From contig JAQTUQ010000001.1 in NCBI GenBank assembly GCA_028707255.1, positions 44,414 through 108,413 on the forward strand: a DNA stretch of 64,000 bases. The letters are read 5' to 3'. A program made the translations under genes and the position numbers. Every line of letters begins with the position of its first letter. Position 1 is the first letter of the stretch. Positions 1 to 64,000 of the stretch are shown here, one piece after another. The DNA is from Dehalococcoidales bacterium. Its GTDB lineage: Bacteria; Chloroflexota; Dehalococcoidia; Dehalococcoidales; UBA5627. The notes under the pieces were generated by a model. The model did no database searches. It saw only the letters and a program-made list of their open reading frames with translations, and was not told where the DNA came from.

Positions 1-2851
1 TACCGACCGTAACGTTGGGAATGGGCAGGGTTAAACCGAGGCTCACCCGGGTGGGAGTAATATCCAGATTCATCCCGGAGCCCAGTTTTTCCATAAAGTT
101 TTTCAGCGGATTGACGAATTCCAGCTGCCCTGCAAATTCGGTTTCATCGATATCGACATCCACATCGGGCTTCTTGCCGGTTTTTGCCGTAAACACTATT
201 TTTGAAAAATGGAACCTCAGGAAAAGGTAGCTTCCCGTTCCGATCATATTAATCCAGAAATTACGCAGGTCGCCGGTGATATCATACGTTGGTTCTGCCG
301 GCGGGTCGATAGGAGTAACAAAGATACCTTTTACCTCCAGGCGGGTTGAGCCGGAAGGCTCGAAGATATGCAGCGGGTCGCCCTTGACGTCCGGATACCA
401 GTCCAGGCGCGTTTCCACCGCCTGTGGAGGAAGACTGTTGTTTCCCCCGGGATAAACAACGTTGTTTGTAATGCGGGGAGTCTTACGTCCGTCACCGAGA
501 TTGGCAGCCTGAATTATTTCCGCCAGTAATATTCCGCCCAGTATCTTGGCGCCGTTGAAAAATTGATTCGGGTCGAAATCGGTGGGGATGGTATCTATCG
601 GCCCGGCTACTACTCCCTTATTGCGTGAAAGTCCGCTGATCTGCATATTGGGGGTAACTAACGCTCCGGACTTATCACCCGACCCGTCGAAACTCAAATC
701 GACCTTTGCCTTCAGTTTTGCCCAGATATAAGCCGGGTTGGCAGTCGCTTGAAAGCCGTTGGCCAGGTATTGCGGATGCAGCTCGATTACCACCGGGTCT
801 GACAGGGCTTTTCCCGATGCCTGTTCCGCGCCCGGCAGGCGCACTTCGGCTTCCTGCCAGGTGGGGAAGAAGCGCGGCTGGTCATCCGGCAAGCTGACAC
901 TGGATGGAACCGGCAGGGTTGCGCCCAGGGTTATCGTTTTCACCTCTGCGCTGGTATCACCATGTTTTCCGTCAGGGATTCCCTCCTTAATGGAGCTTGG
1001 TGCAAAGGCTACCTTTTGCCCCTGCAGAGACCTCTGCCGCCTGTTTTCATTGGCTGTAGAGCTGTTATAGGCATTAACGGCAGGCTGCAGGAACACACTC
1101 ACATCCTCCGGCTGCTGCAGGGTGGAAGATATGAAAGCCAGCGGGCTGGTGAATTCCGATATCTGACCATCGCTGTCTGTTGCTACCATGTGGAAAAGGT
1201 AGTCCTTGCCGGCTACCCTGGGCCAGAAAGCTTTTTGTCCCTGCCCCACCAGGTCATAGGCTTCCCCTGTCATGGTGGGGTCATCCAGTGATGGCGTAAC
1301 CAGAGTGGTTATGCGTACACTGTTAAAAGGCCATTGCCGCCCCTGGTTTGGTTGTGAAGCGTGGGCGGGATATGTTTTTAACGGCTGTCTTACAACGATA
1401 AAAAAACGCTGGCGCAGGTAGGCAGCCGTATTGCCTGTCAGGCTACTTCCGGCCGGTACCGGTTGTACTTTGCGTTCCGTAACCTTTACCAAAGTGGCGC
1501 CGTGCCCTGTAGGGAATAAAAATCCCTTATAAACCACACGTACGTAGCTGTCGCGCGCCATGGCAGCTAAATGCCGCCATTCGACAATATCGAGGTCCTC
1601 CCCGGCCGGCGCATTCGGCCAGAGGCCGCGGGTATTCATCCATGCACCCAGGCTGCTTAACATGAAGCGCTCCACTTTCACAGGCGCCGGATTATAGTAT
1701 TGAGAGCTGCTCGCCATTGTCATATTGTAATCCGAAGTCAGCCTCACCAGCTGCCAGCGGTCGTTATTGGTAAGCGACATTCTGAACGGGTTCATATCGT
1801 TGGCATTAGGGGTCACCTCGCGGTCAAAACCGGGTGTCCAGATAGCGCGCAGGGTGCGGTAGAACGTCTCTTTTTCATCCACTATCCACTGCGGAGTACT
1901 ACCCGTACTCTGTGTTCTTACACCCATTCGGGTATGCCAGAGCTCGGTGCGATTATTGTGTGTAACAGGGCTTCCTGAGTGAGCCCAGCCGGCATGGCTG
2001 TTCGGCGATACTATCAACTGCCAGGGAACCTCCAGGGCAGTCTCCCACCACTTGGGTTCTGTGGGCATCTTTCCATAATCCGGTTCATCTGCCGGCAGAG
2101 CTGTCGGAGCGACGCTCAGTTCATATTTCTGCCAGGCAAGCAGTTCATCCAGCGTAAAGGGAATCGGCGCTGAACCGGGAGGAATCCTGAAAACCAGCCT
2201 GCTTCCCCCGGATAATCTGGCGGCTACCGAACCGGGCTGCGCTGGGGTTTCCGAACCTCCGGGTGGGTTGGGGGCATTGGAGGGGTCTTCCGTATCATCG
2301 CTGAATTCCTCTGCCGTTTCAAGAAAAGCCTGCTCCGCGATATTTTGCGGCAGGAAGTCATTCCCATGAGCGAAATTAACTACAATGTAAGCATCTTTGG
2401 TAGTAGACGCCCGTTCCAGATTGGATCCATTCAAATTCAGATGATAAAAATCGAACCTTAACATCAGCATATCCTGCTTGCGTAAAACGGAAGCGCTGAA
2501 ACTGGGATTTGCCGTTGTCGTAGTATCTTCCTTCCCTGTACAGGACTCCAGCGGATTTTTGCAGGTAGTAATGGCTGTTTCGGGAATAACACTGTTTATA
2601 AACAGCACCGAACCGCCGATGGCGGCCAGTTTCAGAAGGGTTCTCCTTGTAATAGGATTGTCGCCGAGCGCATCCGACATTTCCAGGAGCTGTTGTATAG
2701 CTGTCGCTTCTTCCGGAGGAGGTAAATCCGTTTTAGACGAAGAAGTAATGTCGTTCTCTTTATAGCGGCTTCTCTTCGTTTTTGTATTATCCGCGGGTTT
2801 ATAGTTTGAGGAGGGTTTATCACTTTGAGAGTCTGGATTATTTTCTTTCAT
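1..2851 (-). CDS. Large putative Tat-exported protein, C-terminus beyond window
   Basis: Not in the ORF track because it has no stop inside the window. Reading the minus strand from ATG at 2851 (AGGAGGT six bases upstream) gives about 950 codons with no stop to base 1; I checked the frame at both ends and twice in the middle. Residues 1-65 are hydrophilic and Ser/Lys/Asp rich. They are followed by ITRRTLLKLAAIGGSVLF (about 67-84), a twin-arginine motif with a hydrophobic core. The rest looks like a soluble, beta-rich extracytoplasmic protein, with segments such as GWAHSGSPV and RTELWHTRMG. I do not recognise the family. Export by the tatABC cluster at 11-13.6 kb is inferred. Confidence 0.85.
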   Translation of the reverse strand, partial: MKENNPDSQSDKPSSNYKPADNTKTKRSRYKENDITSSSKTDLPPPEEATAIQQLLEMSDALGDNPITRRTLLKLAAIGGSVLFINSVIPETAITTCKNPLESCTGKEDTTTTANPSFSASVLRKQDMLMLRFDFYHLNLNGSNLERASTTKDAYIVVNFAHGNDFLPQNIAEQAFLETAEEFSDDTEDPSNAPNPPGGSETPAQPGSVAARLSGGSRLVFRIPPGSAPIPFTLDELLAWQKYELSVAPTALPADEPDYGKMPTEPKWWETALEVPWQLIVSPNSHAGWAHSGSPVTHNNRTELWHTRMGVRTQSTGSTPQWIVDEKETFYRTLRAIWTPGFDREVTPNANDMNPFRMSLTNNDRWQLVRLTSDYNMTMASSSQYYNPAPVKVERFMLSSLGAWMNTRGLWPNAPAGEDLDIVEWRHLAAMARDSYVRVVYKGFLFPTGHGATLVKVTERKVQPVPAGSSLTGNTAAYLRQRFFIVVRQPLKTYPAHASQPNQGRQWPFNSVRITTLVTPSLDDPTMTGEAYDLVGQGQKAFWPRVAGKDYLFHMVATDSDGQISEFTSPLAFISSTLQQPEDVSVFLQPAVNAYNSSTANENRRQRSLQGQKVAFAPSSIKEGIPDGKHGDTSAEVKTITLGATLPVPSSVSLPDDQPRFFPTWQEAEVRLPGAEQASGKALSDPVVIELHPQYLANGFQATANPAYIWAKLKAKVDLSFDGSGDKSGALVTPNMQISGLSRNKGVVAGPIDTIPTDFDPNQFFNGAKILGGILLAEIIQAANLGDGRKTPRITNNVVYPGGNNSLPPQAVETRLDWYPDVKGDPLHIFEPSGSTRLEVKGIFVTPIDPPAEPTYDITGDLRNFWINMIGTGSYLFLRFHFSKIVFTAKTGKKPDVDVDIDETEFAGQLEFVNPLKNFMEKLGSGMNLDITPTRVSLGLTLPIPNVTVG

Positions 2852-3322
2852 TGGCAGACCTCCTGATAGTACAAATGGGGTTTTAGTACCTGATTACCAT
2901 ATGAAACAAGCCATAGGAACAAACGCTTTTTCAAAAAAGGAGTGGCAAGATATACGTAGTTGAAAAAACAGCTGCAAGATACAGAGAGGCGTCCGTGTGA
3001 ACGGAGTGCGAAAAATCCATCCGTCATACTCCCTCCTCTGAACCTGATATCGGAACTATACCGGCTCCGTCCGGGAAGACCGATTATAGTCATGAAGGGT
3101 ATTAAATATTATGTATATATATAATATTAGTTAACCGTTATGTTCATGTCAATAGGTATTCAGATAACGATAGTATTGGATTTTATATAATTTTTTGATG
3201 CTATTGCGATTAAGAATCCACGCAGAGAGTTAAAAAACCAATAGTTTTTTCTGTTTTTGCCAAATTATTATTTCCAAATACATTCAAATTAAAAAATATT
3301 CTCTTTTTTCCACGAAAAACTA
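2852..3322. other. AT-rich intergenic region, no gene seen
   Basis: This stretch separates the divergent Tat-substrate gene and the NSS transporter. It is strongly AT rich between about 3100 and 3310, with a run of alternating TA near 3110-3130. The 81-residue minus ORF at 2848-3093 has atypical composition and overlaps the Tat-substrate ribosome-binding site, so I do not call it. Promoters for both flanking genes probably lie here and just to the right. Confidence 0.5.
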
Positions 3323-3351
3323 TTGACACAAGCAGCTAAGTCTACTAGAAT
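3323..3351 (+). promoter_or_regulatory. Sigma-70-type promoter for the NSS transporter
   Basis: TTGACA at 3323-3328, then a 17-base spacer and TAGAAT at 3346-3351: a near-consensus promoter. The predicted transcript has about 170 bases of leader before the transporter ATG at 3528. The leader contains a strong Shine-Dalgarno-like AAAGGAGG near 3449 that is not followed by a start codon at usable distance. Confidence 0.6.
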
Positions 3352-3527
3352 TGCCAGTGGTTTACTTTTATTTTACTCTCGTTATTCTCCGGTCTGGTAA
3401 TCTAGCGATATAAAAGGCGAAAAGAGCTTTATTATAAAATCCAGAACAAAGGAGGTATAAGTAACAGTCGTTTTTTATCTTGTTTTTTGAAAAATCTTAT
3501 TAAAGGAAGGTAGAAAAAGATCAAAAA

Positions 3528-5042
3528 ATGGAAGTAAAAAGAGAAAGATGGGGCAGTAGACCGCTGTTTATTATGGCAGCGATCGGTTCAGCCATAGGGC
3601 TGGGCAATGTTTGGCGCTTTCCCTACATGTCATATGAATTTGGTGGAGGCGCCTTTTTATTTGCCTGGATTGTCGGGCTTGTAATACTGGGTATCCCCTG
3701 GTTAATGATGGAATTCGGTATGGGTAAGTACTTCCAGAAGGGAGCTCCGGGAGTATTTGCAGGCATCGGTAAAAAGTGGGAATGGGTAGGCTGGTGGCCT
3801 GTTTTCGTCGCCTTTTTAATTGTCTCCTATTATACGGTGGTAATGGCCTGGTCTTTAAGATACGCCATCGATTCATTCACTATGGCATGGGGAAAGGGAC
3901 AGGGCGCCGCCGAAAGCACAGGCGGTTATTTCTTTAATAACATTTTACAGATATCGTCAGGGCCTACCGATTTTGGTGCACAGGTATGGCTCACTCTTGC
4001 TTTGTTAGCTGTTATATGGGTAATAATGTTCTTTATAATGTTTAAGGGAGCCAGAGTTATCGGTAAAGTGGTAGTATGGACGGTGGCCATCCCCTGGGCT
4101 TTACTGGTCATTCTTTTCATTCGCGGCATTACCCTTCCCGGCGCAGTCGATGGACTTAACTACTATTTATCGACAGATTTCAGCGTATTAGCCGATGGAG
4201 GCGTATGGTTTGCTGCTTTCAGCCAGGTTGCCTTCTCATTGTCAGTAGGTATGGCCGGTATGTACGCCTATGGTAGCTTCATGGCTAAGAAATCAGATGT
4301 AAACAACAATGCCGCTATCACCACTTTCGCCGATAGTGCCACAGCATTCTTTGCCGGTTTTGCCGTATTCAGCATAGTCGGATTTTTAATGCATGCATTA
4401 TCAGTCTCCGCTACGGATGTTGCCGCTTCGGGTCTGGGTCTGGCATTTATAACATTCCCGGCAGCCATATCTATGATGCCGGCGATGAACGGTTTGATTG
4501 GCGTTATCTTCTTCTTCTGCCTGTTCTTCCTGGGGTTGGATTCGGCTTTCTTCCTGGCACACGGCGGTGTTGCCGCTCCGCTCAGGGACAAACTAGGTTG
4601 GAGCCTGAAAAAATCCACTTTAATTGTCTGTATTGCCGGTTTTCTGCTGGGGCTTCTATTCACCACCCAAGCCGGTTTATACTGGCTGGATATGGTTGAC
4701 AGAGCCGTATCCTTCTACGGACTGCTGATTACCGGTATTATTTCCTGTATTCTTGTAGGCTGGGTTTTCGGAGCCAGGAAACTCAGGGAATATCTCAATG
4801 CCACTTCGGATTTCAAATTCGGCGCCTGGTGGGATTGGGTAATCAAGCTGGTAATTCCGATTGCAATGGCATTCGTTGTTATCTACGGCGGTTTTATGAC
4901 TGATATTCCCAATGCCTATGGTGACTATCAGGTTGGTCCGTTTAACGGGTCTCATATCTTATGGCTCATACTCGGTATAACTCTCATTTTGAGTTTTGTA
5001 CTCGGCCGTATGAAAACCAAAGAGCCCAAGGAGGGAGAATAA
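3528..5042 (+). CDS. Neurotransmitter:sodium symporter (NSS/SNF) family transporter
   Basis: A 504-residue polytopic membrane protein, the usual length for bacterial NSS proteins, with about 11-12 hydrophobic segments. The first transmembrane segment carries the family signature around GSAIGLGNVWRFPY (residues about 20-33), the unwound Na+/substrate-binding region in LeuT-like proteins. Family knowledge: these are Na+-coupled importers of amino acids or related amines; the substrate cannot be read from sequence. The start follows AAAGGAAGG at a rather long distance. It is followed with a one-base overlap (TAATG) by the small subunit MetS, the arrangement of the MetP/MetS methionine/alanine transporters. 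Confidence 0.92.
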   Translation: MEVKRERWGSRPLFIMAAIGSAIGLGNVWRFPYMSYEFGGGAFLFAWIVGLVILGIPWLMMEFGMGKYFQKGAPGVFAGIGKKWEWVGWWPVFVAFLIVSYYTVVMAWSLRYAIDSFTMAWGKGQGAAESTGGYFFNNILQISSGPTDFGAQVWLTLALLAVIWVIMFFIMFKGARVIGKVVVWTVAIPWALLVILFIRGITLPGAVDGLNYYLSTDFSVLADGGVWFAAFSQVAFSLSVGMAGMYAYGSFMAKKSDVNNNAAITTFADSATAFFAGFAVFSIVGFLMHALSVSATDVAASGLGLAFITFPAAISMMPAMNGLIGVIFFFCLFFLGLDSAFFLAHGGVAAPLRDKLGWSLKKSTLIVCIAGFLLGLLFTTQAGLYWLDMVDRAVSFYGLLITGIISCILVGWVFGARKLREYLNATSDFKFGAWWDWVIKLVIPIAMAFVVIYGGFMTDIPNAYGDYQVGPFNGSHILWLILGITLILSFVLGRMKTKEPKEGE

Positions 5043-5149
5043 TGGATGCTGGTGCAATAATTGCTACGATTGTTGTATGGTTACTTCTCATCGGAGGCCT
5101 CGTTTTTTGTTTTACAAAAATGGGTAGAGGCGGCAGCTGGGAAGACTAG
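5042..5149 (+). CDS. metS: MetS-like small subunit of NSS transporter
   Basis: A 35-residue protein starting MDAGAIIATIVVWLLLIGG, with one transmembrane helix and a short polar tail ending GGSWED. The ORF track shows a longer version from 4961, but that part overlaps the transporter in another frame. The ATG at 5042 shares one base with the transporter stop and follows AAGGAGGGAG, indicating translational coupling. In the MetPS system the small subunit is needed for transport by an NSS permease with an unusual helix count. Assignment rests on size, composition and position. Confidence 0.8.
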   Translation: MDAGAIIATIVVWLLLIGGLVFCFTKMGRGGSWED

Positions 5150-5174
5150 TTTAGCAGTTACAACAAAGTAATTC

Positions 5175-5211
5175 GGAACAGTCCTGCATTTTAGCAGGAC
5201 TGTTCCTTTTT
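5175..5211 (+). terminator. Rho-independent terminator after metPS-like operon
   Basis: A perfect 13-bp stem (GGAACAGTCCTGC / GCAGGACTGTTCC) with a 6-base loop, followed by five T. It ends the NSS-MetS transcript. Confidence 0.9.
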
Positions 5212-5326
5212 GGTAGAAAGATGGCAATCTAGTATAATTGCTGCTGACCGGACGTTCAGTCATAATATATAATTTCAGATGATGATAATATAGAATCAAA
5301 AAAATACATATTTGAGCAGGTAATAA

Positions 5327-6334
5327 ATGACAGAAACAATACTGACATTACTGGGAACAATGCTTCTGGTTTTTATAGCGGCGCTGATTTTTACCAACGC
5401 CATCGAATGGATAGCCAGCCAGTTGCGGCTCGGCTGCTCCTTCGTCGGTTCGATTATTGCTCCGCTTTTTACATCGATACCCGAGATGGTGGTTTTCCTG
5501 GTTGCCATCTTTGCTTTCAGCGAAGGAATGGGGCATGAAATCGGGGTCGGCACCATTTACGGACAGCCGTTTATGGCATCCAGCCTTTCATACGGTCTGG
5601 TCGGAATAGCCATACTGCTGGGGTTGTTGCTTAAAAAGAGGAAAAGCGTGCATATGCACGTGGATAAATCTCTGGCTACTCCCTTTCTTTTCGTTACCAT
5701 ACTTTTTCCGCTGACTCTGGTGCCGACTTTTACCGACAACAAAATTATCAATTATGTCTTTGCCATAATCTTTCTGGGTGCATTCGTTTACTATATTTGG
5801 ACGATGTACAAGAGAAAGAACGCCGAGCAGATAGACGATGCCGAAGCCCCCTATTTTTGCCGTATCATTCCCAAGGCTTCCAAAGGAAGGATGGCTCTAG
5901 CGGTGCTTCAGTTGCTTGTAGCCATCGGGCTTTTATATATCGGCTCGGAAAAAATGGTAGGAACGGTCGAAACCCTTTCGCAGGGGATAGGACTCAGCGC
6001 GCTGGCACTGGCTTTAGTTATCATACCGGCAGCCACCGCCATCCCTGAAACCTCGACCGCCCTGATATGGGGATTCAAGGGCAGGGACACGCTCAGCCTC
6101 GGGTCGCTGGTGGGAGAGAAAATCCTGTATTCTACTTTTTATCCGGCGCTGGCGCTGTTCCTGATTTCGTGGTCGTACGATATCCATATCCTGCTCAGCG
6201 TTATCGCCACAACGGTAATCTCGTTGATGCTTTACCTGTGCATCCGCTTCAATAAACTCAACTGGTATACGCTTTGTTTCGGGCTGGTATTTTTTGTGGC
6301 TTATATAATAGTTATATTCGTATTTAAAATATAG
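5327..6334 (+). CDS. CaCA-family sodium/calcium exchanger-like protein
   Basis: 335 residues with about ten hydrophobic segments. Two inverted alpha-repeats are visible. The first half has an acidic motif APLFTSIPEM (about residues 45-54), and the second has IPAATAIPETSTAL (about 236-249). These match the G-S/T-S-x-P-E-type ion-binding repeats of the Ca2+:cation antiporter superfamily. It is expected to be an integral membrane antiporter exchanging Na+ or H+ for Ca2+ or another cation; the ion is not certain. It stands alone after the metS terminator, with the TIGR04076 protein starting 26 bases downstream. Confidence 0.85.
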   Translation: MTETILTLLGTMLLVFIAALIFTNAIEWIASQLRLGCSFVGSIIAPLFTSIPEMVVFLVAIFAFSEGMGHEIGVGTIYGQPFMASSLSYGLVGIAILLGLLLKKRKSVHMHVDKSLATPFLFVTILFPLTLVPTFTDNKIINYVFAIIFLGAFVYYIWTMYKRKNAEQIDDAEAPYFCRIIPKASKGRMALAVLQLLVAIGLLYIGSEKMVGTVETLSQGIGLSALALALVIIPAATAIPETSTALIWGFKGRDTLSLGSLVGEKILYSTFYPALALFLISWSYDIHILLSVIATTVISLMLYLCIRFNKLNWYTLCFGLVFFVAYIIVIFVFKI

Positions 6335-6360
6335 GATATAATAAATCGGGGAGGTTTGAA

Positions 6361-6624
6361 ATGGATACGATAATAGCAAAAGTAATCTCGCAAAAAGGCA
6401 CCTGCGAAGCCGGACACAGGGTCGGAGACGAATTCGTTATCGGGCAGAGTACAACCGTCTGCATGTGTTCATGGGCTTTTTATACCCTTTTCCCTTTTGC
6501 CGAAGTACTGCAGTTCGGCGGCGGATTCCCATGGGAAAAGGACCCGTCCAAAACGACCGTCGCCTGCCCCGACCCGGATAATCCCGTAGTCTTTCAGCTC
6601 GAAAGGAGAGAAACGGAATACTGA
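6361..6624 (+). CDS. TIGR04076 family small protein
   Basis: 87 residues. The pattern KVISQKGTCEAGHRVGDEF near the N-terminus and a later CMCSWAFYTLFPF match what I remember of the TIGR04076 family, small cytoplasmic Cys-containing proteins of unknown function. A ribosome-binding site (GGGGAGG) precedes the ATG. Its stop overlaps the ATG of the downstream methyltransferase (TGATG), so the two are translated as a pair. Four cysteines (two near the N-terminal third, one C-terminal) could bind a metal, but no function is known. Confidence 0.75.
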   Translation: MDTIIAKVISQKGTCEAGHRVGDEFVIGQSTTVCMCSWAFYTLFPFAEVLQFGGGFPWEKDPSKTTVACPDPDNPVVFQLERRETEY

Positions 6625-7148
6625 TGAAGGCGCATTATGAATCCGAACCTTCGCCATTTTTGGTAGATAATATAAACCTGCTTCCGCGAGGCAGAGCGCT
6701 CGATATCGCTATGGGAAGCGGGCGGAATACGATCTACCTGGCAGAAATGGGATATGATGCCGAGGGAGTAGATGTTTCAGAAGAGGCAGTAAAGACCGCG
6801 CTGGAAAGAGCGAAATCGGCCGGCGTCAAAATTCATGCCCGTGTTACCGACATCGAAGCAGTGAATTATAACATCGAGAAAAACGTTTATGACATTATAA
6901 TCTGCTTCAACTACCTGCACCGTCCGTTGATTCCGCGCATAAAGGACGGACTGAAAAAGGGCGGGATGATAATATACCAAACTTATACCGTCGACCAGGC
7001 GCAGTTCGGCAAACCCTCGAATCCGCATTTCTTACTCGGGCACAATGAATTGCTCGAGATGTTCCGCGACTTCCGCTGTCTGCGTTATTATGAAGGAATC
7101 ACAGATAACAAAAAGGCAGTATCCGCTATAATAGCGCAAAAAGTATAA
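6624..7148 (+). CDS. Class I SAM-dependent methyltransferase (TehB-like)
   Basis: 174 residues. The SAM-binding motif I is visible as ALDIAMGSGRNTIYLA (about residues 29-44), followed by an acidic residue in motif II (EGVDVSEEAV) and the post-motif IICFNYLHR. Length and pattern resemble the tellurite-resistance TehB and thiopurine-methyltransferase-like group. The substrate is unknown. The gene begins inside the stop codon of the TIGR04076 gene, so the two are likely cotranscribed. Confidence 0.85.
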   Translation: MKAHYESEPSPFLVDNINLLPRGRALDIAMGSGRNTIYLAEMGYDAEGVDVSEEAVKTALERAKSAGVKIHARVTDIEAVNYNIEKNVYDIIICFNYLHRPLIPRIKDGLKKGGMIIYQTYTVDQAQFGKPSNPHFLLGHNELLEMFRDFRCLRYYEGITDNKKAVSAIIAQKV

Positions 7149-7172
7149 ATGGGAAGCTTGATTCCCTCTTTC

Positions 7173-7436
7173 TTATAATTCGCTCTCGGCCTCTTCTTCC
7201 ATCTCGTAAAGGCGGGTGTAATAATCGGAGAATTCGTTCAAATGCGCCAGCGCGATTTTTCCGGTTAAAATGGGGTCGTCATCGGTAACATTGGTTTGCG
7301 GGTCTACCAGACCATGTTCCAATTCGACATCCAGTCCCATCCTGAACTGTTCGACATCGAATCTTTTCCAGTCGATGCCGAGTTCCTCGCCGATTTCCCT
7401 GGCTTCTTGAATGGTAAAGTGTTTTTCTACGCTCAT
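7173..7436 (-). CDS. DUF5661 family protein
   Basis: The ORF track starts at 7466, but the ATG at 7436 follows GGGAGG at about nine bases, so I choose it, giving 87 residues. The sequence has TIQEAREIGEELGIDWKRF followed by FRMGLDVELEHG, which I recognise as the conserved core of DUF5661. These small acidic cytoplasmic proteins have no assigned role. The gene is the last of a minus-strand run after cysE and the NIL-domain gene, separated from them by about 90 bases. Confidence 0.7.
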   Translation of the reverse strand: MSVEKHFTIQEAREIGEELGIDWKRFDVEQFRMGLDVELEHGLVDPQTNVTDDDPILTGKIALAHLNEFSDYYTRLYEMEEEAESEL

Positions 7437-7526
7437 AGCATCGTTCCTCCCGTTTTTTACTAACAAGACTATTATAAACGGGTTAAACCACCAATTAAAG
7501 TGATTTAAATCATAATTCCATGCTTT

Positions 7527-7757
7527 TTAACCGGCGGTCTCGACACGGATTCCCCTGGTCATCGCCCAGGCAAGCCCTTCTTCGATTTGCTTTTCTTCCC
7601 CCTCGAGCTCCAGCTTCATTATACCTTCGTTTCCGATAAGGTCGGAGTTATAGATACTGATTTTTAAATCATATTGCTGGTTAATGGTATACAGAACAGG
7701 TTCCAGTAGCATTTCCTCCGGAATGATAAGGATCATTCTCTTTTTTACAATAGCCAT
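7527..7757 (-). CDS. NIL-domain (ACT-like) protein
   Basis: 76 residues with the alternating beta-alpha-beta pattern and hydrophobic composition of the NIL domain, which is found at the C-terminus of methionine ABC-transporter ATPases and in some ferredoxins. It occurs here as a stand-alone domain. It starts one base after the cysE stop codon, so it is almost certainly cotranslated with cysE. Inference: a small ligand-binding or regulatory partner for sulfur amino acid metabolism. Confidence 0.65.
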   Translation of the reverse strand: MAIVKKRMILIIPEEMLLEPVLYTINQQYDLKISIYNSDLIGNEGIMKLELEGEEKQIEEGLAWAMTRGIRVETAG

Positions 7758-7758
7758 T

Positions 7759-8469
7759 TTATCCTTCCTGTTCGAATTCCCTGATAACTTCCCTGATTTT
7801 CTGTTTTAACTCATCGCGGGGTACTTCTATACCGGAGGTAGTTTCGACCTTCTTAAGGCGTTCATCCAGCTTTGCTTGTTCGTTCAACACCAGCCTGATT
7901 ACATCAGCTACCGGGTCGGGCAGATTGCCGTGTTCCAGGTCTAAAAGCGGTTTATGATGTTCATCTACCACCCTGCCCGGAATACCTACCACGGTTGCTC
8001 CGGCGGGAACCGGCTTGATTACAACAGAACCGGAACCGATTTTCGCCCCCTCGCCGACAGTGATGGCACCCAGGACCACCGCGCCGGTTCCGATGACCAC
8101 CTTGTTGCCGATGGTCGGATGGCGTTTGCCTTTGTTGAGACTGGTACCTCCGAGAACGACACCCTGATATATAAGTACGTCTTCTCCGATTTCCGATGTT
8201 TCACCGATAACTACACCCGAACCGTGGTCTATAAAGAAGCGGCGCCCGATGGTTGCCCCGGGATGTATCTCAATGGCGGTGAAGAAACGTGTCCAGTGCG
8301 ACAGCAGGCGGGCAAAAAAACGAAGACGGTGCTTCCACAAAAAATGAGATATGCGATGAGCCCAAACAGCATGCAACCCCGGATAGCACGTCAAAACCTC
8401 AAGCACGCTCCTCGCTGCCGGGTCACCTTTGAAAACCGTTCTTATGTCCTCTGCTATTCGCTTACACAT
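7759..8469 (-). CDS. cysE: Serine O-acetyltransferase
   Basis: 236 residues. It catalyses acetyl-CoA + L-serine to O-acetylserine, the first step of cysteine biosynthesis. The N-terminal helical part (about 1-65) precedes a left-handed beta-helix made of hexapeptide repeats, with [20 protein letters not shown], the region carrying the catalytic His/Asp. The C-terminal extension (about 190-236) is charged and probably helical. It heads the cysE-NIL-DUF5661 run on the minus strand. This is the short, EpsC-type SAT common in anaerobes. Confidence 0.93.
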
Positions 8470-8485
8470 TTACTAGATTATACTC

Positions 8486-8809
8486 TTATAATGTTTCTTT
8501 ACCAACCCAGTCCAGGTAGTCATGACTACCGCCGATGATGGGAAGGGCGATTATTTCAGGAACATCGTTGGAATGAATCTCTTTTACAATCTGAATGATT
8601 TCCTCTAAAAGTGAGGTTCTGGTTTTAATTATCAGCAGGCTTTCGCTTGCCGAATCAATTTTACCCTGCCACCAGTACATCGAATTTACCCCTTCGACGA
8701 TGCTGATGCAGGCCGCCTTTCTCTGTTCCAGTAAAACTTTTGATATGAGGCCGGCTTCCTCACCGGCTTCGGTGGTAATGAAGACAACCATGTATTCGGA
8801 GTTTGGCAT
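8486..8809 (-). CDS. cutA: Divalent-cation tolerance protein CutA
   Basis: 107 residues, normal for CutA1. The characteristic core is present: VVFITTEAGEEAGLISKVLL at the N-terminus, AACISIVEGVNSMYWWQGKI in the middle and EIHSNDVPEIIALPI near the C-terminus. CutA forms trimers of ferredoxin-like fold; its link to copper tolerance is old and the true role is unclear. It lies 16 bases upstream of cysE and 20 bases downstream of nadA on the same strand, so an operon is likely. Confidence 0.93.
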   Translation of the reverse strand: MPNSEYMVVFITTEAGEEAGLISKVLLEQRKAACISIVEGVNSMYWWQGKIDSASESLLIIKTRTSLLEEIIQIVKEIHSNDVPEIIALPIIGGSHDYLDWVGKETL

Positions 8810-8829
8810 TGCAGCCTCCCCTCAGGTTA

Positions 8830-9747
8830 TCAGACAATATACAGCATTCTGTTAACTGCACCGATAGCTTTCAGCCTGATATCCTCAGGAACTTTTACTT
8901 CAGGAGTGAACGTCTCTAAAGAACGGAGTACTTTTTCGAGGGTGATTGATTTCATGGTACGGCATATAGCGGTATCAGAAACCGGTATGAACTGTTTCTG
9001 CGGATTCTCTTTCTGCATGCGATGGATAATGCCGGTTTCGGTAACTACAATCATCTGATTGACATCCGGGTGTGCGGCGTAGCGACACATTCCACTGGTG
9101 CTCAAGACTTCATCGGCAAGCGCGATTACTTCGGGGCGGCACTCCGGATGTACCACCACTTTTGCCGATGGGTATTCCTCTTTCAGTTTTAAAACGGAAG
9201 CGGCTTTTATCCCCTCGTGAACCGGGCAAAAACCGGGCCAGAAATGATACTTTTTATTCGGAACCATGGATGCCACATATTGCCCGAGATACATATCGGG
9301 GACAAACAAAATCTCTTCTTCGAGCAAGCTGGCAACCACCTGGGGAGCATTTGACGAGGTGCAGCAGATATCGGATTCGGCTTTAACAGCCGCAGTGGAA
9401 TTGATATACGTAACCACCGCCGCCCCTGGCAGTTCTTTTTTCCTTGCGCGCAGTTTTTCAGCAGTAACCATATCCGCCATCGGACAACCGGCCGAGGATT
9501 CCGGTAGCAACACTTTTTTATCGGGCGAGAGGATGGAAGCGGTTTCAGCCATGAAATGAACGCCGCAAAAGACGATTACATCGGCTGCGGTAGAAGCGGC
9601 TTTCTGCGAAAGTTCCAGCGAATCGCCGACAAAATCAGCCATATCCTGGATATCCGCCGGCTGGTAATTGTGAGCCAGTATGACGGCATTCTTTTCCTTC
9701 TTTAATTCCTGTATTCTCTCTGCCAGCTCATTTTTCTTGTTTTCCAC
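8830..9747 (-). CDS. nadA: Quinolinate synthase A
   Basis: 305 residues. It condenses iminoaspartate with dihydroxyacetone phosphate to quinolinate in de novo NAD synthesis, using a [4Fe-4S] cluster. Visible are AVILAHNYQPADIQD at the N-terminus and well-spaced cysteines (in AGCPMADM, FCPVHEG, SGMCRYA and AICRTMK), consistent with the three cluster ligands. No nadB or nadC is in the window. It follows the AIR-synthase-like gene by 24 bases on the minus strand. Confidence 0.95.
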   Translation of the reverse strand: MENKKNELAERIQELKKEKNAVILAHNYQPADIQDMADFVGDSLELSQKAASTAADVIVFCGVHFMAETASILSPDKKVLLPESSAGCPMADMVTAEKLRARKKELPGAAVVTYINSTAAVKAESDICCTSSNAPQVVASLLEEEILFVPDMYLGQYVASMVPNKKYHFWPGFCPVHEGIKAASVLKLKEEYPSAKVVVHPECRPEVIALADEVLSTSGMCRYAAHPDVNQMIVVTETGIIHRMQKENPQKQFIPVSDTAICRTMKSITLEKVLRSLETFTPEVKVPEDIRLKAIGAVNRMLYIV

Positions 9748-9771
9748 TTTATATTAACCCCTGTTTGCGAA

Positions 9772-10836
9772 CTATAGATAAGCCTTATATTTTTCCAGCG
9801 CCCCGTAAAAAGCATTCCAGAAGGGGTCGACGATGGGATGCTTCAACTCTGTTTCCTTCCCTTCTTTTACGAGCACCATACCGCTGCTTTTTTCCGTAAA
9901 TTCACCGATTACCGAGGAAATTATACCCTTACCGGCCAGGGATTTCACCACCTCATGGGCTTTATGCGCCTTGCAGGCAATGATTAATGTGCCTTCGCTT
10001 ATAGACGCAAATGGATCTATGTCGAATAAACGGCATATTTCCGGGACACAATCCATAACCACGATTTTTTCCTGTTCCACTATCACACCCAGCCCGGCAG
10101 CCTGCGCCACTTCGTAAAGACCGCCCCAGATGCCGCACTCGGTAGCATCGTGCATCGCCGTAACGCCGTTCTCCCTGACACCGACGCTCACCGCCGTCAT
10201 GGCATCGTCCACTACCGACATGTTATAAAATATATCCTGCGCCCGCATACTGAATTCCCTGCCGAATTTTTCTTCCAAAAGACGCGGCAGCATGGCGGCA
10301 AAGATGCCGGTCGCCTCTATGGCAGGCCCCTTGGTAACGATTATTTTATCTCCGGCGGTAATGAAACGCGGAGTAACGTATTGGTCCAGTTCCCCGACTC
10401 CGATTACCGTTCCGCCGCCAACCATCGGGTAATTGCAGTTCTCATACCTGCCTGTGTGTCCGGTAATGATATTGATACCCATCCTCTCGCATTCCGAGTG
10501 AATTACTTTCCAGGTAATATCCATCTGCTCTTTGGTCATTGACATCGGGAGATTCAGATCTATCGAAAGATAGCGTGGAGGCAATCCACAGGTGACCGAA
10601 TCCGAGGCGAGAATATTGATGGCAAACCAGGCTGCGCGTTCCCAGCCGTATTCAGGGACGATAAATACCGGATCTGTGGTAAAGGATACCGCCTTCTTCC
10701 CGATTTCGGCAATACCGACATCGACTCCATGCATCGGGCCTACCAGGACATCTTTGCTCCCGGCTCCCAGCCTGGGGAATATAATTTCGCTGAAAATATC
10801 TGCTGATATTTTACCGATTTCGGGGATTTCACTCAT
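9772..10836 (-). CDS. AIR synthase-related protein (HypE/ThiL/PurM superfamily)
   Basis: 354 residues with the two-domain layout of the PurM/HypE superfamily. The N-terminal ATP-binding half contains VSFTTDPVFIVPEYGW and IITGHTGRYENC; the C-terminal half has GVTAMHDATECGIWGGLYE. HypE would end in a conserved PRIC-type carbamoylated cysteine, but this protein ends EKYKAYL, so I do not call it HypE. It is probably an ATP-dependent enzyme of unknown substrate, of the archaeal/anaerobic AIR-synthase-related type. It leads the nadA-cutA-cysE run and starts after a terminator-like hairpin. Confidence 0.75.
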   Translation of the reverse strand: MSEIPEIGKISADIFSEIIFPRLGAGSKDVLVGPMHGVDVGIAEIGKKAVSFTTDPVFIVPEYGWERAAWFAINILASDSVTCGLPPRYLSIDLNLPMSMTKEQMDITWKVIHSECERMGINIITGHTGRYENCNYPMVGGGTVIGVGELDQYVTPRFITAGDKIIVTKGPAIEATGIFAAMLPRLLEEKFGREFSMRAQDIFYNMSVVDDAMTAVSVGVRENGVTAMHDATECGIWGGLYEVAQAAGLGVIVEQEKIVVMDCVPEICRLFDIDPFASISEGTLIIACKAHKAHEVVKSLAGKGIISSVIGEFTEKSSGMVLVKEGKETELKHPIVDPFWNAFYGALEKYKAYL

Positions 10837-10897
10837 GTAACGGCTTCTCCTTTATTATTATTTTTAAAAGATAGCTGTATGCGATTGATTTTAATAA

Positions 10898-10952
10898 AAA
10901 CGGCAGGTCTTTTGTATTGAGCGATTGAAAACCGCTAAAGTACGGACCTGCC
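10898..10952 (-). terminator. Probable terminator downstream of the 10959-11201 gene
   Basis: Arms GGCAGGTC and GACCTGCC pair around a loop that itself contains a smaller hairpin (AGCG/CGCT). On the minus strand the outer stem is followed by GTTTTTATT. The position fits the end of the small zinc-finger gene. Confidence 0.55.
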
Positions 10953-10958
10953 TGTTTA

Positions 10959-11201
10959 TTAGTTATTGTTACCGGTTTCTTCGTTTAAGGATTTCATGAA
11001 TATTTCCGGGGTCAGGGAAGCCTGCGAAATAACCCACTCCTGGAGACACTCATAAGAACAAAAATTGTATCTGACAATAGAACCATTACCGTTAAAAACG
11101 GACACCAGCAACCAGCCTTCGAGCACATCGCAGGCAAGTTCATTGGGACTGAATTCCTTTTCCAGTCCGCAAGAAAAACAAAGACAATACTGACTGACCA
11201 T
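10959..11201 (-). CDS. Small putative zinc-binding protein
   Basis: 80 residues. Two cysteine pairs are present: CFSCG at residues about 8-12 and CSYEC at about 48-52, a spacing compatible with a MYM/TRASH-type or other treble-clef zinc site. The C-terminus (SLTPEIFMKSLNEETGNNN) is polar. I recognise no family. It is followed by a hairpin terminator and lies downstream of tatC on the same strand, with a gap of about 100 bases. Confidence 0.6.
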   Translation of the reverse strand: MVSQYCLCFSCGLEKEFSPNELACDVLEGWLLVSVFNGNGSIVRYNFCSYECLQEWVISQASLTPEIFMKSLNEETGNNN

Positions 11202-11299
11202 TCACCATTCCCTGCGGTTATAGAAATATCATCGAAAACTGCAAAACAAAATTATATTAATATTATACTACCTGATTACCGGTTATTAAAATATTGGCT

Positions 11300-12073
11300 T
11301 TATATATTTTCGGCAGTTTCTTCCGACTGTTTGACTGCCCGTTTTTTATAGACGAATTTGGAAAGCAGAATGCTTAATTCCAGTAGAATAATCAACGGAA
11401 TGGCGATAATGGACTGATTAATGGGATCCATCGTCGGTGTAATCAGCGCCGATAATACAAATGCCAGTACAAACCACAGTTTACGCTTATTTGCCAGCCA
11501 TTGCGGAGTAACCAATCCCATCCGCGCCAGTATCATGATAATAAGAGGAGTTTCAAAAACCAAACCGACATATAAAATCATACGAGTAACTACACTTATA
11601 TATTCGCTAAGTCTCCAGACATTTTCAGCAAGATCCGACATAAAATTGCCGAGGAATCCCATTGCCGGCGGTAGTGCTACAAAATAGGCAAAAAAGACAC
11701 CTGTAGCGAATAATATGGTTACAAAAGGCAAAAGTTGGAATATTGTTTTTTTCTCTTTAGAGGTAAGCCCGGGAGCAATAAAAGCAATTACCTGGTAAAC
11801 CAAAAACGGCATAGCAATAATGAAGCCGCCTGCCAGCGCAACCTTGAAATAAACGGCTATGTTTTCGGTCGGAGTTATGGCCTGAAAGTCAACACTTGAA
11901 GCCGGACGCTTTAAAATTTCTATCAGGGTCTTGGTAAATATAAATGAGATAGCGGTGGTGATAACCATGGCGATAACCGATCTGGCAATACGGTCCCGCA
12001 GTTCTACCAGGTGCCCTTTAATGGGCATCCTTTTGCCTGTAATCGGGTCTCTTCTTATTTCGGTTGTTACCAC
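11300..12073 (-). CDS. tatC: Sec-independent protein translocase TatC
   Basis: 257 residues with six hydrophobic segments. The family N-terminal signature is present as KGHLVELRDRIARS (about 19-32), as is the ending of the first periplasmic loop. TatC is the receptor for twin-arginine signal peptides in the inner membrane. It starts four bases after the tatB-like stop, in a tat cluster of tatA (13300), tatA (12907), tatB-like and tatC, all on the minus strand. Confidence 0.95.
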   Translation of the reverse strand: MVTTEIRRDPITGKRMPIKGHLVELRDRIARSVIAMVITTAISFIFTKTLIEILKRPASSVDFQAITPTENIAVYFKVALAGGFIIAMPFLVYQVIAFIAPGLTSKEKKTIFQLLPFVTILFATGVFFAYFVALPPAMGFLGNFMSDLAENVWRLSEYISVVTRMILYVGLVFETPLIIMILARMGLVTPQWLANKRKLWFVLAFVLSALITPTMDPINQSIIAIPLIILLELSILLSKFVYKKRAVKQSEETAENI

Positions 12074-12077
12074 TGTC

Positions 12078-12755
12078 TTATTTTCCTGCTTCTTCTATCT
12101 CTGTCTTTTTATCGGGTGAAGCTGCTTCCTCAACAGGCGCCGACGATAAATTATCCTGTAGAGGATTACTTTCTAAGGGATTAATAATGTCTTCCGGAAT
12201 ATCAAAGGTCTTTTTGCCTTCGGTTTTTTGTACAGCGGAAGTTCTGGCTTTTTTAGCCGGGGCAGCGTTATCTATATTCAAAGACTTATTTAATTTCTCA
12301 ACGCCCTCATTAAGTGCCATACTTACTTCTTGAGCCCCTGTGGCAAGCGGATCTTTTATGTCACGGGCTGTCGTATCGAGCTCAAGGGATTCTTTTTCCA
12401 GCATGGCTGAAAGCTCAGCGGTTTCATCATCCATAGTCTTTTGAACATCATTTATCTCATTATCTATCGTCTTGGCAATTTCATCGGCTTCCATATCCAG
12501 TGCATTTTTAATCTTCAGAGATTCTTCGTCAAGCGAACCCTTAAGCCCCTGAGCAGTGTTCTTTAAATCATCGAAATCATCTTCCAGATCGAGGGATTTG
12601 GTCACTTCTCCCGTAAAATTTTGAGTCATCTTTCTGAGGTCGCGTACCATCTTGCCGAATTTACGCGCATATTCGGGCAGCTTCTCAGGCCCGACTACGA
12701 GAAGAGCGACCACAAGTATAACCAGTATTTCTAAAAAACCAAGGTCTAAACCCAT
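12078..12755 (-). CDS. tatB: TatB-like twin-arginine translocase subunit with long acidic tail
   Basis: 225 residues, beginning with a TatA/B transmembrane helix (FLEILVILVVALLVVGPEKLPEYARKFG region) followed by the amphipathic helix. Residues about 35-225 form a long, acidic, heptad-like region rich in Asp/Glu/Lys and ending in a Pro/Ser-rich stretch. The GPEKLPE motif is TatB-like. The tail is longer than in most TatB proteins. It is adjacent to tatC, the usual tatB place. Confidence 0.85.
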   Translation of the reverse strand: MGLDLGFLEILVILVVALLVVGPEKLPEYARKFGKMVRDLRKMTQNFTGEVTKSLDLEDDFDDLKNTAQGLKGSLDEESLKIKNALDMEADEIAKTIDNEINDVQKTMDDETAELSAMLEKESLELDTTARDIKDPLATGAQEVSMALNEGVEKLNKSLNIDNAAPAKKARTSAVQKTEGKKTFDIPEDIINPLESNPLQDNLSSAPVEEAASPDKKTEIEEAGK

Positions 12756-12906
12756 TATTCTATCTCATTTTCAGCTTCGTTTTTTATAAAAGAACCGACT
12801 GACATCTCAATGGAATATAAATTGAATAACAAGACATACTGCCGATAACGGAGAATGACATTCCAAGCCGTTTATCAATATATGAGCCATAGAAGCCAAT
12901 TAACAA

Positions 12907-13107
12907 TCATCCCCGACTTTTTTTCGATTTCTTTGTAGTTTTAGTTGCTGGTGTTTCCTTCAACTCTTCGACATTGCCCTGTTTATTCTTTTTAAAATCT
13001 CTCTTCCATTTACCGAACATCTCAAAGATCTGAGGCAGTTTCCCCGCCCCAAATATAATGAAGATAACAAGTAATATAACTATTATTTCCAAAGGACCGA
13101 ATTTCAA
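12907..13107 (-). CDS. tatA: Sec-independent translocase TatA/E-type subunit
   Basis: 66 residues. One N-terminal transmembrane helix (LEIIVILLVIFIIFGAGKLP) is followed by an amphipathic helix containing FGKWKRDFKK and a Lys-rich tail. The FGxGKLP hinge is diagnostic of TatA/TatE pore-forming subunits. It is separated from the tatB-like gene by about 150 bases and from the second tatA by about 190 bases. Confidence 0.9.
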   Translation of the reverse strand: MKFGPLEIIVILLVIFIIFGAGKLPQIFEMFGKWKRDFKKNKQGNVEELKETPATKTTKKSKKSRG

Positions 13108-13195
13108 CGGTATATCACCTCCGTTAAAATAAACTCAGAAAGTAATATCAATTCTTCAAGCCGGGAACACAGATAATCATATCTCTTTTGTAAAT

Positions 13196-13226
13196 ATCCC
13201 CTTCCTGCAAATTAAGGGAAGGGGAT
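13196..13226. promoter_or_regulatory. Intergenic hairpin between the two tatA genes
   Basis: A 10-bp perfect inverted repeat (ATCCCCTTCC / GGAAGGGGAT) with an 11-base loop and no clear T-tract. It may act as an mRNA processing or stability element that sets the relative level of the two TatA proteins, or as a weak terminator. Confidence 0.45.
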
Positions 13227-13299
13227 AAGGTAAACAACTATTCTTAAGAGAAAGATGAATTCAGTACAGGGTGATTTATGTTGTTCCCAGAGAAATCCG

Positions 13300-13584
13300 C
13301 TATGCCTGTTGCGCTGGAGTTTCTTCTGCTTTAGGTTTGGCTTCCCCTTCTGATTCGCTTACGGTTGTCTGAGTCTCTTTCTTTTTTGTAGTCTTTTTCT
13401 TGGCCTTTTTCTTTGTTTTAGCTTCTGCGGCCAGTGCTTCCTCGTCTTCGCCTTTTGTACCCTTCTTGAAAGCATTGATACTCTTGCCTAAAGCTGCGCC
13501 TACCTGCGGGAGCTTGCCTACACCAAAGACAATCAGAATGATCACCAGAATAAGCCCGATTTCCAATGGACCCGGTTTTATCAT
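13300..13584 (-). CDS. tatA: Second TatA/E-type subunit with Lys-rich tail
   Basis: 94 residues. The transmembrane part (LEIGLILVIILIVFGVGKLP) and the amphipathic helix (LGKSINAFKKG) are typical TatA. The tail has runs of Lys, Thr and Glu, ending EETPAQQA. It is the first gene of the tat cluster on the minus strand, with GGGGGGTTT upstream of the ATG. Two TatA-type genes suggest a high pore-subunit demand or subunit specialisation. Confidence 0.9.
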   Translation of the reverse strand: MIKPGPLEIGLILVIILIVFGVGKLPQVGAALGKSINAFKKGTKGEDEEALAAEAKTKKKAKKKTTKKKETQTTVSESEGEAKPKAEETPAQQA

Positions 13585-13881
13585 GTTTTTTAAACCCCCC
13601 TTAATTTAATAAGTAACATTAATCGCCAAGACATAATCTATCCCTTTGTGAATGGGGTTGAAGAACGAAGAGCAAAGATTGGATATCATTGGCTTAAAGC
13701 TTCTCTTTATTTCAGCTAATAATACACAAATGTCTAAGGCTTGTCAATCGACTATATTAACTTAAATCGAGCGATAGCGCTTTTGGGAGTCCCCAGGTTA
13801 GACTATCACATAATTGACAAGATACATCGAATAAGGTACTTTATATTATCTTACCCCTGTTGTGATAGAAAATCAAACGAT

Positions 13882-14493
13882 ATGAACGATACTGACAAAG
13901 AGCCGCAGGAAACGCAGCCGCAGTGCAAACCTTCCTGGGTAAAAACAAGGCTTCTCCCCATATTGATGCTCACTTTCATCATCGGCATTGTGATCGGTGT
14001 TTTCGTCGCATATAAATACAATCCTGATATGATCGAGGACCTCAAGGGATACGGTTATCTCGGTTCTTTTATTATAAGCGTGATATTGAACGCCTCCGTC
14101 GTCCTGCCAGTCGGTAATTTCGTTGTCATCGCGGCTCTCGGCGCCACCCTTCCTTCGGCAACGCTGGTCGGCTTGACCGGCGGTATCGGGGCTGCAGTAG
14201 GAGAGTTGACAGGGTATCTGGCAGGTTACAGCGGACAGGCACTGATTACCACAAAGACCAACCGCTGGTATCTCAAGCTGGAATCGTGGCTCTGTAAATG
14301 GGGCGCTCCAGCCATCTTTCTACTCTCGGTTTTCCCGTTCGCCTTCGACGTAGTCGGCTGTATAGCCGGGGCATTACGCTATCCGGCATGGAAATTTTTC
14401 ATCGCCTGCTGGCTGGGCAGAACGGTGCTGTATACCGGTGTTGCCTGGGCGGGCGCATTGGGATGGCAGGCATTGTTAGACTTTATCGGCTAA
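13882..14493 (+). CDS. VTT-domain (DedA/TVP38-like) membrane protein
   Basis: I choose the ATG at 13882 (MNDTDKEPQ) over the upstream ORF start because the preceding residues have no protein-like pattern; this gives 203 residues. There are about five hydrophobic segments. A glycine-rich stretch (GLTGGIGAAVGELTGY) followed later by GRTVLYTGVAWAGA matches the VTT/SNARE-associated Golgi protein fold. Such proteins are implicated in lipid flipping or membrane homeostasis; the role here is unknown. The 3' end overlaps the convergent MFS gene by 11 bases. Confidence 0.75.
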   Translation: MNDTDKEPQETQPQCKPSWVKTRLLPILMLTFIIGIVIGVFVAYKYNPDMIEDLKGYGYLGSFIISVILNASVVLPVGNFVVIAALGATLPSATLVGLTGGIGAAVGELTGYLAGYSGQALITTKTNRWYLKLESWLCKWGAPAIFLLSVFPFAFDVVGCIAGALRYPAWKFFIACWLGRTVLYTGVAWAGALGWQALLDFIG

Positions 14494-15763
14494 CCTTCTC
14501 CCTGATACGCAGCAGGATCAACCCGCCGGCTATAAAAAAGACCAGGCATGTAAACAGCATCACCTGATAACCCATACCCAGACTCTGTTTTTCAAAGAAA
14601 TCGATAACCGGGCCGATAAGGCGCGCCAGCGCGCCCGCTCCGGCGGTTGCCATATTGGCAATTCCGAGATAGCGCGCTTCTTCCCCTTTGGATAACATAT
14701 CGATTGCCATCGCCCAGTTGGTGCTGGAAAAGCCGCCCAATGCCACTCCGATAAATCCGGCGGCGACCATTATCATGTTGTAGTCCTTGGTCAGGATTAT
14801 CAGAAGTACGCCGAAAGCACCGATAAAGGCGGATGTTACGGCAATCGGTTTGCGGCCGATTTTATCGGATAGCCTGCCTGCCGGGTAGACGACAATCAGC
14901 ATACCGGCGACCGCCAGAATGAGGAAACTGGCCGCGGCGGATGCCGGATCGGATACACCGAGGTACATTAAAAAATACAATGCGAATTGCTGGATTATTC
15001 CCAGTCCGGCAAAAAAGAACAGCCGTGAAGCTAAAAACCATAAAAACCTGCGATTCATCCTGATATCGATTTTAAAGGTGCTTCTGATAACCTCCCTTAT
15101 CGAAAAACGGATTTCTCCGTTGCCCGGTTTCTCATTTACCGTAAAGGCAGTTATCAGCATGCAAATCAGTAAAACAATCCCGGGGATTAAAAGAGACAGC
15201 CACAACCACTGGTCGCCGTTGCCTGCGGCATAGTTATCCATGAATTTTCCGATGATGTAGATAAGAATGACACCGCCCAGCATCTCCACCAGGCTCTTTA
15301 TGCCGGAAGCCTGCCCCTTTTTACCTTCGGGAACCAGGTCGGGAATGAAGCCCTGGTGCGCTCCCTGCACGGCATTGCTCGAGATTTGCATTACGCAATA
15401 GATTGCAAATATCACCGCATAACTGCCGGCCAGCCCGATACCCGGCAGAAAGAGTAAGAGACATAAGACGCCGATGATTATAAAAGGGCGGCGTTTCCCA
15501 ATGCGGAAATCGGAGCGGTCGCTGATGGCTCCGAAGACGGGCTGCAACAGCATGGCGATAATCAGACCTACAAAGGTCATCAAACCGAGGTAGGTGTTTT
15601 TTTCAGCTTCGGGGACAAAGTCCAGTATTCGTATGGGGAGGATTAAGGAATGCATCGACTGCCACAATCCCGTGGTGGCAAAGACCAGTATGGTGATTTT
15701 GAGATAATCCCACCTGCCGAAAGGACTGCCATTAGGGTTGAATTTGTCTTTTGTTTCTGTCAT
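14483..15763 (-). CDS. MFS transporter (SLC45/GPH-like)
   Basis: 426 residues with twelve predicted transmembrane segments. The loop between segments 2 and 3 has GAISDRSDFRIGKRRPFI, the MFS G-x-x-x-D-R-x-G-R/K-R/K-R/K motif in the form seen in SLC45 and glycoside-pentoside-hexuronide transporters. The second half has the matching RLSDKIGRKP. Substrate unknown; sugars or related polar compounds are the family norm. It is monocistronic and convergent with the VTT gene. Confidence 0.85.
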   Translation of the reverse strand: MTETKDKFNPNGSPFGRWDYLKITILVFATTGLWQSMHSLILPIRILDFVPEAEKNTYLGLMTFVGLIIAMLLQPVFGAISDRSDFRIGKRRPFIIIGVLCLLLFLPGIGLAGSYAVIFAIYCVMQISSNAVQGAHQGFIPDLVPEGKKGQASGIKSLVEMLGGVILIYIIGKFMDNYAAGNGDQWLWLSLLIPGIVLLICMLITAFTVNEKPGNGEIRFSIREVIRSTFKIDIRMNRRFLWFLASRLFFFAGLGIIQQFALYFLMYLGVSDPASAAASFLILAVAGMLIVVYPAGRLSDKIGRKPIAVTSAFIGAFGVLLIILTKDYNMIMVAAGFIGVALGGFSSTNWAMAIDMLSKGEEARYLGIANMATAGAGALARLIGPVIDFFEKQSLGMGYQVMLFTCLVFFIAGGLILLRIREKVSR

Positions 15764-15911
15764 ATTGCAGGCTAAAGCATAGCAGAAGAAAGAACGCTTA
15801 TCAATTACTTGGAATTACTTCATTATTGGATAATTGATATTCGCTCCGATCACTTAGACCGGAGAAGAACAGGGGACAAAATGAGCCGATGTTTTTTCCT
15901 AATCCCCAAAA

Positions 15912-15956
15912 TGTCTTTGCGAGTCCCGATAAATCGGGACGAAGCAATCTCTACCG
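15912..15956. repeat. Dispersed palindromic repeat, family C
   Basis: Contains GTCTTTGCGAGTCCCGATAA followed by ATCGGGAC and GAAGCAATCTCTAC. The centre is an 8-bp inverted repeat (GTCCCGAT/ATCGGGAC) spaced by AA. Related copies lie near 24.98 kb and 57.3-57.45 kb. It sits in the MFS-argC intergenic gap, which otherwise shows no gene. Confidence 0.7.
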
Positions 15957-16017
15957 TTCTAATAAATATTACTTTTGCCTTTTTATCAGATAATGTTAGA
16001 GATTACAAAATCTACAA

Positions 16018-17055
16018 TTAAGGATATATCGGCGGAGCTTCCAATCCGGCAACCTCGGCAAAGCCCGACATGATATTCATGTTCTGAATGGCCTGTCCGG
16101 CCGCCCCTTTCATCAGGTTATCGATGCAACTTACGACGATGAGACGACCGGTTCTGGCATCTACGAATGAATAAATATGGCACATATTGCTGCCCCAGGT
16201 GTTCTTGGTATGCGGTGGAGCATCGACCACTTTAACGAACGGCTCGTCTTTATAGAATTCCTTGTAGATAGCGGTGATTTCCTGCTGAGAGTTTTCACGT
16301 GAGGTGTATTCCGGCGTTAGCGCAGCGTAGCAGGTGGACAGAATGCCGCGCGTCATCGGAACCAGGTGCGGAACAAAGGTGACATTTACTTCTTCGCCGC
16401 CCTGATAGGCTAATTCCTGCACTATTTCCGGCAGATGACGATGCCCTTTCAAGGCATAGGCACAGGTATTTTCGTTGGCTTCGGAATAGTGACTGCCGAT
16501 GGCCAGCGTTCTGCCGGCGCCGGATACTCCCGACTTGCTGTCGATGATGATATCTTCGTCGACAATATTATTTTTAACAGCCGGAGCCAGAGCCAGTATG
16601 GCACTGGTCGGATAACATCCTGGATTGGCAACCAGCTCAGCCGACGCAATATCTTTGCGGTATAATTCCGGCAATCCGTAAACCGCTTTATCGAGCAGTT
16701 CCGGTGAAGGATGGGAAAAACCGTACCATTCGATATAATCATCCGGATTGCTCAAGCGGAAATCGGCGCTGATATCCACTACTTTGATACCACGCCGGAT
16801 AAGTTTCATTACTTCAAGTGCGCTTTCCTTGTGGGGCATGGCTACAAAGGCAAAATCAACATTACCAAGTTCGGATTCTATGGTGAGTTCCGTAGCGCCG
16901 GCCAGATGTGGAAACACCTCCGCCAGCTTTTGCCCTGCCGCACTCCTGCCGGTAACCGAAACAAGCTCGACACCGGGGTGCCTTACCAGCAATCTGGCTA
17001 ACTCTATTCCGGCATAACCGGTAACATTTACGATACCAATCTTTATCTTTTTCAT
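16018..17055 (-). CDS. argC: N-acetyl-gamma-glutamyl-phosphate reductase
   Basis: 345 residues, the usual length. The N-terminal NAD(P)-binding fold starts IGIVNVTGYAGIELARLL, and the catalytic cysteine lies in VANPGCYPTSAIL (about residue 148). Further C-terminal, KGHRHLPEI carries the conserved His. It reduces N-acetylglutamyl phosphate in arginine biosynthesis. The remaining arg genes are not in the window and it stands alone between the MFS gene and the divergent citrate synthase. Confidence 0.95.
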   Translation of the reverse strand: MKKIKIGIVNVTGYAGIELARLLVRHPGVELVSVTGRSAAGQKLAEVFPHLAGATELTIESELGNVDFAFVAMPHKESALEVMKLIRRGIKVVDISADFRLSNPDDYIEWYGFSHPSPELLDKAVYGLPELYRKDIASAELVANPGCYPTSAILALAPAVKNNIVDEDIIIDSKSGVSGAGRTLAIGSHYSEANENTCAYALKGHRHLPEIVQELAYQGGEEVNVTFVPHLVPMTRGILSTCYAALTPEYTSRENSQQEITAIYKEFYKDEPFVKVVDAPPHTKNTWGSNMCHIYSFVDARTGRLIVVSCIDNLMKGAAGQAIQNMNIMSGFAEVAGLEAPPIYP

Positions 17056-17253
17056 GCCGCTGCCCCCTGTGCTTCTGACTATTGGTTTAACAGATTAGTT
17101 AGTTTAATTAAATCTTTTTAGACACTGAGTAAATGATTAAAAACCTGTTTTATTCTAGCACAAAATTGCCGCTAAAAGAATAATATGGTAACATTATTAC
17201 TTAATCATCTATCATGGGTAAGTGTTTTTTATTTAATAAAGAGAGGTAGAAAT

Positions 17254-18492
17254 ATGCCAAAGATTTATTTAGTAGACGTTACCAACAGGGATGGTGTTCA
17301 AACCGCAAAACTGGGTCTTTCCAAGCTGGAAAAGACCATGATAAACATCCTTCTCGATGAGATGGGGTTATTTCAGTCGGAATTCGGTTTCCCGACCACC
17401 AAGCACGAATCCAATTACCTGCAGGCTAACCTTGAACTGGCCAAACTCGGCGTCATAAAAAACATGAGGCTGGAAGGATGGATCAGGGCTATGGTGGCTG
17501 ATGTTGAACTGGCTTATAAAATGGTGCCCGGTTTGGAACATCTTAATCTCTCCATCTCCACTTCCGAACAGATGATTTGCGGCAAATTCCAGGGAAGAAA
17601 AACCCGCGACGATATTATCAACGATATGATAGCAGCAGTTGAAGCTGCTAAAGCGCACGGCACAAAAACCATCGGGGTTAATGCCGAGGATGCTTCCAGA
17701 ACAGATCTGGATTATCTGATCAAGTTTGGAAAGGCAGCCAAAGAAAACGGCGCCTGCAGATTAAGATATTGCGATACCCTGGGTTATGATAACCCGTTCT
17801 CGATTTATGAAACCGCAAAAGCACTGGCAGAAGAAGTCGGGCTGCCTATTGAGCTTCACTGCCACGGAGACCTGGGAATGGCGGTGGCAACTTCAATTGC
17901 CGGAGCCAAAGGCGTTATCGATGGCGGTCAGGACGCCTACATCAATACCACCGTTAACGGTATCGGCGAACGCTGCGGCAATGCAGACCTGGTGGCTACA
18001 ATTCTTGCCATTACCAAATCCAAAGGGTTCGGTGAAAAATATAAGCTGGGAAATTGTATCGACCTTTCGAAAGCGTATAAGATTGCCAAGTTTGCCAGTT
18101 ATGCTTTCCATGTGCCTATTCCTATTAACCAGCCGGGTGTCGGCGCCAACGCCTTTGCCCATGAATCGGGTATCCATGCCGATGGTGTGCTCAAAGACCC
18201 GGAGAACTATGAACTCTACGGATTTGAAGAACTGGGCAGGGGAGACCCCGAACTGGTGGAGACCGGCCGCGAAATCTGCGCCGGCGAATACAGCGGCATC
18301 TCGGGGTTCAGCCACATTATGGGCATGATGTCGATTTCTTTTAAAGACAGAGATGAAGCCAACAGGATACTGGAACTGGTAAGATATGCCAACGTCGAGG
18401 CTCAAAAACCGCTTACCGGGGATGAACTCAAGTTTATTGCCACGTATCCTGATATCGCTAAAAAACTGCTGACACTGACTCCGCTGGAATAG
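17254..18492 (+). CDS. Re-citrate synthase / homocitrate synthase-like DRE-TIM metallolyase
   Basis: The track starts at 17185, but MPKIYLVDVTNRDGVQTAK at 17254 follows GAGAGG and matches the family N-terminus; 412 residues. The VTNRDGVQT motif holds the metal-binding Asp, ELHCHGDLGMA the two metal-binding His, and GERCGNADL the lid region. Family knowledge: isopropylmalate, homocitrate and anaerobic Re-face citrate synthases share this fold. The QSEFGFP segment and overall pattern resemble the Re-citrate synthases of Clostridium kluyveri and Dehalococcoides, which replace ordinary citrate synthase in glutamate synthesis. Isopropylmalate synthase is less likely because there is no C-terminal allosteric domain. 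Monocistronic. Confidence 0.75.
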   Translation: MPKIYLVDVTNRDGVQTAKLGLSKLEKTMINILLDEMGLFQSEFGFPTTKHESNYLQANLELAKLGVIKNMRLEGWIRAMVADVELAYKMVPGLEHLNLSISTSEQMICGKFQGRKTRDDIINDMIAAVEAAKAHGTKTIGVNAEDASRTDLDYLIKFGKAAKENGACRLRYCDTLGYDNPFSIYETAKALAEEVGLPIELHCHGDLGMAVATSIAGAKGVIDGGQDAYINTTVNGIGERCGNADLVATILAITKSKGFGEKYKLGNCIDLSKAYKIAKFASYAFHVPIPINQPGVGANAFAHESGIHADGVLKDPENYELYGFEELGRGDPELVETGREICAGEYSGISGFSHIMGMMSISFKDRDEANRILELVRYANVEAQKPLTGDELKFIATYPDIAKKLLTLTPLE

Positions 18493-18526
18493 AATACCAG
18501 GTTTAAAATCTTTAATAAGTTTTCCA

Positions 18527-18566
18527 ATCAACGGGGTTGTATTTAAAAATCGACCCCGTTGATCAA
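18527..18566 (+). terminator. Probable terminator after the citrate synthase gene
   Basis: An 11-bp perfect inverted repeat (ATCAACGGGGT / ACCCCGTTGAT) with a 15-base loop, followed by a short AT-rich, weakly T-rich tail. Confidence 0.6.
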
Positions 18567-18619
18567 TTTATAACTGCTTATTCCGTGATATAATGCTTTA
18601 TTGATGAGCCGGTGTTTCT

Positions 18620-19291
18620 ATGAAGGATGATTATAAAGAAAAATTATTGGTAAACGATATCTACCGCAAGCTTTCGGTTGCTTACGGACCGCAGCACTGG
18701 TGGCCGGCCGAATCAGCTTTCGAGGTAATGGTGGGAGCCATACTGACACAATCTGCGGCATGGACAAATGTAGAAAAGGCCATCCGTAATTTAAAAGCGG
18801 CACAGGTACTTTCACCCGATTCTATAAGAAATATGTCTTTTTCCGAACTGGCGGCGTTTATCAAGCCCAGCGGTTACTATAATGTCAAAGCCCGCAAACT
18901 GAAATCATTGGTTTACTGGCTGGGGGAAAATTATTCGGATGATATAAACAGGATGGCTGAAACAGAAACGCAGAAACTGCGTGAAGACATCCTTTCTGTT
19001 TATGGCATCGGACCGGAGACAGCCGATTCTATCCTGTTATACGCACTGGGGAAACCGGTTTTCGTTATCGACGCCTATACCAGGCGTATCTTCTTCCGTA
19101 TCGGTTTGATTGGGGAAGAAGATAGTTATAACGACTGCCAGAGGCTTTTTACGTCAAATTTAAAGGCTGATGCCGCCTTATTCAACGAATACCATGCCCT
19201 GATTGTAAAACTTGCCAAGGAAGCCTGTAATAAAAATCCCGATTGCGACGGATGCTGCCTTGGCGAAATCTGCCGCCACGGTAAGAGTTAA
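18620..19291 (+). CDS. HhH-GPD DNA glycosylase (endonuclease III-related, COG2231/MagIII-like)
   Basis: 223 residues. The N-terminal segment YGPQHWWPAESAFEVMVGAI is typical of COG2231. The helix-hairpin-helix is VYGIGPETADSILLYAL and the catalytic Asp lies in VFVIDAYTRRIF. A C-terminal CxnCxxCxnC set (CNKNPDCDGCCLGEIC) suggests a [4Fe-4S] cluster. The lysine that gives Nth its lyase activity is replaced by Glu in the hairpin (GPETA), so a monofunctional base-excision glycosylase such as MagIII (3-methyladenine) is more likely. It is followed after one base by a GNAT gene. Confidence 0.8.
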   Translation: MKDDYKEKLLVNDIYRKLSVAYGPQHWWPAESAFEVMVGAILTQSAAWTNVEKAIRNLKAAQVLSPDSIRNMSFSELAAFIKPSGYYNVKARKLKSLVYWLGENYSDDINRMAETETQKLREDILSVYGIGPETADSILLYALGKPVFVIDAYTRRIFFRIGLIGEEDSYNDCQRLFTSNLKADAALFNEYHALIVKLAKEACNKNPDCDGCCLGEICRHGKS

Positions 19292-19292
19292 T

Positions 19293-19853
19293 ATGAAAAT
19301 CGAAAAAGATATCACTTTGAGCGATGGAAGAGTGCTTTTACGCTGCTGCCGCATGGAAGATGCGCAGGAACACTGTAATGCCGTTCGTGAATCGATTGAC
19401 GAACTGATAAAATGGATGTCCTGGGCTAATGAAGATTATTCTATCGAAGATAGCCGTACATGGCTGAAAGCCTGTGGGACTATTTGGGATAAGGGAATGG
19501 AATATAATTTTACCATCATAGATTCGTCGACACGGAAGATTATGGGCTGGTGCGGCTTAAACCGCATCGATTATCAGAATATGGTCGCCAACATGGGATA
19601 CTGGATAAGAAAACAGTATTGTAATCAGGGAGTGGCATCGGTAGCCGCCATGTTACTGGCAAGGTTCGCTTTCGAAAGACTGCATTTTAACCGTATCGAA
19701 ATCACAGCGGCAACAGGTAATATCGCCAGTCAGCGCGTGGCTGAAAAAATAGGAGCGGTCCGTGAAGGGGTTTTAAGAAACCTGTTAAATCAGCACGGAA
19801 GGATACTCGACGGGGTAATGTACTCGCTCATCCCTGCCGATATTATGAGATAA
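19293..19853 (+). CDS. GNAT acetyltransferase (RimJ/RimL type)
   Basis: Starts at ATG 19293, one base after the glycosylase stop (TAATATG); 186 residues. The track version from 19212 adds a stretch read out of frame with the glycosylase gene. The domain runs from LSDGRVLLRCCRMEDA through GYWIRKQYCNQGVASVAAML (the acetyl-CoA-binding region) to NIASQRVAEKIGAVREGVL, a hallmark of RimJ/RimL-like N-acetyltransferases. The substrate is unknown; ribosomal protein N-termini or small molecules are typical for this group. Confidence 0.85.
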   Translation: MKIEKDITLSDGRVLLRCCRMEDAQEHCNAVRESIDELIKWMSWANEDYSIEDSRTWLKACGTIWDKGMEYNFTIIDSSTRKIMGWCGLNRIDYQNMVANMGYWIRKQYCNQGVASVAAMLLARFAFERLHFNRIEITAATGNIASQRVAEKIGAVREGVLRNLLNQHGRILDGVMYSLIPADIMR

Positions 19854-19857
19854 GAAG

Positions 19858-20637
19858 ATGGAGCATTATCATGACCCTAAAGTCGATAAGATTGCAGAGT
19901 TGATTCTGCAATCCAGGCGCTTGACCTTTTTTACCGGCGCCGGTATCAGTACGGAATCCGGCATACCCGATTTTCGAGGGCCGGACGGTATCTGGAAACG
20001 TTTCGACCCCGACGATTTTACATATGAAAGATTTTTAAACGACGCAGAGGCGCGCTGCAAGCAATGGCGGTTATTTAGAGAACTGGGCGCCGATGCTGTT
20101 CCTAACAAGGCACATATAGCTATCGCGGAACTTTATCACCTCGGAAAACTTGATTGCGTAATCACCCAGAATATCGACAACCTTCACCAGAAAGCCGGGG
20201 TTCCTTATAAGAGGGTACTCGAACTGCATGGCAACCTGCACTGGTTTATCTGCCTGAACTGCTCCAGGCGTTATACGTTGGAGCATATCAAGGATAAAGC
20301 AGGGGAAAACGAAGCCCCTCCCATATGCGAAGAATGCGGCGGACTGTTGAAAGCCGACGTCGTTTTCTTCGGTGAAGAACTTCCCGAAGATATTTTGCGC
20401 GAAGCCATGAAACGCGCCTGCACCTGCGACCTGATGATAGTCATCGGCTCGGGGCTGACTGTATACCCCGCTTCTTATTTGCCGGCTTATGCGGTGGATT
20501 CCGGTTCCAGGCTGGTAATCATTAACCTCACACCCACCCCTTTCGACGCGCAGGCCAGTATCGTTATCCATGCTAAAGCCGGAGACACGATGTCTGCCAT
20601 AGCCGGACAGGTCAAAGACAGATTGATGTACAAGTAG
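19858..20637 (+). CDS. Sir2-family NAD-dependent protein deacylase
   Basis: 259 residues. It shows GAGISTESGIPDFRGPDG (NAD-binding, about 22-39), QNIDNLHQKAG (catalytic region), ELHGNLHWFIC with the active-site His, and a Cys4 zinc site (CLNCSRR and CEECGG). It lies five bases after the GNAT gene. The glycosylase-acetyltransferase-sirtuin run suggests a cotranscribed unit, and an acetyltransferase with a deacetylase is a suggestive pair. Family role: NAD-dependent removal of acetyl groups from lysine. Confidence 0.93.
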   Translation: MEHYHDPKVDKIAELILQSRRLTFFTGAGISTESGIPDFRGPDGIWKRFDPDDFTYERFLNDAEARCKQWRLFRELGADAVPNKAHIAIAELYHLGKLDCVITQNIDNLHQKAGVPYKRVLELHGNLHWFICLNCSRRYTLEHIKDKAGENEAPPICEECGGLLKADVVFFGEELPEDILREAMKRACTCDLMIVIGSGLTVYPASYLPAYAVDSGSRLVIINLTPTPFDAQASIVIHAKAGDTMSAIAGQVKDRLMYK

Positions 20638-20674
20638 AATAAGGTAAAATGACTCAATTATTTAGAGCTATTTA

Positions 20675-21364
20675 TTAATCTTTTATATATCGACATTTCG
20701 GAAAATTTTCGCAACCGAGAAAGGTATTTCCAACATTTTTACCTCTGGTTGCAATCCGTTCTACTAACTTCCCGCCACATCTGGGGCAAAAATATATACT
20801 ATCGTATTTATTTTTTAATTCAATAGCATGATTTATTCCGTCAAAAAAAGAAGTGTTATCTTTAATAATCTTTAACTTCTGACAAATTGAATCTGTCTCT
20901 TCATCAGTTATTAAATATTCCTTTTTACTTGTTATAAAACGAAGGAATTCAGATATCCCTTTGACAACATTCGGAGGCATTTTTGTCTTAAACTCACATT
21001 CGCCCCAAAAAACTATGAGGGAATGTATTTTACTATGATCTACTCCTAAATGCTCAGCAAGACTCATAGTATGCTTATAATTCTGGTGGAGAGGATTAGG
21101 AAAACGGACTTTATAATTATTGTAATAAGTCACAGTCCATTGTGATTCTTTTTCAGTACCAAATATCCAACCAGTTCTTTTTTTAGTTTCTATTACAAAT
21201 ATTCCATTCTTTGAGACTATAATATGGTCGATTTGTGTCTTTTCTTTATTAACAGGAATAATGACATTATTAAAAATATGATATTTTTTGTGATCAAGTA
21301 ATAAGTTTTGAGTTAACTTTGTTTTAAATTCGCCAATTGTACCTTTAATAACAGATTCAAACAT
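20675..21364 (-). CDS. NERD-domain protein with C-terminal topoisomerase-type zinc ribbon
   Basis: 229 residues. The N-terminal half has the NERD nuclease-related core (DHIIVSKNGIFVIETKKRTG, about 46-65), where the acidic residue, E and K are the expected catalytic or metal-binding positions. The C-terminus is a zinc ribbon, CPRCGGKLVERIA followed by FLGCENFPKCRYI, as found in topoisomerase IA tails. The gene is much more AT rich than its neighbours, which suggests horizontal transfer. A DNA-handling or defence role is possible but unproven. Confidence 0.8.
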   Translation of the reverse strand: MFESVIKGTIGEFKTKLTQNLLLDHKKYHIFNNVIIPVNKEKTQIDHIIVSKNGIFVIETKKRTGWIFGTEKESQWTVTYYNNYKVRFPNPLHQNYKHTMSLAEHLGVDHSKIHSLIVFWGECEFKTKMPPNVVKGISEFLRFITSKKEYLITDEETDSICQKLKIIKDNTSFFDGINHAIELKNKYDSIYFCPRCGGKLVERIATRGKNVGNTFLGCENFPKCRYIKD

Positions 21365-21437
21365 TATCTTACTTCTCAGTGTGTATTATGAAATCACATG
21401 CATTATATCACGTAAAATGACAAATTCATCGACAGTT

Positions 21438-21938
21438 TTACCTCAAGCGGTTAACGGCTACGTAAATACCGATACCGACCGCCAGAATATCCAGTATAAT
21501 GAACAGGGGAGAAGATGAATAAATCATGCCTATGGGTGTAAAGATGCTGGCAAAGCCGCTTACTACAACCAAAATGCTTGCAATCACTGCCAGCTTCGTA
21601 CCCCGCTTGCGGTTAATGACACGGCTCATTCCTTCGCTTATTAAAAAACCGGCGCCGGCTCCCAGCAGCAGGTTCAGGAAGATAAAATTGGCAAACAGGC
21701 TCAGCATTCCCCACAGAAAACCGTAAGCGACGGCTATTAACAGACCAACGCCTGAGGAGACTAAAATCTGCTTATTACTCACCTGAAAGGTAGGCAGTTT
21801 ATTTATTCGGGCACATTCCGGACAACGTGCACCTACCGGCGTTTCTACCATGCATTTGGGGCATATCGGTTTATCGCATTTACCGCAACGCAGATTGGTT
21901 TCCACATCCGGATGCTCAGCACATCTCATATTTTCCAT
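21438..21938 (-). CDS. B-box zinc finger membrane protein
   Basis: 166 residues. The N-terminal B-box-type zinc motif is CAEHPDVETNLRCGKCDKPI followed by CPKCM and CPECARIN; about four hydrophobic segments follow from residue 55 onward. Similar proteins with an N-terminal zinc finger and a membrane tail occur widely in Chloroflexota and Actinomycetota without known function. It begins eight bases after the plsY stop, so it is coupled to phospholipid synthesis gene plsY. Confidence 0.75.
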   Translation of the reverse strand: MENMRCAEHPDVETNLRCGKCDKPICPKCMVETPVGARCPECARINKLPTFQVSNKQILVSSGVGLLIAVAYGFLWGMLSLFANFIFLNLLLGAGAGFLISEGMSRVINRKRGTKLAVIASILVVVSGFASIFTPIGMIYSSSPLFIILDILAVGIGIYVAVNRLR

Positions 21939-21946
21939 TCTTTGTA

Positions 21947-22627
21947 CTACTGCTCTCCTTTTTTCTGGTTGACCCAGGCTTTGGCATCCCTGATATCCCT
22001 GTCGAGAAACAGGCGATTGAGGAACAGTTCCGCCACCGGTGTATTAAGGCTGAGCGGCGTTCTCGGAACCATCAATCTTGTAAAAAAAGCGATTAAAGAC
22101 AAACCTATAAATCCCAGAGTAACACCCAGCCTGTCTTCTACTCCGAAAGGCTGATATAAAAACCAGCTTAAAAAGGGCAGGGAGAACAACACCAGGAATA
22201 CACCGAATGCCACCTGTTTAACCGGCGCAAACAGATAGGGTACCACAAGCATAATGAGACCTATCCAGGGGGATATCATTGTAATCACTCCGAGGCTGGT
22301 AAAAATACCCCTCCCCCCCTTGAAATTCAGAAATATCGGCCAGTTGTGACCGATGATAGCGGCAAGACCGATAGCGACCTGTGCGCCACCCCCCAGACCG
22401 GCAAGTTGTGCCAGCCATACCGCCAACGCTCCCTTGCCGATGTCACACAGGGTAACCGGCAGTGCCATCCACTTCGAGGTAACCCGCATAACATTGGAGG
22501 CACCGATTTTCCCGGTACCGTGCTGGCGTATATCTATGTGATAAAACCACTTCGGTAACAGGTATCCGGCATGTATAGAACCTAAAAGATAGCCTGCGAT
22601 AAGCAACAATATATACTCAAATACCAT
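21947..22627 (-). CDS. plsY: Acyl-phosphate:glycerol-3-phosphate acyltransferase
   Basis: 226 residues with about five to six transmembrane helices. The three PlsY motifs are visible: LLGSIHAGYLL (motif 1 region), GTGKIGASNVMRV (motif 2, binding glycerol 3-phosphate) and FKGGRGIFTSLG (motif 3). It makes lysophosphatidate from acyl-phosphate in the cytoplasmic membrane. It is somewhat longer than the usual ~200 residues, with a C-terminal extension. Cotranscribed with the B-box protein. Confidence 0.93.
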   Translation of the reverse strand: MVFEYILLLIAGYLLGSIHAGYLLPKWFYHIDIRQHGTGKIGASNVMRVTSKWMALPVTLCDIGKGALAVWLAQLAGLGGGAQVAIGLAAIIGHNWPIFLNFKGGRGIFTSLGVITMISPWIGLIMLVVPYLFAPVKQVAFGVFLVLFSLPFLSWFLYQPFGVEDRLGVTLGFIGLSLIAFFTRLMVPRTPLSLNTPVAELFLNRLFLDRDIRDAKAWVNQKKGEQ

Positions 22628-22804
22628 AATTTTCTCCAGATAATACGGTTATTTAAGAGTTAATTATATTACTAAACAGCATTACTGTTAAGAAATTTTT
22701 TAATAAATCAATCCGGAACGGTTTAATAGTCCCTAATAAGGGACCGCTAATGTATCCGAATTATTTTGTTACCTATGTGCCCAGGCTGTACCTGGATATA
22801 TAAA

Positions 22805-22955
22805 TGTCATCCTGGAGGGAGTGAAACGACCGAAGGATCTGGGGTGGGGTAGTTATTATATTATTTACCCCTGATGCCGAGGTGTCCTTTTTCATTGTTT
22901 CTCCCCACCCCCCGGATTCTTCAGCCCCGACGTGTCGGGACTTCCAGAATGACGG
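22805..22955. repeat. Paired dispersed repeat, family B (inverted copies)
   Basis: The left half begins TGTCATCCTGGAGGGAGTGA and runs to GAAGGATCTGGGGTGGGG. The right half, near 22908-22955, is its degenerate reverse complement ending in AGAATGACGG. The result is a large imperfect palindrome. The same family recurs at 36294-36396 and 43211-43275 and in half form near 23050. The rest of the 22628-23160 gap holds family A and no gene. Confidence 0.75.
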
Positions 22956-22970
22956 TTTAATCGTTAACCC

Positions 22971-23040
22971 GTAGGAGCGGGCAATGACCATCCGCCAGAT
23001 ACGGAAACATAAATGCGGACGACCAATGGTCGTCCCTACG
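22971..23040 (-). repeat. Dispersed palindromic repeat, family A
   Basis: About 70 bases with terminal inverted repeats GTAGG(A)GCG / CGTCCCTAC and an internal GACGACCAATGGTCGTCC palindrome. Aligned in reverse complement to the copy at 35300-35364, most positions match, including GGCGGA and the ends. This is a small non-autonomous (MITE/REP-like) element. Confidence 0.75.
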
Positions 23041-23160
23041 TTTTTTATTTGTCATGCTGAGTTCGTAAAGGACGAATGAAGCCCCGATTAAGAGGGATTT
23101 TAATCCCTTAGTTATTATAAAACAAGCCTTCGGAAGCACCATAATAAAGTTTCCGCTGCC

Positions 23161-23994
23161 TCAGATATTCTTACCAGCCAGGGCAATTAATTTCTCGGCG
23201 GCTTCGACAGGCGTTTCGGATTCACCCAGCAGTGTTTCGACCGCATCGTCTATGCCGTGATAATCGCTGCCACCGGCAGCTACCAGATTATACTTCGCCG
23301 CCAGCCTGACGAGGGTTTTTCTTTCATCGGGGGAATAGTTATCATAATAGACTTCAATTCCCGCCAGCCCGCACTCTTTAAGATCAGCTATTAATTTTTC
23401 AGGTTCGTTTACGGTAAAAGGATGAGCCAAAACGGGTAATCCGCCGGCTTTGATGATTATTTCGACCGCTTCAGCCGGAGTTATCTTACTGCGCTCGACG
23501 TAAGCCGGACCACCCTGAGCGATGTATTTATCGAAAGCCTCTTTAAATGTGGAAACATAACCCTTCTCCAGCATGGCATTGGCGATATGAGGACGCCCGA
23601 TAGTACCGTCGCCTGCCAGTTCCTGCACGCGTATCCATTCGATTTTAATGCCCATTTCATTGAGTTTAGCCACTATTGCCTGAGCCCTGCCGATACGCGA
23701 ATCGCTCAAATCGGAGAGTAGTTCTTTAAAAGCGGAATCGTTGTAATCTATGAAATAGCCCAGCATATGCACTTCGCTGCCGACGGCAAGGGTACTCATC
23801 TCGACACCCGGTATGACCGTAAGCCCCGGATAACTTTTAGAGGCTTCAAGCGCCGGAACAACTCCGTCCACCGTATCGTGGTCGCAAATAGCCAGATATT
23901 TCAGCCCGATATTCGCCGCCTTTATTACTATTTCCTCAGGGGTATATTTCCCGTCGGAGACAGAGGTATGAACATGCAGGTCTACCTGTCCCAT
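23161..23994 (-). CDS. PHP-domain phosphoesterase
   Basis: 277 residues. The first metal motif is VDLHVHTSVSDGKYTPEE (about 4-21), followed by ICDHDTVDG and, C-terminally, GGSDYHG, the standard PHP metal-ligand pattern. The type resembles RNase AM/YciV-like enzymes that hydrolyse 3',5'-bisphosphonucleosides or trim RNA 5' ends. Its start codon overlaps the last base of the ymdB gene (both include 23994), so they are translationally coupled, in a cluster with rny. Confidence 0.85.
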   Translation of the reverse strand: MGQVDLHVHTSVSDGKYTPEEIVIKAANIGLKYLAICDHDTVDGVVPALEASKSYPGLTVIPGVEMSTLAVGSEVHMLGYFIDYNDSAFKELLSDLSDSRIGRAQAIVAKLNEMGIKIEWIRVQELAGDGTIGRPHIANAMLEKGYVSTFKEAFDKYIAQGGPAYVERSKITPAEAVEIIIKAGGLPVLAHPFTVNEPEKLIADLKECGLAGIEVYYDNYSPDERKTLVRLAAKYNLVAAGGSDYHGIDDAVETLLGESETPVEAAEKLIALAGKNI

Positions 23995-24764
23995 TATTCT
24001 ATCTCCTCTGTAATTCTCTCTATGCTTACGGCTTTACCCGTAGCATCGTCTATATCTGTCAGAATAGCCGTGAACAATACTTTTCCCTTTCCGACGGAAA
24101 GGCGCTTTGGAATCATACTTAAGAAGCGTTCTATGACGGCATCGGCATCATCTCCGATGACCGAATCGACCGGCCCCGTCATACCGATATCGGTGACATA
24201 AGCCGTTCCCTGCGGCAGAATCTGACTATCGATGGTGCCGACATGGGTATGAGTGCCCAGTACGGCGCTGACGCGCCCATCCAAATATCTGGCGAACGCC
24301 ATCTTCTCCGACGTTGCTTCAGCGTGAAAATCGATAACTATAATTTTATACTGTCCGGCAATATTTTCGAGCAGGTCATCCATGGCGCGGAACGGGCAAT
24401 CGAAATTACCGATGAAGGTTCTGCCGATGAGATTGACCACAACCGCCTTGTTTTTAAAGGCGATGTAGCCGTTTCCCGGTAGTCCCGGCGGGTAGTTCAT
24501 CGGGCGGATTATCGGCATATCGCTGTCGAGGCAGGGGATGATGTCCTTCTGCGCCCAGATGTGATTGCCGGAGGTAATCACATCCACGCCCGCTTTTATC
24601 AGGTCTTCGGCGGTCAGTTTTGTCAAACCGACACCGCCGGCGACATTTTCGCCGTTTGCAATGACCAGGTCAGGTTTATACTGCTTTTTCAATTCCGGCA
24701 GTAATTTCTCAACCGCCTGCCTGCCCGGCCTGCCGATTATATCTCCGATTGATAATACTAACAC
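23994..24764 (-). CDS. ymdB: YmdB-family metallophosphoesterase
   Basis: 256 residues, usual for TIGR00282. LSIGDIIGRPGRQAVEKLL (about 3-21), ANGENVAGGVGLT and SGNHIW give the metal-binding Asp, Asn and His of a calcineurin-like fold; IVIDFHAEATSEK and GTHTHVGT complete it. In Bacillus YmdB is a 2',3'-cyclic nucleotide phosphodiesterase genetically linked to RNase Y; here rny is immediately upstream on the same strand. It is upstream of and overlaps the PHP gene. Confidence 0.92.
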   Translation of the reverse strand: MLVLSIGDIIGRPGRQAVEKLLPELKKQYKPDLVIANGENVAGGVGLTKLTAEDLIKAGVDVITSGNHIWAQKDIIPCLDSDMPIIRPMNYPPGLPGNGYIAFKNKAVVVNLIGRTFIGNFDCPFRAMDDLLENIAGQYKIIVIDFHAEATSEKMAFARYLDGRVSAVLGTHTHVGTIDSQILPQGTAYVTDIGMTGPVDSVIGDDADAVIERFLSMIPKRLSVGKGKVLFTAILTDIDDATGKAVSIERITEEIE

Positions 24765-24872
24765 TTCTTATTTTAGCCTGATGACAAAATGTCAGCCCTG
24801 CTAAAACCTCCCGCTTATTTTTATTTATTCCAAGTTGTCAATACGAAGCCATATAAGACGTATTGTCAAGCC

Positions 24873-25025
24873 TGTCGTTGCGAGGAGTTCCAATAAATCC
24901 GTTCATGGTGAGCCTGTCGAACCACAAAGCAATCTCTTTTTCTCAATTTTACAATACCGCCAGCCAAAATATTTACGACGGTAGAGATTGCTTCGTCCCG
25001 ATAAATCGGGACTCGCAAAGACAAT
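24873..25025. repeat. Family C repeat pair
   Basis: The left copy starts TGTCGTTGCGAGGAG and ends near GCAATCTCTTT. The right copy at 24981-25023 reads GTAGAGATTGCTTCGTCCCG then ATAAATCGGGACTCGCAAAG. The two are inverted relative to each other and fill the ymdB-rny gap. Confidence 0.7.
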
Positions 25026-25033
25026 TTTTTATT

Positions 25034-26572
25034 CTATTTAGCGTAATCGATAGCCCTGGTTTCACGCAGGACAATCACGCGAATCTGCCCCGGATATTCG
25101 AGGCTTTCTTCTATCTTCTTGACGATATCGCGGGCAAGCCTCATAGCCGATAAATCATCTACCTCATCCGGTTTAACCAGAATGCGGACTTCGCGTCCGG
25201 CCTGAATGGCGTATGATTTATCGACACCCTTAAAGCCGTCGGCGATTTCCTCAAGCGACTTCAACCGCTTCAGGTAATTCTCCAGAGATTCGCGCCTGGC
25301 GCCCGGCCTGGCGCTGGAAATGGCGTCTGCCGCCGAGACTATGAAACCCCAGATACTGGTATCACCGGTTTCCATATGGTGTTCGGCTACGCCCTTGATC
25401 ACTTCCTTGGATTTGTCCCATTGCTTCACGAGGTCGGCGCCGATAGAAGCATGCGTACCCTCTATTTCGCGGTCGACCGCTTTGCCGATATCGTGCAGCA
25501 GCCCGGCACGCTTTGCCAGGGCTACATTTATTCCCAACTCGGAAGCTATCATGCCCGAGAAATAGGCAACCTCGATGCTGTGAGCCAGTACGTTCTGACC
25601 GTAACTGGTTCGATATTTTAGCCGCCCCAGCAGCTTGATAAGCTCCGGATGCAGCCTGGTAACACCGACCTGCAAGGCAGCCTGTTCTCCAGCCTGTACC
25701 ATGGCTGTTTCGACTTCCTCTTTGGTCTTGGCAACGATTTCTTCGATACGCGCCGGATGGATGCGTCCGTCGAGAATCAGTTTGCTGAGAGCCTGATAGG
25801 CGATTTCACGACGTACAGGGTCGAAGCTGGAAATAGTTACCGCTTCGGGAGTATCGTCGATAATCAGGTCGACCCCGGTTGCCTGTTCCAGTGCACGGAT
25901 ATTGCGGCCTTCCCGTCCGATCAGTCTGCCCTTCATCTCGTCATTGGGAATGGTAACGACGCTGGCAGTGGTTTCGGATACAATCTCCGAAGCGCTGCGC
26001 TGTATAACATGCGATAATATGCCGCGGGCTTTCTCGTCCGCTTCTTCCTTGATTTTAATTTCCCAATCACGCAGACGGCGTGACGCTTCTTCCTGGATTT
26101 CAACCTCGACTTTATCTAAAAGCATCTGCTTGGCTTCATCGCTGGTCAGACTTGAAATCAGTTCAAGTTGTTTCAACTGGTTTTCTTTAACCTCGGCCAG
26201 ATTGGCTTTGATAGCCTCCAGTTCCTTCTCTTTAAGTATCAGATTGCGTTCGCGCCCAACGGCATCTTCCAGTTTGTGTTCAAGTGACGATTCCTTTTGT
26301 GTCAGCCGGTTCTCCTGCCTCTGTATTTCCGTGCGTCTCTCCTTGTATTCGGCTTCGTTCATTAATTTGAGTTTGTCTATTTCTTTCCTGTTATCTTCCA
26401 GAATGTCTTTTGCTTCCGTCCTGGCTTCCGCCAGCAACTTGGCAGCTTTTCTCTGGGCGATGCGAATCTGGTGATTAGCCAGCATGCTCCTCGAGAGGAA
26501 CATGGCCATTCCGCCAAAAATAACACCGATAACAAAGCTGAAAAAAACAGCCAGTATCTCTACAACACCCAT
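25034..26572 (-). CDS. rny: Ribonuclease Y
   Basis: 512 residues: an N-terminal transmembrane helix (about 4-25), a long charged coiled coil (about 30-200), a KH domain with [15 protein letters not shown] (about 215-229) and an HD domain with [12 protein letters not shown] (about 355-366). It is the membrane-anchored endoribonuclease that starts mRNA turnover. Placed directly upstream of ymdB on the same strand, the conserved rny-ymdB order. Confidence 0.96.
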
Positions 26573-26623
26573 TTATTCTATTCCCCCTATATTATTTTAA
26601 AGTATCCGGGTGTCGACGGACGG

Positions 26624-27298
26624 TTAATACCTTTCGCTCATTAATCGGGCGTCCGGGAAATCAACAGTCTCACCACCCTCTTTTTCATTCCATAAACGTG
26701 TAACGGTAGTGTTTATGACATCATAACCGAAGCCGCGCCGTCTCAGGTATTCCCCTAAACGACGGCGAAAGCCCGGGTAATCAGCAGTATTTAAATTGCG
26801 GGCATATTTAAGCGCCGCACGGTAAGCATTTGCGGCATCATCTATATCGCTTACCTCCTGTTCGATAACATCAAGCGAAACGCCTTTTTGCCTGAGTTCC
26901 GTTTCTGTCATTCTGCGGCTGCGCGGATTGAAAGATTGCCTGTTATCCTTCCAGAAACGGGCAAAATTGCCGTCATCGATAAAACCCTGTTTCTTCAGGT
27001 TCGACAAGACGGATTGAATATCGTTTTCCTTAAAACCGCGCTGCTGTAAACGTATTGTTATCTCATGTTCGCTGCGGGGCCTGTAATTGAGGAGCCTCAA
27101 GGCTGTATCGAGGCATTTTTGATAACGATCGCTTTCCTGTAAAGACGTAATGCGGAGTTCCGACAACTCCATGCCTATCTCGAGCCTTTCTTTAAGAACA
27201 ATCTCTTCCTTGAGGCTGAAAGCAAACATGCCTTCCAAAAACAGCTTTATTGTTTTTCCGCCACCGGGACTTTTGATCAAACCGGATATCTTTCTCAT
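26624..27298 (-). CDS. recX: Regulatory protein RecX
   Basis: 224 residues. Three-helix RecX repeats are visible, for example RPRSEHEITIRLQQRGF followed by LKKQGFIDDGNFARFWKD. An N-terminal extension of about 60 residues precedes them, longer than in E. coli RecX. RecX binds RecA filaments and limits recombination. It lies about 100 bases downstream of recA on the same strand, the classical arrangement. Confidence 0.93.
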   Translation of the reverse strand: MRKISGLIKSPGGGKTIKLFLEGMFAFSLKEEIVLKERLEIGMELSELRITSLQESDRYQKCLDTALRLLNYRPRSEHEITIRLQQRGFKENDIQSVLSNLKKQGFIDDGNFARFWKDNRQSFNPRSRRMTETELRQKGVSLDVIEQEVSDIDDAANAYRAALKYARNLNTADYPGFRRRLGEYLRRRGFGYDVINTTVTRLWNEKEGGETVDFPDARLMSERY

Positions 27299-27400
27299 TT
27301 ATCAGGCAACCCCTTATAAACAAGCAGAGCCGAGGCAACCCGCCTCAGCTCTATCACGCCCGGTTATCCTATTTCTATTAACCTATCAGGTTATGATCGG

Positions 27401-28414
27401 TCAATCATCATTAGAAACACTGAATGCGGTGACAGCCGAGGTCCTTACCTTCTGTTCAATCTCGAAAGCCAGTTCGGGATTGTCCTTCAGATATTTCTTG
27501 GCGCTCTCTCTACCTTGTCCCAGGCGAATGTCACCATATGAGAAAAAAGCCCCGGATTTCTTTATTATTTCCGTCGCGACACCCAGATCGACTATATTAC
27601 CTTCTTTGCTTATCCCCGAATCGAACATGATATCGAATTCGGCTACTCTAAAGGGAGGGGCTACCTTGTTTTTAACCACCTTGGCTTTAACACGGGTACC
27701 GGTAGCGGCATTTCCCTGCTTGATGGTTTCTACTCTTCTCAGGTCTATCCTGACAGAGCTGTAGAACTTCAAGGCGCGTCCGCCCGGTGTTACCTCTGGG
27801 TTTCCGAATATGATGCCCACTTTCTCTCTCAGCTGGTTGATGAAGATTACTGCGGTTCCCGACCTGCCGATAGCCGCCGTCAATTTTCGCAATGCCTGCG
27901 ACATCAATCTGGCCTGCAATCCGACGTGCGCATCACCCATTTCACCTTCGATCTCCGCCCTCGGAACCAGAGCGGCAACGCTGTCGATAACAATCACATC
28001 GAGAGCTCCGCTTCTTACCAGCGCTTCACAAATTTCAAGCGCTTCTTCACCGGTATCGGGTTGCGAGACCAAAAGGTCGTCAAGGTTAACACCGCATTTG
28101 GCTGCATAAGCAGGGTCAAGCGCATGCTCGACATCTATATATGCGGCAGCACCCCCGCGTTGTTGTGCCTGGGCAATTATATGCTGACCCAGTGTGGTTT
28201 TCCCAGACCCCTCGGGACCGAATACCTCTGTAATCCTTCCTCTGGGGATTCCCCCTACACCTAAAGCTAAATCTAGTGCCAGCGAACCACTGGGAATAGC
28301 CTCGACTGCCGGTTTGCTAAAAGCTTCGCCGAGCTTCATAATCGAGCCCTTGCCGAATTGTTTTTCTATCTGACCGACAGCCAGTTCCAGTGCTTTTTCT
28401 TTTTCTGTGACCAT
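27401..28414 (-). CDS. recA: Recombinase RecA
   Basis: 337 residues. Walker A is [18 protein letters not shown] and the catalytic region contains [20 protein letters not shown]; the DNA-binding loop 2 follows [15 protein letters not shown]. RecA pairs homologous DNA and triggers LexA self-cleavage. The C-terminal domain is short. It precedes recX on the minus strand. I did not find a clear LexA box in the short upstream region. Confidence 0.98.
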
Positions 28415-28520
28415 AACTCGCCTATCGCCATAATAGCATAATAATGAATACTTAACAAGGGCATTTTGCGCTATAATTAGACTGCTGTCACATTATACCC
28501 GATTTTGGGGTAATCGGGGG

Positions 28521-29855
28521 TCAATTATTCTTCTTGCATGCACGCCACAGATAGAACACCCCGGCAATTCCCATAAGCAACGAACAGGCAACTATGGTAA
28601 GCTTGGCAAGTGAAATCATACCGGCGTCTTCAAATGCAAGATTTGTTATAAATATAGACATGGTGAAACCGACCCCGCAGAGCATACCGGCGCCGATAAT
28701 ATGCTTCCATGAAAGTGAGGAAGGTTTTTTTACCCAGCCGAAACGCGAAGCGAGATAGGTAAAACCGATAATTCCCAGCGGCTTTCCAAAAACAAGCCCC
28801 AATATTATACCCAGACTGACCGGCTGCAGAATCGAAAACTGCACACCCGAAATCTGGACGCCGGCATTCGCCAGCGCAAAAATTGGCATCACTATAAAAG
28901 CGCTAAACGGATGCAGCTGGTGTTCCAGACGCACCAGCGGATTCTGAACAGCGTCATAAGCATCTTGCACCTCTTCAAGCGCATCCTGCTGGCGCGAGGT
29001 TAAAAGCATGCTCTTGCGGTTGGTTTCCTCCTCTTTGAACTGGGTTAACTCGATACGGCAGACATTTAAGAACTGCGTACCGGTAATACGTGAACGCACA
29101 GGAATCGTCAGCGCCAGCGCTACACCGGCAATGGTTGCATGGATACCGGAGGCTTCCACGAAGAACCAGAGCACGGCGCCCAACAGCAGATATGGCAGAA
29201 GCTTTTTAATCCCGGTACGGTTCATCACTATAAGAGCGGCAATTACTATCGCCGCATATCCCAGTGATGCAAAGTCGATGGAACCGGTATAAAAAATGGC
29301 AATCACGGCAATGGCAACCAGGTCATCGACCACGGCTATAGAAGTAATGAATATTTTCAAAGACAGGGGGGCGCGGCTGCCGAGGATTAACAGAAAACCG
29401 AGCACAAAGGCGATATCGGTTGCCATGGGAATGGCGAAACCGGACATCTGCCCTCCCTGCTGCAAGTTGACGAGTATATAAAAAAGCGCCGGCAGGGTTA
29501 CTCCGCCGATGGCAGCTACTACCGGGAAAGCTGCCTGTCGCAGCGATGAAAGCTCGCCGACCATCATTTCGCGTTTAATCTCAAGCCCGATAAGCAGGAA
29601 AAACAGCGCCATTAACCCATCGTTTATCCAGTGCCCCAGGCTCATATCGATGGCATGGCCGCCGATGCTCAGACTGACATGGGTATTCCATAAATCGAAG
29701 TAGGCTACGGAGAGGAAGGAGTTTGCCCATATCATGGCAATCAGTGCCGCGCCGAACAGGAACACACCGCTAAGCGATTCTTTGGCGAGGAAATTTTCTA
29801 TCACAACGGAAATTCCCGGTTTGGTATTATATTTATTTTCGTTTATTTTTGCCAC
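28521..29855 (-). CDS. nhaA: Na+/H+ antiporter NhaA
   Basis: 444 residues with about twelve hydrophobic segments. Motifs GHWINDGLMALFFLLIGLEI and the paired acidic residues in IAVVDDLVAI (Asp163/Asp164 in E. coli numbering) are present. NhaA exports Na+ in exchange for H+ across the cytoplasmic membrane. The protein is about 55 residues longer than E. coli NhaA; the insertion lies in a hydrophilic loop around residues 265-310 (QFKEEETNRKS region). Monocistronic. Confidence 0.95.
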   Translation of the reverse strand: MAKINENKYNTKPGISVVIENFLAKESLSGVFLFGAALIAMIWANSFLSVAYFDLWNTHVSLSIGGHAIDMSLGHWINDGLMALFFLLIGLEIKREMMVGELSSLRQAAFPVVAAIGGVTLPALFYILVNLQQGGQMSGFAIPMATDIAFVLGFLLILGSRAPLSLKIFITSIAVVDDLVAIAVIAIFYTGSIDFASLGYAAIVIAALIVMNRTGIKKLLPYLLLGAVLWFFVEASGIHATIAGVALALTIPVRSRITGTQFLNVCRIELTQFKEEETNRKSMLLTSRQQDALEEVQDAYDAVQNPLVRLEHQLHPFSAFIVMPIFALANAGVQISGVQFSILQPVSLGIILGLVFGKPLGIIGFTYLASRFGWVKKPSSLSWKHIIGAGMLCGVGFTMSIFITNLAFEDAGMISLAKLTIVACSLLMGIAGVFYLWRACKKNN

Positions 29856-30033
29856 AATGAAATCTCCGAAGATTCATTTTACCCAAACTGGTGAAAAATT
29901 GAAAGTTTTTTACGGATTCTTTCCGGTAACCGGCAGACTGTTTATATATCGGGATTGACTGCGTGGACGGTTTTTTGAGCTATACCGGCAAGGATTATTG
30001 AAATCACATTTTTCGAATTTCCCAGCCGTAAAA

Positions 30034-30062
30034 TTGACAAGGCATATCAGCTATGATACGCT
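30034..30062 (+). promoter_or_regulatory. Candidate promoter for the His-rich protein and nfu
   Basis: TTGACA at 30034-30039, a 17-base spacer and TACGCT at 30057-30062. It lies about 50 bases before the ATG at 30114. The -10 is imperfect. Confidence 0.5.
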
Positions 30063-30113
30063 TTTTTATAGCCCTAACGATTAAAAATGTCCTAAATTAC
30101 AGGAGGATTTTAT

Positions 30114-30269
30114 ATGTGTAAAGATTGCGGATGCGGTCAGCCTAAAAAAGTACAGCATACCCATACTCATACTCACGACCAGGAAGGCGCGACAATTGAG
30201 CATGTCCACGTTCATACCCACGAAGATGATACCGTGGAACATATCCATACCCATGAAGAAAAGAAGTAG
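30114..30269 (+). CDS. Small Cys/His-rich metal-binding protein
   Basis: 51 residues, too short for the ORF track. AGGAGG lies seven bases before the ATG. It begins MCKDCGCG, like the N-terminal Ni-binding motif of HypB, and then has about a dozen His in alternating HTHTHTH and HVHVHTH runs with Glu/Asp. There is no GTPase domain. It is 35 bases upstream of nfu, likely one operon. Inference: a metal-storage or chaperone peptide related to the metal-binding arm of HypB, possibly for nickel or zinc. Confidence 0.8.
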   Translation: MCKDCGCGQPKKVQHTHTHTHDQEGATIEHVHVHTHEDDTVEHIHTHEEKK

Positions 30270-30304
30270 TTTCTGTTTTTAAATATTAAATTGAGAGGTT
30301 ATAA

Positions 30305-30529
30305 ATGAAGGAAAAAGTCCAGGAAGTTCTGGAAATGATTCGTCCCAGCCTGCAGGCTGACGGCGGCGACGTTGAACTGGTCGATGTAACGGAAGAAGGT
30401 ATCGTTAAGTTGAGACTTACCGGTCACTGCGCCGGCTGCCCGATGTCAACGATGACATTAAAGAACGGCATCGAAAGAATCTTAAAACAGGAAATCCCCG
30501 AAGTAAAAGAAGTGGTACAGGCCGACTAG
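30305..30529 (+). CDS. NifU-like C-terminal-domain Fe-S scaffold protein
   Basis: 74 residues, just the Nfu domain. The cluster-binding motif [16 protein letters not shown] (CxxC) is at residues about 39-54, and the start has [17 protein letters not shown]. The domain assembles or carries a [4Fe-4S] cluster between two subunits. No A-type or SUF genes are near. It is followed by a strong terminator, so the two-gene unit ends here. Confidence 0.93.
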
Positions 30530-30548
30530 CACGAAAAACAATAGAAAT

Positions 30549-30582
30549 AAAAAGGGAACCGGGTTTTCGGTTCCCTTTTTTC
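30549..30582 (+). terminator. Rho-independent terminator after nfu
   Basis: AAAGGGAACCG / CGGTTCCCTTT stem with a GGTTTT-type loop, followed by a T run. The A-rich 5' arm means it could also act on transcription from the convergent lysC gene, whose stop is about 20 bases away. Confidence 0.9.
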
Positions 30583-30601
30583 ATTAAGACCAGATATTTT
30601 T

Positions 30602-31828
30602 CTACCTGATATCCGCTTTTTCCAATTCGAAGGCGCGATGCAATGCCCTGACCGCTTCCCCGACCTTGTCTTCGTCTACGATGCAGGTTATCCTGATTTC
30701 CGATGTGGTTATCAGGTGAATGTTGATATTCTTCTGGCTCAATGCGGAAAACATTCTGGCGGCATAACCCGGCGCGTTTTGCATGCCGGTGCCGATAATG
30801 CTGATTTTTCCCAGCTTTGAATTACTGACACATTCACGGGCTTTAATGGATTCGGCAATCGGTTTTACCACCTTCATGGCTTTATCGACATCGCCTTTAG
30901 CTACCGTGAATGTCAGGTCGGTGATATTGTCGATGCTGGCATTCTGTACAATGGTATCGACGCTGATGCCGGCCGTAGCCAGCGGTTCGAAGATGGACGA
31001 AGCGATGCCCGGCCGGTCGGGTACTCCGACTATCATAATTTTAGCCACATCCATATCATGAGCAATTCCGGTTACTTTATTTTTTATTTCCATAGACTTT
31101 CCTCCGTGAATCAATGTGCCCGGATTTTCGTTAAAAGTGCAGGCTACCAGTATCGGCATATTATACATTTGCCCCAGCTCAACCGCTCTGGGATGCATCA
31201 CCCTGGCTCCGTAGGTCGCCATTTCGAGCATTTCTTCGTAGTTGATTTCCGGCATGCTGTGAGCTTCAGGTACTATACGCGGGTCGGCGGTAAAAACACC
31301 GTCCACATCCGTATAAATTTGACAGGCCTTAGCCTTCAGGCCGATTGCCAGAGCGACGGCAGTGGTGTCGGAACCGCCCCTTCCCAGGGTGGTAACATCC
31401 TGGTCCTTGTTTATTCCCTGGAAGCCGGCAACTACGACGATATTCCCATCGTTCAGTTCATCTATAATTCTCTTCGGATTGATGCCGAGGATATGCGCCC
31501 GGTTATATTCCGTATCGGTCTTGATACCGGCCTGCGCTCCGCTTAAACTGACAGCCCGGTATCCGATGCTATCCAGCGCCATAGCCAGCAGGGTACAGGA
31601 AACCAGTTCGCCGGTCGAGAGCAGCAGGTCGTATTCACGCCCGGAAGGATGGGCGGTAACTTTCCTGGCCAAGGAAACCAGGTCATCGGTGGTATCGCCC
31701 ATCGCCGAAACGACCACAACCAGCTGGTTGCCGGCATCTTTGGCTTTGGCCACCCGTTTGGCAACATTCTTGATTTTTTCGATGTCGGCTACCGAAGAAC
31801 CGCCATATTTTTGAACTATAATAGACAT
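30602..31828 (-). CDS. lysC: Aspartate kinase
   Basis: 408 residues. The kinase domain starts IVQKYGGSSVADIEKI, and two ACT regulatory domains occupy roughly 265-408. It phosphorylates L-aspartate at the head of the lysine/threonine/methionine pathway and is usually feedback-inhibited through the ACT domains. It is the last gene of a minus-strand trio with an uncharacterised zinc-ribbon membrane protein and the proposed homoserine kinase. No lysine riboswitch fits in the 55-base gap upstream. Confidence 0.95.
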   Translation of the reverse strand: MSIIVQKYGGSSVADIEKIKNVAKRVAKAKDAGNQLVVVVSAMGDTTDDLVSLARKVTAHPSGREYDLLLSTGELVSCTLLAMALDSIGYRAVSLSGAQAGIKTDTEYNRAHILGINPKRIIDELNDGNIVVVAGFQGINKDQDVTTLGRGGSDTTAVALAIGLKAKACQIYTDVDGVFTADPRIVPEAHSMPEINYEEMLEMATYGARVMHPRAVELGQMYNMPILVACTFNENPGTLIHGGKSMEIKNKVTGIAHDMDVAKIMIVGVPDRPGIASSIFEPLATAGISVDTIVQNASIDNITDLTFTVAKGDVDKAMKVVKPIAESIKARECVSNSKLGKISIIGTGMQNAPGYAARMFSALSQKNINIHLITTSEIRITCIVDEDKVGEAVRALHRAFELEKADIR

Positions 31829-31883
31829 ATAACATCCCCTACGGTTGCATATTTTCTATCAGAATTACTCCAATTGTAAAATA

Positions 31884-32681
31884 TCAAGAGAATTGTAGCA
31901 TATCGCTGCCAATACTGGAAAACGGCTCTATACCGGCGGCTGCGCAAAGAACGAAAATGGCCATAATGACGAAAAACAACAGCACGACTAATCCCAGCCC
32001 GATTGCTTTGAACGACATGATTCCGTAAACATTCCAGATGAGGATACCGCATACCGCTGCCAGAAGAATTACGCCCGTAACCGGGCTCACTTCAGCGGTT
32101 ACTAAAAGTAAAACTGCCCATACCGCCAGCGCGAAGCATATAAATGCCAGGAAGATGAGCATGCTTTTTATTGTTGCCAGCTGTTTGTTTATCACCCGCT
32201 TGCCGCTCTTTGAGTATCCGGCTATTTTGGCGTCATAAGGAAGAACGATATCATTATCATAATCATCCTCTTCGATTAAACGTCCCGGTCTTTTGGTAAC
32301 GACGGCAAAATTCCTGGTGACCGCACGCGCATCGTCCTCAGTTACTGCTGTTTTAGTCTTTGCGCGCGGAGTATCATTTAAAAGTTCCCCCACCCCCATC
32401 TTGGTGAAACGGGATATTCTGCGTTTGCAGGAGGGATTGCGACACTCATACATGTTTATGCCTGGGTTCCAGGCGAGCGAATCCTCCCCGCAGTAATGGC
32501 ATTTGTCGATTATTACGGGGGGGCTCTCGATTTTTACTTCCGATACAGGTGCGGTCTCAATACTATCGCCCCTTACCAGGGCGCACAGCACACAACCGGT
32601 ATCGGACCGGTAATAACGATCGTGCAATTCGCAATATAAAGTGCCCCGGCCGACTGCTATTTCATCTTCTCTATCGTGCAT
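31884..32681 (-). CDS. Zinc-ribbon membrane protein of unknown function
   Basis: 265 residues. The N-terminal half is soluble, with cysteines as CELHDRYY... and CVLCAL, and a second zinc ribbon CHYCGED followed by CRNPSCKRR. Residues about 165-260 contain three to four transmembrane segments. I do not recognise the family. It is tightly placed between the apgM-like gene (15 bases) and lysC (55 bases), so it is probably coexpressed with them. Confidence 0.7.
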   Translation of the reverse strand: MHDREDEIAVGRGTLYCELHDRYYRSDTGCVLCALVRGDSIETAPVSEVKIESPPVIIDKCHYCGEDSLAWNPGINMYECRNPSCKRRISRFTKMGVGELLNDTPRAKTKTAVTEDDARAVTRNFAVVTKRPGRLIEEDDYDNDIVLPYDAKIAGYSKSGKRVINKQLATIKSMLIFLAFICFALAVWAVLLLVTAEVSPVTGVILLAAVCGILIWNVYGIMSFKAIGLGLVVLLFFVIMAIFVLCAAAGIEPFSSIGSDMLQFS

Positions 32682-32696
32682 TTTATATTAAAGCCC

Positions 32697-33881
32697 TTAT
32701 TCAACAAGTGTGGTCATTATATTATACCCGTTCTCGATAAAAAGACCAGTCCGTTTGGCTTCGGCTTCGGTGAACCTGCGGGCGCCGTTAGCGGCGAAGC
32801 CCTGCCCCCAGAGTAAAAACGGCACCGGCTCCGCAACGTGCGTCTTGATGGCAACCGGGGTCGGATGGTCGGGCATAACCACTACCCTTAATTCATCATT
32901 GGGGTATGAGATAATACGGCTGACGACTTCCCTGTCTATTATCTGTATAGCCTCCACCTTATCGCTAAAAGAGCCGGCATGCCCGGCTTCATCGGGAGCT
33001 TCGATATGTATCACTACCAGGTCGTGGGTATCCAGGGCTTTCAGCCCGCCGTTAACCTGCGCTATAAAATCGTTATCCAGGTTGTCGGTCACCCCGGGGA
33101 TTTCAATTATATCCATATCCATCATCTTTCCGAGGCCTTTCAGCAGGTCGACTGCGGAAGTGATAGCCGCCGATTTCCCGTGTATCTTTCTGAAAGGTGG
33201 CATTTGCGGAATCTTGCCGCTGCCCCAGAAGAGCCATATCATATTGGCAGGCAGTTCGTTCCAGGCGCGCCTGTCGGTATTTACCTTGTGATTTTCGAGC
33301 ACGGCAACCGAGTCCTGCATCAACCGGCGCAGGAAACTGCTTCCCTTCCCGTTCGGCAGGTAATCGGCAATCAATTTATCGGAAATATCGTGAGCCGGAG
33401 TGCATATGGCTTTGGTAACCTCGTCATACCCCTTCAACTTTAAGAGGTGGCGATAGCCGACGCCCGGATAAAAGCGGATATTTTCATTGCCCAGGGATTC
33501 GTTGAGAGCATCTATCAGTTTAGCCGCTTCCTCATCGGAGATATGACCGGCGCAATAGCTGTTCATTTTTCCGCCCTGCACATTTACCAGGTTACAGCGG
33601 AAGATTACTTCGCCATCTTCTATATTGACACCCATACTGACTGCTTCGATGGCGGCTCTCCCTCTGTAATATACCTGCGGGTCGTAACCGAGCACCGACA
33701 TACAGGCAACGGCGCTCGACGGCTCCATACCGGCCGGTACTGTTTGCGTCAACCCCATGACGCTCTTTTTTGACAGCTTATCGAGATTGGGAGTGACCGA
33801 CGCTTCCAGGCATGTCTGTCCGCCCTGCTCTTTTACAGGCCAGTCGGCAGCTCCGTCTATAATCAAAACACAGTATTTCAT
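32697..33881 (-). CDS. Archaeal-type phosphoglycerate mutase family / proposed homoserine kinase
   Basis: 394 residues of the alkaline-phosphatase-like metalloenzyme superfamily. Metal-binding motifs are visible as VLIIDGAADWP, IHIEAPDEAGHAG and VVMPDHPTPV. The nucleophile region reads MEPSSAVACMSVLGYDP; the usual Asp after the Ser pair is Ala here. Two close families exist: ApgM (2,3-BPG-independent phosphoglycerate mutase) and TIGR02535, proposed homoserine kinase. Length and location upstream of lysC favour the second. It leads the operon. Confidence 0.8.
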   Translation of the reverse strand: MKYCVLIIDGAADWPVKEQGGQTCLEASVTPNLDKLSKKSVMGLTQTVPAGMEPSSAVACMSVLGYDPQVYYRGRAAIEAVSMGVNIEDGEVIFRCNLVNVQGGKMNSYCAGHISDEEAAKLIDALNESLGNENIRFYPGVGYRHLLKLKGYDEVTKAICTPAHDISDKLIADYLPNGKGSSFLRRLMQDSVAVLENHKVNTDRRAWNELPANMIWLFWGSGKIPQMPPFRKIHGKSAAITSAVDLLKGLGKMMDMDIIEIPGVTDNLDNDFIAQVNGGLKALDTHDLVVIHIEAPDEAGHAGSFSDKVEAIQIIDREVVSRIISYPNDELRVVVMPDHPTPVAIKTHVAEPVPFLLWGQGFAANGARRFTEAEAKRTGLFIENGYNIMTTLVE

Positions 33882-34102
33882 TCCAGCCTCCTTAACCGTT
33901 CAAATATCAAATAAAGAAAGGGAATAAATTCCCCTGTATCGATTAAGCCCCTATTGTAATATACTTCGGCATTTGTTGCCAGTTAGAACCCCTTTGTGAT
34001 TGGTAATAAACTGTGTTTACGTTCACTGTTGAGAATTTCCCAATAATGTTATAATATTACCTGTGTTGATTATCGTCAATGCACCCTGCCTGTTTTATCA
34101 TT

Positions 34103-34178
<76 letters not shown>

Positions 34179-34219
34179 TTTTTCTTTTCAACTCCGGCAT
34201 TCCATATAACGGAGGTTCT

Positions 34220-35002
34220 ATGCAGAAATATATAGAGTCGGACGGATGCAGGGTTTTCTATGATGTTAAGGGACCAAGTGACGCGCCTGCCGTGGTTCTC
34301 ATACACGGATACGGCGTTAACCGCAGGATGTGGAATCCCCAGCTCGATGCCTTGAAAGGCTACCGCGTTATCAATGTAGATGTAAGGGGGCACGGTTTAT
34401 CCCGCCCCTGCCACAATTTTACCGTTAAGAATGCCGCTGATGATATCTATGCCATACTAGATGCTGAGAACTGTAGAGACGCCGTGCTTGTCGGCCTTTC
34501 GATGGGCGGTTATATCACACAGCAATACGCCGCCGGTTACGGAAAAGCAAAGGGATATATGATTACCGGCTCCACCCCAATCTTCGTGCCTTATAAGACA
34601 TGGGAAAAAATCGGCTTAAAATATTCGGCCCCGCTCTTCAACCTTTATCCGTGGGAAACATTAAAAAAACAAATGGCCAAGGCCAGCGCATTGAATGAGG
34701 ACGCCCGTGCCGCTTTATATGATATGTTCGGGGAAATGAATAAAAAGGAATTCATCGCTTCGTGGAAAGGGATTTCCGCCTGCTTGATTGAAAGGAATTT
34801 TGTTTTCGATGCCCCGTTGCTGGTCTCCTGCGGCGAGTTCGATAAAACGGGCACCATAAAACAGCATCTGCCCGACTGGCCGAAGTACTACCCCGGCAGC
34901 CGGGTGGCGATAATTGCCAACGCCGCCCACGTCGCCAATATGGATAATCCGGCAGACTTCAACAGGCTGATGCTGGGGTTTATAGAGCAATGTAATAAGT
35001 AA
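34220..35002 (+). CDS. Alpha/beta-fold hydrolase
   Basis: The track ORF from 34079 crosses tRNA-Pro; the real ATG is 34220, preceded by GGAGG, giving 260 residues. The oxyanion region is LIHGYGVNRRMW, the nucleophile elbow VGLSMGGYITQQ (Ser about residue 94) and the catalytic His is in NAAHVANMDNP. Acid is probably the Asp in SCGEFDKTG. It is a cytoplasmic esterase or related hydrolase, with unknown substrate. Confidence 0.88.
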   Translation: MQKYIESDGCRVFYDVKGPSDAPAVVLIHGYGVNRRMWNPQLDALKGYRVINVDVRGHGLSRPCHNFTVKNAADDIYAILDAENCRDAVLVGLSMGGYITQQYAAGYGKAKGYMITGSTPIFVPYKTWEKIGLKYSAPLFNLYPWETLKKQMAKASALNEDARAALYDMFGEMNKKEFIASWKGISACLIERNFVFDAPLLVSCGEFDKTGTIKQHLPDWPKYYPGSRVAIIANAAHVANMDNPADFNRLMLGFIEQCNK

Positions 35003-35299
35003 ACCTGATGTCCTTGTCGGAAATCCTCAAAGTTTTGACTCTCCCCAAAGTTAGTAAAACCCCTCTTCCCTTTACTAAAGGGAGAGAATTACAGAGTGGT
35101 AGTTCTTGCCTTTATTTACAAACCGTCTTTACGAGTTTTTCCAATGGAAAAGCGAATCAATCCCTACAATACCACTTAATTACCCCGCCCCGCATATATA
35201 ACTAATATGACAGTTGCTGGGGCTGTCGAAGGATGCGGCGGCGAATATCGAATTGCATTGAGATACTTCGCTACACTCAGTATGACAAATAACAAAAAC

Positions 35300-35364
35300 G
35301 TAGGGACGACCAATGGTAGTCCGTTTTTATACTTATATGGCGGACGGGCAATGCCCGTCCCTAC
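35300..35364 (+). repeat. Dispersed palindromic repeat, family A
   Basis: Begins GTAGGGACGACCAATGGT and ends GGACGGGCAATGCCCGTC then CCTAC, so the terminal 9 bases GTAGGGACG/CGTCCCTAC are perfectly inverted. It is a relative of 22971-23040 in the opposite orientation. The 35003-35403 gap also holds a degenerate family B piece near 35230-35290 and no gene. Confidence 0.75.
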
Positions 35365-35403
35365 GATTTCCGACTGCTATGCCTGATGCTAGCTGGCGCT
35401 TAT

Positions 35404-36186
35404 TTATTCCCCCAGCATCTGCTTGGCTTCTTCCCAGAGCTCATTCTGCTCATCGAAAGATAGTTTGGATAAATCGAGGCCGCGGTTACGGCAGAACTGC
35501 TCCATCGTGGAGAACCTTTTATAGAATCTGCGGTTGGATTGGCGCAGGGCGGACTCTAAATCGATTCCCTGGCGCCGGGCAAAGTTTGCCAGCGTGAAGA
35601 GGATATCGCCGAATTCTTCCTCTTTTTGTTGCTGGCTGTCTGCCACTTTAAATTCGCCGATTTCCTCCGCCATTTTCTCTAAAACGCCGCTGTCTTCCTG
35701 CCAGTCGAAACCGACACGCGCCACACGCCCCTGTATTGCCTGGCTGTAAGCCAAAGCCGGCATATCAGCGGGAACCCCGTCCAGCATGGACGCTTCTTTC
35801 TTGCGTTCCTGCTTCTTCAACGCTTCCCAGTTGACGGTAACTTCCTCGGCATTCTTGACGCTGACATCGCCGAAGACATGGGGATGCCTGTGGATCAGTT
35901 TTTCATTTATTTTCCTGATAACCTCACTGATAGTGAATTCGCCGCTGTCCGCTGCTATCTGGCTGTGCAGAACGATTTGCAGCAGCAAATCCCCGAATTC
36001 CTCGGATATCTTTTCCATATCCGCCTCGTCCATCGCCTCCAGCACCTCGTAAGCCTCTTCCAGCAGATTCTTTCTTAATGATTCGTGGGTCTGCTTTCTG
36101 TCCCAGGGGCAACCATCGGGGCTGCGCAGCAGCGCAATTATCTCTACCAGTGTTGTAAAACTGTCTAAATTTTGCGGTAACGGCAT
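35404..36186 (-). CDS. mazG: Nucleoside triphosphate pyrophosphohydrolase MazG
   Basis: 260 residues, the two-domain length. The N-terminal MazG domain has LRSPDGCPWDRKQTHESLRK and LLEEAYEVLEAMDEAD, with the EExxE metal motif and EEFGDLLLQIVLH. A second, weaker MazG repeat follows (EEIGEFKVADSQQQKEEEFGDIL). It hydrolyses NTPs to NMP and pyrophosphate, cleaning non-canonical nucleotides. Monocistronic, flanked by repeats. Confidence 0.95.
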   Translation of the reverse strand: MPLPQNLDSFTTLVEIIALLRSPDGCPWDRKQTHESLRKNLLEEAYEVLEAMDEADMEKISEEFGDLLLQIVLHSQIAADSGEFTISEVIRKINEKLIHRHPHVFGDVSVKNAEEVTVNWEALKKQERKKEASMLDGVPADMPALAYSQAIQGRVARVGFDWQEDSGVLEKMAEEIGEFKVADSQQQKEEEFGDILFTLANFARRQGIDLESALRQSNRRFYKRFSTMEQFCRNRGLDLSKLSFDEQNELWEEAKQMLGE

Positions 36187-36293
36187 ATTGACCTCTCTTT
36201 CGAATTCGGTAGATGATTATAAATAAGTTATCTAATACTCATAATAATCTATTTTAACAGCTATCGTAGTTCGATAAATCCACTACTAAAAAT

Positions 36294-36396
36294 TGTCATC
36301 CTGGAGGGAGTGAAACGACCGAAGGATCTGGGGGGAGGAGATTAATTCCACCCAACCCTGGATGCTTCATTCGTCCTTCACGAACTCAGCATGACA
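36294..36396. repeat. Family B inverted repeat pair
   Basis: TGTCATCCTGGAGGGAGTGA at the left is nearly identical to the copy at 22805. The right arm ends CAGCATGACA and matches the left in inverted, degenerate form. It fills the mazG-fmt gap. Confidence 0.75.
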
Positions 36397-36401
36397 TTTT
36401 T

Positions 36402-37334
36402 CTATGACGGCAACACCGAACCGGCAAACTGCCGCTGCCCCCTCAAAAACTCAATAGATGACATCGGCTTCTTGCCTTCCATTTGAAGCTTAACTATTTT
36501 CAGAATGCCGTTTCCGGTGCCGACGCCCGCGCTGCCATCCGGAAGGACAGCCACTTGTCCGCTAACGATGCCCTTGACTGCAGGCTGGGGCAGAGCTTCG
36601 ATAATCTTGATATTTTTCCCCTGCCAGTGCGTAAAACAACCCGGCCAGGGATAGTATGCGCGCAATTTACGCCAGATAATCTCCGCCGTTTGAGACCAGT
36701 CGATTTCACCCGAATCCCTGTTTACCGTACTAAAGTAACTGGCAGCCGCATTATCCTGCGGGCGCGGGGTAATGCGACCTTTACTCCAATCGGACAGTAT
36801 TTCCAGTAGCACAAAAGCCCCTACCAGCGACAGTTTGTCTGTAAGTATCCCCGTATTATCGTAATCAAGAACCGGGATTTGAGCCTGTGCAAGTATCGGG
36901 CCGGTATCCAGACCCTTATCCATCAGCATAATGCTGACTCCGGCAAAGCTATCGCCGTTCAATATGGACGCCGCCACCGGCACCGCGCCCCTGTATTTGG
37001 GGAGCAGCGACGGGTGGATATTGATGCAGCCGTATTTAGGTAAATCCAGCACGGATTTGGTAAGTATCTGCCCGAAGGCGGCAACGACGACGACATCCGG
37101 TTTCAAGACTGCCAGTTCATCCAGAGTCTCTTCTTTTTTCAGACTGTCAGGTTGGACTATCTTCAAGCCAAGTGACAAGGCAGACTGCTTTACGGGAGAG
37201 AATGACATATTACAACCGCGCCCGGCAGGCTTATCCGGTTGGGTATAGACCGCCGCTATCTGATAATCATTCAGTACCAGCAGCTTTAGTACTGGCACGG
37301 CAAAACCCGGTGTTCCCATAAAAACGATACGCAC
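36402..37334 (-). CDS. fmt: Methionyl-tRNA formyltransferase
   Basis: 310 residues. The formyl-transfer domain starts RIVFMGTPGFAVPVLKLL, and the catalytic segment is GCINIHPSLLPKYRGAVPV. The C-terminal OB-fold tRNA-binding domain starts at about 205 (WRKLRAYYPWPGCFTHW). It formylates initiator Met-tRNA. No def gene is adjacent in this window, although def-fmt linkage is common. Confidence 0.95.
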   Translation of the reverse strand: MRIVFMGTPGFAVPVLKLLVLNDYQIAAVYTQPDKPAGRGCNMSFSPVKQSALSLGLKIVQPDSLKKEETLDELAVLKPDVVVVAAFGQILTKSVLDLPKYGCINIHPSLLPKYRGAVPVAASILNGDSFAGVSIMLMDKGLDTGPILAQAQIPVLDYDNTGILTDKLSLVGAFVLLEILSDWSKGRITPRPQDNAAASYFSTVNRDSGEIDWSQTAEIIWRKLRAYYPWPGCFTHWQGKNIKIIEALPQPAVKGIVSGQVAVLPDGSAGVGTGNGILKIVKLQMEGKKPMSSIEFLRGQRQFAGSVLPS

Positions 37335-37762
37335 CTTTTACCTCCGCTGCATAGATTCTAACACCCCTTAAGGATACTAACAACTAATATTTTACTTAAC
37401 GTTAGAATATTTTCCCACAGGCACCCCTGCCATAGCTAAAAGTGAGCATTTTAACAAAAAACGGAGCTTGAGAGACCTTGCAACAAATAACCACATCAAA
37501 AATCAGCCAACAACAATGGTAAAATGCCTTGCCAACGCTGATTGCCCCCTGATAATCTTAACAAGGTTTTTCATTAACAACCTTCCCCCCTGAAAAGCCT
37601 TGATTTAGTCAGCTACTGCCCCAGATTTTCGGGGTTATGCGGGCCTTGTCGGTCCGGGTTGTTTAAAACGCGACTTCTTTGAGATGAGTGTGATTTCGCG
37701 GTTTCAAGATACCGCATCTAAATGAAATGTAAGTATATTGTTGGGGAGATAGTATTTTTATA
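37335..37762. other. Long upstream region of dnaA with short repeated motif
   Basis: No gene. The pentamer CCTTG recurs at about 37476, 37527, 37598 and 37644, with its complement CAAGG near 37562, and TTAACAA recurs three times between 37450 and 37580. These may be DnaA-promoter or origin-associated sites, or regulator sites. The ribosome-binding site for dnaA is weak (GGGGAG about 13 bases before the ATG). Confidence 0.35.
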
Positions 37763-39100
37763 ATGAGGTCGGCACAAGAAATCTGGGGAGCTGCACTGGG
37801 CGAACTACAGCTGCAAATAAACAGACCCAACTACCAGACGTGGTTACAGGGAACCGAAGGTATAGAATACAGGGACGGGCATTTCTATATCGGCACTCCC
37901 AATACCTTCGTTGCCGAATACCTCGAAAAGAACCAGCGTTCCCTGATTGAAAAAACACTGATCGGCCTCGTTAAAAGCAAGGTGGTAGCCCATTTCCAGG
38001 TAAGCTCGATTCAACCGGAGCCCACCGACGGGTATGCCTACCGCGAAACACCGCAGGCTATCAATTCGGAAATCTCCGCTTTCAATCCCAAATACACATT
38101 CGAGTCCTTCGTTGTCGGCAGTTCAAACCAGCTGGCATACGCCGCGGCGCAGGCGGCTGCGCAGAATCCCGGCGAGAGTTATAATCCGCTTTTTATCTAC
38201 GGCGGTTCCGGGCTGGGAAAAACCCACCTCCTGCAGGCCATCGGGCATACCTTACAGGCGAAACGCGCCAGTGTGCTCTATGTCAGCGGAGAGCAGTTTA
38301 CCAACGAATTCATAGACGCCATACGGCATAAGAGAACCGATGAGTTCCGCAATAAATACCGCAGCGTCGATGCCCTGATGGTGGACGACATTCAGTTCAT
38401 CAGCGGAAAGGAGCAGACGGAAGAGAGTTTCTTCCACACCTTCAATGAACTGCACAACTCCAACCGTCAAATCGTCGTCACCAGCGACAAGCTGCCGCAG
38501 TCGCTGCCCGGCATGGAAGAGCGCCTGCGTTCCCGCTTCGAATGGGGTTTGACGGTAGATGTCCAGCCGCCCGACATGGAAACAAGGCTGGCTATATTGC
38601 AGTCCAAGGCAGAACAGGCAGACACCGAAATTGCTCTCGATGTACTGGAACTGGTAGCCCGGCAGGCACGCCGCAATATCAGGGAACTGGAAGGCAGCCT
38701 CAACCGCATCATAGCCTATGCCAGGTTGCTGCGGTCGCAGATTACAAGGGAAGTCGCGACAAAAGCCTTAACGAATATAAACGGCAAAAGCGAACCCTGC
38801 GGGCAGGTATCCCATATAAAACTGCTAAGTGCGGTTGCCGATTGTTTTCAACTCGACCCCGAAACCATCATCGGCCCCAAAAGAGATAAAGAAGTGGCGC
38901 TTGCCAGGCAGGTATGCATGTACCTGTTAAAACAGCAGGACGGTTATTCCCTGAGCGAAATCGGCAAAATAATCGGCGGCAGGACTCCTTCCACCGTCAG
39001 TCATTCCTGTGAAAAAATAGCGCAGGATATAGAAAACAGCCCAGTGCTTAAGCGCAAGGTGTTGGATATCCAGTCGTCCCTTAAATCGGATTCGGAGTAA
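37763..39100 (+). CDS. dnaA: Chromosomal replication initiator DnaA
   Basis: 445 residues with standard domains: I (1-80), a short linker II, AAA+ domain III with Walker A GGSGLGKTHLLQAIG and Walker B LMVDDIQFIS, arginine finger EERLRSRFEWGL, and DNA-binding domain IV (about 350-445). Odd feature: the domain IV signature, GGRDHTTVLHA in E. coli, reads GGRTPSTVSHS here, so the recognition residues for the CACA half of the DnaA box differ. This fits the unusual repeats downstream. Confidence 0.97.
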   Translation: MRSAQEIWGAALGELQLQINRPNYQTWLQGTEGIEYRDGHFYIGTPNTFVAEYLEKNQRSLIEKTLIGLVKSKVVAHFQVSSIQPEPTDGYAYRETPQAINSEISAFNPKYTFESFVVGSSNQLAYAAAQAAAQNPGESYNPLFIYGGSGLGKTHLLQAIGHTLQAKRASVLYVSGEQFTNEFIDAIRHKRTDEFRNKYRSVDALMVDDIQFISGKEQTEESFFHTFNELHNSNRQIVVTSDKLPQSLPGMEERLRSRFEWGLTVDVQPPDMETRLAILQSKAEQADTEIALDVLELVARQARRNIRELEGSLNRIIAYARLLRSQITREVATKALTNINGKSEPCGQVSHIKLLSAVADCFQLDPETIIGPKRDKEVALARQVCMYLLKQQDGYSLSEIGKIIGGRTPSTVSHSCEKIAQDIENSPVLKRKVLDIQSSLKSDSE

Positions 39101-39204
39101 CTGCCTCCTAATATCCTGTGCTTGAAAGTGATTCCCTATTACTTCCGATATGCTTTCGACAGGCACCCACAACTGATGTAATTATGGGTCTTTATCAGGG
39201 TCCA

Positions 39205-39600
39205 AGCCTTTTCGATAACTCCGGCGGTTTTCAAAAACTGTATTGTATAAGGATTGTGTTAACGCTCACGTGCTTCCGCAGGCAATAATCCTCTATACCA
39301 ATTACTTCGATAACTGTATTGTCCTTATCATAAAACAGGCAAAACTTTGCCTTTCTTTTGCATAAGCGGCAGTTTATTTTCGATAAACGGAGACCTTTTT
39401 CGATAACTCCAAATTCAGCGAAGCTGCCTTTTTATAATATTTATAAAAATAAATTCATGCAGGTATAAATATCAGGACTTCACATATTACTGGTATTATT
39501 ATATAAAATATAAAGCAACTGATATCATGAATACTTATCATATTCATATAATGATATCTTATAAGTATTAATCAATACTCATCCTTCGTCTTTCTATATA
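39205..39600. other. Candidate replication origin (oriC)
   Basis: Directly after dnaA there are four copies, in one orientation, of TTATCGAA (on the minus strand), near 39210-39218, 39305-39312, 39378-39386 and 39397-39406. Two share the longer GGAGTTATCGAAAA. They are followed by a strongly AT-rich tract (39430-39600) with an inverted repeat AATACTTAT/ATAAGTATT at 39530-39569, a plausible unwinding element. Gene direction largely switches from minus to plus across this point. Single TTATCGAA copies occur elsewhere, but not clustered. Confidence 0.7.
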
Positions 39601-39622
39601 ACAATATGTATTGAGCAATGCA

Positions 39623-39642
39623 GGTCAAGAATAACTTTGACC
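39623..39642. promoter_or_regulatory. Dyad operator candidate upstream of the AraC-GyrI gene
   Basis: GGTCAA and TTGACC with an 8-base spacer, 32 bases before the ATG at 39674. The position suits autoregulation or repression of the downstream regulator. Confidence 0.4.
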
Positions 39643-39673
39643 CGTGCTGTATCATTATTTGTGAGGAATAATC

Positions 39674-40579
39674 ATGCAGAAATGGGAGAAAATGCTGGCG
39701 GTGCAGCGTATGCAGGACTTTATTTCCAGTCATCTGAAAGAAGTGATCACTCTTTCGGATCTGGCTAGAGCGGCCGCATATTCGCCGTGGCACGCGGCAA
39801 AAATATTCAAAGAGGTTACGGGCAGACCACCATTCGAGTACATACGCGTTCTGAGGCTGTCCCGGGCAGCCGTAAGATTACATGATGAAGATGTAAGAAT
39901 CATCGATGTGGCATTCGACTTCGTTTTCGACTCTCACGAGGGCTTTACGAGGGCATTCTCTAAGGAGTTCGGTGTAACACCCAGTTATTATGCCAAAAAC
40001 ACGCCTCTGGTGAAACTTTTTCTGCCTGAGTATGCGCGTGATTATTACATCAAATTACAAAAAGGAGAATATGAAATGTCTGAAAACTCAAATACCGTAT
40101 TTGTTCAGGTGGTAGACCGTCCGGCACGCAAGCTGATACTAAAAAGAGCCAAAGAAGCGCAGGACTATTTTGCTTATTGCACGGAACTTGGCTGTGATAT
40201 TTACTCGGAGCTTAAGGATGTAAAAGAAGCTCTTTATGAGCCTATTGGGATGTGGCTTCCGAAAAACCTGCAAAAACCCGGAACCTCCGAGTACGCTATG
40301 GGGGTGGAAATGCCCGCAGACTACAATGGCCGGGTGCCGGAAGGTTATGAAATCATCGACCTTGTTCCCTGCAAAATGATGGTTTTCCAGGGACAGCCTT
40401 ATGATGAGGCTGTTTTCGAAAAAGCCATCGGCGAATTGTGGGCAGTGATGAAGACTTATAATCCGGAAATCTACGGCTTTAAGTGGGCAGATGAGGATGG
40501 TCCGCGCTTTCAGCTTGAACCACAGGGGTATCGCGGTTATATCGAGGCGAGACCGGTCAGGCCTGTTAACGTTAGATAA
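39674..40579 (+). CDS. AraC-family transcriptional regulator with GyrI-like effector domain
   Basis: 301 residues. Residues about 10-105 form two helix-turn-helix units of the AraC type (SDLARAAAYSPWHAAKIFKE and FDSHEGFTRAFSKEFGVTPS). Residues about 135-300 form a GyrI/Rob-like effector-binding domain with FVQVVDRPARKLI and GYEIIDLVPCKMMVFQG. Rob/SoxS-type regulators of this layout respond to small organic molecules, often drugs. It is followed by its own terminator. The nearby location to oriC is probably incidental. Confidence 0.9.
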   Translation: MQKWEKMLAVQRMQDFISSHLKEVITLSDLARAAAYSPWHAAKIFKEVTGRPPFEYIRVLRLSRAAVRLHDEDVRIIDVAFDFVFDSHEGFTRAFSKEFGVTPSYYAKNTPLVKLFLPEYARDYYIKLQKGEYEMSENSNTVFVQVVDRPARKLILKRAKEAQDYFAYCTELGCDIYSELKDVKEALYEPIGMWLPKNLQKPGTSEYAMGVEMPADYNGRVPEGYEIIDLVPCKMMVFQGQPYDEAVFEKAIGELWAVMKTYNPEIYGFKWADEDGPRFQLEPQGYRGYIEARPVRPVNVR

Positions 40580-40617
40580 ATATTAAATTGACAGTCCGAT
40601 AATCCGTTAGTTCATTC

Positions 40618-40652
40618 GATTCCCCGTCCGCAAGGTCGGGGAATCTGTTTTA
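40618..40652 (+). terminator. Rho-independent terminator after the AraC-GyrI gene
   Basis: A 9-bp stem GATTCCCCG / CGGGGAATC with a 10-base loop, followed by TGTTTTAT. Confidence 0.75.
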
Positions 40653-40738
40653 TAACAACTTGGCGCTCATTTGATATATACTTATATTAGTCGGTATTAA
40701 AAACCCGCAATAATCCGGTCATGCAGGGAAGGTGAAGT

Positions 40739-41104
40739 ATGGAGGAAAGGACTGGTAGCAGAGGAATCGGGGTCATCAAATACGCCGGAGCGCATGAAGC
40801 GTATATAAGGAAGAGCCTGGAAGGGGATTGCGACAGGGAAGAACTGGCGCGTTATCATAACATGAAAATACAGTGGCTGCAGCACGAAAGGCTGATTCAT
40901 CTGCTGGTGACGATACTCTTTGCATTCGTCTTCATGTTTCTCTTCGCTCTTTTGATGCTGTTTCCGGGAAATTGGATTATACTGATTCCGCTGGCGATAG
41001 TCATAGTTTTACTCGGCGCCTATATCTTTCACTATTTTAAACTGGAAAACACGGTGCAAAGCTGGTATAAACTGTATGACGAAATTGATAAGAGGTCAAA
41101 ATAA
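40739..41104 (+). CDS. Small two-TM protein of unknown function
   Basis: 121 residues. A soluble N-terminal part (1-55, charged) is followed by two adjacent hydrophobic helices (LLVTILFAFVFMFLFALLML and WIILIPLAIVIVLLGAYIF) and a short charged tail. I do not recognise the family. The ATG is preceded by GGAAGG. It is 65 bases upstream of obg on the same strand. Confidence 0.65.
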   Translation: MEERTGSRGIGVIKYAGAHEAYIRKSLEGDCDREELARYHNMKIQWLQHERLIHLLVTILFAFVFMFLFALLMLFPGNWIILIPLAIVIVLLGAYIFHYFKLENTVQSWYKLYDEIDKRSK

Positions 41105-41169
41105 TAAAGAGTAGTCTGCTTATCCTGTCATTGAAAGATTTCAGTGGACAGTCTTAAAAAGGAATAAAG

Positions 41170-42438
41170 ATGTTCGATAGAGTTGAAATAATAGTGAAGG
41201 CAGGAAACGGTGGTGACGGGGCCGCCAGTTTTCGCCGCGAAAAGTTCGTTCCGCTGGGGGGGCCTGACGGAGGTGACGGAGGCAGGGGCGGCAGCGTGAT
41301 TATCCGTGCGGACGATGATGTCAGCAATCTCAAGTTCTATCGCCAGAACCGCGTTTACAGCGCCGACAATGGTAAAAACGGCTCAAGCAAGCGTAAATCG
41401 GGTAGAAGCGGAGCCGACCTGATACTGAAAGTCCCGCCCGGAACCATTGTTTCGGAAAAAGTGATACTGGGAAAGGATATCGTGCTGGCAGATTTGAAAG
41501 AGAAGGGGCAGGAAGTGGTGGCGGCAGCCGGCGGTGACGGAGGATTGGGCAACAGCCATTTCGCATCTTCCATCAATCAGGCTCCGGTGCTGGCACAAAA
41601 AGGGGAGGCCGGCGAAGAAAAAACGATTATACTGGAGTTGAAGCTGATTGCGGATGCCGGAATAGTAGGCTATCCCAATGTCGGCAAGTCTTCGCTGGTA
41701 GCAGCAGCTTCGGCTGCCAATCCGAAAATTGCCGATTACCCTTTTACGACGCTGGAGCCGGTGCTGGGCACTGTGATTATCGGCCACCGCAGTTTCGTTC
41801 TGGCGGAAATTCCGGGACTGATTGCCGAAGCCGGTCTTGGAAAGGGGCTGGGGCACGATTTTCTGAGGCATATTGTCAGAACGAGGTTGCTGGTACACCT
41901 GTTAAATGGAGATTCACCATCCCCTGTCGACGACATGATTCAGGTTAACAACGAACTGAGTATCTTCGATTCGGCGCTGAGTAAGAAGCCGCAAATCGTG
42001 GCGGTCAATAAAATCGATTTGCCGCAGGTCAGGGAGCGGATGCCGGAAATCAGTGGCATATTTAAAGAAATCGGAATCAAGGTGCACTTCATTTCCGCAT
42101 TTACGGGGGAAGGAGTGCTCGAGTTGATGGCGGAGGTTTTAAAGGAGCTCGACCATATCAGCCCAAAGGAGGAAGCTCCGGCGACCGAAGAAACATTTGC
42201 TGTATTTCATCCGCAACCGAGGGGCGATAGTATTAAAGTCTCGCGTGACGGAGATGTCTTTGTTATCGAAAACAAGAGCCTGGAGCGTATTATAGAAGGA
42301 ACCGACTCCTTCAATGCGGAGGCGAAACGTCAACTGATCGGGCTTTTAAACCGCCCCCATATCAGGAAAGCGCTGGAGAGAGCCGGGGCCAAACTCGGAG
42401 ACAGGGTGCGTTGTGCCAGTTTCGAATGGCGGTGGTGA
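41170..42438 (+). CDS. obg: GTPase Obg/CgtA
   Basis: 422 residues. The glycine-rich Obg fold occupies 1-158 (KAGNGGDGAASFRREKFVP), the G domain has GYPNVGKSSLVA (G1) and VAVNKIDLP (G4), and a C-terminal OCT domain covers about 345-422. It is a ribosome-associated GTPase involved in large-subunit assembly and stress control. Its stop is five bases before the nadD ATG. Confidence 0.96.
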   Translation: MFDRVEIIVKAGNGGDGAASFRREKFVPLGGPDGGDGGRGGSVIIRADDDVSNLKFYRQNRVYSADNGKNGSSKRKSGRSGADLILKVPPGTIVSEKVILGKDIVLADLKEKGQEVVAAAGGDGGLGNSHFASSINQAPVLAQKGEAGEEKTIILELKLIADAGIVGYPNVGKSSLVAAASAANPKIADYPFTTLEPVLGTVIIGHRSFVLAEIPGLIAEAGLGKGLGHDFLRHIVRTRLLVHLLNGDSPSPVDDMIQVNNELSIFDSALSKKPQIVAVNKIDLPQVRERMPEISGIFKEIGIKVHFISAFTGEGVLELMAEVLKELDHISPKEEAPATEETFAVFHPQPRGDSIKVSRDGDVFVIENKSLERIIEGTDSFNAEAKRQLIGLLNRPHIRKALERAGAKLGDRVRCASFEWRW

Positions 42439-42442
42439 TAAA

Positions 42443-43042
42443 ATGAAATTGGGAGTTCTGGGAGGTACCTTTGACCCGGTTCATAACGGGCATATTATGA
42501 TGGCTGAAGCTGCACTCTTGCATCTCAATCTATCAGAAGTGGTATTCATTCCTGCCGGATGTCCGCGTTTCAAGGGTAAGGAATCGGTTACCGCAGCCAA
42601 GCATCGCCTCAAGATGGTCGAACTGGCTATAGTTGGGAAGCCCTCATTTCGATTATCGGCTATGGAAATCGAGAGGAGAGGGGTAACCTATACCGTTGAT
42701 ACTTTGAGAGAGCTGAAAAGCAGTCCGGAGCCGCAGGACGAGCTCTTCTTTATCATGGGGTGGGACAGTTTAAAAGAACTCCCGTTATGGCATCGACCCT
42801 CAGAATTGATATCACTTTGCAGACTGATTGTGGTGCCGAGAGCGGGTTGCCCGAAACCGGATATAGCGGAACTGGAGAAAGTTGTCCCCGGACTTTCGCT
42901 GCGCATAATCATGCTTGATGAGCCGCAAATAGAAATATCTTCATCCGATATAAGGGAAGATGTTAAAAACGGCGCCGATATCAGAGGGCTGGTTCCAGGA
43001 GCGGTTGCCGATTACATCGCTGAGAACGGGCTGTACAGGTAA
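42443..43042 (+). CDS. nadD: Nicotinate-nucleotide adenylyltransferase
   Basis: Start chosen at ATG 42443 (MKLGVLGGTFDPVHNGH); the track's 30 extra bases overlap obg. 199 residues. GGTFDPVHNGHI is the nucleotidyltransferase motif and ISSSDIREDV the C-terminal ATP-binding motif. It adenylates nicotinate mononucleotide in NAD synthesis. The obg-nadD pairing is common in bacteria. Confidence 0.95.
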   Translation: MKLGVLGGTFDPVHNGHIMMAEAALLHLNLSEVVFIPAGCPRFKGKESVTAAKHRLKMVELAIVGKPSFRLSAMEIERRGVTYTVDTLRELKSSPEPQDELFFIMGWDSLKELPLWHRPSELISLCRLIVVPRAGCPKPDIAELEKVVPGLSLRIIMLDEPQIEISSSDIREDVKNGADIRGLVPGAVADYIAENGLYR

Positions 43043-43085
43043 AACAGGATTGTACGAAGTCCCGGCAAAGTTTAAAATCCGCTCA

Positions 43086-43330
43086 TATACCCTTCGATAA
43101 ACTCAGGGCGAGCGGATTTTTATTATTATTCGTGAAAAAATGCCTTTCCTCGGGGGAAGGTGTCTCCCGGTTTGTCAGTGAGACGGATGAGGGTTATTAT
43201 AGCCTCTTTCCACCCCCCAGATCCTTCGTCCACCCTTTGTGGTCTCAGGATGACAGTAAGGGTGTTGTCATGCTGAATTCATAATGGTCGAACGAAGTCC
43301 CGATTGCCTCGAGACTCCATCCTCGCAAGG
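43086..43330. repeat. Cluster of dispersed repeats between nadD and gyrB
   Basis: Near 43086-43118 there is a CCTTCGATAAACTCAGGGCG segment of the CTCAGG(A)..GAGCGG type also found at 48215 and 49335. From 43211 to 43258 an inverted family B copy runs CCCCCCAGATCCTTCGTC to AGGATGACAG, and near 43265 a TGTCATGCTGAATTC half follows. The gap contains no gene. Confidence 0.65.
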
Positions 43331-43411
43331 ACAGTATATGTTAAACTATGAGCGCAAGCATCGATAAGGCTGTCAAAAGGGCTGATAGACGAAATAGGCT
43401 GATTTGTTAAC

Positions 43412-45340
<1,929 letters not shown>

Positions 45341-45529
45341 TTACACTCTTGCTATTATAAAAGATGGATTTGGTACACAATAATAAAAGAGGCAGACCGT
45401 TTCTGCTGCCCCGTTTTTATTCTATCTTTAATTATACCATAATTTCATGGTGGTGGTAAAACTTTCAAAGCTAAAAGGTTATTATTAAACGCTCTTAAAG
45501 ATATAAACGAATTATTAAATCCCGGATGC

Positions 45530-45557
45530 ATAAAAGGAGGCAATTGCCTCCTTTTAT
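45530..45557. terminator. Symmetrical terminator between the coiled-coil genes and gyrB
   Basis: ATAAAAGGAGGC / GCCTCCTTTTAT around AATT, a near-perfect palindrome with A- and T-flanks usable in both directions. It probably ends the minus-strand coiled-coil transcript. Confidence 0.75.
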
Positions 45558-45587
45558 ATTCAAACCGGTTTATTAGAACAGTTGTTT

Positions 45588-45824
45588 CTATTTTACTTCA
45601 TCCAGGGCATCCTGAATATCTTTAGCCATCTTTAGAAACACTTTTCTCAACCGTTTCATAACCTCTTCAGCTGCCTTTTCTCCTGCCAATCTGGCTTCGT
45701 CGGCTGCTTTCTTGGCATCCTCTGCCGCTTTTTTAGCATCCTCGGTAGCCGATTCGATGTCATCCAGAAGCATCGGTAACGGGGTATTCATTATTCCGTG
45801 TTTTTTCTCAGGTTCTTTTTCCAT
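45588..45824 (-). CDS. Ala/Lys-rich coiled-coil small protein
   Basis: 78 residues. The start has LPMLLDDIESATEDAK, then repeats of DAKKAAEDAKKAADEARLAG, a heptad-like amphipathic helix. There is no transmembrane segment. GGAGGGG lies before the ATG. It shares the LPxxLDD(I/L) N-terminal motif with the gene 55 bases upstream, so the two are related. I recognise no family; a soluble coiled-coil partner is the best guess. Confidence 0.65.
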   Translation of the reverse strand: MEKEPEKKHGIMNTPLPMLLDDIESATEDAKKAAEDAKKAADEARLAGEKAAEEVMKRLRKVFLKMAKDIQDALDEVK

Positions 45825-45879
45825 TTCCCCTCCTTTAAAATGCCGTTTGCTTTAACAGCCGGGGTTATATGCCACGGAT

Positions 45880-46263
45880 TTAAAGGGCTTCCACCAGAGC
45901 TACGGCCAGAAAGACTGCGCCGAAAACTAAAGCCAGGATTAAAACGATGGCGGTGATAACCCATTCGCTTTGCGAAATCCTCTTGATTACCGCTTTTACC
46001 AGCGCTTCTTCGGCTTTAGCCAGGGCCTCTTCGGCTTGCCTTTTAGCTTCCTGGGCTACCCTCTCCCCGTTTTCCTTTGAATCTTTGGCTGCGGCAATGG
46101 CGTCTGCTGCCGCCCTTGCCGCCAGTCTGGCTGATTCCTGTGCTTCTCTTGAGGCTAAAATCGCCGACCTGATGTGTTCGTCCAGGTCATCCAGGATTTT
46201 TGGTAACGGTTTAACGAGAACTTTAGCGCCCGATTCTTCGGTTTGCATTACATCTTCACCCAT
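45880..46263 (-). CDS. Tail-anchored Ala-rich coiled-coil protein
   Basis: 127 residues. After a polar N-terminus it has LPKILDDLDEHIRSAILASR, a long Ala/Glu/Lys-rich helix to about residue 95, and a single C-terminal hydrophobic segment (VITAIVLILALVFGAVFLAV). This is a tail-anchored layout. AAGGAGGGG precedes the ATG. It is followed by the smaller soluble relative on the same strand; the two probably interact. Confidence 0.65.
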   Translation of the reverse strand: MGEDVMQTEESGAKVLVKPLPKILDDLDEHIRSAILASREAQESARLAARAAADAIAAAKDSKENGERVAQEAKRQAEEALAKAEEALVKAVIKRISQSEWVITAIVLILALVFGAVFLAVALVEAL

Positions 46264-46315
46264 GATGCCCCTCCTTAAAATGATTAAGAATAATCGACAC
46301 TATCAAACATCGCTT

Positions 46316-46486
46316 ATGCGACGTAAAATGACGAAGACACAAAAAGCAAACATCTTAAATAATCACAGGACGCCAAGAATAAGTTTAATACTAGCGGCGC
46401 GGGTAATCAATAGGTTTTTAGAGGTTAAAGAAGATTTTACGGAAATTATTATTAAAACTCCGCAGGGATTGGTCATTAAGAAATAA
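46316..46486 (+). CDS. Possible small ORF, uncertain
   Basis: 56 residues if the ATG at 46316 is used (MRRKMTKTQKANILNN...FTEIIIKTPQGLVIKK). There is no clear ribosome-binding site. It lies between the divergent coiled-coil gene and the tRNA-Glu terminator side. Composition is protein-like in the second half, but no family is recognised, and it may be chance. Confidence 0.25.
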   Translation: MRRKMTKTQKANILNNHRTPRISLILAARVINRFLEVKEDFTEIIIKTPQGLVIKK

Positions 46487-46499
46487 TATAAGGGGATTT

Positions 46500-46575
46500 T
46501 GGTACCCCCAAGCGGATTCGAACCGCTGTTGCCGGCGTGAAAGGCCAGTGTCCTGGGCCTCTAGACGATGGGGGC
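46500..46575 (-). tRNA. tRNA-Glu (TTC)
   Basis: Reads GCCCCCATCGTCTAGAGGCC on the minus strand, with anticodon loop CTTTCAC giving TTC, T arm GCGGTTCGAATCCGC, acceptor GCCCCCA/TGGGGGT, discriminator A and encoded CCA. 76 bases; the sequence closely resembles E. coli tRNA-Glu. Confidence 0.96.
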
Positions 46576-46823
46576 ACTGGAATAAGTATACCAAAGGTCG
46601 CTTTTGTTTTCAACGTTACCTAAGACCGATGCATTTTAAGTCCTGCGGTATCGGCGTAAACCAGTTGAAAGATAATCCTTTTCGTCTTTGTTGTCATCTG
46701 TCTATCTTCGCTCCGAACCGGCTGTAAACAAATTTCTCCGGTTGATCTATATACTTGCCAACAGCGGATAAACCGATATAATATAAAAACAGGGCCTTCT
46801 TAAAATAGTTGAGGAACAGGGGA

Positions 46824-47663
46824 ATGCACAGAGAATACCCGTCATTACCGGCTACCCGTTGCGGAAATACCGTTTTTAACTGGGGTAAACGCACCTATGT
46901 AATGGGCATCATCAATGTCAGCCCCGATTCTTTTTCAGGGGACGGGTTGTGCAGTTTCGACTCTGCAATCGCACAGGCAAAGCGATTTATCGACCAGGGG
47001 GCTGATATCATCGATGTCGGCGGGGAATCTACCAGGCCGGATTCGCAACCGGTTTCTGCAGAAGAAGAAACAGCCAGGGTGGTCCCGGTAATAGAAGCGC
47101 TCTCCCGTGAAATATGCGTTCCGATAAGCATAGATACCTATAAATCAGCCGTTGCCCGCTGTGCTGTTAAAGCCGGCGCTGGTATGATAAATGACGTCTG
47201 GGGATTAAAAAAATCCCCAGAACTGGCAGAGATTGCGGCTGAGGCAAAAATACCCATAATCATTACCAGCAACCAGCGGGATGAACCATGCCGGGATATA
47301 ATGTCGGCAGTAATCTTCGACCTTGAAGATAAAATCCGGCTGGCGGAGAATAGCGGAGTAAAGCCGGAAAATATTATAATTGACCCGGGTATCGGTTTCG
47401 GTAAAACGCTGGAGCAGAATCTTGAAATCGTCAGGCGGCTGGCTGAGCTTAAACTCTTGGGCAAGCCGATTTTACTGGGCACTTCGCGCAAGTCGCTTAT
47501 CGGGAAAGTGCTGGATTTACCGCCGGAACAGCGGCTGGAGGGGACGGCGGCAACGGTGGCCATTGGTATTGCCAACGGCACCGATATTATAAGAGTGCAC
47601 GATGTCGAACAGATGGTGCGGGTTTGCCGCATGAGCGATGCTATAATACGGAGAAAGGAATAA
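46824..47663 (+). CDS. folP: Dihydropteroate synthase
   Basis: I start at ATG 46824 rather than the upstream TTG in the track; GAGGAACAGGGG lies before it. 279 residues. Motifs VMGIINVSPDSFSGDG and ADIIDVGGESTRPDS bind the pterin, and GTSRKSLIGKVL is near the C-terminus. It joins p-aminobenzoate to the pterin pyrophosphate in folate synthesis. It is five bases upstream of folK and likely an operon with queD. Confidence 0.95.
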   Translation: MHREYPSLPATRCGNTVFNWGKRTYVMGIINVSPDSFSGDGLCSFDSAIAQAKRFIDQGADIIDVGGESTRPDSQPVSAEEETARVVPVIEALSREICVPISIDTYKSAVARCAVKAGAGMINDVWGLKKSPELAEIAAEAKIPIIITSNQRDEPCRDIMSAVIFDLEDKIRLAENSGVKPENIIIDPGIGFGKTLEQNLEIVRRLAELKLLGKPILLGTSRKSLIGKVLDLPPEQRLEGTAATVAIGIANGTDIIRVHDVEQMVRVCRMSDAIIRRKE

Positions 47664-47668
47664 AATAA

Positions 47669-48172
47669 ATGGCAGCAATGAAATATACAACGGTATATTT
47701 AGGGCTGGGTTCCAACCTGGGAGACCGCAAGGATAACCTGGACAAAGCGATAGACTATCTATCACAGAGGATACGCATAACTGCGAAATCCTCCATATAC
47801 GATACCGAGGCGATGGAGAACCGTGAACAGCCGCGCTTTCTAAACATGGTTTGCCAGGCGCAAACAATCTTTAAGCCGCAGGACATCTTGATGCTGGCAA
47901 AGTCTATCGAACGCAAAATGGGGCGTCAGCCGAACTCCCACAATGCTCCCCGCCCGATCGATATCGATATCCTGCTTTACGGTGATGAAGTAATCGATAC
48001 TCCGGAATTAAACATCCCGCATCCCTCTTTACCTAACCGGGCGTTTGCGCTGGTCCCCCTGGCGGAAATCGTCCCCAACCTGGTGCATCCGGTCACCAAA
48101 AAGACTATGAACACCATGCTTACGGAACTTGAAAACGGCATTCAGGGCGTTATGAAGATAAACTGCCCGTAG
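47669..48172 (+). CDS. folK: 2-amino-4-hydroxy-6-hydroxymethyldihydropteridine pyrophosphokinase
   Basis: 167 residues. GLGSNLGDRKDNLDKAIDYL starts the fold and RPIDIDILLYGDEVI is the ATP/metal motif. It makes the pyrophosphorylated pterin used by FolP. Two ATGs four codons apart could serve as start; the track's first is used. The folP-folK order is classical. Confidence 0.95.
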   Translation: MAAMKYTTVYLGLGSNLGDRKDNLDKAIDYLSQRIRITAKSSIYDTEAMENREQPRFLNMVCQAQTIFKPQDILMLAKSIERKMGRQPNSHNAPRPIDIDILLYGDEVIDTPELNIPHPSLPNRAFALVPLAEIVPNLVHPVTKKTMNTMLTELENGIQGVMKINCP

Positions 48173-48319
48173 GTTTTTTATCAATCAAAAGTATGAATAT
48201 TGATTCAGCCGCTTCCTTCGACAGGCTCAGGATGAGCGGCTTGTTAATTTAATTCCGCTCGACCGAGGAGACTGGATGTATCCCGAAAAAAGGTGAGTCA
48301 ACAAGTAAAGGATTATAAA

Positions 48320-48691
48320 ATGTTTAAATTATCTGTAGAACAGCACTTCGATGCCGCCCATGCCCTGAGGGGTTATAAGGGCAAGTGCGAGAATTTGCAC
48401 GGCCACCGTTTTCAGGTGAAGGTTAAAGTCACATCATCACAACTGGATGACATCGGGCTGGCTTTCGACTTTAGCGAATTGAAAAGGATTTTACAAGAAG
48501 TGCTTTCCCGGTTCGACCATGCCAATCTGAACGAAACGCCGCCGTTCGATAAAATCAATCCCTCTTCGGAAAACATCGCCCGCACCGTCTACGAGGCGAT
48601 GAAAATCGAGCTGAAAGATGCGCCGGTCAAGCTGGCTGCCGTCAAGGTGTGGGAATCGCCGGAGAGCGCCGTGGAGTACCGGGAGGATTGA
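48320..48691 (+). CDS. queD: 6-carboxytetrahydropterin synthase (QueD/PTPS family)
   Basis: I choose ATG 48320 (MFKLSVEQHFDAAHAL), preceded by AAGGA, over the GTG at 48293; 123 residues. Zinc His are in HFDAAHAL and ENLHGHRFQ, and the catalytic Cys is in KGKCENLHGH. The family makes 6-carboxytetrahydropterin for queuosine. The DAAHAL...CENLHGH pattern fits QueD, though a folate-pathway PTPS-III that would bypass FolB is worth considering given the folP-folK neighbours. Confidence 0.82.
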   Translation: MFKLSVEQHFDAAHALRGYKGKCENLHGHRFQVKVKVTSSQLDDIGLAFDFSELKRILQEVLSRFDHANLNETPPFDKINPSSENIARTVYEAMKIELKDAPVKLAAVKVWESPESAVEYRED

Positions 48692-48693
48692 AC

Positions 48694-49278
48694 CTATAGC
48701 AGGTGGCTGATTAGAATCCGGAGTCCGATAGCAATCAAGACAAGCCCGCCGATAAGTTCCGCCCGCTTGCCGAGCACTTTGCCGGCTTTCCTGCCCAGCA
48801 GAAATCCAAGTATCGAAATCAGGAAGGCGGTTACGCCGATAACTCCGCTGGCTACGGCAATGTTTACTTCGAGGAAGGCGAACGTCAATCCCACCGCCAA
48901 AGCGTCTATGCTGGTGGCAATCGACAGGGTTAAAAGGGTGCTCAACTTTGTAATATCGGTCGTGCATTCTTTATCTTCCTTGCGGAAGGATTCCCAGACC
49001 ATCTGGCCGCCGATAAAAGCTAAAAGCCCGAAAGCCAGCCAGTGGTCGTAGTCGGCAATCAGGTCGACGACGGTTTGTCCCGCCAGCCATCCGAGAAGCG
49101 GCATCAGGGCTTGAAAAATACCGAACGATAAAGAAGCGATTATAACCTGTTTTCTGGAAACAGACTTCATGGCAATGCATCCGCTGAAAGCAACGGCGAA
49201 GCAATCAGCCGAAAGGCCGATTGCAATTATAAATATGGAGATTAAATCAAGGCTATCCATCTGGTCGATTGTGTCCAA
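48694..49278 (-). CDS. mntP: Manganese efflux pump MntP
   Basis: 194 residues with six transmembrane segments in two repeats. Conserved acidic residues lie in AIGLSADCFAVAFSG (TM1) and ATSIDALAVGLTFA (TM4). MntP exports Mn2+. No yybP-ykoY riboswitch is evident in the 300-base upstream gap. Its stop is two bases from the convergent queD stop. Confidence 0.9.
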   Translation of the reverse strand: MDTIDQMDSLDLISIFIIAIGLSADCFAVAFSGCIAMKSVSRKQVIIASLSFGIFQALMPLLGWLAGQTVVDLIADYDHWLAFGLLAFIGGQMVWESFRKEDKECTTDITKLSTLLTLSIATSIDALAVGLTFAFLEVNIAVASGVIGVTAFLISILGFLLGRKAGKVLGKRAELIGGLVLIAIGLRILISHLL

Positions 49279-49578
49279 AATGCGATTCTTAATTATATGG
49301 TTATTATCAAGTCGCTATGGATTCGACAAGCTTCCTTCGAGAACCTCAGGACAGGCACCATGAGCGACTCGGTTAATTTTAGTTCGTTCTGTGTGCTTAA
49401 TTTGCAAAAAGCAGATTGATTAAAGCATAATAACTAAAATTTTTCAAAAAAATACTTGTAATTATTCCGTAAATAAGATTATTATTGTTAGACTTCGATT
49501 TGTGATACTTGACAGGCTGGGGTAAAATATTTGTTTATAAAAAAAGTTATTAGTTCAGGGATGGAATAAATAATAATC
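49279..49578. other. Divergent intergenic region mntP / TPR gene
   Basis: About 300 bases with no gene. Near 49330-49366 there is CTTCCTTCGAGAACCTCAGG followed by ACAGGCACC and ATGAGCGA, a member of the scattered CTCAGG..GAGCG repeat type. The right side (49420-49560) is AT rich and probably holds the promoter for the TPR gene. Confidence 0.45.
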
Positions 49579-50412
49579 ATGTCGTATGAAAAAGAAGAAC
49601 AAGCCAGGTTAATGAGGCAACAGAGTAAAAATGCCATAGCTCTGGCTATGGAAGGTCGCTGGCGTGAAGCTGTTGAGGCCAATAAAGCCATCATAGATAA
49701 CTTTCCTGACGATGTGGATTCCTTCAATCGGCTGGGTCGCGCTTATATGGAACTTGGGGAATATACGGCTGCCAGTGAAGCCTATACGCGTGCCAGGCAA
49801 CTGGACCCTCACAACAATATTGCCGAAAAGAACCTGCACCGCATTGCTCACCTTATCGAAACGGGAGCTATACCCGAAGAGAATGCTTCGAGGGTGGAAC
49901 CGAATGTATTTATCGAGGAAACCGGCAAAGCCGGTGTAGTAAAATTGTTTCATCTGGCTCCCAAGAAGGATTTGGCCAGGGTAGATGCCGGCGACAGGGT
50001 GCTTTTAAAAATAGCCGATTCGAATCTCGTGGTGGAAAACAGCCACAATGAATATCTTGGTTTGATTGAACTCAGGCACAGCCAGCGGCTTATTAGATTG
50101 ATGAACGGCGGCAACCAGTATTCAGCGACGGTCATCAGCGTTTCCGATGATAACCTGGCAATAATCATCAGGGAGACCTATCAGCACCCGTCACAGTTTG
50201 GGCAACTCTCTTTCCCTTCCAAAGGCATCAACAATATCAGGCCTTATGTCAGCGATAAGTTGTTGAGACGAAGGCTGGAGTATGACGATTCACTGACCGA
50301 TCTGGAATATACAGCCGACAGTGGTGAGGATGTAGACCTGCTGTCAGAAGAAATAACGGAAGACAGCGGCGATAGCGATGAACTCGGTGAAGAAGACGAG
50401 CAGGAGGTTTAA
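49579..50412 (+). CDS. TPR-repeat protein
   Basis: 277 residues. An N-terminal helical domain includes two to three tetratricopeptide repeats (AMEGRWREAVEANKAIID and AYMELGEYTAASEAYTRA). Residues about 115-235 are a mixed beta region with LLKIADSNLVVENSHNEYLG, reminiscent of a HIRAN-like or small beta domain that I cannot name surely. The C-terminus (about 240-277) is very acidic. It ends six bases before gyrA and is likely cotranscribed with it. Confidence 0.75.
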   Translation: MSYEKEEQARLMRQQSKNAIALAMEGRWREAVEANKAIIDNFPDDVDSFNRLGRAYMELGEYTAASEAYTRARQLDPHNNIAEKNLHRIAHLIETGAIPEENASRVEPNVFIEETGKAGVVKLFHLAPKKDLARVDAGDRVLLKIADSNLVVENSHNEYLGLIELRHSQRLIRLMNGGNQYSATVISVSDDNLAIIIRETYQHPSQFGQLSFPSKGINNIRPYVSDKLLRRRLEYDDSLTDLEYTADSGEDVDLLSEEITEDSGDSDELGEEDEQEV

Positions 50413-50418
50413 AGCGAT

Positions 50419-52869
50419 ATGAGTGCAGGTAACATTAGGGATATTAAAATCGATGAAGAGGTAAAAAGCTCTTATCTCGATTATGCTATGAGCGTTATAG
50501 TTTCCAGGGCTTTGCCCGACGTACGTGACGGCTTAAAGCCGGTGCACCGCCGTATCCTGTACGCCATGCAGGGACTGGGGCTTTACCATTCGACTCCGCA
50601 CAAGAAAAGCGCCCGTGTCGTCGGTGAAGTACTTGGTAAATATCATCCGCACGGCGATTCCTCGGTATACGATGCCATGGTACGCATGGCGCAGCCTTTC
50701 TCGATGAGGCATACATTGGTAGACGGGCAGGGAAACTTCGGCAGTGTCGATAACGACCCCCCGGCGGCTATGCGTTACACCGAGGTACGCCTTGAGACTA
50801 TTGCCGAGCAGATGCTGGCGGATCTGGATAAAGATACGGTGGATTTCATGCCCAACTTCGACGACAGCCTGCAGGAACCGGTGGTTCTTCCCAGCCGTAT
50901 TCCCAATCTCTTAATCAATGGTAGTTCAGGTATCGCTGTCGGTATGGCGACCAATATTCCGCCGCACAATTTAAACGAGGTCTGCGATGCCCTAACTTAT
51001 CTGATCGACAATCCCGATGCCGGGGTCGATGAGCTGATGAAATATATAAAAGGCCCCGATTTCCCCACCGGAGGCGTTATTTTAGGCAGGGACGGCATTG
51101 TCAGTGCTTATGCTACCGGTCATGGAAAGGTCTTGGTAAGAGCCAAGGCTTATTACGAAGAATCTACAACCGGGCGACAGCAGATAATAGTAACCGAATT
51201 GCCTTACCAGACAAACAAGGCGGCGCTGGTGGAAAAAATTGCCGAACTGGTTAAGGATAAAAAGATTGCCGGAATCAGTGACCTGCGCGATGAATCGGAC
51301 AGGGACGGGTTACGCATAGTAATCGAACTGAAGAAAGAGGCCCAGTCACGCCAGGTATTAAACGCTCTATATAAATATACCGCCATGCAGTCCTCGTTCT
51401 TCGTGAATATGCTGGCGCTGGTAGACGGGCAGCCGCGTGTAATCAGCCTTAAAGAGGCCTTGCAGTATTTCCTCGATTTCCGTCATGAAGTGCTGACGCG
51501 CCGCACCCGTTTCGAGCTAAAGGGAGCGCAGGACAGGGCTCATATTCTCGAAGGCTTGAAGAAAGCGCTGGACTTTATCGATGAAGTCATCAAGACCATC
51601 CGCCAGTCTAAATCGGCGGAAGATGCCCGCAAAGAATTGATGTCCAAATTCGAACTGTCGCAGATTCAGGCACAGGCCATCCTCGACATGCAGTTGAGGC
51701 GTCTGGCCAGTCTTGAAAGACAGAAGATACTCGAAGAATATGAAGCAGTACTTAAGACAATCGCTTATCTGGAAGATTTACTTGCCAATCCGCGCAAGAT
51801 GATGATTCTGGTAAAGGATGAACTGGGAGAATTGAAATCCAAGTCCGGTAATCCGCGCCAGACCGAAATCAGCATTCAGGAAGCGCTCGATTTTAGCGAG
51901 GAAGACCTGATTCCGCACCAGAGAATGGTAGTCACTTTAAGCGAGCGCGGTTTCGTAAAGAGAGTGCCTTCCAAAGCCTATACCCTGCAGCACCGTGGCG
52001 GCAAAGGAATCATCGGCATGGTAACCCGCGAACTGGATGCCGTCAGGTTCCTGGTGGTTGGCGATACACACGATACGCTGTTATTCTTTACGGACAAGGG
52101 CAAGGTTTTCTGCACCAAGTGCCACGAGGTACCGGTAGATATCTCGCGTATCTCGAAAGGCATGGCGGTGGTAAACCTGTTCCCGATTCCGCAGGGCGAA
52201 AGGGTAACTGCGGTGATTGCGGTCAGCGAATTCAAGGAAGATAACTTCCTGCTGATGGCTACCGCTAACGGCGAGGTTAAAAAGACGTCGGTCGACAGTT
52301 TCAGCGCGGTACGCTCAAGCGGACTGATTGCCATGGATTTAACCAGGGGAGACAGCCTGGTCGCCGTGTGCCAGGGTAAAGAGACGGACGACGTGCTGAT
52401 GATTACTAAAAAAGGCCAGTCCATCAGGTTCCCCATTTCCGAATTGAGAACCAGTTTGAGAGCCAGCGGCGGTGTCTGTGGTATCAAACTGGAAAAGGAT
52501 GACAGGGTAGTCAGCATGGATGTGGCGCAACCCGGCTCATTCGTACTCACGGTCACTTCGGGTGGGCATGGCAAACTGACTCCCATCGAGGACTATCCGT
52601 TGCAGCATCGCGCCGGTAGCGGTGTAATCACTTTCAAGATAGTGGAAAAGACCGGTGACGTGGCGGCAGCCCGTGCGGTAACCCCGGATCAGCAGGTGAT
52701 GATAATCTCCGCCAACGGGATTATCACTCTAACTCCTGTAAAGGAAAAAGACCCGCGGCTGGGAATCACGATACAGGGCAGGAGCACCCAGGGCGTGCGC
52801 CTGATGAAGCTGGAGGCAAGTGACAGCGTGGTTGCCATCACCGCTTACGATGGCGAAGACAGAGAGTAA
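50419..52869 (+). CDS. gyrA: DNA gyrase subunit A
   Basis: 816 residues. The DNA-cleavage domain has the catalytic Tyr in [13 protein letters not shown] and starts [15 protein letters not shown]. The C-terminal beta-pinwheel contains a GyrA box written QHRGGKG, one residue off the QRRGGKG consensus; pinwheel blades follow to 816. It breaks and rejoins DNA with GyrB. Plus strand, with the TPR gene upstream and a terminator downstream. Confidence 0.96.
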
Positions 52870-52892
52870 CGTTTTCTTGATAAAAGGATATG

Positions 52893-52930
52893 AAAAGGGG
52901 CTGTCCCGACATCGGGACAGCCCCTTTTGT
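52893..52930 (+). terminator. Rho-independent terminator after gyrA
   Basis: GGGGCTGTCCCGA / TCGGGACAGCCCC stem with a very small loop, followed by TTTTG; a long, GC-rich stem of 13 bp. Confidence 0.9.
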
Positions 52931-52972
52931 GTTTTTAAACCTGAGATAGAGGAAAACTTAATCTGTCAATAT

Positions 52973-54379
52973 CTAATTCAGCATAGCCATTAGTGTAGTA
53001 TGAAAGCCATCAATGGATAAAGCGCTTACCATTTCTTTTTTGATTTCTTCCGAAAATGCATTGAAGTATGCCTGCGGGTCAGCGGCTTTGATGGTATAAA
53101 GCCACCTGTATAACGCTCCGTCAACATCCTCCACCACAACTCCTTCCCCGTTTATTCCCCTTGTATCGACATAAACATCAAGCCCCGCACCGGTATTGCT
53201 GTAATGCAACACTCCGTTGTTAAAACCATAACTGACCATCTTAGTAGATGTTACTACAGTGACGTTAGAAGTAATATTTTCGAAATAATTCTTGATAGCC
53301 TGCTGACCTTCTTCCGGTAGAGCATTGAAGAAAATTATCGGGTCGGATGAATAGCTGAATAATTCCATAACCTCTCTAATTGCAGCAGGGTCGCTCCAAT
53401 CTTCATCACCGGTAATGGATTCTATGGCATCTTCAACAGGGATGATATCGAAGCCTAATTCATAGACTTCCTTTTCCCACCCCGATAGTAGATTGCCTGA
53501 GTAGTCCAGCGGGAGTTCTATGGTGATATCCGCATCGAAATTATAGTAACTGGTTACATGAGTCGTTATATATTTATCACTCTGAACAACCTGTTTTATC
53601 TGGCGTATCAAATAATCGTCCTTCCCTATCCATATTTCAACCTTGGTATCGCCAATCTTCAGGGTTCCAATGTAGTGCAGACAGGTTACGCCGTCTATCA
53701 CTTCGTCATCCATCTGCTCCAGTTCTTCCATAAACTCCAGCATTGCCACAGCATGCTCCTTGCTCATGGTACCGCCATTTCCATAAAATAAATAATACAG
53801 GTCGCCGGCCGTCTGCAACAGAAAATTCTTATCCTCCGATTGATAATATTGATAAACTCCGTCATAATATATCTCGTAGTTCTCTATTATGCGGCTGACA
53901 ACACCGTTATTGGTGGAATTATAGGAACGGCTATAAGTTAAATGTGCAAGGTCCGGTAAGATAAACTTAAATATCTTCTCTGTAGCAGCTTGTTCGATAT
54001 CAGGGTTATCGATATTTACTGTTATATTGGAACTTTTGACACAATAGGATTGTATATTTTCGCTCGCCTCTTTCGCCTTGGCAAGTAAAGTGACGTAACC
54101 GTTGTTTCCACCCCACGGCTGCAAGACAAACAACATGGCTACGATAGCCACAACTGAAAGTGCAAATACAGCGGGGCGCAGCCAGTTATTCCTATTAACC
54201 CCTTTAATCGTATTCATAATGGGAATCCTTCTCCTTTTTACGGCTTCCGCCGTTTTATTCGAGGCGGATTCATAATTTTTTAATAAAACCGTTTTCAAGA
54301 GCCTTCGGTGAGTATGAAGTTCGGCCTCCGGAAGCCGGGCGCTCTCCAACTTTTTTATTAAATCCTCATTTTTCATCAT
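52973..54379 (-). CDS. Membrane-anchored putative anti-sigma or sensor protein
   Basis: 468 residues. The cytoplasmic N-terminal part of about 70 residues is charged, followed by one transmembrane helix (PAVFALSVVAIVAMLFVLQ) and a large extracytoplasmic region of about 375 residues with MucB/LolA-like beta-rich composition (VDGVTCLHYIGTL, ADITIELPLDYSGNL). Layout and adjacency to the ECF sigma gene suggest an anti-sigma factor; the sequence itself has no classic zinc HxxxCxxC motif. It starts about 30 bases after the sigma stop. Confidence 0.65.
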   Translation of the reverse strand: MMKNEDLIKKLESARLPEAELHTHRRLLKTVLLKNYESASNKTAEAVKRRRIPIMNTIKGVNRNNWLRPAVFALSVVAIVAMLFVLQPWGGNNGYVTLLAKAKEASENIQSYCVKSSNITVNIDNPDIEQAATEKIFKFILPDLAHLTYSRSYNSTNNGVVSRIIENYEIYYDGVYQYYQSEDKNFLLQTAGDLYYLFYGNGGTMSKEHAVAMLEFMEELEQMDDEVIDGVTCLHYIGTLKIGDTKVEIWIGKDDYLIRQIKQVVQSDKYITTHVTSYYNFDADITIELPLDYSGNLLSGWEKEVYELGFDIIPVEDAIESITGDEDWSDPAAIREVMELFSYSSDPIIFFNALPEEGQQAIKNYFENITSNVTVVTSTKMVSYGFNNGVLHYSNTGAGLDVYVDTRGINGEGVVVEDVDGALYRWLYTIKAADPQAYFNAFSEEIKKEMVSALSIDGFHTTLMAMLN

Positions 54380-54390
54380 CCACCTCTATA

Positions 54391-54422
54391 AAGGATAACC
54401 GTTGAGTTTCTAAAAAGTTGCA
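54391..54422 (-). promoter_or_regulatory. Putative ECF-sigma promoter upstream of the anti-sigma gene
   Basis: On the minus strand TGCAACTTTTT-N11-GGTTATCCTT. Both blocks (11 and 10 bases) and the 11-base spacer length are identical to the element before the sigma gene; the spacer sequences differ. The TGCAAC block overlaps the sigma stop codon. Confidence 0.6.
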
Positions 54423-54982
54423 TTGTCTTCCATCAATTTTTTAAGTTGTTTCAGTCCGCGGTGCAGCAGGGATTTTACGGTTCCTTCACGTTTCCCCAGT
54501 ATGATGCAGATTTCGCCGGGAGATTTTTTCTCGAAGTATTTTAATACAATCACTTCCTGGTAAATGTTGGGTAGTTTAACTATGCACCTATGCAATAAAA
54601 GGAAGTCTTCGTGTTTTTGTATATCGGCTTCGAGGCGCGCTATTTCATCGTTAACGGTAACATCCGTGATAATCTCTGAAATTATCATGTCCTGCTTAAT
54701 CAGATTCAGCTGCTTGTTGCGCCTGTACCCGTTGTTGATTTCGTGACCTGCGATGCGGTACAGGTAAGCAGAGAAGGAAATGTTGCGCCATTGGAAGCGT
54801 TTGATTGTTTGAAGAGCCTTGAGAAATACTTCGGAGGTTATATCCTTCGCCGTCTCTACGCTGGCTGTTCTGTTAAGGACATAACCGAAAACTTTTTTGT
54901 AATACTCATCATAAAGCAAACCGAATGCGTCCGCATCGGTCTTCGCTTTGAAAACCAGCTCTTTTTCCTGCTCTAAGTCCAT
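54410..54982 (-). CDS. RNA polymerase ECF-type sigma factor
   Basis: 190 residues. Sigma region 2 runs FGLLYDEYYKKVFGYVLNRT to SEVFLKALQTIKRF; region 4 is IYQEVIVLKYFEKKSPGEIC and GKREGTVKSLLHRGLKQLKK. There are no regions 1 or 3, as in ECF factors. It directs RNA polymerase to stress or signal-specific promoters. The downstream gene is a membrane protein likely acting as its control partner. Confidence 0.92.
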   Translation of the reverse strand: MDLEQEKELVFKAKTDADAFGLLYDEYYKKVFGYVLNRTASVETAKDITSEVFLKALQTIKRFQWRNISFSAYLYRIAGHEINNGYRRNKQLNLIKQDMIISEIITDVTVNDEIARLEADIQKHEDFLLLHRCIVKLPNIYQEVIVLKYFEKKSPGEICIILGKREGTVKSLLHRGLKQLKKLMEDNATF

Positions 54983-54992
54983 TATGTCTTAT

Positions 54993-55024
54993 AAGGATAA
55001 CCCATTTTAAGACAAAAAGTTGCA
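54993..55024 (-). promoter_or_regulatory. Putative ECF-sigma autoregulatory promoter
   Basis: TGCAACTTTTT-N11-GGTTATCCTT on the minus strand, ending about ten bases before the sigma ATG at 54982. Start would be nearly leaderless if transcription starts within the usual distance. The AAC in the -35 block is common in ECF promoters. Identical block-spacing-block to the 54391 site. Confidence 0.6.
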
Positions 55025-55118
55025 TTAATTTGGCCGAAATCGAGGAAAAATTTTTTGAAAAGGGGGAAGGCCGCATCAGCAGTGCAGGCTTCCCCCTCGA
55101 ATTGTCATTATTTATTTT

Positions 55119-55292
55119 CTACGATACTTCTAAAGCATCCATCGGGCATACATCGATGCACGCCTTGTCGCTTTCGCACTTGCCGGCATCGGTTACTTTG
55201 CAAACGCCGCCGTCGAGGTAAAGGATTTTTTGCGGGCATACGTCCGTGCAGGCTCCGCAACCGATGCAAGATTGTTCGTCGATTTTAACCAT
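55119..55292 (-). CDS. 2[4Fe-4S] ferredoxin
   Basis: 57 residues, below the track cutoff. MVKIDEQSCIGCGACTDVCP provides the first CxxCxxCxxxCP motif and CESDKACIDVCP the second (with CxxxxxCxxxCP spacing). It is a small soluble electron carrier. It is 30 bases downstream of the radical SAM gene on the same strand and may be its electron donor. GAGGGGG precedes the ATG at a rather long distance. Confidence 0.92.
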   Translation of the reverse strand: MVKIDEQSCIGCGACTDVCPQKILYLDGGVCKVTDAGKCESDKACIDVCPMDALEVS

Positions 55293-55322
55293 TTTTTTAG
55301 TTGTTTCCCCCTCTTCTGAAAT

Positions 55323-57155
55323 TTAAGATTTTTTATATATACAAAGATTATCTGCTTTTTCAACGCCGCAGGCGTTGCAGGGATGGTCGCGGCAATCCGG
55401 AGTTTCTTTTTCCTCTAGCGCCCTTTTATATTCGCGTTTGAGAAATTCCACGGAAACCCCGGTATCGATGTGTCCCCAGGGCAACGGTTCGTCCAGCGGG
55501 CGTTCCCTTTGGGTATAGAAACAAGGGTCTATTCCTTCCTCGCGGAAGGCATCCAGCCATATATCGAATTTGAACTGCTCTCCCCACCCATCGAAAATAG
55601 CCCCCATCTGCCAGGCGCGGTAGATGATCTTGCCGATTCTCCGGTCTCCTCGTGAAATAACGGCTTCCAGCAGGCTTCTGGGATAGTCCTGCCACGACGG
55701 AGTTACATTCTTTTTTTGAAGTCCGCATTTCAAGATGTTTTGCTTGCGTTTTATATTTTCTTCGCTGTCCATGGCTACCCACTGGAAGGGGGTATGCGGT
55801 TTGGGGATAAAGGTCGATAGTGTCAGGCGCAGGGAAGGTTTTTTCCCGGGCATGCTTCTGCCGACAGCACGGATTTTTTCCACCAGTTCGATGATGCCAT
55901 AAATATCCTCATCGCTTTCCGTAGGTAAGCCGAGCATGAAATAGAGTTTCAGACTTTTCCAGCCTTTTCCAAAAGCGGTGGATACGGTATCCAGCACTTC
56001 CTGCTCCGGTATGCACTTGTTGATAACGCGCTGCAATCTCTGACTGCCGGCTTCGGGGGCAAATGTCAGTCCCGATTTTCTGCTGGTGGGCAGCGAGTCT
56101 ATCAACTTAACCGAATCAACCATCATTCGAAGGCTGGGAAGCGATAGGGCAATATTCTTTTGTCCGTACTGCACAGCCATCTTTTCCACCAGTTTATCGA
56201 TTTCGTGATAATCGCTGGTGCTTAGCGAAACGAGAGAAATCTCATCATAACCGGTGTTATCTATAATCTCTCCGGCGGCTGAGATAACCTCTTCATGGGG
56301 ACGTTGACGTACCGGCCGGTATGTCATTCCGGCATGGCAAAAACGGCAACCGCGGCTGCAACCGCGGCTGATTTCAATCGCTGCCCGGTCATGTGTTGCC
56401 TCGATAAAGGGAACTACCGGACTGGTTACCGGCGGCGGAAGCTTGGATACGATTTGTCTTTTTATAACTTGCGGGGCTTCGGGGACGAGGGGGGTGATAC
56501 TTTTAAATATTCCATCGGCTTCGTATTCCACAGCATACAGGCTGGGAACGTAAATGCCGGGGATGGTCGCCAGTTTTCGCAAGCGGTCTTTTCTTGATAG
56601 CCTGTCTTTTTTGCTCTTAAATTCTCTTAAAGAGTCTACAAGCTCCGGAAGCAATTCCTCGGCGTCGCCGATGGCGAAGAAATCAATGAAATCCGCCATC
56701 GGTTCCGGATTAAGCGCGCAGCTGCCGCCGGCAATCACCAACGGGTGTTCGTCCGTCCTTTGGCAAGCCAATAGCGGAATCCCTGCCATGCTGAGCATAT
56801 TCAGAACGTTTGTATATGAGAGTTCATATCCGAGCGAAAAACCGACGATGTCGAATTCATTCAAAGAATGCCCGCTTTCAAGGCTTTGCAGCGGAATGCC
56901 CGCCTCTTTTATAGCGGCTGCCATATCTATCCACGGGGTAAAGACCCTTTCGGCAAGCACATCCGGCTGGCTGTTCAATATCTCATAAAGTATAGGTATC
57001 GCCATGTTGGACATGCCGATTTCGTAGATATCGGGATAGCTCAAGACAATTTTTATATCAGTCTTTTGCCAGTCTTTTACGATGCTGTTCCATTCACCGC
57101 CGGTATAACGGGCGGGTTTGGTGACGTTGATTAAGATACTGTCGGGGTAGGCCAA
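55323..57155 (-). CDS. B12-binding-domain radical SAM protein (TIGR03960 family)
   Basis: 610 residues. The N-terminal part (about 1-190) is a cobalamin-binding-like fold (IKIVLSYPDIYEIGMSNMAI). The radical SAM motif is SRGCSRGCRFCHAGMTYRP (CxxxCxxC, about 268-276). The C-terminus has CRDHPCNACG and a nearby Cys, a possible second metal site. Family knowledge: TIGR03960 proteins are conserved in anaerobes and usually fused or next to a DUF2344 domain, function unknown. No DUF2344 gene is in this window. Confidence 0.85.
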   Translation of the reverse strand: MAYPDSILINVTKPARYTGGEWNSIVKDWQKTDIKIVLSYPDIYEIGMSNMAIPILYEILNSQPDVLAERVFTPWIDMAAAIKEAGIPLQSLESGHSLNEFDIVGFSLGYELSYTNVLNMLSMAGIPLLACQRTDEHPLVIAGGSCALNPEPMADFIDFFAIGDAEELLPELVDSLREFKSKKDRLSRKDRLRKLATIPGIYVPSLYAVEYEADGIFKSITPLVPEAPQVIKRQIVSKLPPPVTSPVVPFIEATHDRAAIEISRGCSRGCRFCHAGMTYRPVRQRPHEEVISAAGEIIDNTGYDEISLVSLSTSDYHEIDKLVEKMAVQYGQKNIALSLPSLRMMVDSVKLIDSLPTSRKSGLTFAPEAGSQRLQRVINKCIPEQEVLDTVSTAFGKGWKSLKLYFMLGLPTESDEDIYGIIELVEKIRAVGRSMPGKKPSLRLTLSTFIPKPHTPFQWVAMDSEENIKRKQNILKCGLQKKNVTPSWQDYPRSLLEAVISRGDRRIGKIIYRAWQMGAIFDGWGEQFKFDIWLDAFREEGIDPCFYTQRERPLDEPLPWGHIDTGVSVEFLKREYKRALEEKETPDCRDHPCNACGVEKADNLCIYKKS

Positions 57156-57327
57156 ATCTTTCCTCCAGAACTATAATTATACGTTTTATGGATTATCTGT
57201 TGCAATTCTATTACATCACAAGCCTGATTTTACCTACATCTGGGGCAAGTCGATTTTTATCAATTATATTCCCCGCCTGTTTTTTTCTTTGACTAAGCAA
57301 AGTGTGCAGAGAGAGCGGAAAAAATGA

Positions 57328-57453
57328 TTGTCATTGCGAATACCGATTTATCGGGATGAAGCAATCTTTTACGAATAGCCCGTATGGCAGTATTAAAATA
57401 ATCGGTAGAGATTGCCGCGTCGTTCGTTAAACACTCACTCCTCGCAAAGACGT
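57328..57453. repeat. Family C repeat pair
   Basis: Left copy TTGTCATTGCGAATACCGAT to GATGAAGCAATCTTT; right copy from GGTAGAGATTGCCGCGTC to CTCCTCGCAAAGACG is inverted. This fills the 57156-57521 gap with no gene. Confidence 0.7.
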
Positions 57454-57521
57454 TTTAATCTGTCTTTGACCTTTATCATAAACACATTTACAATAGCATC
57501 ATAACCTTTGAGGAGAATGAG

Positions 57522-57995
57522 ATGGAAAATCTGTGGGCGCCCTGGCGTATGGAATATATCAAAAAGGTAGATAACCCTGGCTGTATCTTCTGCCAGAAAC
57601 CGGCTGAAGATAAGGATGTCGAAAATTATATTCTGCACCTCAAAAAGTTCAATTTCGTTATCCTGAACTGCTACCCTTATAATCCCGGACACCTGATGGT
57701 GGTGCCGTTTAGGCATCTATCGACTCCTGAAGAGCTGACATCCGAGGAGTTGCTGGAGCATTATGAGCTGGTGTGCAAATGCATCGCTGCGCTGAAGAAG
57801 GTTTCCAATCCCGACGGCTTCAATGTGGGGATGAATCTGGGAAGGGTGGCCGGAGCCGGCATCGATAAGCACATTCATACGCATATCGTACCTCGCTGGA
57901 ACGGCGACAATAATTTCATGCCGGTGCTGTCGGATATCAGGGTGGTAAACGAATCGCTTCCGGCAACCTATAAAAAGCTGGCGGAGTGTTTTTAG
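57522..57995 (+). CDS. HIT-family hydrolase/transferase
   Basis: 157 residues. The HIT motif reads IDKHIHTHIVPRW (HxHxH), and the N-terminus ENLWAPWRMEYIKK plus CIFCQKP is the Ap4A-phosphorylase-like form. It acts on nucleotidyl phosphates. The 3' end (VNESLPATYKKLAECF) has a diverged second copy at 62436-62501, discussed in the findings. It sits at the left limit of the probable acquired ami segment. Confidence 0.93.
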   Translation: MENLWAPWRMEYIKKVDNPGCIFCQKPAEDKDVENYILHLKKFNFVILNCYPYNPGHLMVVPFRHLSTPEELTSEELLEHYELVCKCIAALKKVSNPDGFNVGMNLGRVAGAGIDKHIHTHIVPRWNGDNNFMPVLSDIRVVNESLPATYKKLAECF

Positions 57996-58075
57996 TTATC
58001 CGTTGAATCAAATGGTGATAATAAATCAGCAGTGAAGAGAGTTTTTGTTAGACGCAAGGTCTATCGGGGTATATT

Positions 58076-58106
58076 AAAGGAGCCGGGTATCAAATCCGAC
58101 TCCTTT
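58076..58106. terminator. Bidirectional terminator between HIT and amiE
   Basis: AAAGGAGCCGG / CCGACTCCTTT stem (one base bulge) with a nine-base loop, flanked by A and T tracts; serves the convergent HIT and amiE genes. Confidence 0.7.
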
Positions 58107-58186
58107 CGATTCAAATAGTCTCATTACGGTCAAACAACCATAGCCTTGAAGTCAATTCCAGCAATATTCACACCAATTCCGCCAGG

Positions 58187-59218
58187 CTAATGTCCTTTTA
58201 TTGCCGGTTGGAATGGTACGGGACAACCGTTGACACTTGCCGTTTTTCTGGTAATTGCCTCGGATTGTGCTTGCGCTTTCTTGGGGTCGGTTACCCATGT
58301 CCTGTAGAATTCGTAAGGGCATGTCTCGTCGCCTACCACATTCTCTCCCGATGCGAGTTTGCCGGTATAACCTCGATGGAGCAGTTTGAAGAGGGAATTC
58401 TGCGCTTGCCAGTTTGCCCTGGCATCCCTGATAGCGCTGACAGATAGTTCGGCATACTGATTGCCCATCTCCTCCGTTCCGCACTCGCCTAAAACTCTGC
58501 CGTCGAATCCTACTATAACGGAGTGACCGAAATAAGAATAGACCCCGTCGAATCCGGTGCAATTTGCCACTGCCACATATGATGTGTTAGCCCATGCCAT
58601 AGCAGTTGCCATGTTCCTCTGCTGCTCTTTTGACGGGTACATATAACCCTGACAGCGGACTATTAATTCGGCGCCCCTCATGGCGCAATCACGCCATATT
58701 TCGGGATAGTTGCCATCGTCGCAGATTATCAAGCTGATTTTTAAACCCTTAGGCCCATCGGATACGTAGGTTCTATTGCCCGGATACCAGCCTTCAATAG
58801 GACACCATGGCATAATTTTTCGGTATTTTTGCACGATTTCTCCCTTATTATTGATTAAAATCAGTGTATTGTAAGGCACTTTTTTCGGGTGTTCCTCGTG
58901 CAATTCACCGGTTATGGAAGTTACCATCCAGATATTGTTTTTTCTGCAACATTCAGAAAAGATATCCGTTTCTTCCCCGGGAACAGTAGTCGAAAGCTCC
59001 ATACACTCTTTAGGGTCATAGAGGATGCCCTCCGTACTGTATTCGGGGAATATAATAAGGTCCATTCCGGGCAAACCGATCTTTAATCCTTCAGCATAAG
59101 CGGCAATTTTATGGCAATTGTCGATTATTTCTTTCTTTGAATGAAGGCGGGGTATTTTATAATTAACGACTGCGACACCCGCAGTATCGGCACTTGAAGA
59201 AATATCACCATGTCTCAT
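58187..59218 (-). CDS. amiE: Aliphatic amidase
   Basis: 343 residues; starts [20 protein letters not shown], nearly the same as the Pseudomonas aeruginosa amidase start. The nitrilase catalytic triad is in place: Glu59 (IIFPEYS), Lys134 (KYRKIMPW) and Cys166 (ICDDGNYPE). It hydrolyses short aliphatic amides such as acetamide or propionamide to acid and ammonia. GGAGG is seven bases before the ATG. It is downstream of amiS, and no amiR/amiC regulator is seen. Confidence 0.95.
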
Positions 59219-59323
59219 TTGTAATCCTCCATAATAATTTTATTATTTTTTGTTACAGCTTGTTCAGACATTCGGTATTCCATTGTTTTATAAGCCCACC
59301 TCCTTGTATCTAAAATTATAGAA

Positions 59324-59818
59324 TTACCACCAGGGCCATGTTTCTGTAAGAGTGAAGTATGCACCGACGAAAGTGACAATTGCGTTTATCATTGTCCAAT
59401 ATGCTGTCGCTTTACCGATGTTTTTGCCGAGTCCGAGTAGCAGGAAGAACATAAACCATAATGTTGCCCACATGAACCACAGCAAGGCAAGGCCCGGAGT
59501 AGCAAGGCTTTGAAATCCGGCCGGAATAGCAATAAGAGCAACGGGTAAACAGTACCAACCCAAGCCTTTTCCATCCAGATTCCAGATTTGAGTTGCTGCT
59601 ACATATAAGTAGGTAAATGCAAACAACAGGGTCAATGCAGCTCCATAGAAATCAGCTGTTTCTTTTCCGGTAGCGATTATTACAAAGACACCTGCGATTT
59701 GTATTACCGCAACGAAGATGTTCATGGGGATAACAGCTTTGTTGGACATTTTCCCCATCATCCATAACGCGTTAATGAACAGGACAAAACCTACATACCA
59801 TAGTCCAAGACCTAACAA
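59324..59818 (-). CDS. amiS: AmiS/UreI family amide/urea channel
   Basis: 164 residues with six hydrophobic segments, typical of AmiS/UreI. It begins at a TTG (LLGLGLWYVGFVLFIN) preceded by AAAGGGGGG. The conserved ALTLLFAFTYLYVAA and WYCLPVALIAI segments are present. The family forms inner-membrane channels for urea or short amides; here it would feed AmiE, encoded 105 bases downstream on the same strand. Confidence 0.92.
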   Translation of the reverse strand: MLGLGLWYVGFVLFINALWMMGKMSNKAVIPMNIFVAVIQIAGVFVIIATGKETADFYGAALTLLFAFTYLYVAATQIWNLDGKGLGWYCLPVALIAIPAGFQSLATPGLALLWFMWATLWFMFFLLLGLGKNIGKATAYWTMINAIVTFVGAYFTLTETWPWW

Positions 59819-59847
59819 TTATTTGCCCCCCTTTAAGAATGTTTCGG

Positions 59848-59901
59848 TTACGTTTCAAGAATGCGGAGTTGGTTGCTAGCTAATTGAAATAATTTTGCCA
59901 T
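59848..59901 (-). CDS. 17-residue leader ORF before amiS
   Basis: MAKLFQLASNQLRILET with AAAGGAGGTGATGTGT immediately upstream, one of the best ribosome-binding sites in the window. It ends 29 bases before the amiS TTG. It could be a leader peptide that couples translation to amiS, or a truncated fossil. Function is inferred from position only. Confidence 0.5.
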   Translation of the reverse strand: MAKLFQLASNQLRILET

Positions 59902-60084
59902 ACACATCACCTCCTTTAAATATTTCATTGCTAGAGAGCTTAGGTACGACAGTAATACGAGGTAGTAATGGTAAGACCAGGATAGGAAAAAGAAAACTCT
60001 GCAACAGGATTTACTAAACGCTTAGCAGAATCAGCTCTGCTCCCTAGGAATATGCCAGTGCTCTGTGGTATATGGCGGGGATAC

Positions 60085-60132
60085 TTAGATCGTTTTTAAA
60101 TGGTTCAGTTGAACCGTGATTTCCCTGTACAT
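60085..60132 (-). CDS. 15-residue second mini-ORF in the ami leader
   Basis: MYREITVQLNHLKTI, preceded by AGAAGGAGGAAGGCA. It lies about 180 bases upstream of the 17-residue leader ORF, and the dyad GGTTCA-GT-TGAACC (60102-60115) is inside it. Possible regulatory uORF; could be a chance ORF. Confidence 0.4.
   Translation of the reverse strand: MYREITVQLNHLKTI
60102..60115. promoter_or_regulatory. Dyad symmetry element in the ami leader
   Basis: GGTTCA / TGAACC arms with a two-base spacer, perfect over six bases per side. An operator for an unknown regulator is plausible. A second hairpin, AGCAGA-GCTGAT-TCTGCT in minus-strand sense, lies near 60023-60040. Confidence 0.4.
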
Positions 60133-60339
60133 TGCCTTCCTCCTTCTAATACAGAGTTATCTAAGTACTTACAGTATAGATAGAGAATATGGCCGGGACT
60201 TCAAAAAGAGCTATCCCTCTTGTACTAATTTATATGTATTATATTACACACGCAATTATACATATACTGTTGTTACATTACAATACCTAAAATTAAAGTT
60301 TTATAAAATTTTTTAATTATTCTTTGATAAGCATAAACA

Positions 60340-60601
60340 TTAATAAATTGTACGAATTTCGGGTAATACCTCAGACCTTACTTCTTTATACAGCCTCAAA
60401 CTCTCCTCAAACTTCACGCTTTTTGTATACCTTAATATCATATCCAAGCTCCCCCATCCTTCTAACCTCATGATATTCTCAATATCCAATCCCGCCCTAT
60501 GTAAAATCGACGCAAACGTCCTTCCAGGGGATTAAGCCTGCTTTACGCAGACTGGATATATGGAAATCCTTATTTAACGTGTTCTCCTTGACAACAATAT
60601 C
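60340..60601 (-). pseudogene. Tyrosine recombinase (integrase) relic
   Basis: On the minus strand 60531-60340 is an open frame reading GRTFASILHRAGLDIENIMR then LEGWGSLDMILRYTKSV, the C-terminal catalytic part of a phage-type integrase, with the catalytic Tyr in LRYTKS. The matching upstream part, KDFHISSLRKAGLIPWK, lies in a different frame (60601-60524), so the gene is broken by a frameshift or small deletion. There is no N-terminal core-binding domain. Confidence 0.75.
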
Positions 60602-60701
60602 TTAACCTTAACAGCAATGGGCGGGACAACTGCATATCATCTATATACACTGAATAATGCGGAACCAGAAAATATCGTAATATTTATCGCTCTACTCCAT
60701 G

Positions 60702-62195
60702 TTATGCAGTATTAACCCATATTGTCTTAGTTTGCATGTACTGATCCATTGCTTCAGTTCCATTGTCGCGTGCCAGTGAGCCTGAACGCCGGTACCCTCC
60801 GAAAGGTGTCTTTATATCGCCTTCTGAAAAACCGTTCACCGAAACCGTACCACAAGGTAATTGACGTGCCAAGTATATCGCGCGATCAATATCACGAGTA
60901 AAAACTGTTGCATGAAGACCATAGTCTGTATCACATGCAATCCTGAGAGCTTCATCCAATCCATTGACCGGCAGCACTCCAAGTACAGGCCCAAATATCT
61001 CCTCCCGTGCAATTGTCATATCTTGGGTCAAGCCTGTAAATACAGTGGGTTCGATAAAACAACCTGGCTTTCTAATATTTCCCCCGGTGATTAACCGTGC
61101 GCCTTCGGCTTTTCCTTTTTCTATATAACCCATCACACGAGCTTGATGTTCTGCAGTAACCATTGGGCCAATATCTGTCTCTGGATCTAATGGATCCCCC
61201 AGTCGAAAGGATTGAGCGCGGATTGTAACCCGTTCAATAAATTCATCTACCAGCTTAACATCTATCAGCTGGCGCATATTTGCTGAACAATTTTGCCCAC
61301 CGTTCCAGAAGGCTGAATTAGCAGCATTCTCAATAAGGGCATCGTTAAGTTCGGCATCGTCAAGCACAATAAAGGGGCTCTTTCCACCCATTTCCAAACC
61401 TATTACTTTGAGGTTGCTTTCTCCTGCATAACGCAGAAAATAACCTCCAACCTCGGTTGAGCCTGTAAATGAAACGGCATCAATATCCATATGTCGTCCA
61501 ACCGCCTGGCCGGTAGTTTCACCCATACCGGGAACAACGTTTAAAACACCATCCGGCAGCCCTGCTTCCTGTGCCAGTTCAGCTAACCGCAAGGTTGTAA
61601 GCGGAGTCTGTTCAGCCGGTTTGACCAGTACCGAACATCCGGCTGCCAGCGCAGGGGCAAGTTTCCACGCAGCCATCAGTAGCGGAAAATTCCATGGAAG
61701 AACAAGTCCTACAACGCCAATCGGTTCTTTGACAATAAGTGCAAGTGCATCTTCGCCCGTTGGCGATACTTTGTCAAATCTCTTGTCGATAAGCTCTGCA
61801 TACCATTGGAAGAAATTGGGTACCTCGGTACCAATCTCATGCAAACAGTCCGTAATAGTTTTTCCACTATCAATGCTTTCCAGCACAGCTAGTTCACAAG
61901 CGTTAGTACGAATCAGGTTAGCTAACCGCAGCAACACTTCCTTACGTGCTTCAGGTGCTATTCTCGACCAGTCACCCGCTCTAAAAACACGCCTGGCTGC
62001 TTTAACAGCACGGTCAACATCAGTGCTACCGCAATGTGCCACACTGGTAATCAGTTTTTCTGTCGCTGGATTTATCGTATTGAAAGTAGCCCCATCTGCA
62101 GCCTCATAATATTTACCGTCAATAAATGCCAGATTCCGGATTGTAATCTTGTTGGCTATGTCGTATGCTTCGGCTCTGGTAATCGAAACTGTCAT
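60702..62195 (-). CDS. NAD(P)-dependent aldehyde dehydrogenase
   Basis: 497 residues, the usual ALDH length. VLPWNFPLLMAAWKLAPALA starts the cofactor fold, SFTGSTEVGGYF binds NAD, LEMGGKSPF holds the general-base Glu, and GQNCSANMR the catalytic Cys. It oxidises aldehydes to acids with NAD(P). Substrate unknown; similarity of layout is to betaine-aldehyde and gamma-aminobutyraldehyde dehydrogenases. It could process aldehydes linked to the neighbouring amide pathway, but no direct link is seen. The 62196-62435 gap upstream holds a promoter-sized AT-rich region only. Confidence 0.92.
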   Translation of the reverse strand: MTVSITRAEAYDIANKITIRNLAFIDGKYYEAADGATFNTINPATEKLITSVAHCGSTDVDRAVKAARRVFRAGDWSRIAPEARKEVLLRLANLIRTNACELAVLESIDSGKTITDCLHEIGTEVPNFFQWYAELIDKRFDKVSPTGEDALALIVKEPIGVVGLVLPWNFPLLMAAWKLAPALAAGCSVLVKPAEQTPLTTLRLAELAQEAGLPDGVLNVVPGMGETTGQAVGRHMDIDAVSFTGSTEVGGYFLRYAGESNLKVIGLEMGGKSPFIVLDDAELNDALIENAANSAFWNGGQNCSANMRQLIDVKLVDEFIERVTIRAQSFRLGDPLDPETDIGPMVTAEHQARVMGYIEKGKAEGARLITGGNIRKPGCFIEPTVFTGLTQDMTIAREEIFGPVLGVLPVNGLDEALRIACDTDYGLHATVFTRDIDRAIYLARQLPCGTVSVNGFSEGDIKTPFGGYRRSGSLARDNGTEAMDQYMQTKTIWVNTA

Positions 62196-62435
62196 CTTAA
62201 CCTCCTTTAACCCGGATTTCCCATATCAACTCTAAGTGAGCCGACCTCAAGCATTTTTGTCCTTAAAACCAATGATATAGCCCTCCTATCTGATTGTCAA
62301 CCTGATTAATTATCTGTTGGTCTCTCTTTTATTTTCAACTAAAAACCTACAAAAGTGTTACTGTATCGTTAATCAGTCTTGGTTGCTTGTGCTCGCCTTG
62401 AGTCCGGATGTATCGGGGAAAAGTTGACGATATTT

Positions 62436-62501
62436 TCGGAAATCAACTTGGTCAACGAAGCCCTGGCAGTAACGTATAAAAAGCTGGGGGATTGTTTTTA
62501 G
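62436..62501 (+). pseudogene. Diverged duplicate of the HIT gene 3' end
   Basis: The plus strand reads SEINLVNEALAVTYKKLGDCF then stop, matching the last residues of the HIT protein at 57930-57995 (VNESLPATYKKLAECF). The bases TATAAAAAGCTGG and TGTTTTTAGT are identical, with about 70% identity over 65 bases. There is no upstream HIT sequence. It may be an attachment-site relic or a degraded gene copy. Confidence 0.7.
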
Positions 62502-62556
62502 TAATTACTTGCTGGAATTTTGTAGGACATTTTTATTGTATCGCTAGTGGTCTGTG

Positions 62557-63057
62557 CTATCTTTTATATTTTAGCCCTTGATACTGTCCACTTGGAGGTC
62601 TTGTGTTTTCTATTGACTTTAACAACTCATTTCTATCATTACCTGTCCATTCCCATAATTGTAGTAACTCTTCTTGTTGTTGTTTTCCCAATCTCTCCCA
62701 ACCTTGCGTACTAGGTCTCATAATTTCAATATCTCTACTCAATGGTTCACCACGAGTGTAACTGCGGTCATGTACAAATGGCAAGAGATAATCAGGTAAA
62801 AGAGGATATTTATTGTGTCCCAGTTTGTATTTTTCTATCCAGTTTTTAGATAATTCTCCTCTCCATTTCCTATAAGCCCATGTCATAGTTAATAACCATA
62901 AAAAAATAAAGAAGAGCAAGATGCCATATAGCAAGTGATACACACCTAGAACTACAGTAGAAGCTAATATACCTAGTAAAGCTGAGGTATTACGTAAAGT
63001 ATTTTTGAAAATGCCTTCATCAATTAAAACCAGTCTAATAAATTTGAAAAAATTCAT
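62557..63057 (-). CDS. Membrane protein of unknown function
   Basis: 166 residues. Two hydrophobic segments (SALLGILASTVVLGVYHLLY and ILLFFIFLWLLTMTWAY) at residues about 24-63 are followed by a soluble C-terminal part of about 100 residues, Lys/Arg/Glu rich. The gene is AT rich compared with hisS. No family is recognised. It lies 20 bases downstream of the hisS stop on the same strand. Confidence 0.6.
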   Translation of the reverse strand: MNFFKFIRLVLIDEGIFKNTLRNTSALLGILASTVVLGVYHLLYGILLFFIFLWLLTMTWAYRKWRGELSKNWIEKYKLGHNKYPLLPDYLLPFVHDRSYTRGEPLSRDIEIMRPSTQGWERLGKQQQEELLQLWEWTGNDRNELLKSIENTRPPSGQYQGLKYKR

Positions 63058-63077
63058 TTAAATAGCTTCCCTTGCTC

Positions 63078-64000
63078 TTAACAGTTTTGCAGTCTACTTA
63101 TCAAGCAGTCCAGCGGTAGAGTCTCCTGCCCGGTACCCGTCATATCTTTCAGGACAGCCGTCTGCGATGCAACCTCTTCGTCTCCGATTATGACGGCGAA
63201 TTGCATATTGAGGTTATTTGCCTGTCTCAGCTGTGCTTTGAGGCTTTTGTTTCCGGTCGACTGGATGACGCCGATGCCAGCCTGCCTCAGATCCGATGAC
63301 AGTTTAACGGCAGCCTCTCTGGCATTATCTCCCAAGCTGGCTACAAAGACAGAGGGTTTATTTACCGGCGGGACGGCGATACTTTCTCTTTTTAAATTGA
63401 GGATAATTCTCTCTATACCGGTGGCAAAACCGACAGCCGGAGTGGGTTTACCTTCCAGTTCGGAAATCAGGTCGTCATAACGTCCGCCGCCGCCGATGGT
63501 GCTCTGCCCGCCTTCCAGTTCCGGCTGGATTTCAAAGACTGTCCTCGTATAATAGTCCAGCCCTCTGACCAGCTTGTGGTTGACCATATAGGGCAGTCCC
63601 AGTTTCTCAAGGTAAATTTTTAATAAATTGAAATGCTGCGCACAGTCATCGCATAGATAATCTATGCTCTTCGGGGCATTGTCCACGAACTGCTGGCAGT
63701 TCGGTTGTTTGCAGTCCAGCAGCCTTAAAGTGTTCCGTTCCCTCCTGGCCTGGCAGTCCCGGCACAGGTCGGCGCTGCATTTGTCATAATAACTGCGTAA
63801 ATTATACAGGTAATTCGGGCGGCATTCCTCGCAGCCGATGCTGTTAATCAGTAAAGACAGTTTTTTCAAGCCCAGAGATTCGTAGAAACGCCATCCCATT
63901 TCGATTACTTCGGCGTCTATTACGGGGTCGCTGTCGCCGATGGCTTCATAGCCGAACTGGTGATGCTCGCGTAACCTGCCTGCCTGCGGTCTTTCATATC
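63078..64000 (-). CDS. hisS: Histidyl-tRNA synthetase, N-terminus beyond window
   Basis: The ORF continues past the track's start at 63899 to the window end: the minus strand reads YERPQAGRLREHHQFGYEAI then GDSDPVIDAEVIEMGWRFYE, the HisS motif 2 region. The visible part shows RGLDYYTRTVFEI, GGGRYDDLISEL and AVGFATGIERI (motif 3) and a C-terminal anticodon-binding domain. About 307 codons are visible. It charges tRNA-His. Confidence 0.96.
   Translation of the reverse strand, partial: YERPQAGRLREHHQFGYEAIGDSDPVIDAEVIEMGWRFYESLGLKKLSLLINSIGCEECRPNYLYNLRSYYDKCSADLCRDCQARRERNTLRLLDCKQPNCQQFVDNAPKSIDYLCDDCAQHFNLLKIYLEKLGLPYMVNHKLVRGLDYYTRTVFEIQPELEGGQSTIGGGGRYDDLISELEGKPTPAVGFATGIERIILNLKRESIAVPPVNKPSVFVASLGDNAREAAVKLSSDLRQAGIGVIQSTGNKSLKAQLRQANNLNMQFAVIIGDEEVASQTAVLKDMTGTGQETLPLDCLISRLQNC

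Follow-up and report, generated by a model that had tools for sequence, protein, structure and literature searches.

An undescribed, patchily distributed pair of large proteins with a predicted twin-arginine signal on one partner

Introduction

The left edge of the stretch of Dehalococcoidales DNA studied here raises the question of what kind of protein is encoded by a very large gene with an apparent twin-arginine (Tat) signal, and whether that protein leaves the cytoplasm. The window, by which we mean the whole 64,000-nt stretch of DNA analysed (G000:C46:44414-108413), cuts into this gene, here called A, which can be followed leftward in its own genome. The original prediction had described a 2851-base open frame on the minus strand, running from a start with a strong Shine–Dalgarno sequence to the window edge, and had read its product as a large Tat-signal protein.

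Results

The reading frame was confirmed, with 950 codons open from the ATG at 2851 down to the window edge. Extending the contig leftward, as the original prediction had proposed, closes gene A as an uninterrupted ORF of 1,173 amino acids (128 kDa; L002:9744-13265, minus strand), with no premature stop and no frameshift. The features at its start are as follows.

1–2851, minus strand: gene A, first 950 of its 1,173 codons, with ~670 nt more, including the stop codon, left of the window
2859–2864, minus strand: Shine–Dalgarno sequence AGGAGG of gene A
3124–3152, minus strand: promoter-like TTGACA-N17-TAATAT, ~270 nt upstream of gene A

The AGGAGG at 2864–2859 bears out the claim of a strong Shine–Dalgarno sequence, and all six close homologues have it ahead of the same start. 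Compared with a genome of the same genus (G003, 81% protein identity), gene A has a dN/dS of 0.10 in its core and of ~0.22 in the N-terminal arm, where dS is near saturation. The conserved AGGAGG and the arm dN/dS together argue that the long-arm start is correct. In five of the six close homologues the nonamer CTATTGACA (window 3147–3155, minus strand) is present no more than 400 nt upstream of A, with three occurrences in G021, and a search of the long leader against Rfam gave no riboswitch match. As a side observation, gene A of Rhizobium ruizarguesonis TP23 (L056:11797-16120) is split over two frames, by either a frameshift or a sequencing error.

Left of the window edge, a second large gene, B, starts 23 nt after the A stop and encodes 1,342 amino acids (150 kDa). 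B directly follows A at every locus where the contig continues, with a spacing of <45 nt in 13 of 16 pairs and an overlap in one. The two proteins diverge in step (r = 0.94 between A and B pairwise divergence over 16 pairs; 0 of 5,000 permutations as high), and B is about as conserved as A over its full length. No export signal was seen in B, as none of 18 sequences has an RR motif or a strongly hydrophobic N-terminus. That A and B are paralogues was rejected by profile comparison (probability 0.1%), and no third gene common to the loci was found downstream of B.

The original prediction recognised no family for A, and our searches agree: neither A nor B matched Pfam, NCBIfam, PHROGs, PADLOC or PDB sequences, and the A and B profiles and wider members gave no family either, with isolated weak or low-complexity matches in single members. 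No cofactor-binding domain was found in A-B, and Pfam gave no toxin or nuclease domain. A viral origin was rejected, as phage records and viral contigs held no match to the pair. Within the open-access papers searched, no description of it was found. A is present in 5 of 100 related genomes at 63–82% identity, and five full matches, its own included, occur among 393 genomes of the class Dehalococcoidia. Conservation in this class had been named as support for the prediction, and it stands in part: the homologues that were sought do share the N-terminus of A, but the family is sparse in the class and also occurs in other phyla. Further A-B copies are scattered sporadically across Chloroflexota, and plasmid copies were found in Streptomyces, Rhizobium, Sinorhizobium, Agrobacterium, Cupriavidus, Diaphorobacter and Ruegeria, with isolated fragments in Paraburkholderia, where A is broken into pieces, and in Bradyrhizobium, which has part of B. 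A-B is an undescribed, co-inherited and patchily distributed protein pair present in at least three phyla.

The N-terminal region of A carries the features on which predicted export depends.

2657–2851, minus strand: hydrophilic N-terminal arm, residues 1–65; variable, with 19% identity over residues 1–47 and 27% over residues 48–65
2624–2656, minus strand: twin-arginine motif PITRRTLLKLA, residues 66–76; 69% identity among six homologues, with P, T, R and R invariant
2567–2638, minus strand: hydrophobic h-region of the predicted Tat signal, residues 72–95, followed by C97 and C104

The motif had been placed at about residue 67 as ITRRTLLK, which is correct: it reads PITRRTLLK, with the two arginines at residues 69–70 and TRRTLLK at 68–74. 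The unusually long hydrophilic arm of ~65 residues is likewise as described. The h-region has a mean hydropathy of 1.88 over 13 uncharged residues. Mean pairwise identity among the six close homologues is 34% in the segment after the RR motif and 68–77% in the body of the protein, and the conservation of the motif amid such variable flanks suggests that it is under selection. Including the arm, the signal of A would take up ~90 residues, which is outside the range of 23–60 residues of validated Pseudomonas Tat signals (PMC6085387).

Across the wider family, a Tat-like signal was found at the start of A in 13 of 25 proteins by a fixed-rule script and in 17 of 25 by eye; among other ORFs the count was 3 of ~210 (~1.4%). 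These signals occur in three phyla: in Chloroflexota, in a Streptomyces and in each of the five alphaproteobacterial giants examined (described below). The conserved motif and this enrichment support the reading of A as a large Tat-signal protein, as a prediction. By eye, 8 of the 25 A proteins lack any Tat signal (e.g. Cupriavidus, Diaphorobacter and G460) yet are paired with the same B; export is therefore neither a fixed trait of the family nor essential to it. Inspection of the alignment by eye gave no evident AxA cleavage site after the signal in Dehalococcoidia; likely sites, also by eye, are present in Sinorhizobium meliloti LMB1 (ALA), Ruegeria (ALA) and A. vitis (ASA). Lipoprotein anchoring of A was rejected, since no consistent lipobox precedes the first conserved cysteine (by eye). 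C97 and C104 (window 2540–2563, minus strand) are present in all six close homologues, and a disulfide between them is possible.

At the other end of the protein, structure prediction was informative for one region. For the whole of A, AlphaFold2 gave an unusable model from six sequences (pLDDT 28.8); for the C-terminal 374 residues, with 17 sequences, it reached a pLDDT of 73 and predicted a long antiparallel beta meander.

1–454, minus strand: start of the predicted C-terminal amphipathic beta-meander domain, residues 800–950 of ~800–1118 (AlphaFold2 pLDDT 73), continuing beyond the left edge of the window

Hydrophobic and polar residues fall on opposite faces of the predicted strands, with a strong asymmetry (3.16 vs 1.23 in shuffled strands; 0 of 2,000 as high). 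Foldseek of this model against the PDB and a viral library gave no match at E ≤ 0.001, with a TM-score of at most ~0.3; the weak PDB matches are mostly outer-membrane barrels, with one lipid transfer protein among them. The predicted C-terminal sheet probably offers a hydrophobic face on which a ligand could bind or B could pack. That a hydrophobic ligand sits on it is speculative, and we offer it as a guess. The end of A, beyond a variable linker, is a tail W..Y..(A/S)FA that is conserved in 17 of 17 sequences and is perhaps a docking peptide. Longer relatives of A have a large insertion just before the meander, helix-like as judged by its sequence.

The window also contains a tat cluster, and the original prediction had placed four such genes 9 kb from A. 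The cluster is real, spanning 11300–13584.

3528–5042: sodium symporter gene flanking A
11300–12073: TatC
12078–12755: TatA/B family
12907–13107: second TatA-like ORF, identified by eye
13300–13584: TatA

The suggestion that this cluster marks a link to A did not hold. Two sister genomes without A (G001 and G005) keep TatC and the symporter gene together on one contig, ~7 kb apart, and A carriers outside the genus have TatC on another contig. We therefore rejected a functional link between A and the nearby cluster, on the synteny of the A-less relatives. TatC is present in six of six A carriers among 101 relatives vs 61 of 101 overall (chance ~0.044), a co-occurrence that counts as weak support for Tat export of A because the assemblies are incomplete.

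Beyond B lies a convergent tRNA-Arg(CCT) gene (L002:5531-5606), and the slot between it and the symporter gene is variable in the genus. In the genome studied here it is occupied by A-B, in G005 by a type IIG restriction-modification gene together with a PLD-helicase and a pRiA4 ORF-3 gene, and in G002 by different small cargo. In G003, A-B again neighbours a symporter gene of this kind, and B is followed by a type III restriction-like gene. GC content is ~54% in A-B vs ~47% in the flank. The slot variation, the GC contrast and the presence of tat in A-less relatives point to A-B having been acquired as mobile cargo, with its proximity to tat incidental. Past the tRNA gene, a histidine kinase with a solute-binding sensor domain (L002:3445-5214) adjoins two response regulator-type genes; it is conserved in G005.

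The largest members of the family are alphaproteobacterial (L058, L059, L077, L078 and L079). Their A proteins have 2,277–3,311 residues (246–363 kDa) with long N-terminal extensions, and their B partners have masses of 171–209 kDa. In S. meliloti LMB1, A (331 kDa) and B (192 kDa) sum to 523 kDa, compared with 278 kDa for the pair in the genome studied here, and an apparently helical insertion of ~900 residues precedes the C-terminal domain of A. Directly downstream of B on plasmid pC of LMB1 is a TatA-family gene of 55 residues (PF02416; L058:22892-23059); the other four giant loci have no tatA after B. In A. vitis, a dpdE gene lies shortly after the A-B pair.

Discussion

Two large proteins, co-inherited in at least three phyla, thus belong to no named family. 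Since they are always paired, co-diverge and carry a Tat signal on A only, we tentatively propose, with a probability of roughly 0.45, that A and B are subunits of one large complex exported in folded form by Tat, with B hitchhiking on the signal of A. Translation from a single operon would be followed by folding and assembly of A and B in the cytoplasm, and the Tat translocase, which is encoded in the genome, would then move the folded A-B complex across the cytoplasmic membrane. In Dehalococcoidia, A shows no evident cleavage site and is probably kept in place by its signal segment, which would leave the complex on the outer face of the membrane; these bacteria are described as monoderms, without an outer membrane (PMC10284905). 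Hydrogenases and formate dehydrogenases are established cases of hitchhiker export by Tat (PMC10924467). Like those periplasmic NiFe hydrogenases and formate dehydrogenases, A and B come from adjacent genes and have an RR signal on one subunit and a partner that is signal-less; unlike them, A-B has no recognisable cofactor domain, both subunits are very large, a 65-residue arm precedes the signal and some members are without a signal. The ~90-residue signal also speaks against the proposal, but the strongest objections to it are the signal-less members and the size of the cargo, 278 kDa here and >500 kDa in rhizobia.

B need not travel with A. It may instead remain in the cytoplasm as a dedicated folding or proofreading partner of an A that is exported alone, much as small Tat chaperones fold and proofread redox enzymes. 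B is signal-less in 18 of 18 sequences and always encoded directly after A, as such a role would have it; but in this genome B exceeds A in size and is conserved to about the same degree along its whole length, unlike the known Tat chaperones, which are small, and it is kept also where A has no Tat signal. We regard this arrangement as unlikely. The signal-less members speak for another view, in which the RR segment does not function as a Tat signal and A-B is an intracellular complex, with the N-terminal helix a weak anchor at most, or a relic. The unusual length of the arm and the want of a clear cleavage site after it in Dehalococcoidia fit this view; however, the RR motif is 69% identical between neighbours at 19–34%, and the alphaproteobacterial giants start with typical Tat signals, several of them with likely AxA sites, which makes it quite unlikely in our judgement.

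The patchy distribution and the C-terminal sheet each suggest a further alternative. A-B could be mobile accessory cargo directed against competitors or phages, e.g. an exported toxin-like complex, given its sporadic occurrence, its many plasmid copies, its GC contrast with the flank (~54% vs ~47%), and the genes found in the slot or near the pair, namely the type IIG restriction-modification gene and PLD-helicase in the tRNA-Arg slot of G005, the type III restriction-like gene that follows B in G003 and dpdE shortly after the pair in A. vitis. Set against this are the lack of any PADLOC match, of a toxin or nuclease domain in Pfam and of a variable C-terminal domain, short-form A ending instead in the conserved W..Y..AFA tail, and we find such a role improbable. 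A membrane-inserted beta barrel, which would make A a pore or porin-like, is highly improbable. The predicted strands are strongly amphipathic and, as in outer-membrane barrels, form a meander with weak local matches mostly to such barrels, but they reach 19 residues, longer than typical transmembrane strands. The matches also stay short of E ≤ 0.001 and of a TM-score above ~0.3 (~0.25 globally), and the host class is described as monoderm (PMC10284905). AsmA and the repeating beta-groove lipid-transfer proteins resemble the predicted sheet of A in their long amphipathic antiparallel strands with one hydrophobic face; A differs in that neither Pfam nor, at a significant level, Foldseek matched it, and its sheet may be closed or open.

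If export of a folded hitchhiker complex applies throughout the family, the alphaproteobacterial members would extend it furthest. Like large Tat substrates of other bacteria, A has an S/T-R-R-x-F/L-L motif and an h-region, but the alphaproteobacterial proteins are single chains of up to 363 kDa, and the upper size of Tat cargo is quoted as ~150 kDa in a review (PMC6708511). That the pair is a widespread, undescribed two-protein machine, and that in alphaproteobacteria A of 246–363 kDa and B of 171–209 kDa cross the membrane folded by Tat, in one case with a dedicated TatA, is a doubtful idea. Were the giants exported, they would exceed the accepted size of Tat cargo severalfold. If the pair leaves the cytoplasm as a complex, it would form a hitchhiker system well past the size range studied for Tat. 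With likely cleavage sites and one neighbouring tatA, the rhizobial members make the Tat size limit directly testable.

Some loci show additional features. Small proteins with Sec-like signals, mutually dissimilar, are encoded after B in three giant loci (L078:21138-21518, L079:23636-23971 and L059:23696-24682), and two genomes each carry two diverged A-B pairs (L042 and L043 in G168; L047 and L048 in G148).

Follow-up and report, generated by a model that had tools for sequence, protein, structure and literature searches.

The window analysed here is a 64-kb stretch of DNA on a 108-kb contig of a Dehalococcoidales bacterium, whose genome is a 69-contig MAG of 1.64 Mb. Its dnaA gene encodes a complete bacterial DnaA with domains I, III (AAA+) and IV in a single chain (Pfam DnaA_N, Bac_DnaA and Bac_DnaA_C), and the protein scored 494.8 bits against the TIGR00362 DnaA equivalog model (cut-off 343.9). 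The gene is followed by a gap of about 570 bp that holds a row of short repeats and an AT-rich tract (Table 1). Most relatives in the order have obgE directly after the gap downstream of dnaA. In the window, the gap and obgE are separated by an AraC-type regulator gene (39674-40579, HTH_18) and by an ORF of 121 aa that has no Pfam match (40739-41104).

Table 1. Features of the dnaA locus and downstream gap (window coordinates)
Feature	Position	Strand	Basis or remark
dnaA, chromosomal replication initiator, 445 aa	37763..39100	+	ORF, TIGR00362, Pfam
GGRTPSTVSHS codons, where the recognition helix of domain IV begins (residues 430-440 in E. coli)	38975..39007	+	gapless alignment to PDB 1j1v and E. 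coli DnaA
T-P-S codons, residues 433-435	38984-38992	+	alignment to E. coli DnaA
Distal box, TTATCGAAA	39210..39218	-	without counterpart in the genus relatives inspected
Distal box, TTATCGAAG	39305..39313	-	without counterpart in the genus relatives inspected
Core box 3, TTATGCAAA, 21 bp from box 2	39357..39365	-	looser form TTATNNAAA; missed by the original prediction
Core box 2, TTATCGAAA, 20 bp from box 1	39378..39386	-	counterpart in genus relatives
Core box 1, TTATCGAAA	39398..39406	-	counterpart in genus relatives
Candidate unwinding element: AT-rich tract (72-82% A+T)	39401..39600	.	base composition
Tentative DnaA-trio-like element: degenerate triplets TAATAATACCAGTAATAT, about 80 bp away from box 1	39484..39501	-	by eye

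Domain IV was aligned with that of E. coli DnaA (PDB 1j1v) with zero gaps and, as the original prediction had stated, it reads GGRTPSTVSHS where the E. coli protein has GGRDHTTVLHA. The substitutions are D433 to T, H434 to P, T435 to S and L438 to S; R399, R432, T436 and H439 are unchanged. Residue-to-base assignments were taken from papers later than the one describing the E. coli domain IV-DNA structure. Base contacts are named for R399, P423, D433, H434, T435 and H439 (PMC7561715), residues 432 and 438 are named as further contacts (PMC5043019), and the helix formed by residues 434-451 reads TnCACA in the major groove, with Arg399 reading TTA in the minor groove (PMC5742627). The changed residues had been described as known contacts of the DnaA box, and this agrees with the literature: the contacts D433, H434 and T435 are replaced by T, P and S, and only R399 and H439 are kept from the canonical set R399, D433, H434, T435 and H439.

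The exact word TTATCGAA is present in four copies within 196 bp (39211-39406), all on the minus strand (TTCGATAA on the plus strand). The genome holds 299 copies in 1.64 Mb, which gives a chance expectation of 0.036 per 196 bp; the probability of at least four copies in 196 bp is 6.5e-8 locally and about 5e-4 genome-wide. On the contig the word is about as frequent as its sub-words predict, and its unusual feature is the clustering; a genome-wide enrichment acting as a titration signal was not supported, given that contig frequency. Over the whole genome TTATCGAA is about five times commoner than the reversed word (299 vs 62).

Four repeats in the same orientation had been predicted after dnaA; the four copies do lie on one strand, which is the minus strand, but a fifth box, core box 3, had been overlooked. 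Five minus-strand boxes of one type are thus clustered in about 200 bp near dnaA, and similar clusters are found in relatives. A group similar to the triad at 39406, 39386 and 39365 (20 and 21 bp apart) occupies the same place in four genus relatives, with varied words; no counterpart of the distal copies at 39313 and 39218 was found in the same four genomes. The boxes were also said to share the TTATC half of the classical box and to differ in the second half; the differences do not extend over a whole half but are chiefly at bases 6 and 8 (TTATNNAAA vs TTATNNACA). The window boxes follow TTATNNAAA and do not match the classical consensus TTWTNCACA. The classical word TTATNCACA has zero occurrences in the 64-kb window, and TTATCCACA occurs 18 times in the genome, scattered.

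The cumulative GC skew, computed for the 108-kb contig of this 69-contig genome, was expected to be lowest near 39 kb and has its minimum at window position 39602, so that a skew switch is present on the scale of this single contig. In the single-contig relative G032, 17 sampled stretches of 20 kb gave a GC skew with too much noise to locate an origin. The AT-rich tract announced beyond the boxes was recovered beside them. Read along the minus strand, the AT-rich tract comes first, then the boxes and then the dnaA stop. A scan beside the boxes for a strict DnaA-trio yielded no run of four [AT]A[AG] triplets on either strand; the degenerate trio-like run is clearer in some relatives than in the window. 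No DnaA boxes were found at the dnaA promoter in the window. The architecture is that of an ordinary oriC, and the stretch is the probable chromosome replication origin of this bacterium.

The box rule was written down on a first set of 55 dnaA loci of Dehalococcoidales before 80 further genomes were fetched (about 135 relatives in total), and k-mer box scans were made on intergenic or dnaA-proximal sequence. The 55 loci fall into four helix classes: those that keep His434; those with a small residue (P, A or S) at 434 and no Asp433, which is the window type; [EQ]-P-I; and D-[PT]. Where His434 is kept the boxes are TTATNNACA, and with the window type of helix they are TTATNNAAA. The site scored was base 8 of minus-strand TT[AG]TNNANA, for the His434 class against the small-residue class. 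In the first set, base 8 was C in 19 and A in 3 sites with His434, against C in 2 and A in 61 in the small-residue class (p=7e-14); the hold-out set of 80 genomes gave C14/A2 against C1/A59 (Fisher p=2.5e-12), and the plus-strand control for base 8 showed no helix-class signal.

Site counts are not independent of one another, and three further tests were therefore added. At [GC]TTATC sites with bases 6-10 left unconditioned, base 8 was C in 15/18 sites of the His434 class and A in 67/71 of the small-residue class, where C was seen just once; base 6 was C in 11 of the 18, against G in 38 and A in 28 of the 71. With families as units, the covariation had p=7e-5. A model of correlated evolution was preferred over one of independent evolution (LR 44.3, p=5e-9) on one best DnaA tree, built from domains I-III with domain IV left out. 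The deep forks of this tree are weak, and one independent pair only is found on starred branches, so that the independent-pairs sign test, with its single pair on supported branches, is without power. No number or direction of switches is claimed, and any order of the protein and DNA changes would be conjectural. Box sites in the relatives are strongly biased in strand (108 minus vs 3 plus) and are spaced by 20-21 bp.

The rule has exceptions. The TTATNNAAA box is absent from the examined stretch in 20 of the 78 genomes of the window helix class, among them several of family f2 and Dehalogenimonas-like members of f9 in which dnaA is not next to obgE. Three His434 genomes scored A and not C; classical-like words (TTTTCCACA, TTATCCACT or TTATCCATA) are present in them as well. 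One box class is common to the helix variants N-A, N-P, S-P, S-A and T-P. Dehalococcoides, which has been cultured, belongs to the window helix class, with S-A-S at 433-435. T-P was rejected as the specific cause of the box change, since N-A sisters within the genus carry the same boxes; judged from the sequences, the feature common to DnaAs with TTATNNAAA boxes is the loss of Asp433/His434, not the particular residues T-P. The proposal that DnaA helix and DnaA box covary at an origin is thus well supported by the relatives and by the skew minimum at 39602, the box class having tracked the helix class in 55 and then 80 genomes.

We consider it highly probable that the gap is the origin, that the altered domain IV reads the TTATNNAAA row, and that helix and box have changed together. 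The chromosomal origin would then be this gap of about 570 bp, and DnaA would bind the same-orientation row, its boxes about two helical turns apart, through a recognition helix that has lost Asp433 and His434. Arg399 would go on reading the TTA half, which is unchanged, through the minor groove, and the box-bound row of DnaA would open the adjoining AT-rich tract. Within the order, absence of His434 goes along with a C-to-A change at base 8 and with G or A in place of C at base 6. With A at position 8, a thymine methyl is placed on the opposite strand, and residue 434, when it is a small Pro or Ala, could pack on it. The known division of reading fits this scheme, because the TTA half, read by the unchanged Arg399, is itself unchanged and the changes are on the side that the changed residues read.

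Several helix variants with a single box class suggest that loss of the Asp/His contacts was the main step, and this makes relaxed binding a live rival: without Asp433/His434, discrimination at bases 6 and 8 would have ended, the boxes would have drifted to A-rich forms, and classical and A8 boxes would be bound about equally. The shared box of N-A, N-P, S-P, S-A and T-P helices does resemble a loss of contact rather than a specific gain. Drift alone, however, should leave more mixed boxes than the one C at base 8 in 71 [GC]TTATC sites, base 6 is mostly G or A and not simply A/T, and plus-strand controls are free of the pattern, and we regard relaxed recognition as rather unlikely.

It is much less probable that the covariation merely reflects shared ancestry or base composition, two lineages differing by chance in helix and in intergenic words. 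Well-supported branches do force few helix switches, but the hold-out, family-level and phylogenetic tests agree, and the effect is seen on one strand only, at sites of regular spacing. Hardly more probable is a role of the boxes in autoregulation or titration near dnaA, with the origin elsewhere. DnaA boxes near dnaA have such roles in E. coli (PMC5835720), and the f2 and Dehalogenimonas-like f9 relatives without boxes beside dnaA imply that dnaA and the origin are separable. In the window, however, the boxes are downstream of dnaA and none was found at its promoter, the contig's skew is lowest at 39602, and the boxes border on the AT-rich tract. The reading of the gap as an origin with a co-changed helix and box is preferred.

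Few protein-DNA pairs in bacteria are as well conserved as DnaA and its box. A switch of site is difficult for an essential initiator, since the boxes of the origin have to change as well. An order whose relatives differ on both the protein and the DNA sides makes such a change testable, and offers a natural set of helix/box pairs for testing how bacterial origins are rewired. Chimaeric domain IVs combined with swapped boxes can reveal the specificity residues and whether intermediates bind both boxes. A practical gain would be a better box for origin finders in the many uncultured genomes of Dehalococcoidales.

The box word itself is not new. Ori-Finder proposed TTATCGAAA in 2008 as a species-specific box for Dehalococcoides (PMC2275245), and the oriC predicted there has the same word as the window. 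The Dehalococcoides-like genomes studied here (f9) resemble that predicted oriC in the order dnaA, GTTATCGAAA boxes, obgE. It had been suggested that standard oriC finders could miss this origin; that applies to searches with the E. coli default box only, as Ori-Finder had already listed TTATCGAAA in 2008. That work concerned the box alone, in one genus, and drew no connection to the DnaA helix or to an order-wide TTATNNAAA; what appears to be new here is the recognition pair, DnaA helix and box, as a variant. The texts of Ori-Finder 2022 and DoriC 10 make no mention of the group, and neither the protein side nor an order-wide switch was found described in the open literature searched, in which few subscription journals or preprints are represented. 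In Epsilonproteobacteria, a shifted box was likewise proposed to result from changed residues where helix 5 begins, but there it is base 5 that varies, with the CACA end and the position of His434 mostly preserved (PMC5043019), whereas the changes described here are the loss of Asp433/His434 and differences at bases 6 and 8. The Thermotoga maritima origin also has a bacterial DnaA box unlike the E. coli 9-mer, AAACCTACCACC (PMC10225481, PMC10316083); it is a 12-mer of other sequence, and the case does not involve close relatives whose helix and box differ jointly.

In other orders of the class, His434 is kept in 55 of 58 dnaA loci, 49 of them with Asp-His, and the downstream boxes, where seen, are mostly TT[AGT]TNNACA. 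Loss of His434 as a common state thus appears, within this sample, to be particular to Dehalococcoidales. Single cases without the Asp-His pair were noted in other Dehalococcoidia orders (L374, L377 and L380, reading GQTAKASVRYG, GSRHAKTIQYG and GGRRDSSVLRG).

Two further classes were found in an exploratory way, their words being found and counted on the same data. In family f36 (25 genomes, including L258-L281), with a D-[PA]-x-x helix, TCACAAA occurs in the dnaA-obgE gap 14 times on the minus strand and never on the plus strand, a possible further box specificity; in the six genomes with an [EQ]-[PA]-I helix (L164, L165, L167, L192, L194 and L296) the gap carries TTATAG. Spacing is mostly 11 bp in both, shorter than the 20-21 bp of the two main classes, the pattern for counting f36 spacings having been picked by eye. 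The evidence seems to us evenly balanced on whether recognition was rewired more than once in Dehalococcoidales, giving at least four pairs: His434 with TTATNNACA, a small residue at 434 with TTATNNAAA, [EQ]-[PA]-I with TTATAG, and the f36 D-[PA]-x-x helix with TCACAAA, the last two mostly 11 bp apart. If so, natural evolution would have produced initiator-origin pairs that differ in specificity. In L236-L243 (f9, Dehalogenimonas-like by their x-A-A-T helix) and L282-L287 (f2), dnaA is not next to obgE and most genomes are without boxes beside dnaA, which may mean that the origin has been relocated in these lineages, away from dnaA. L164 (EPIT) and L153 (NPAT) are close sisters with different helices.
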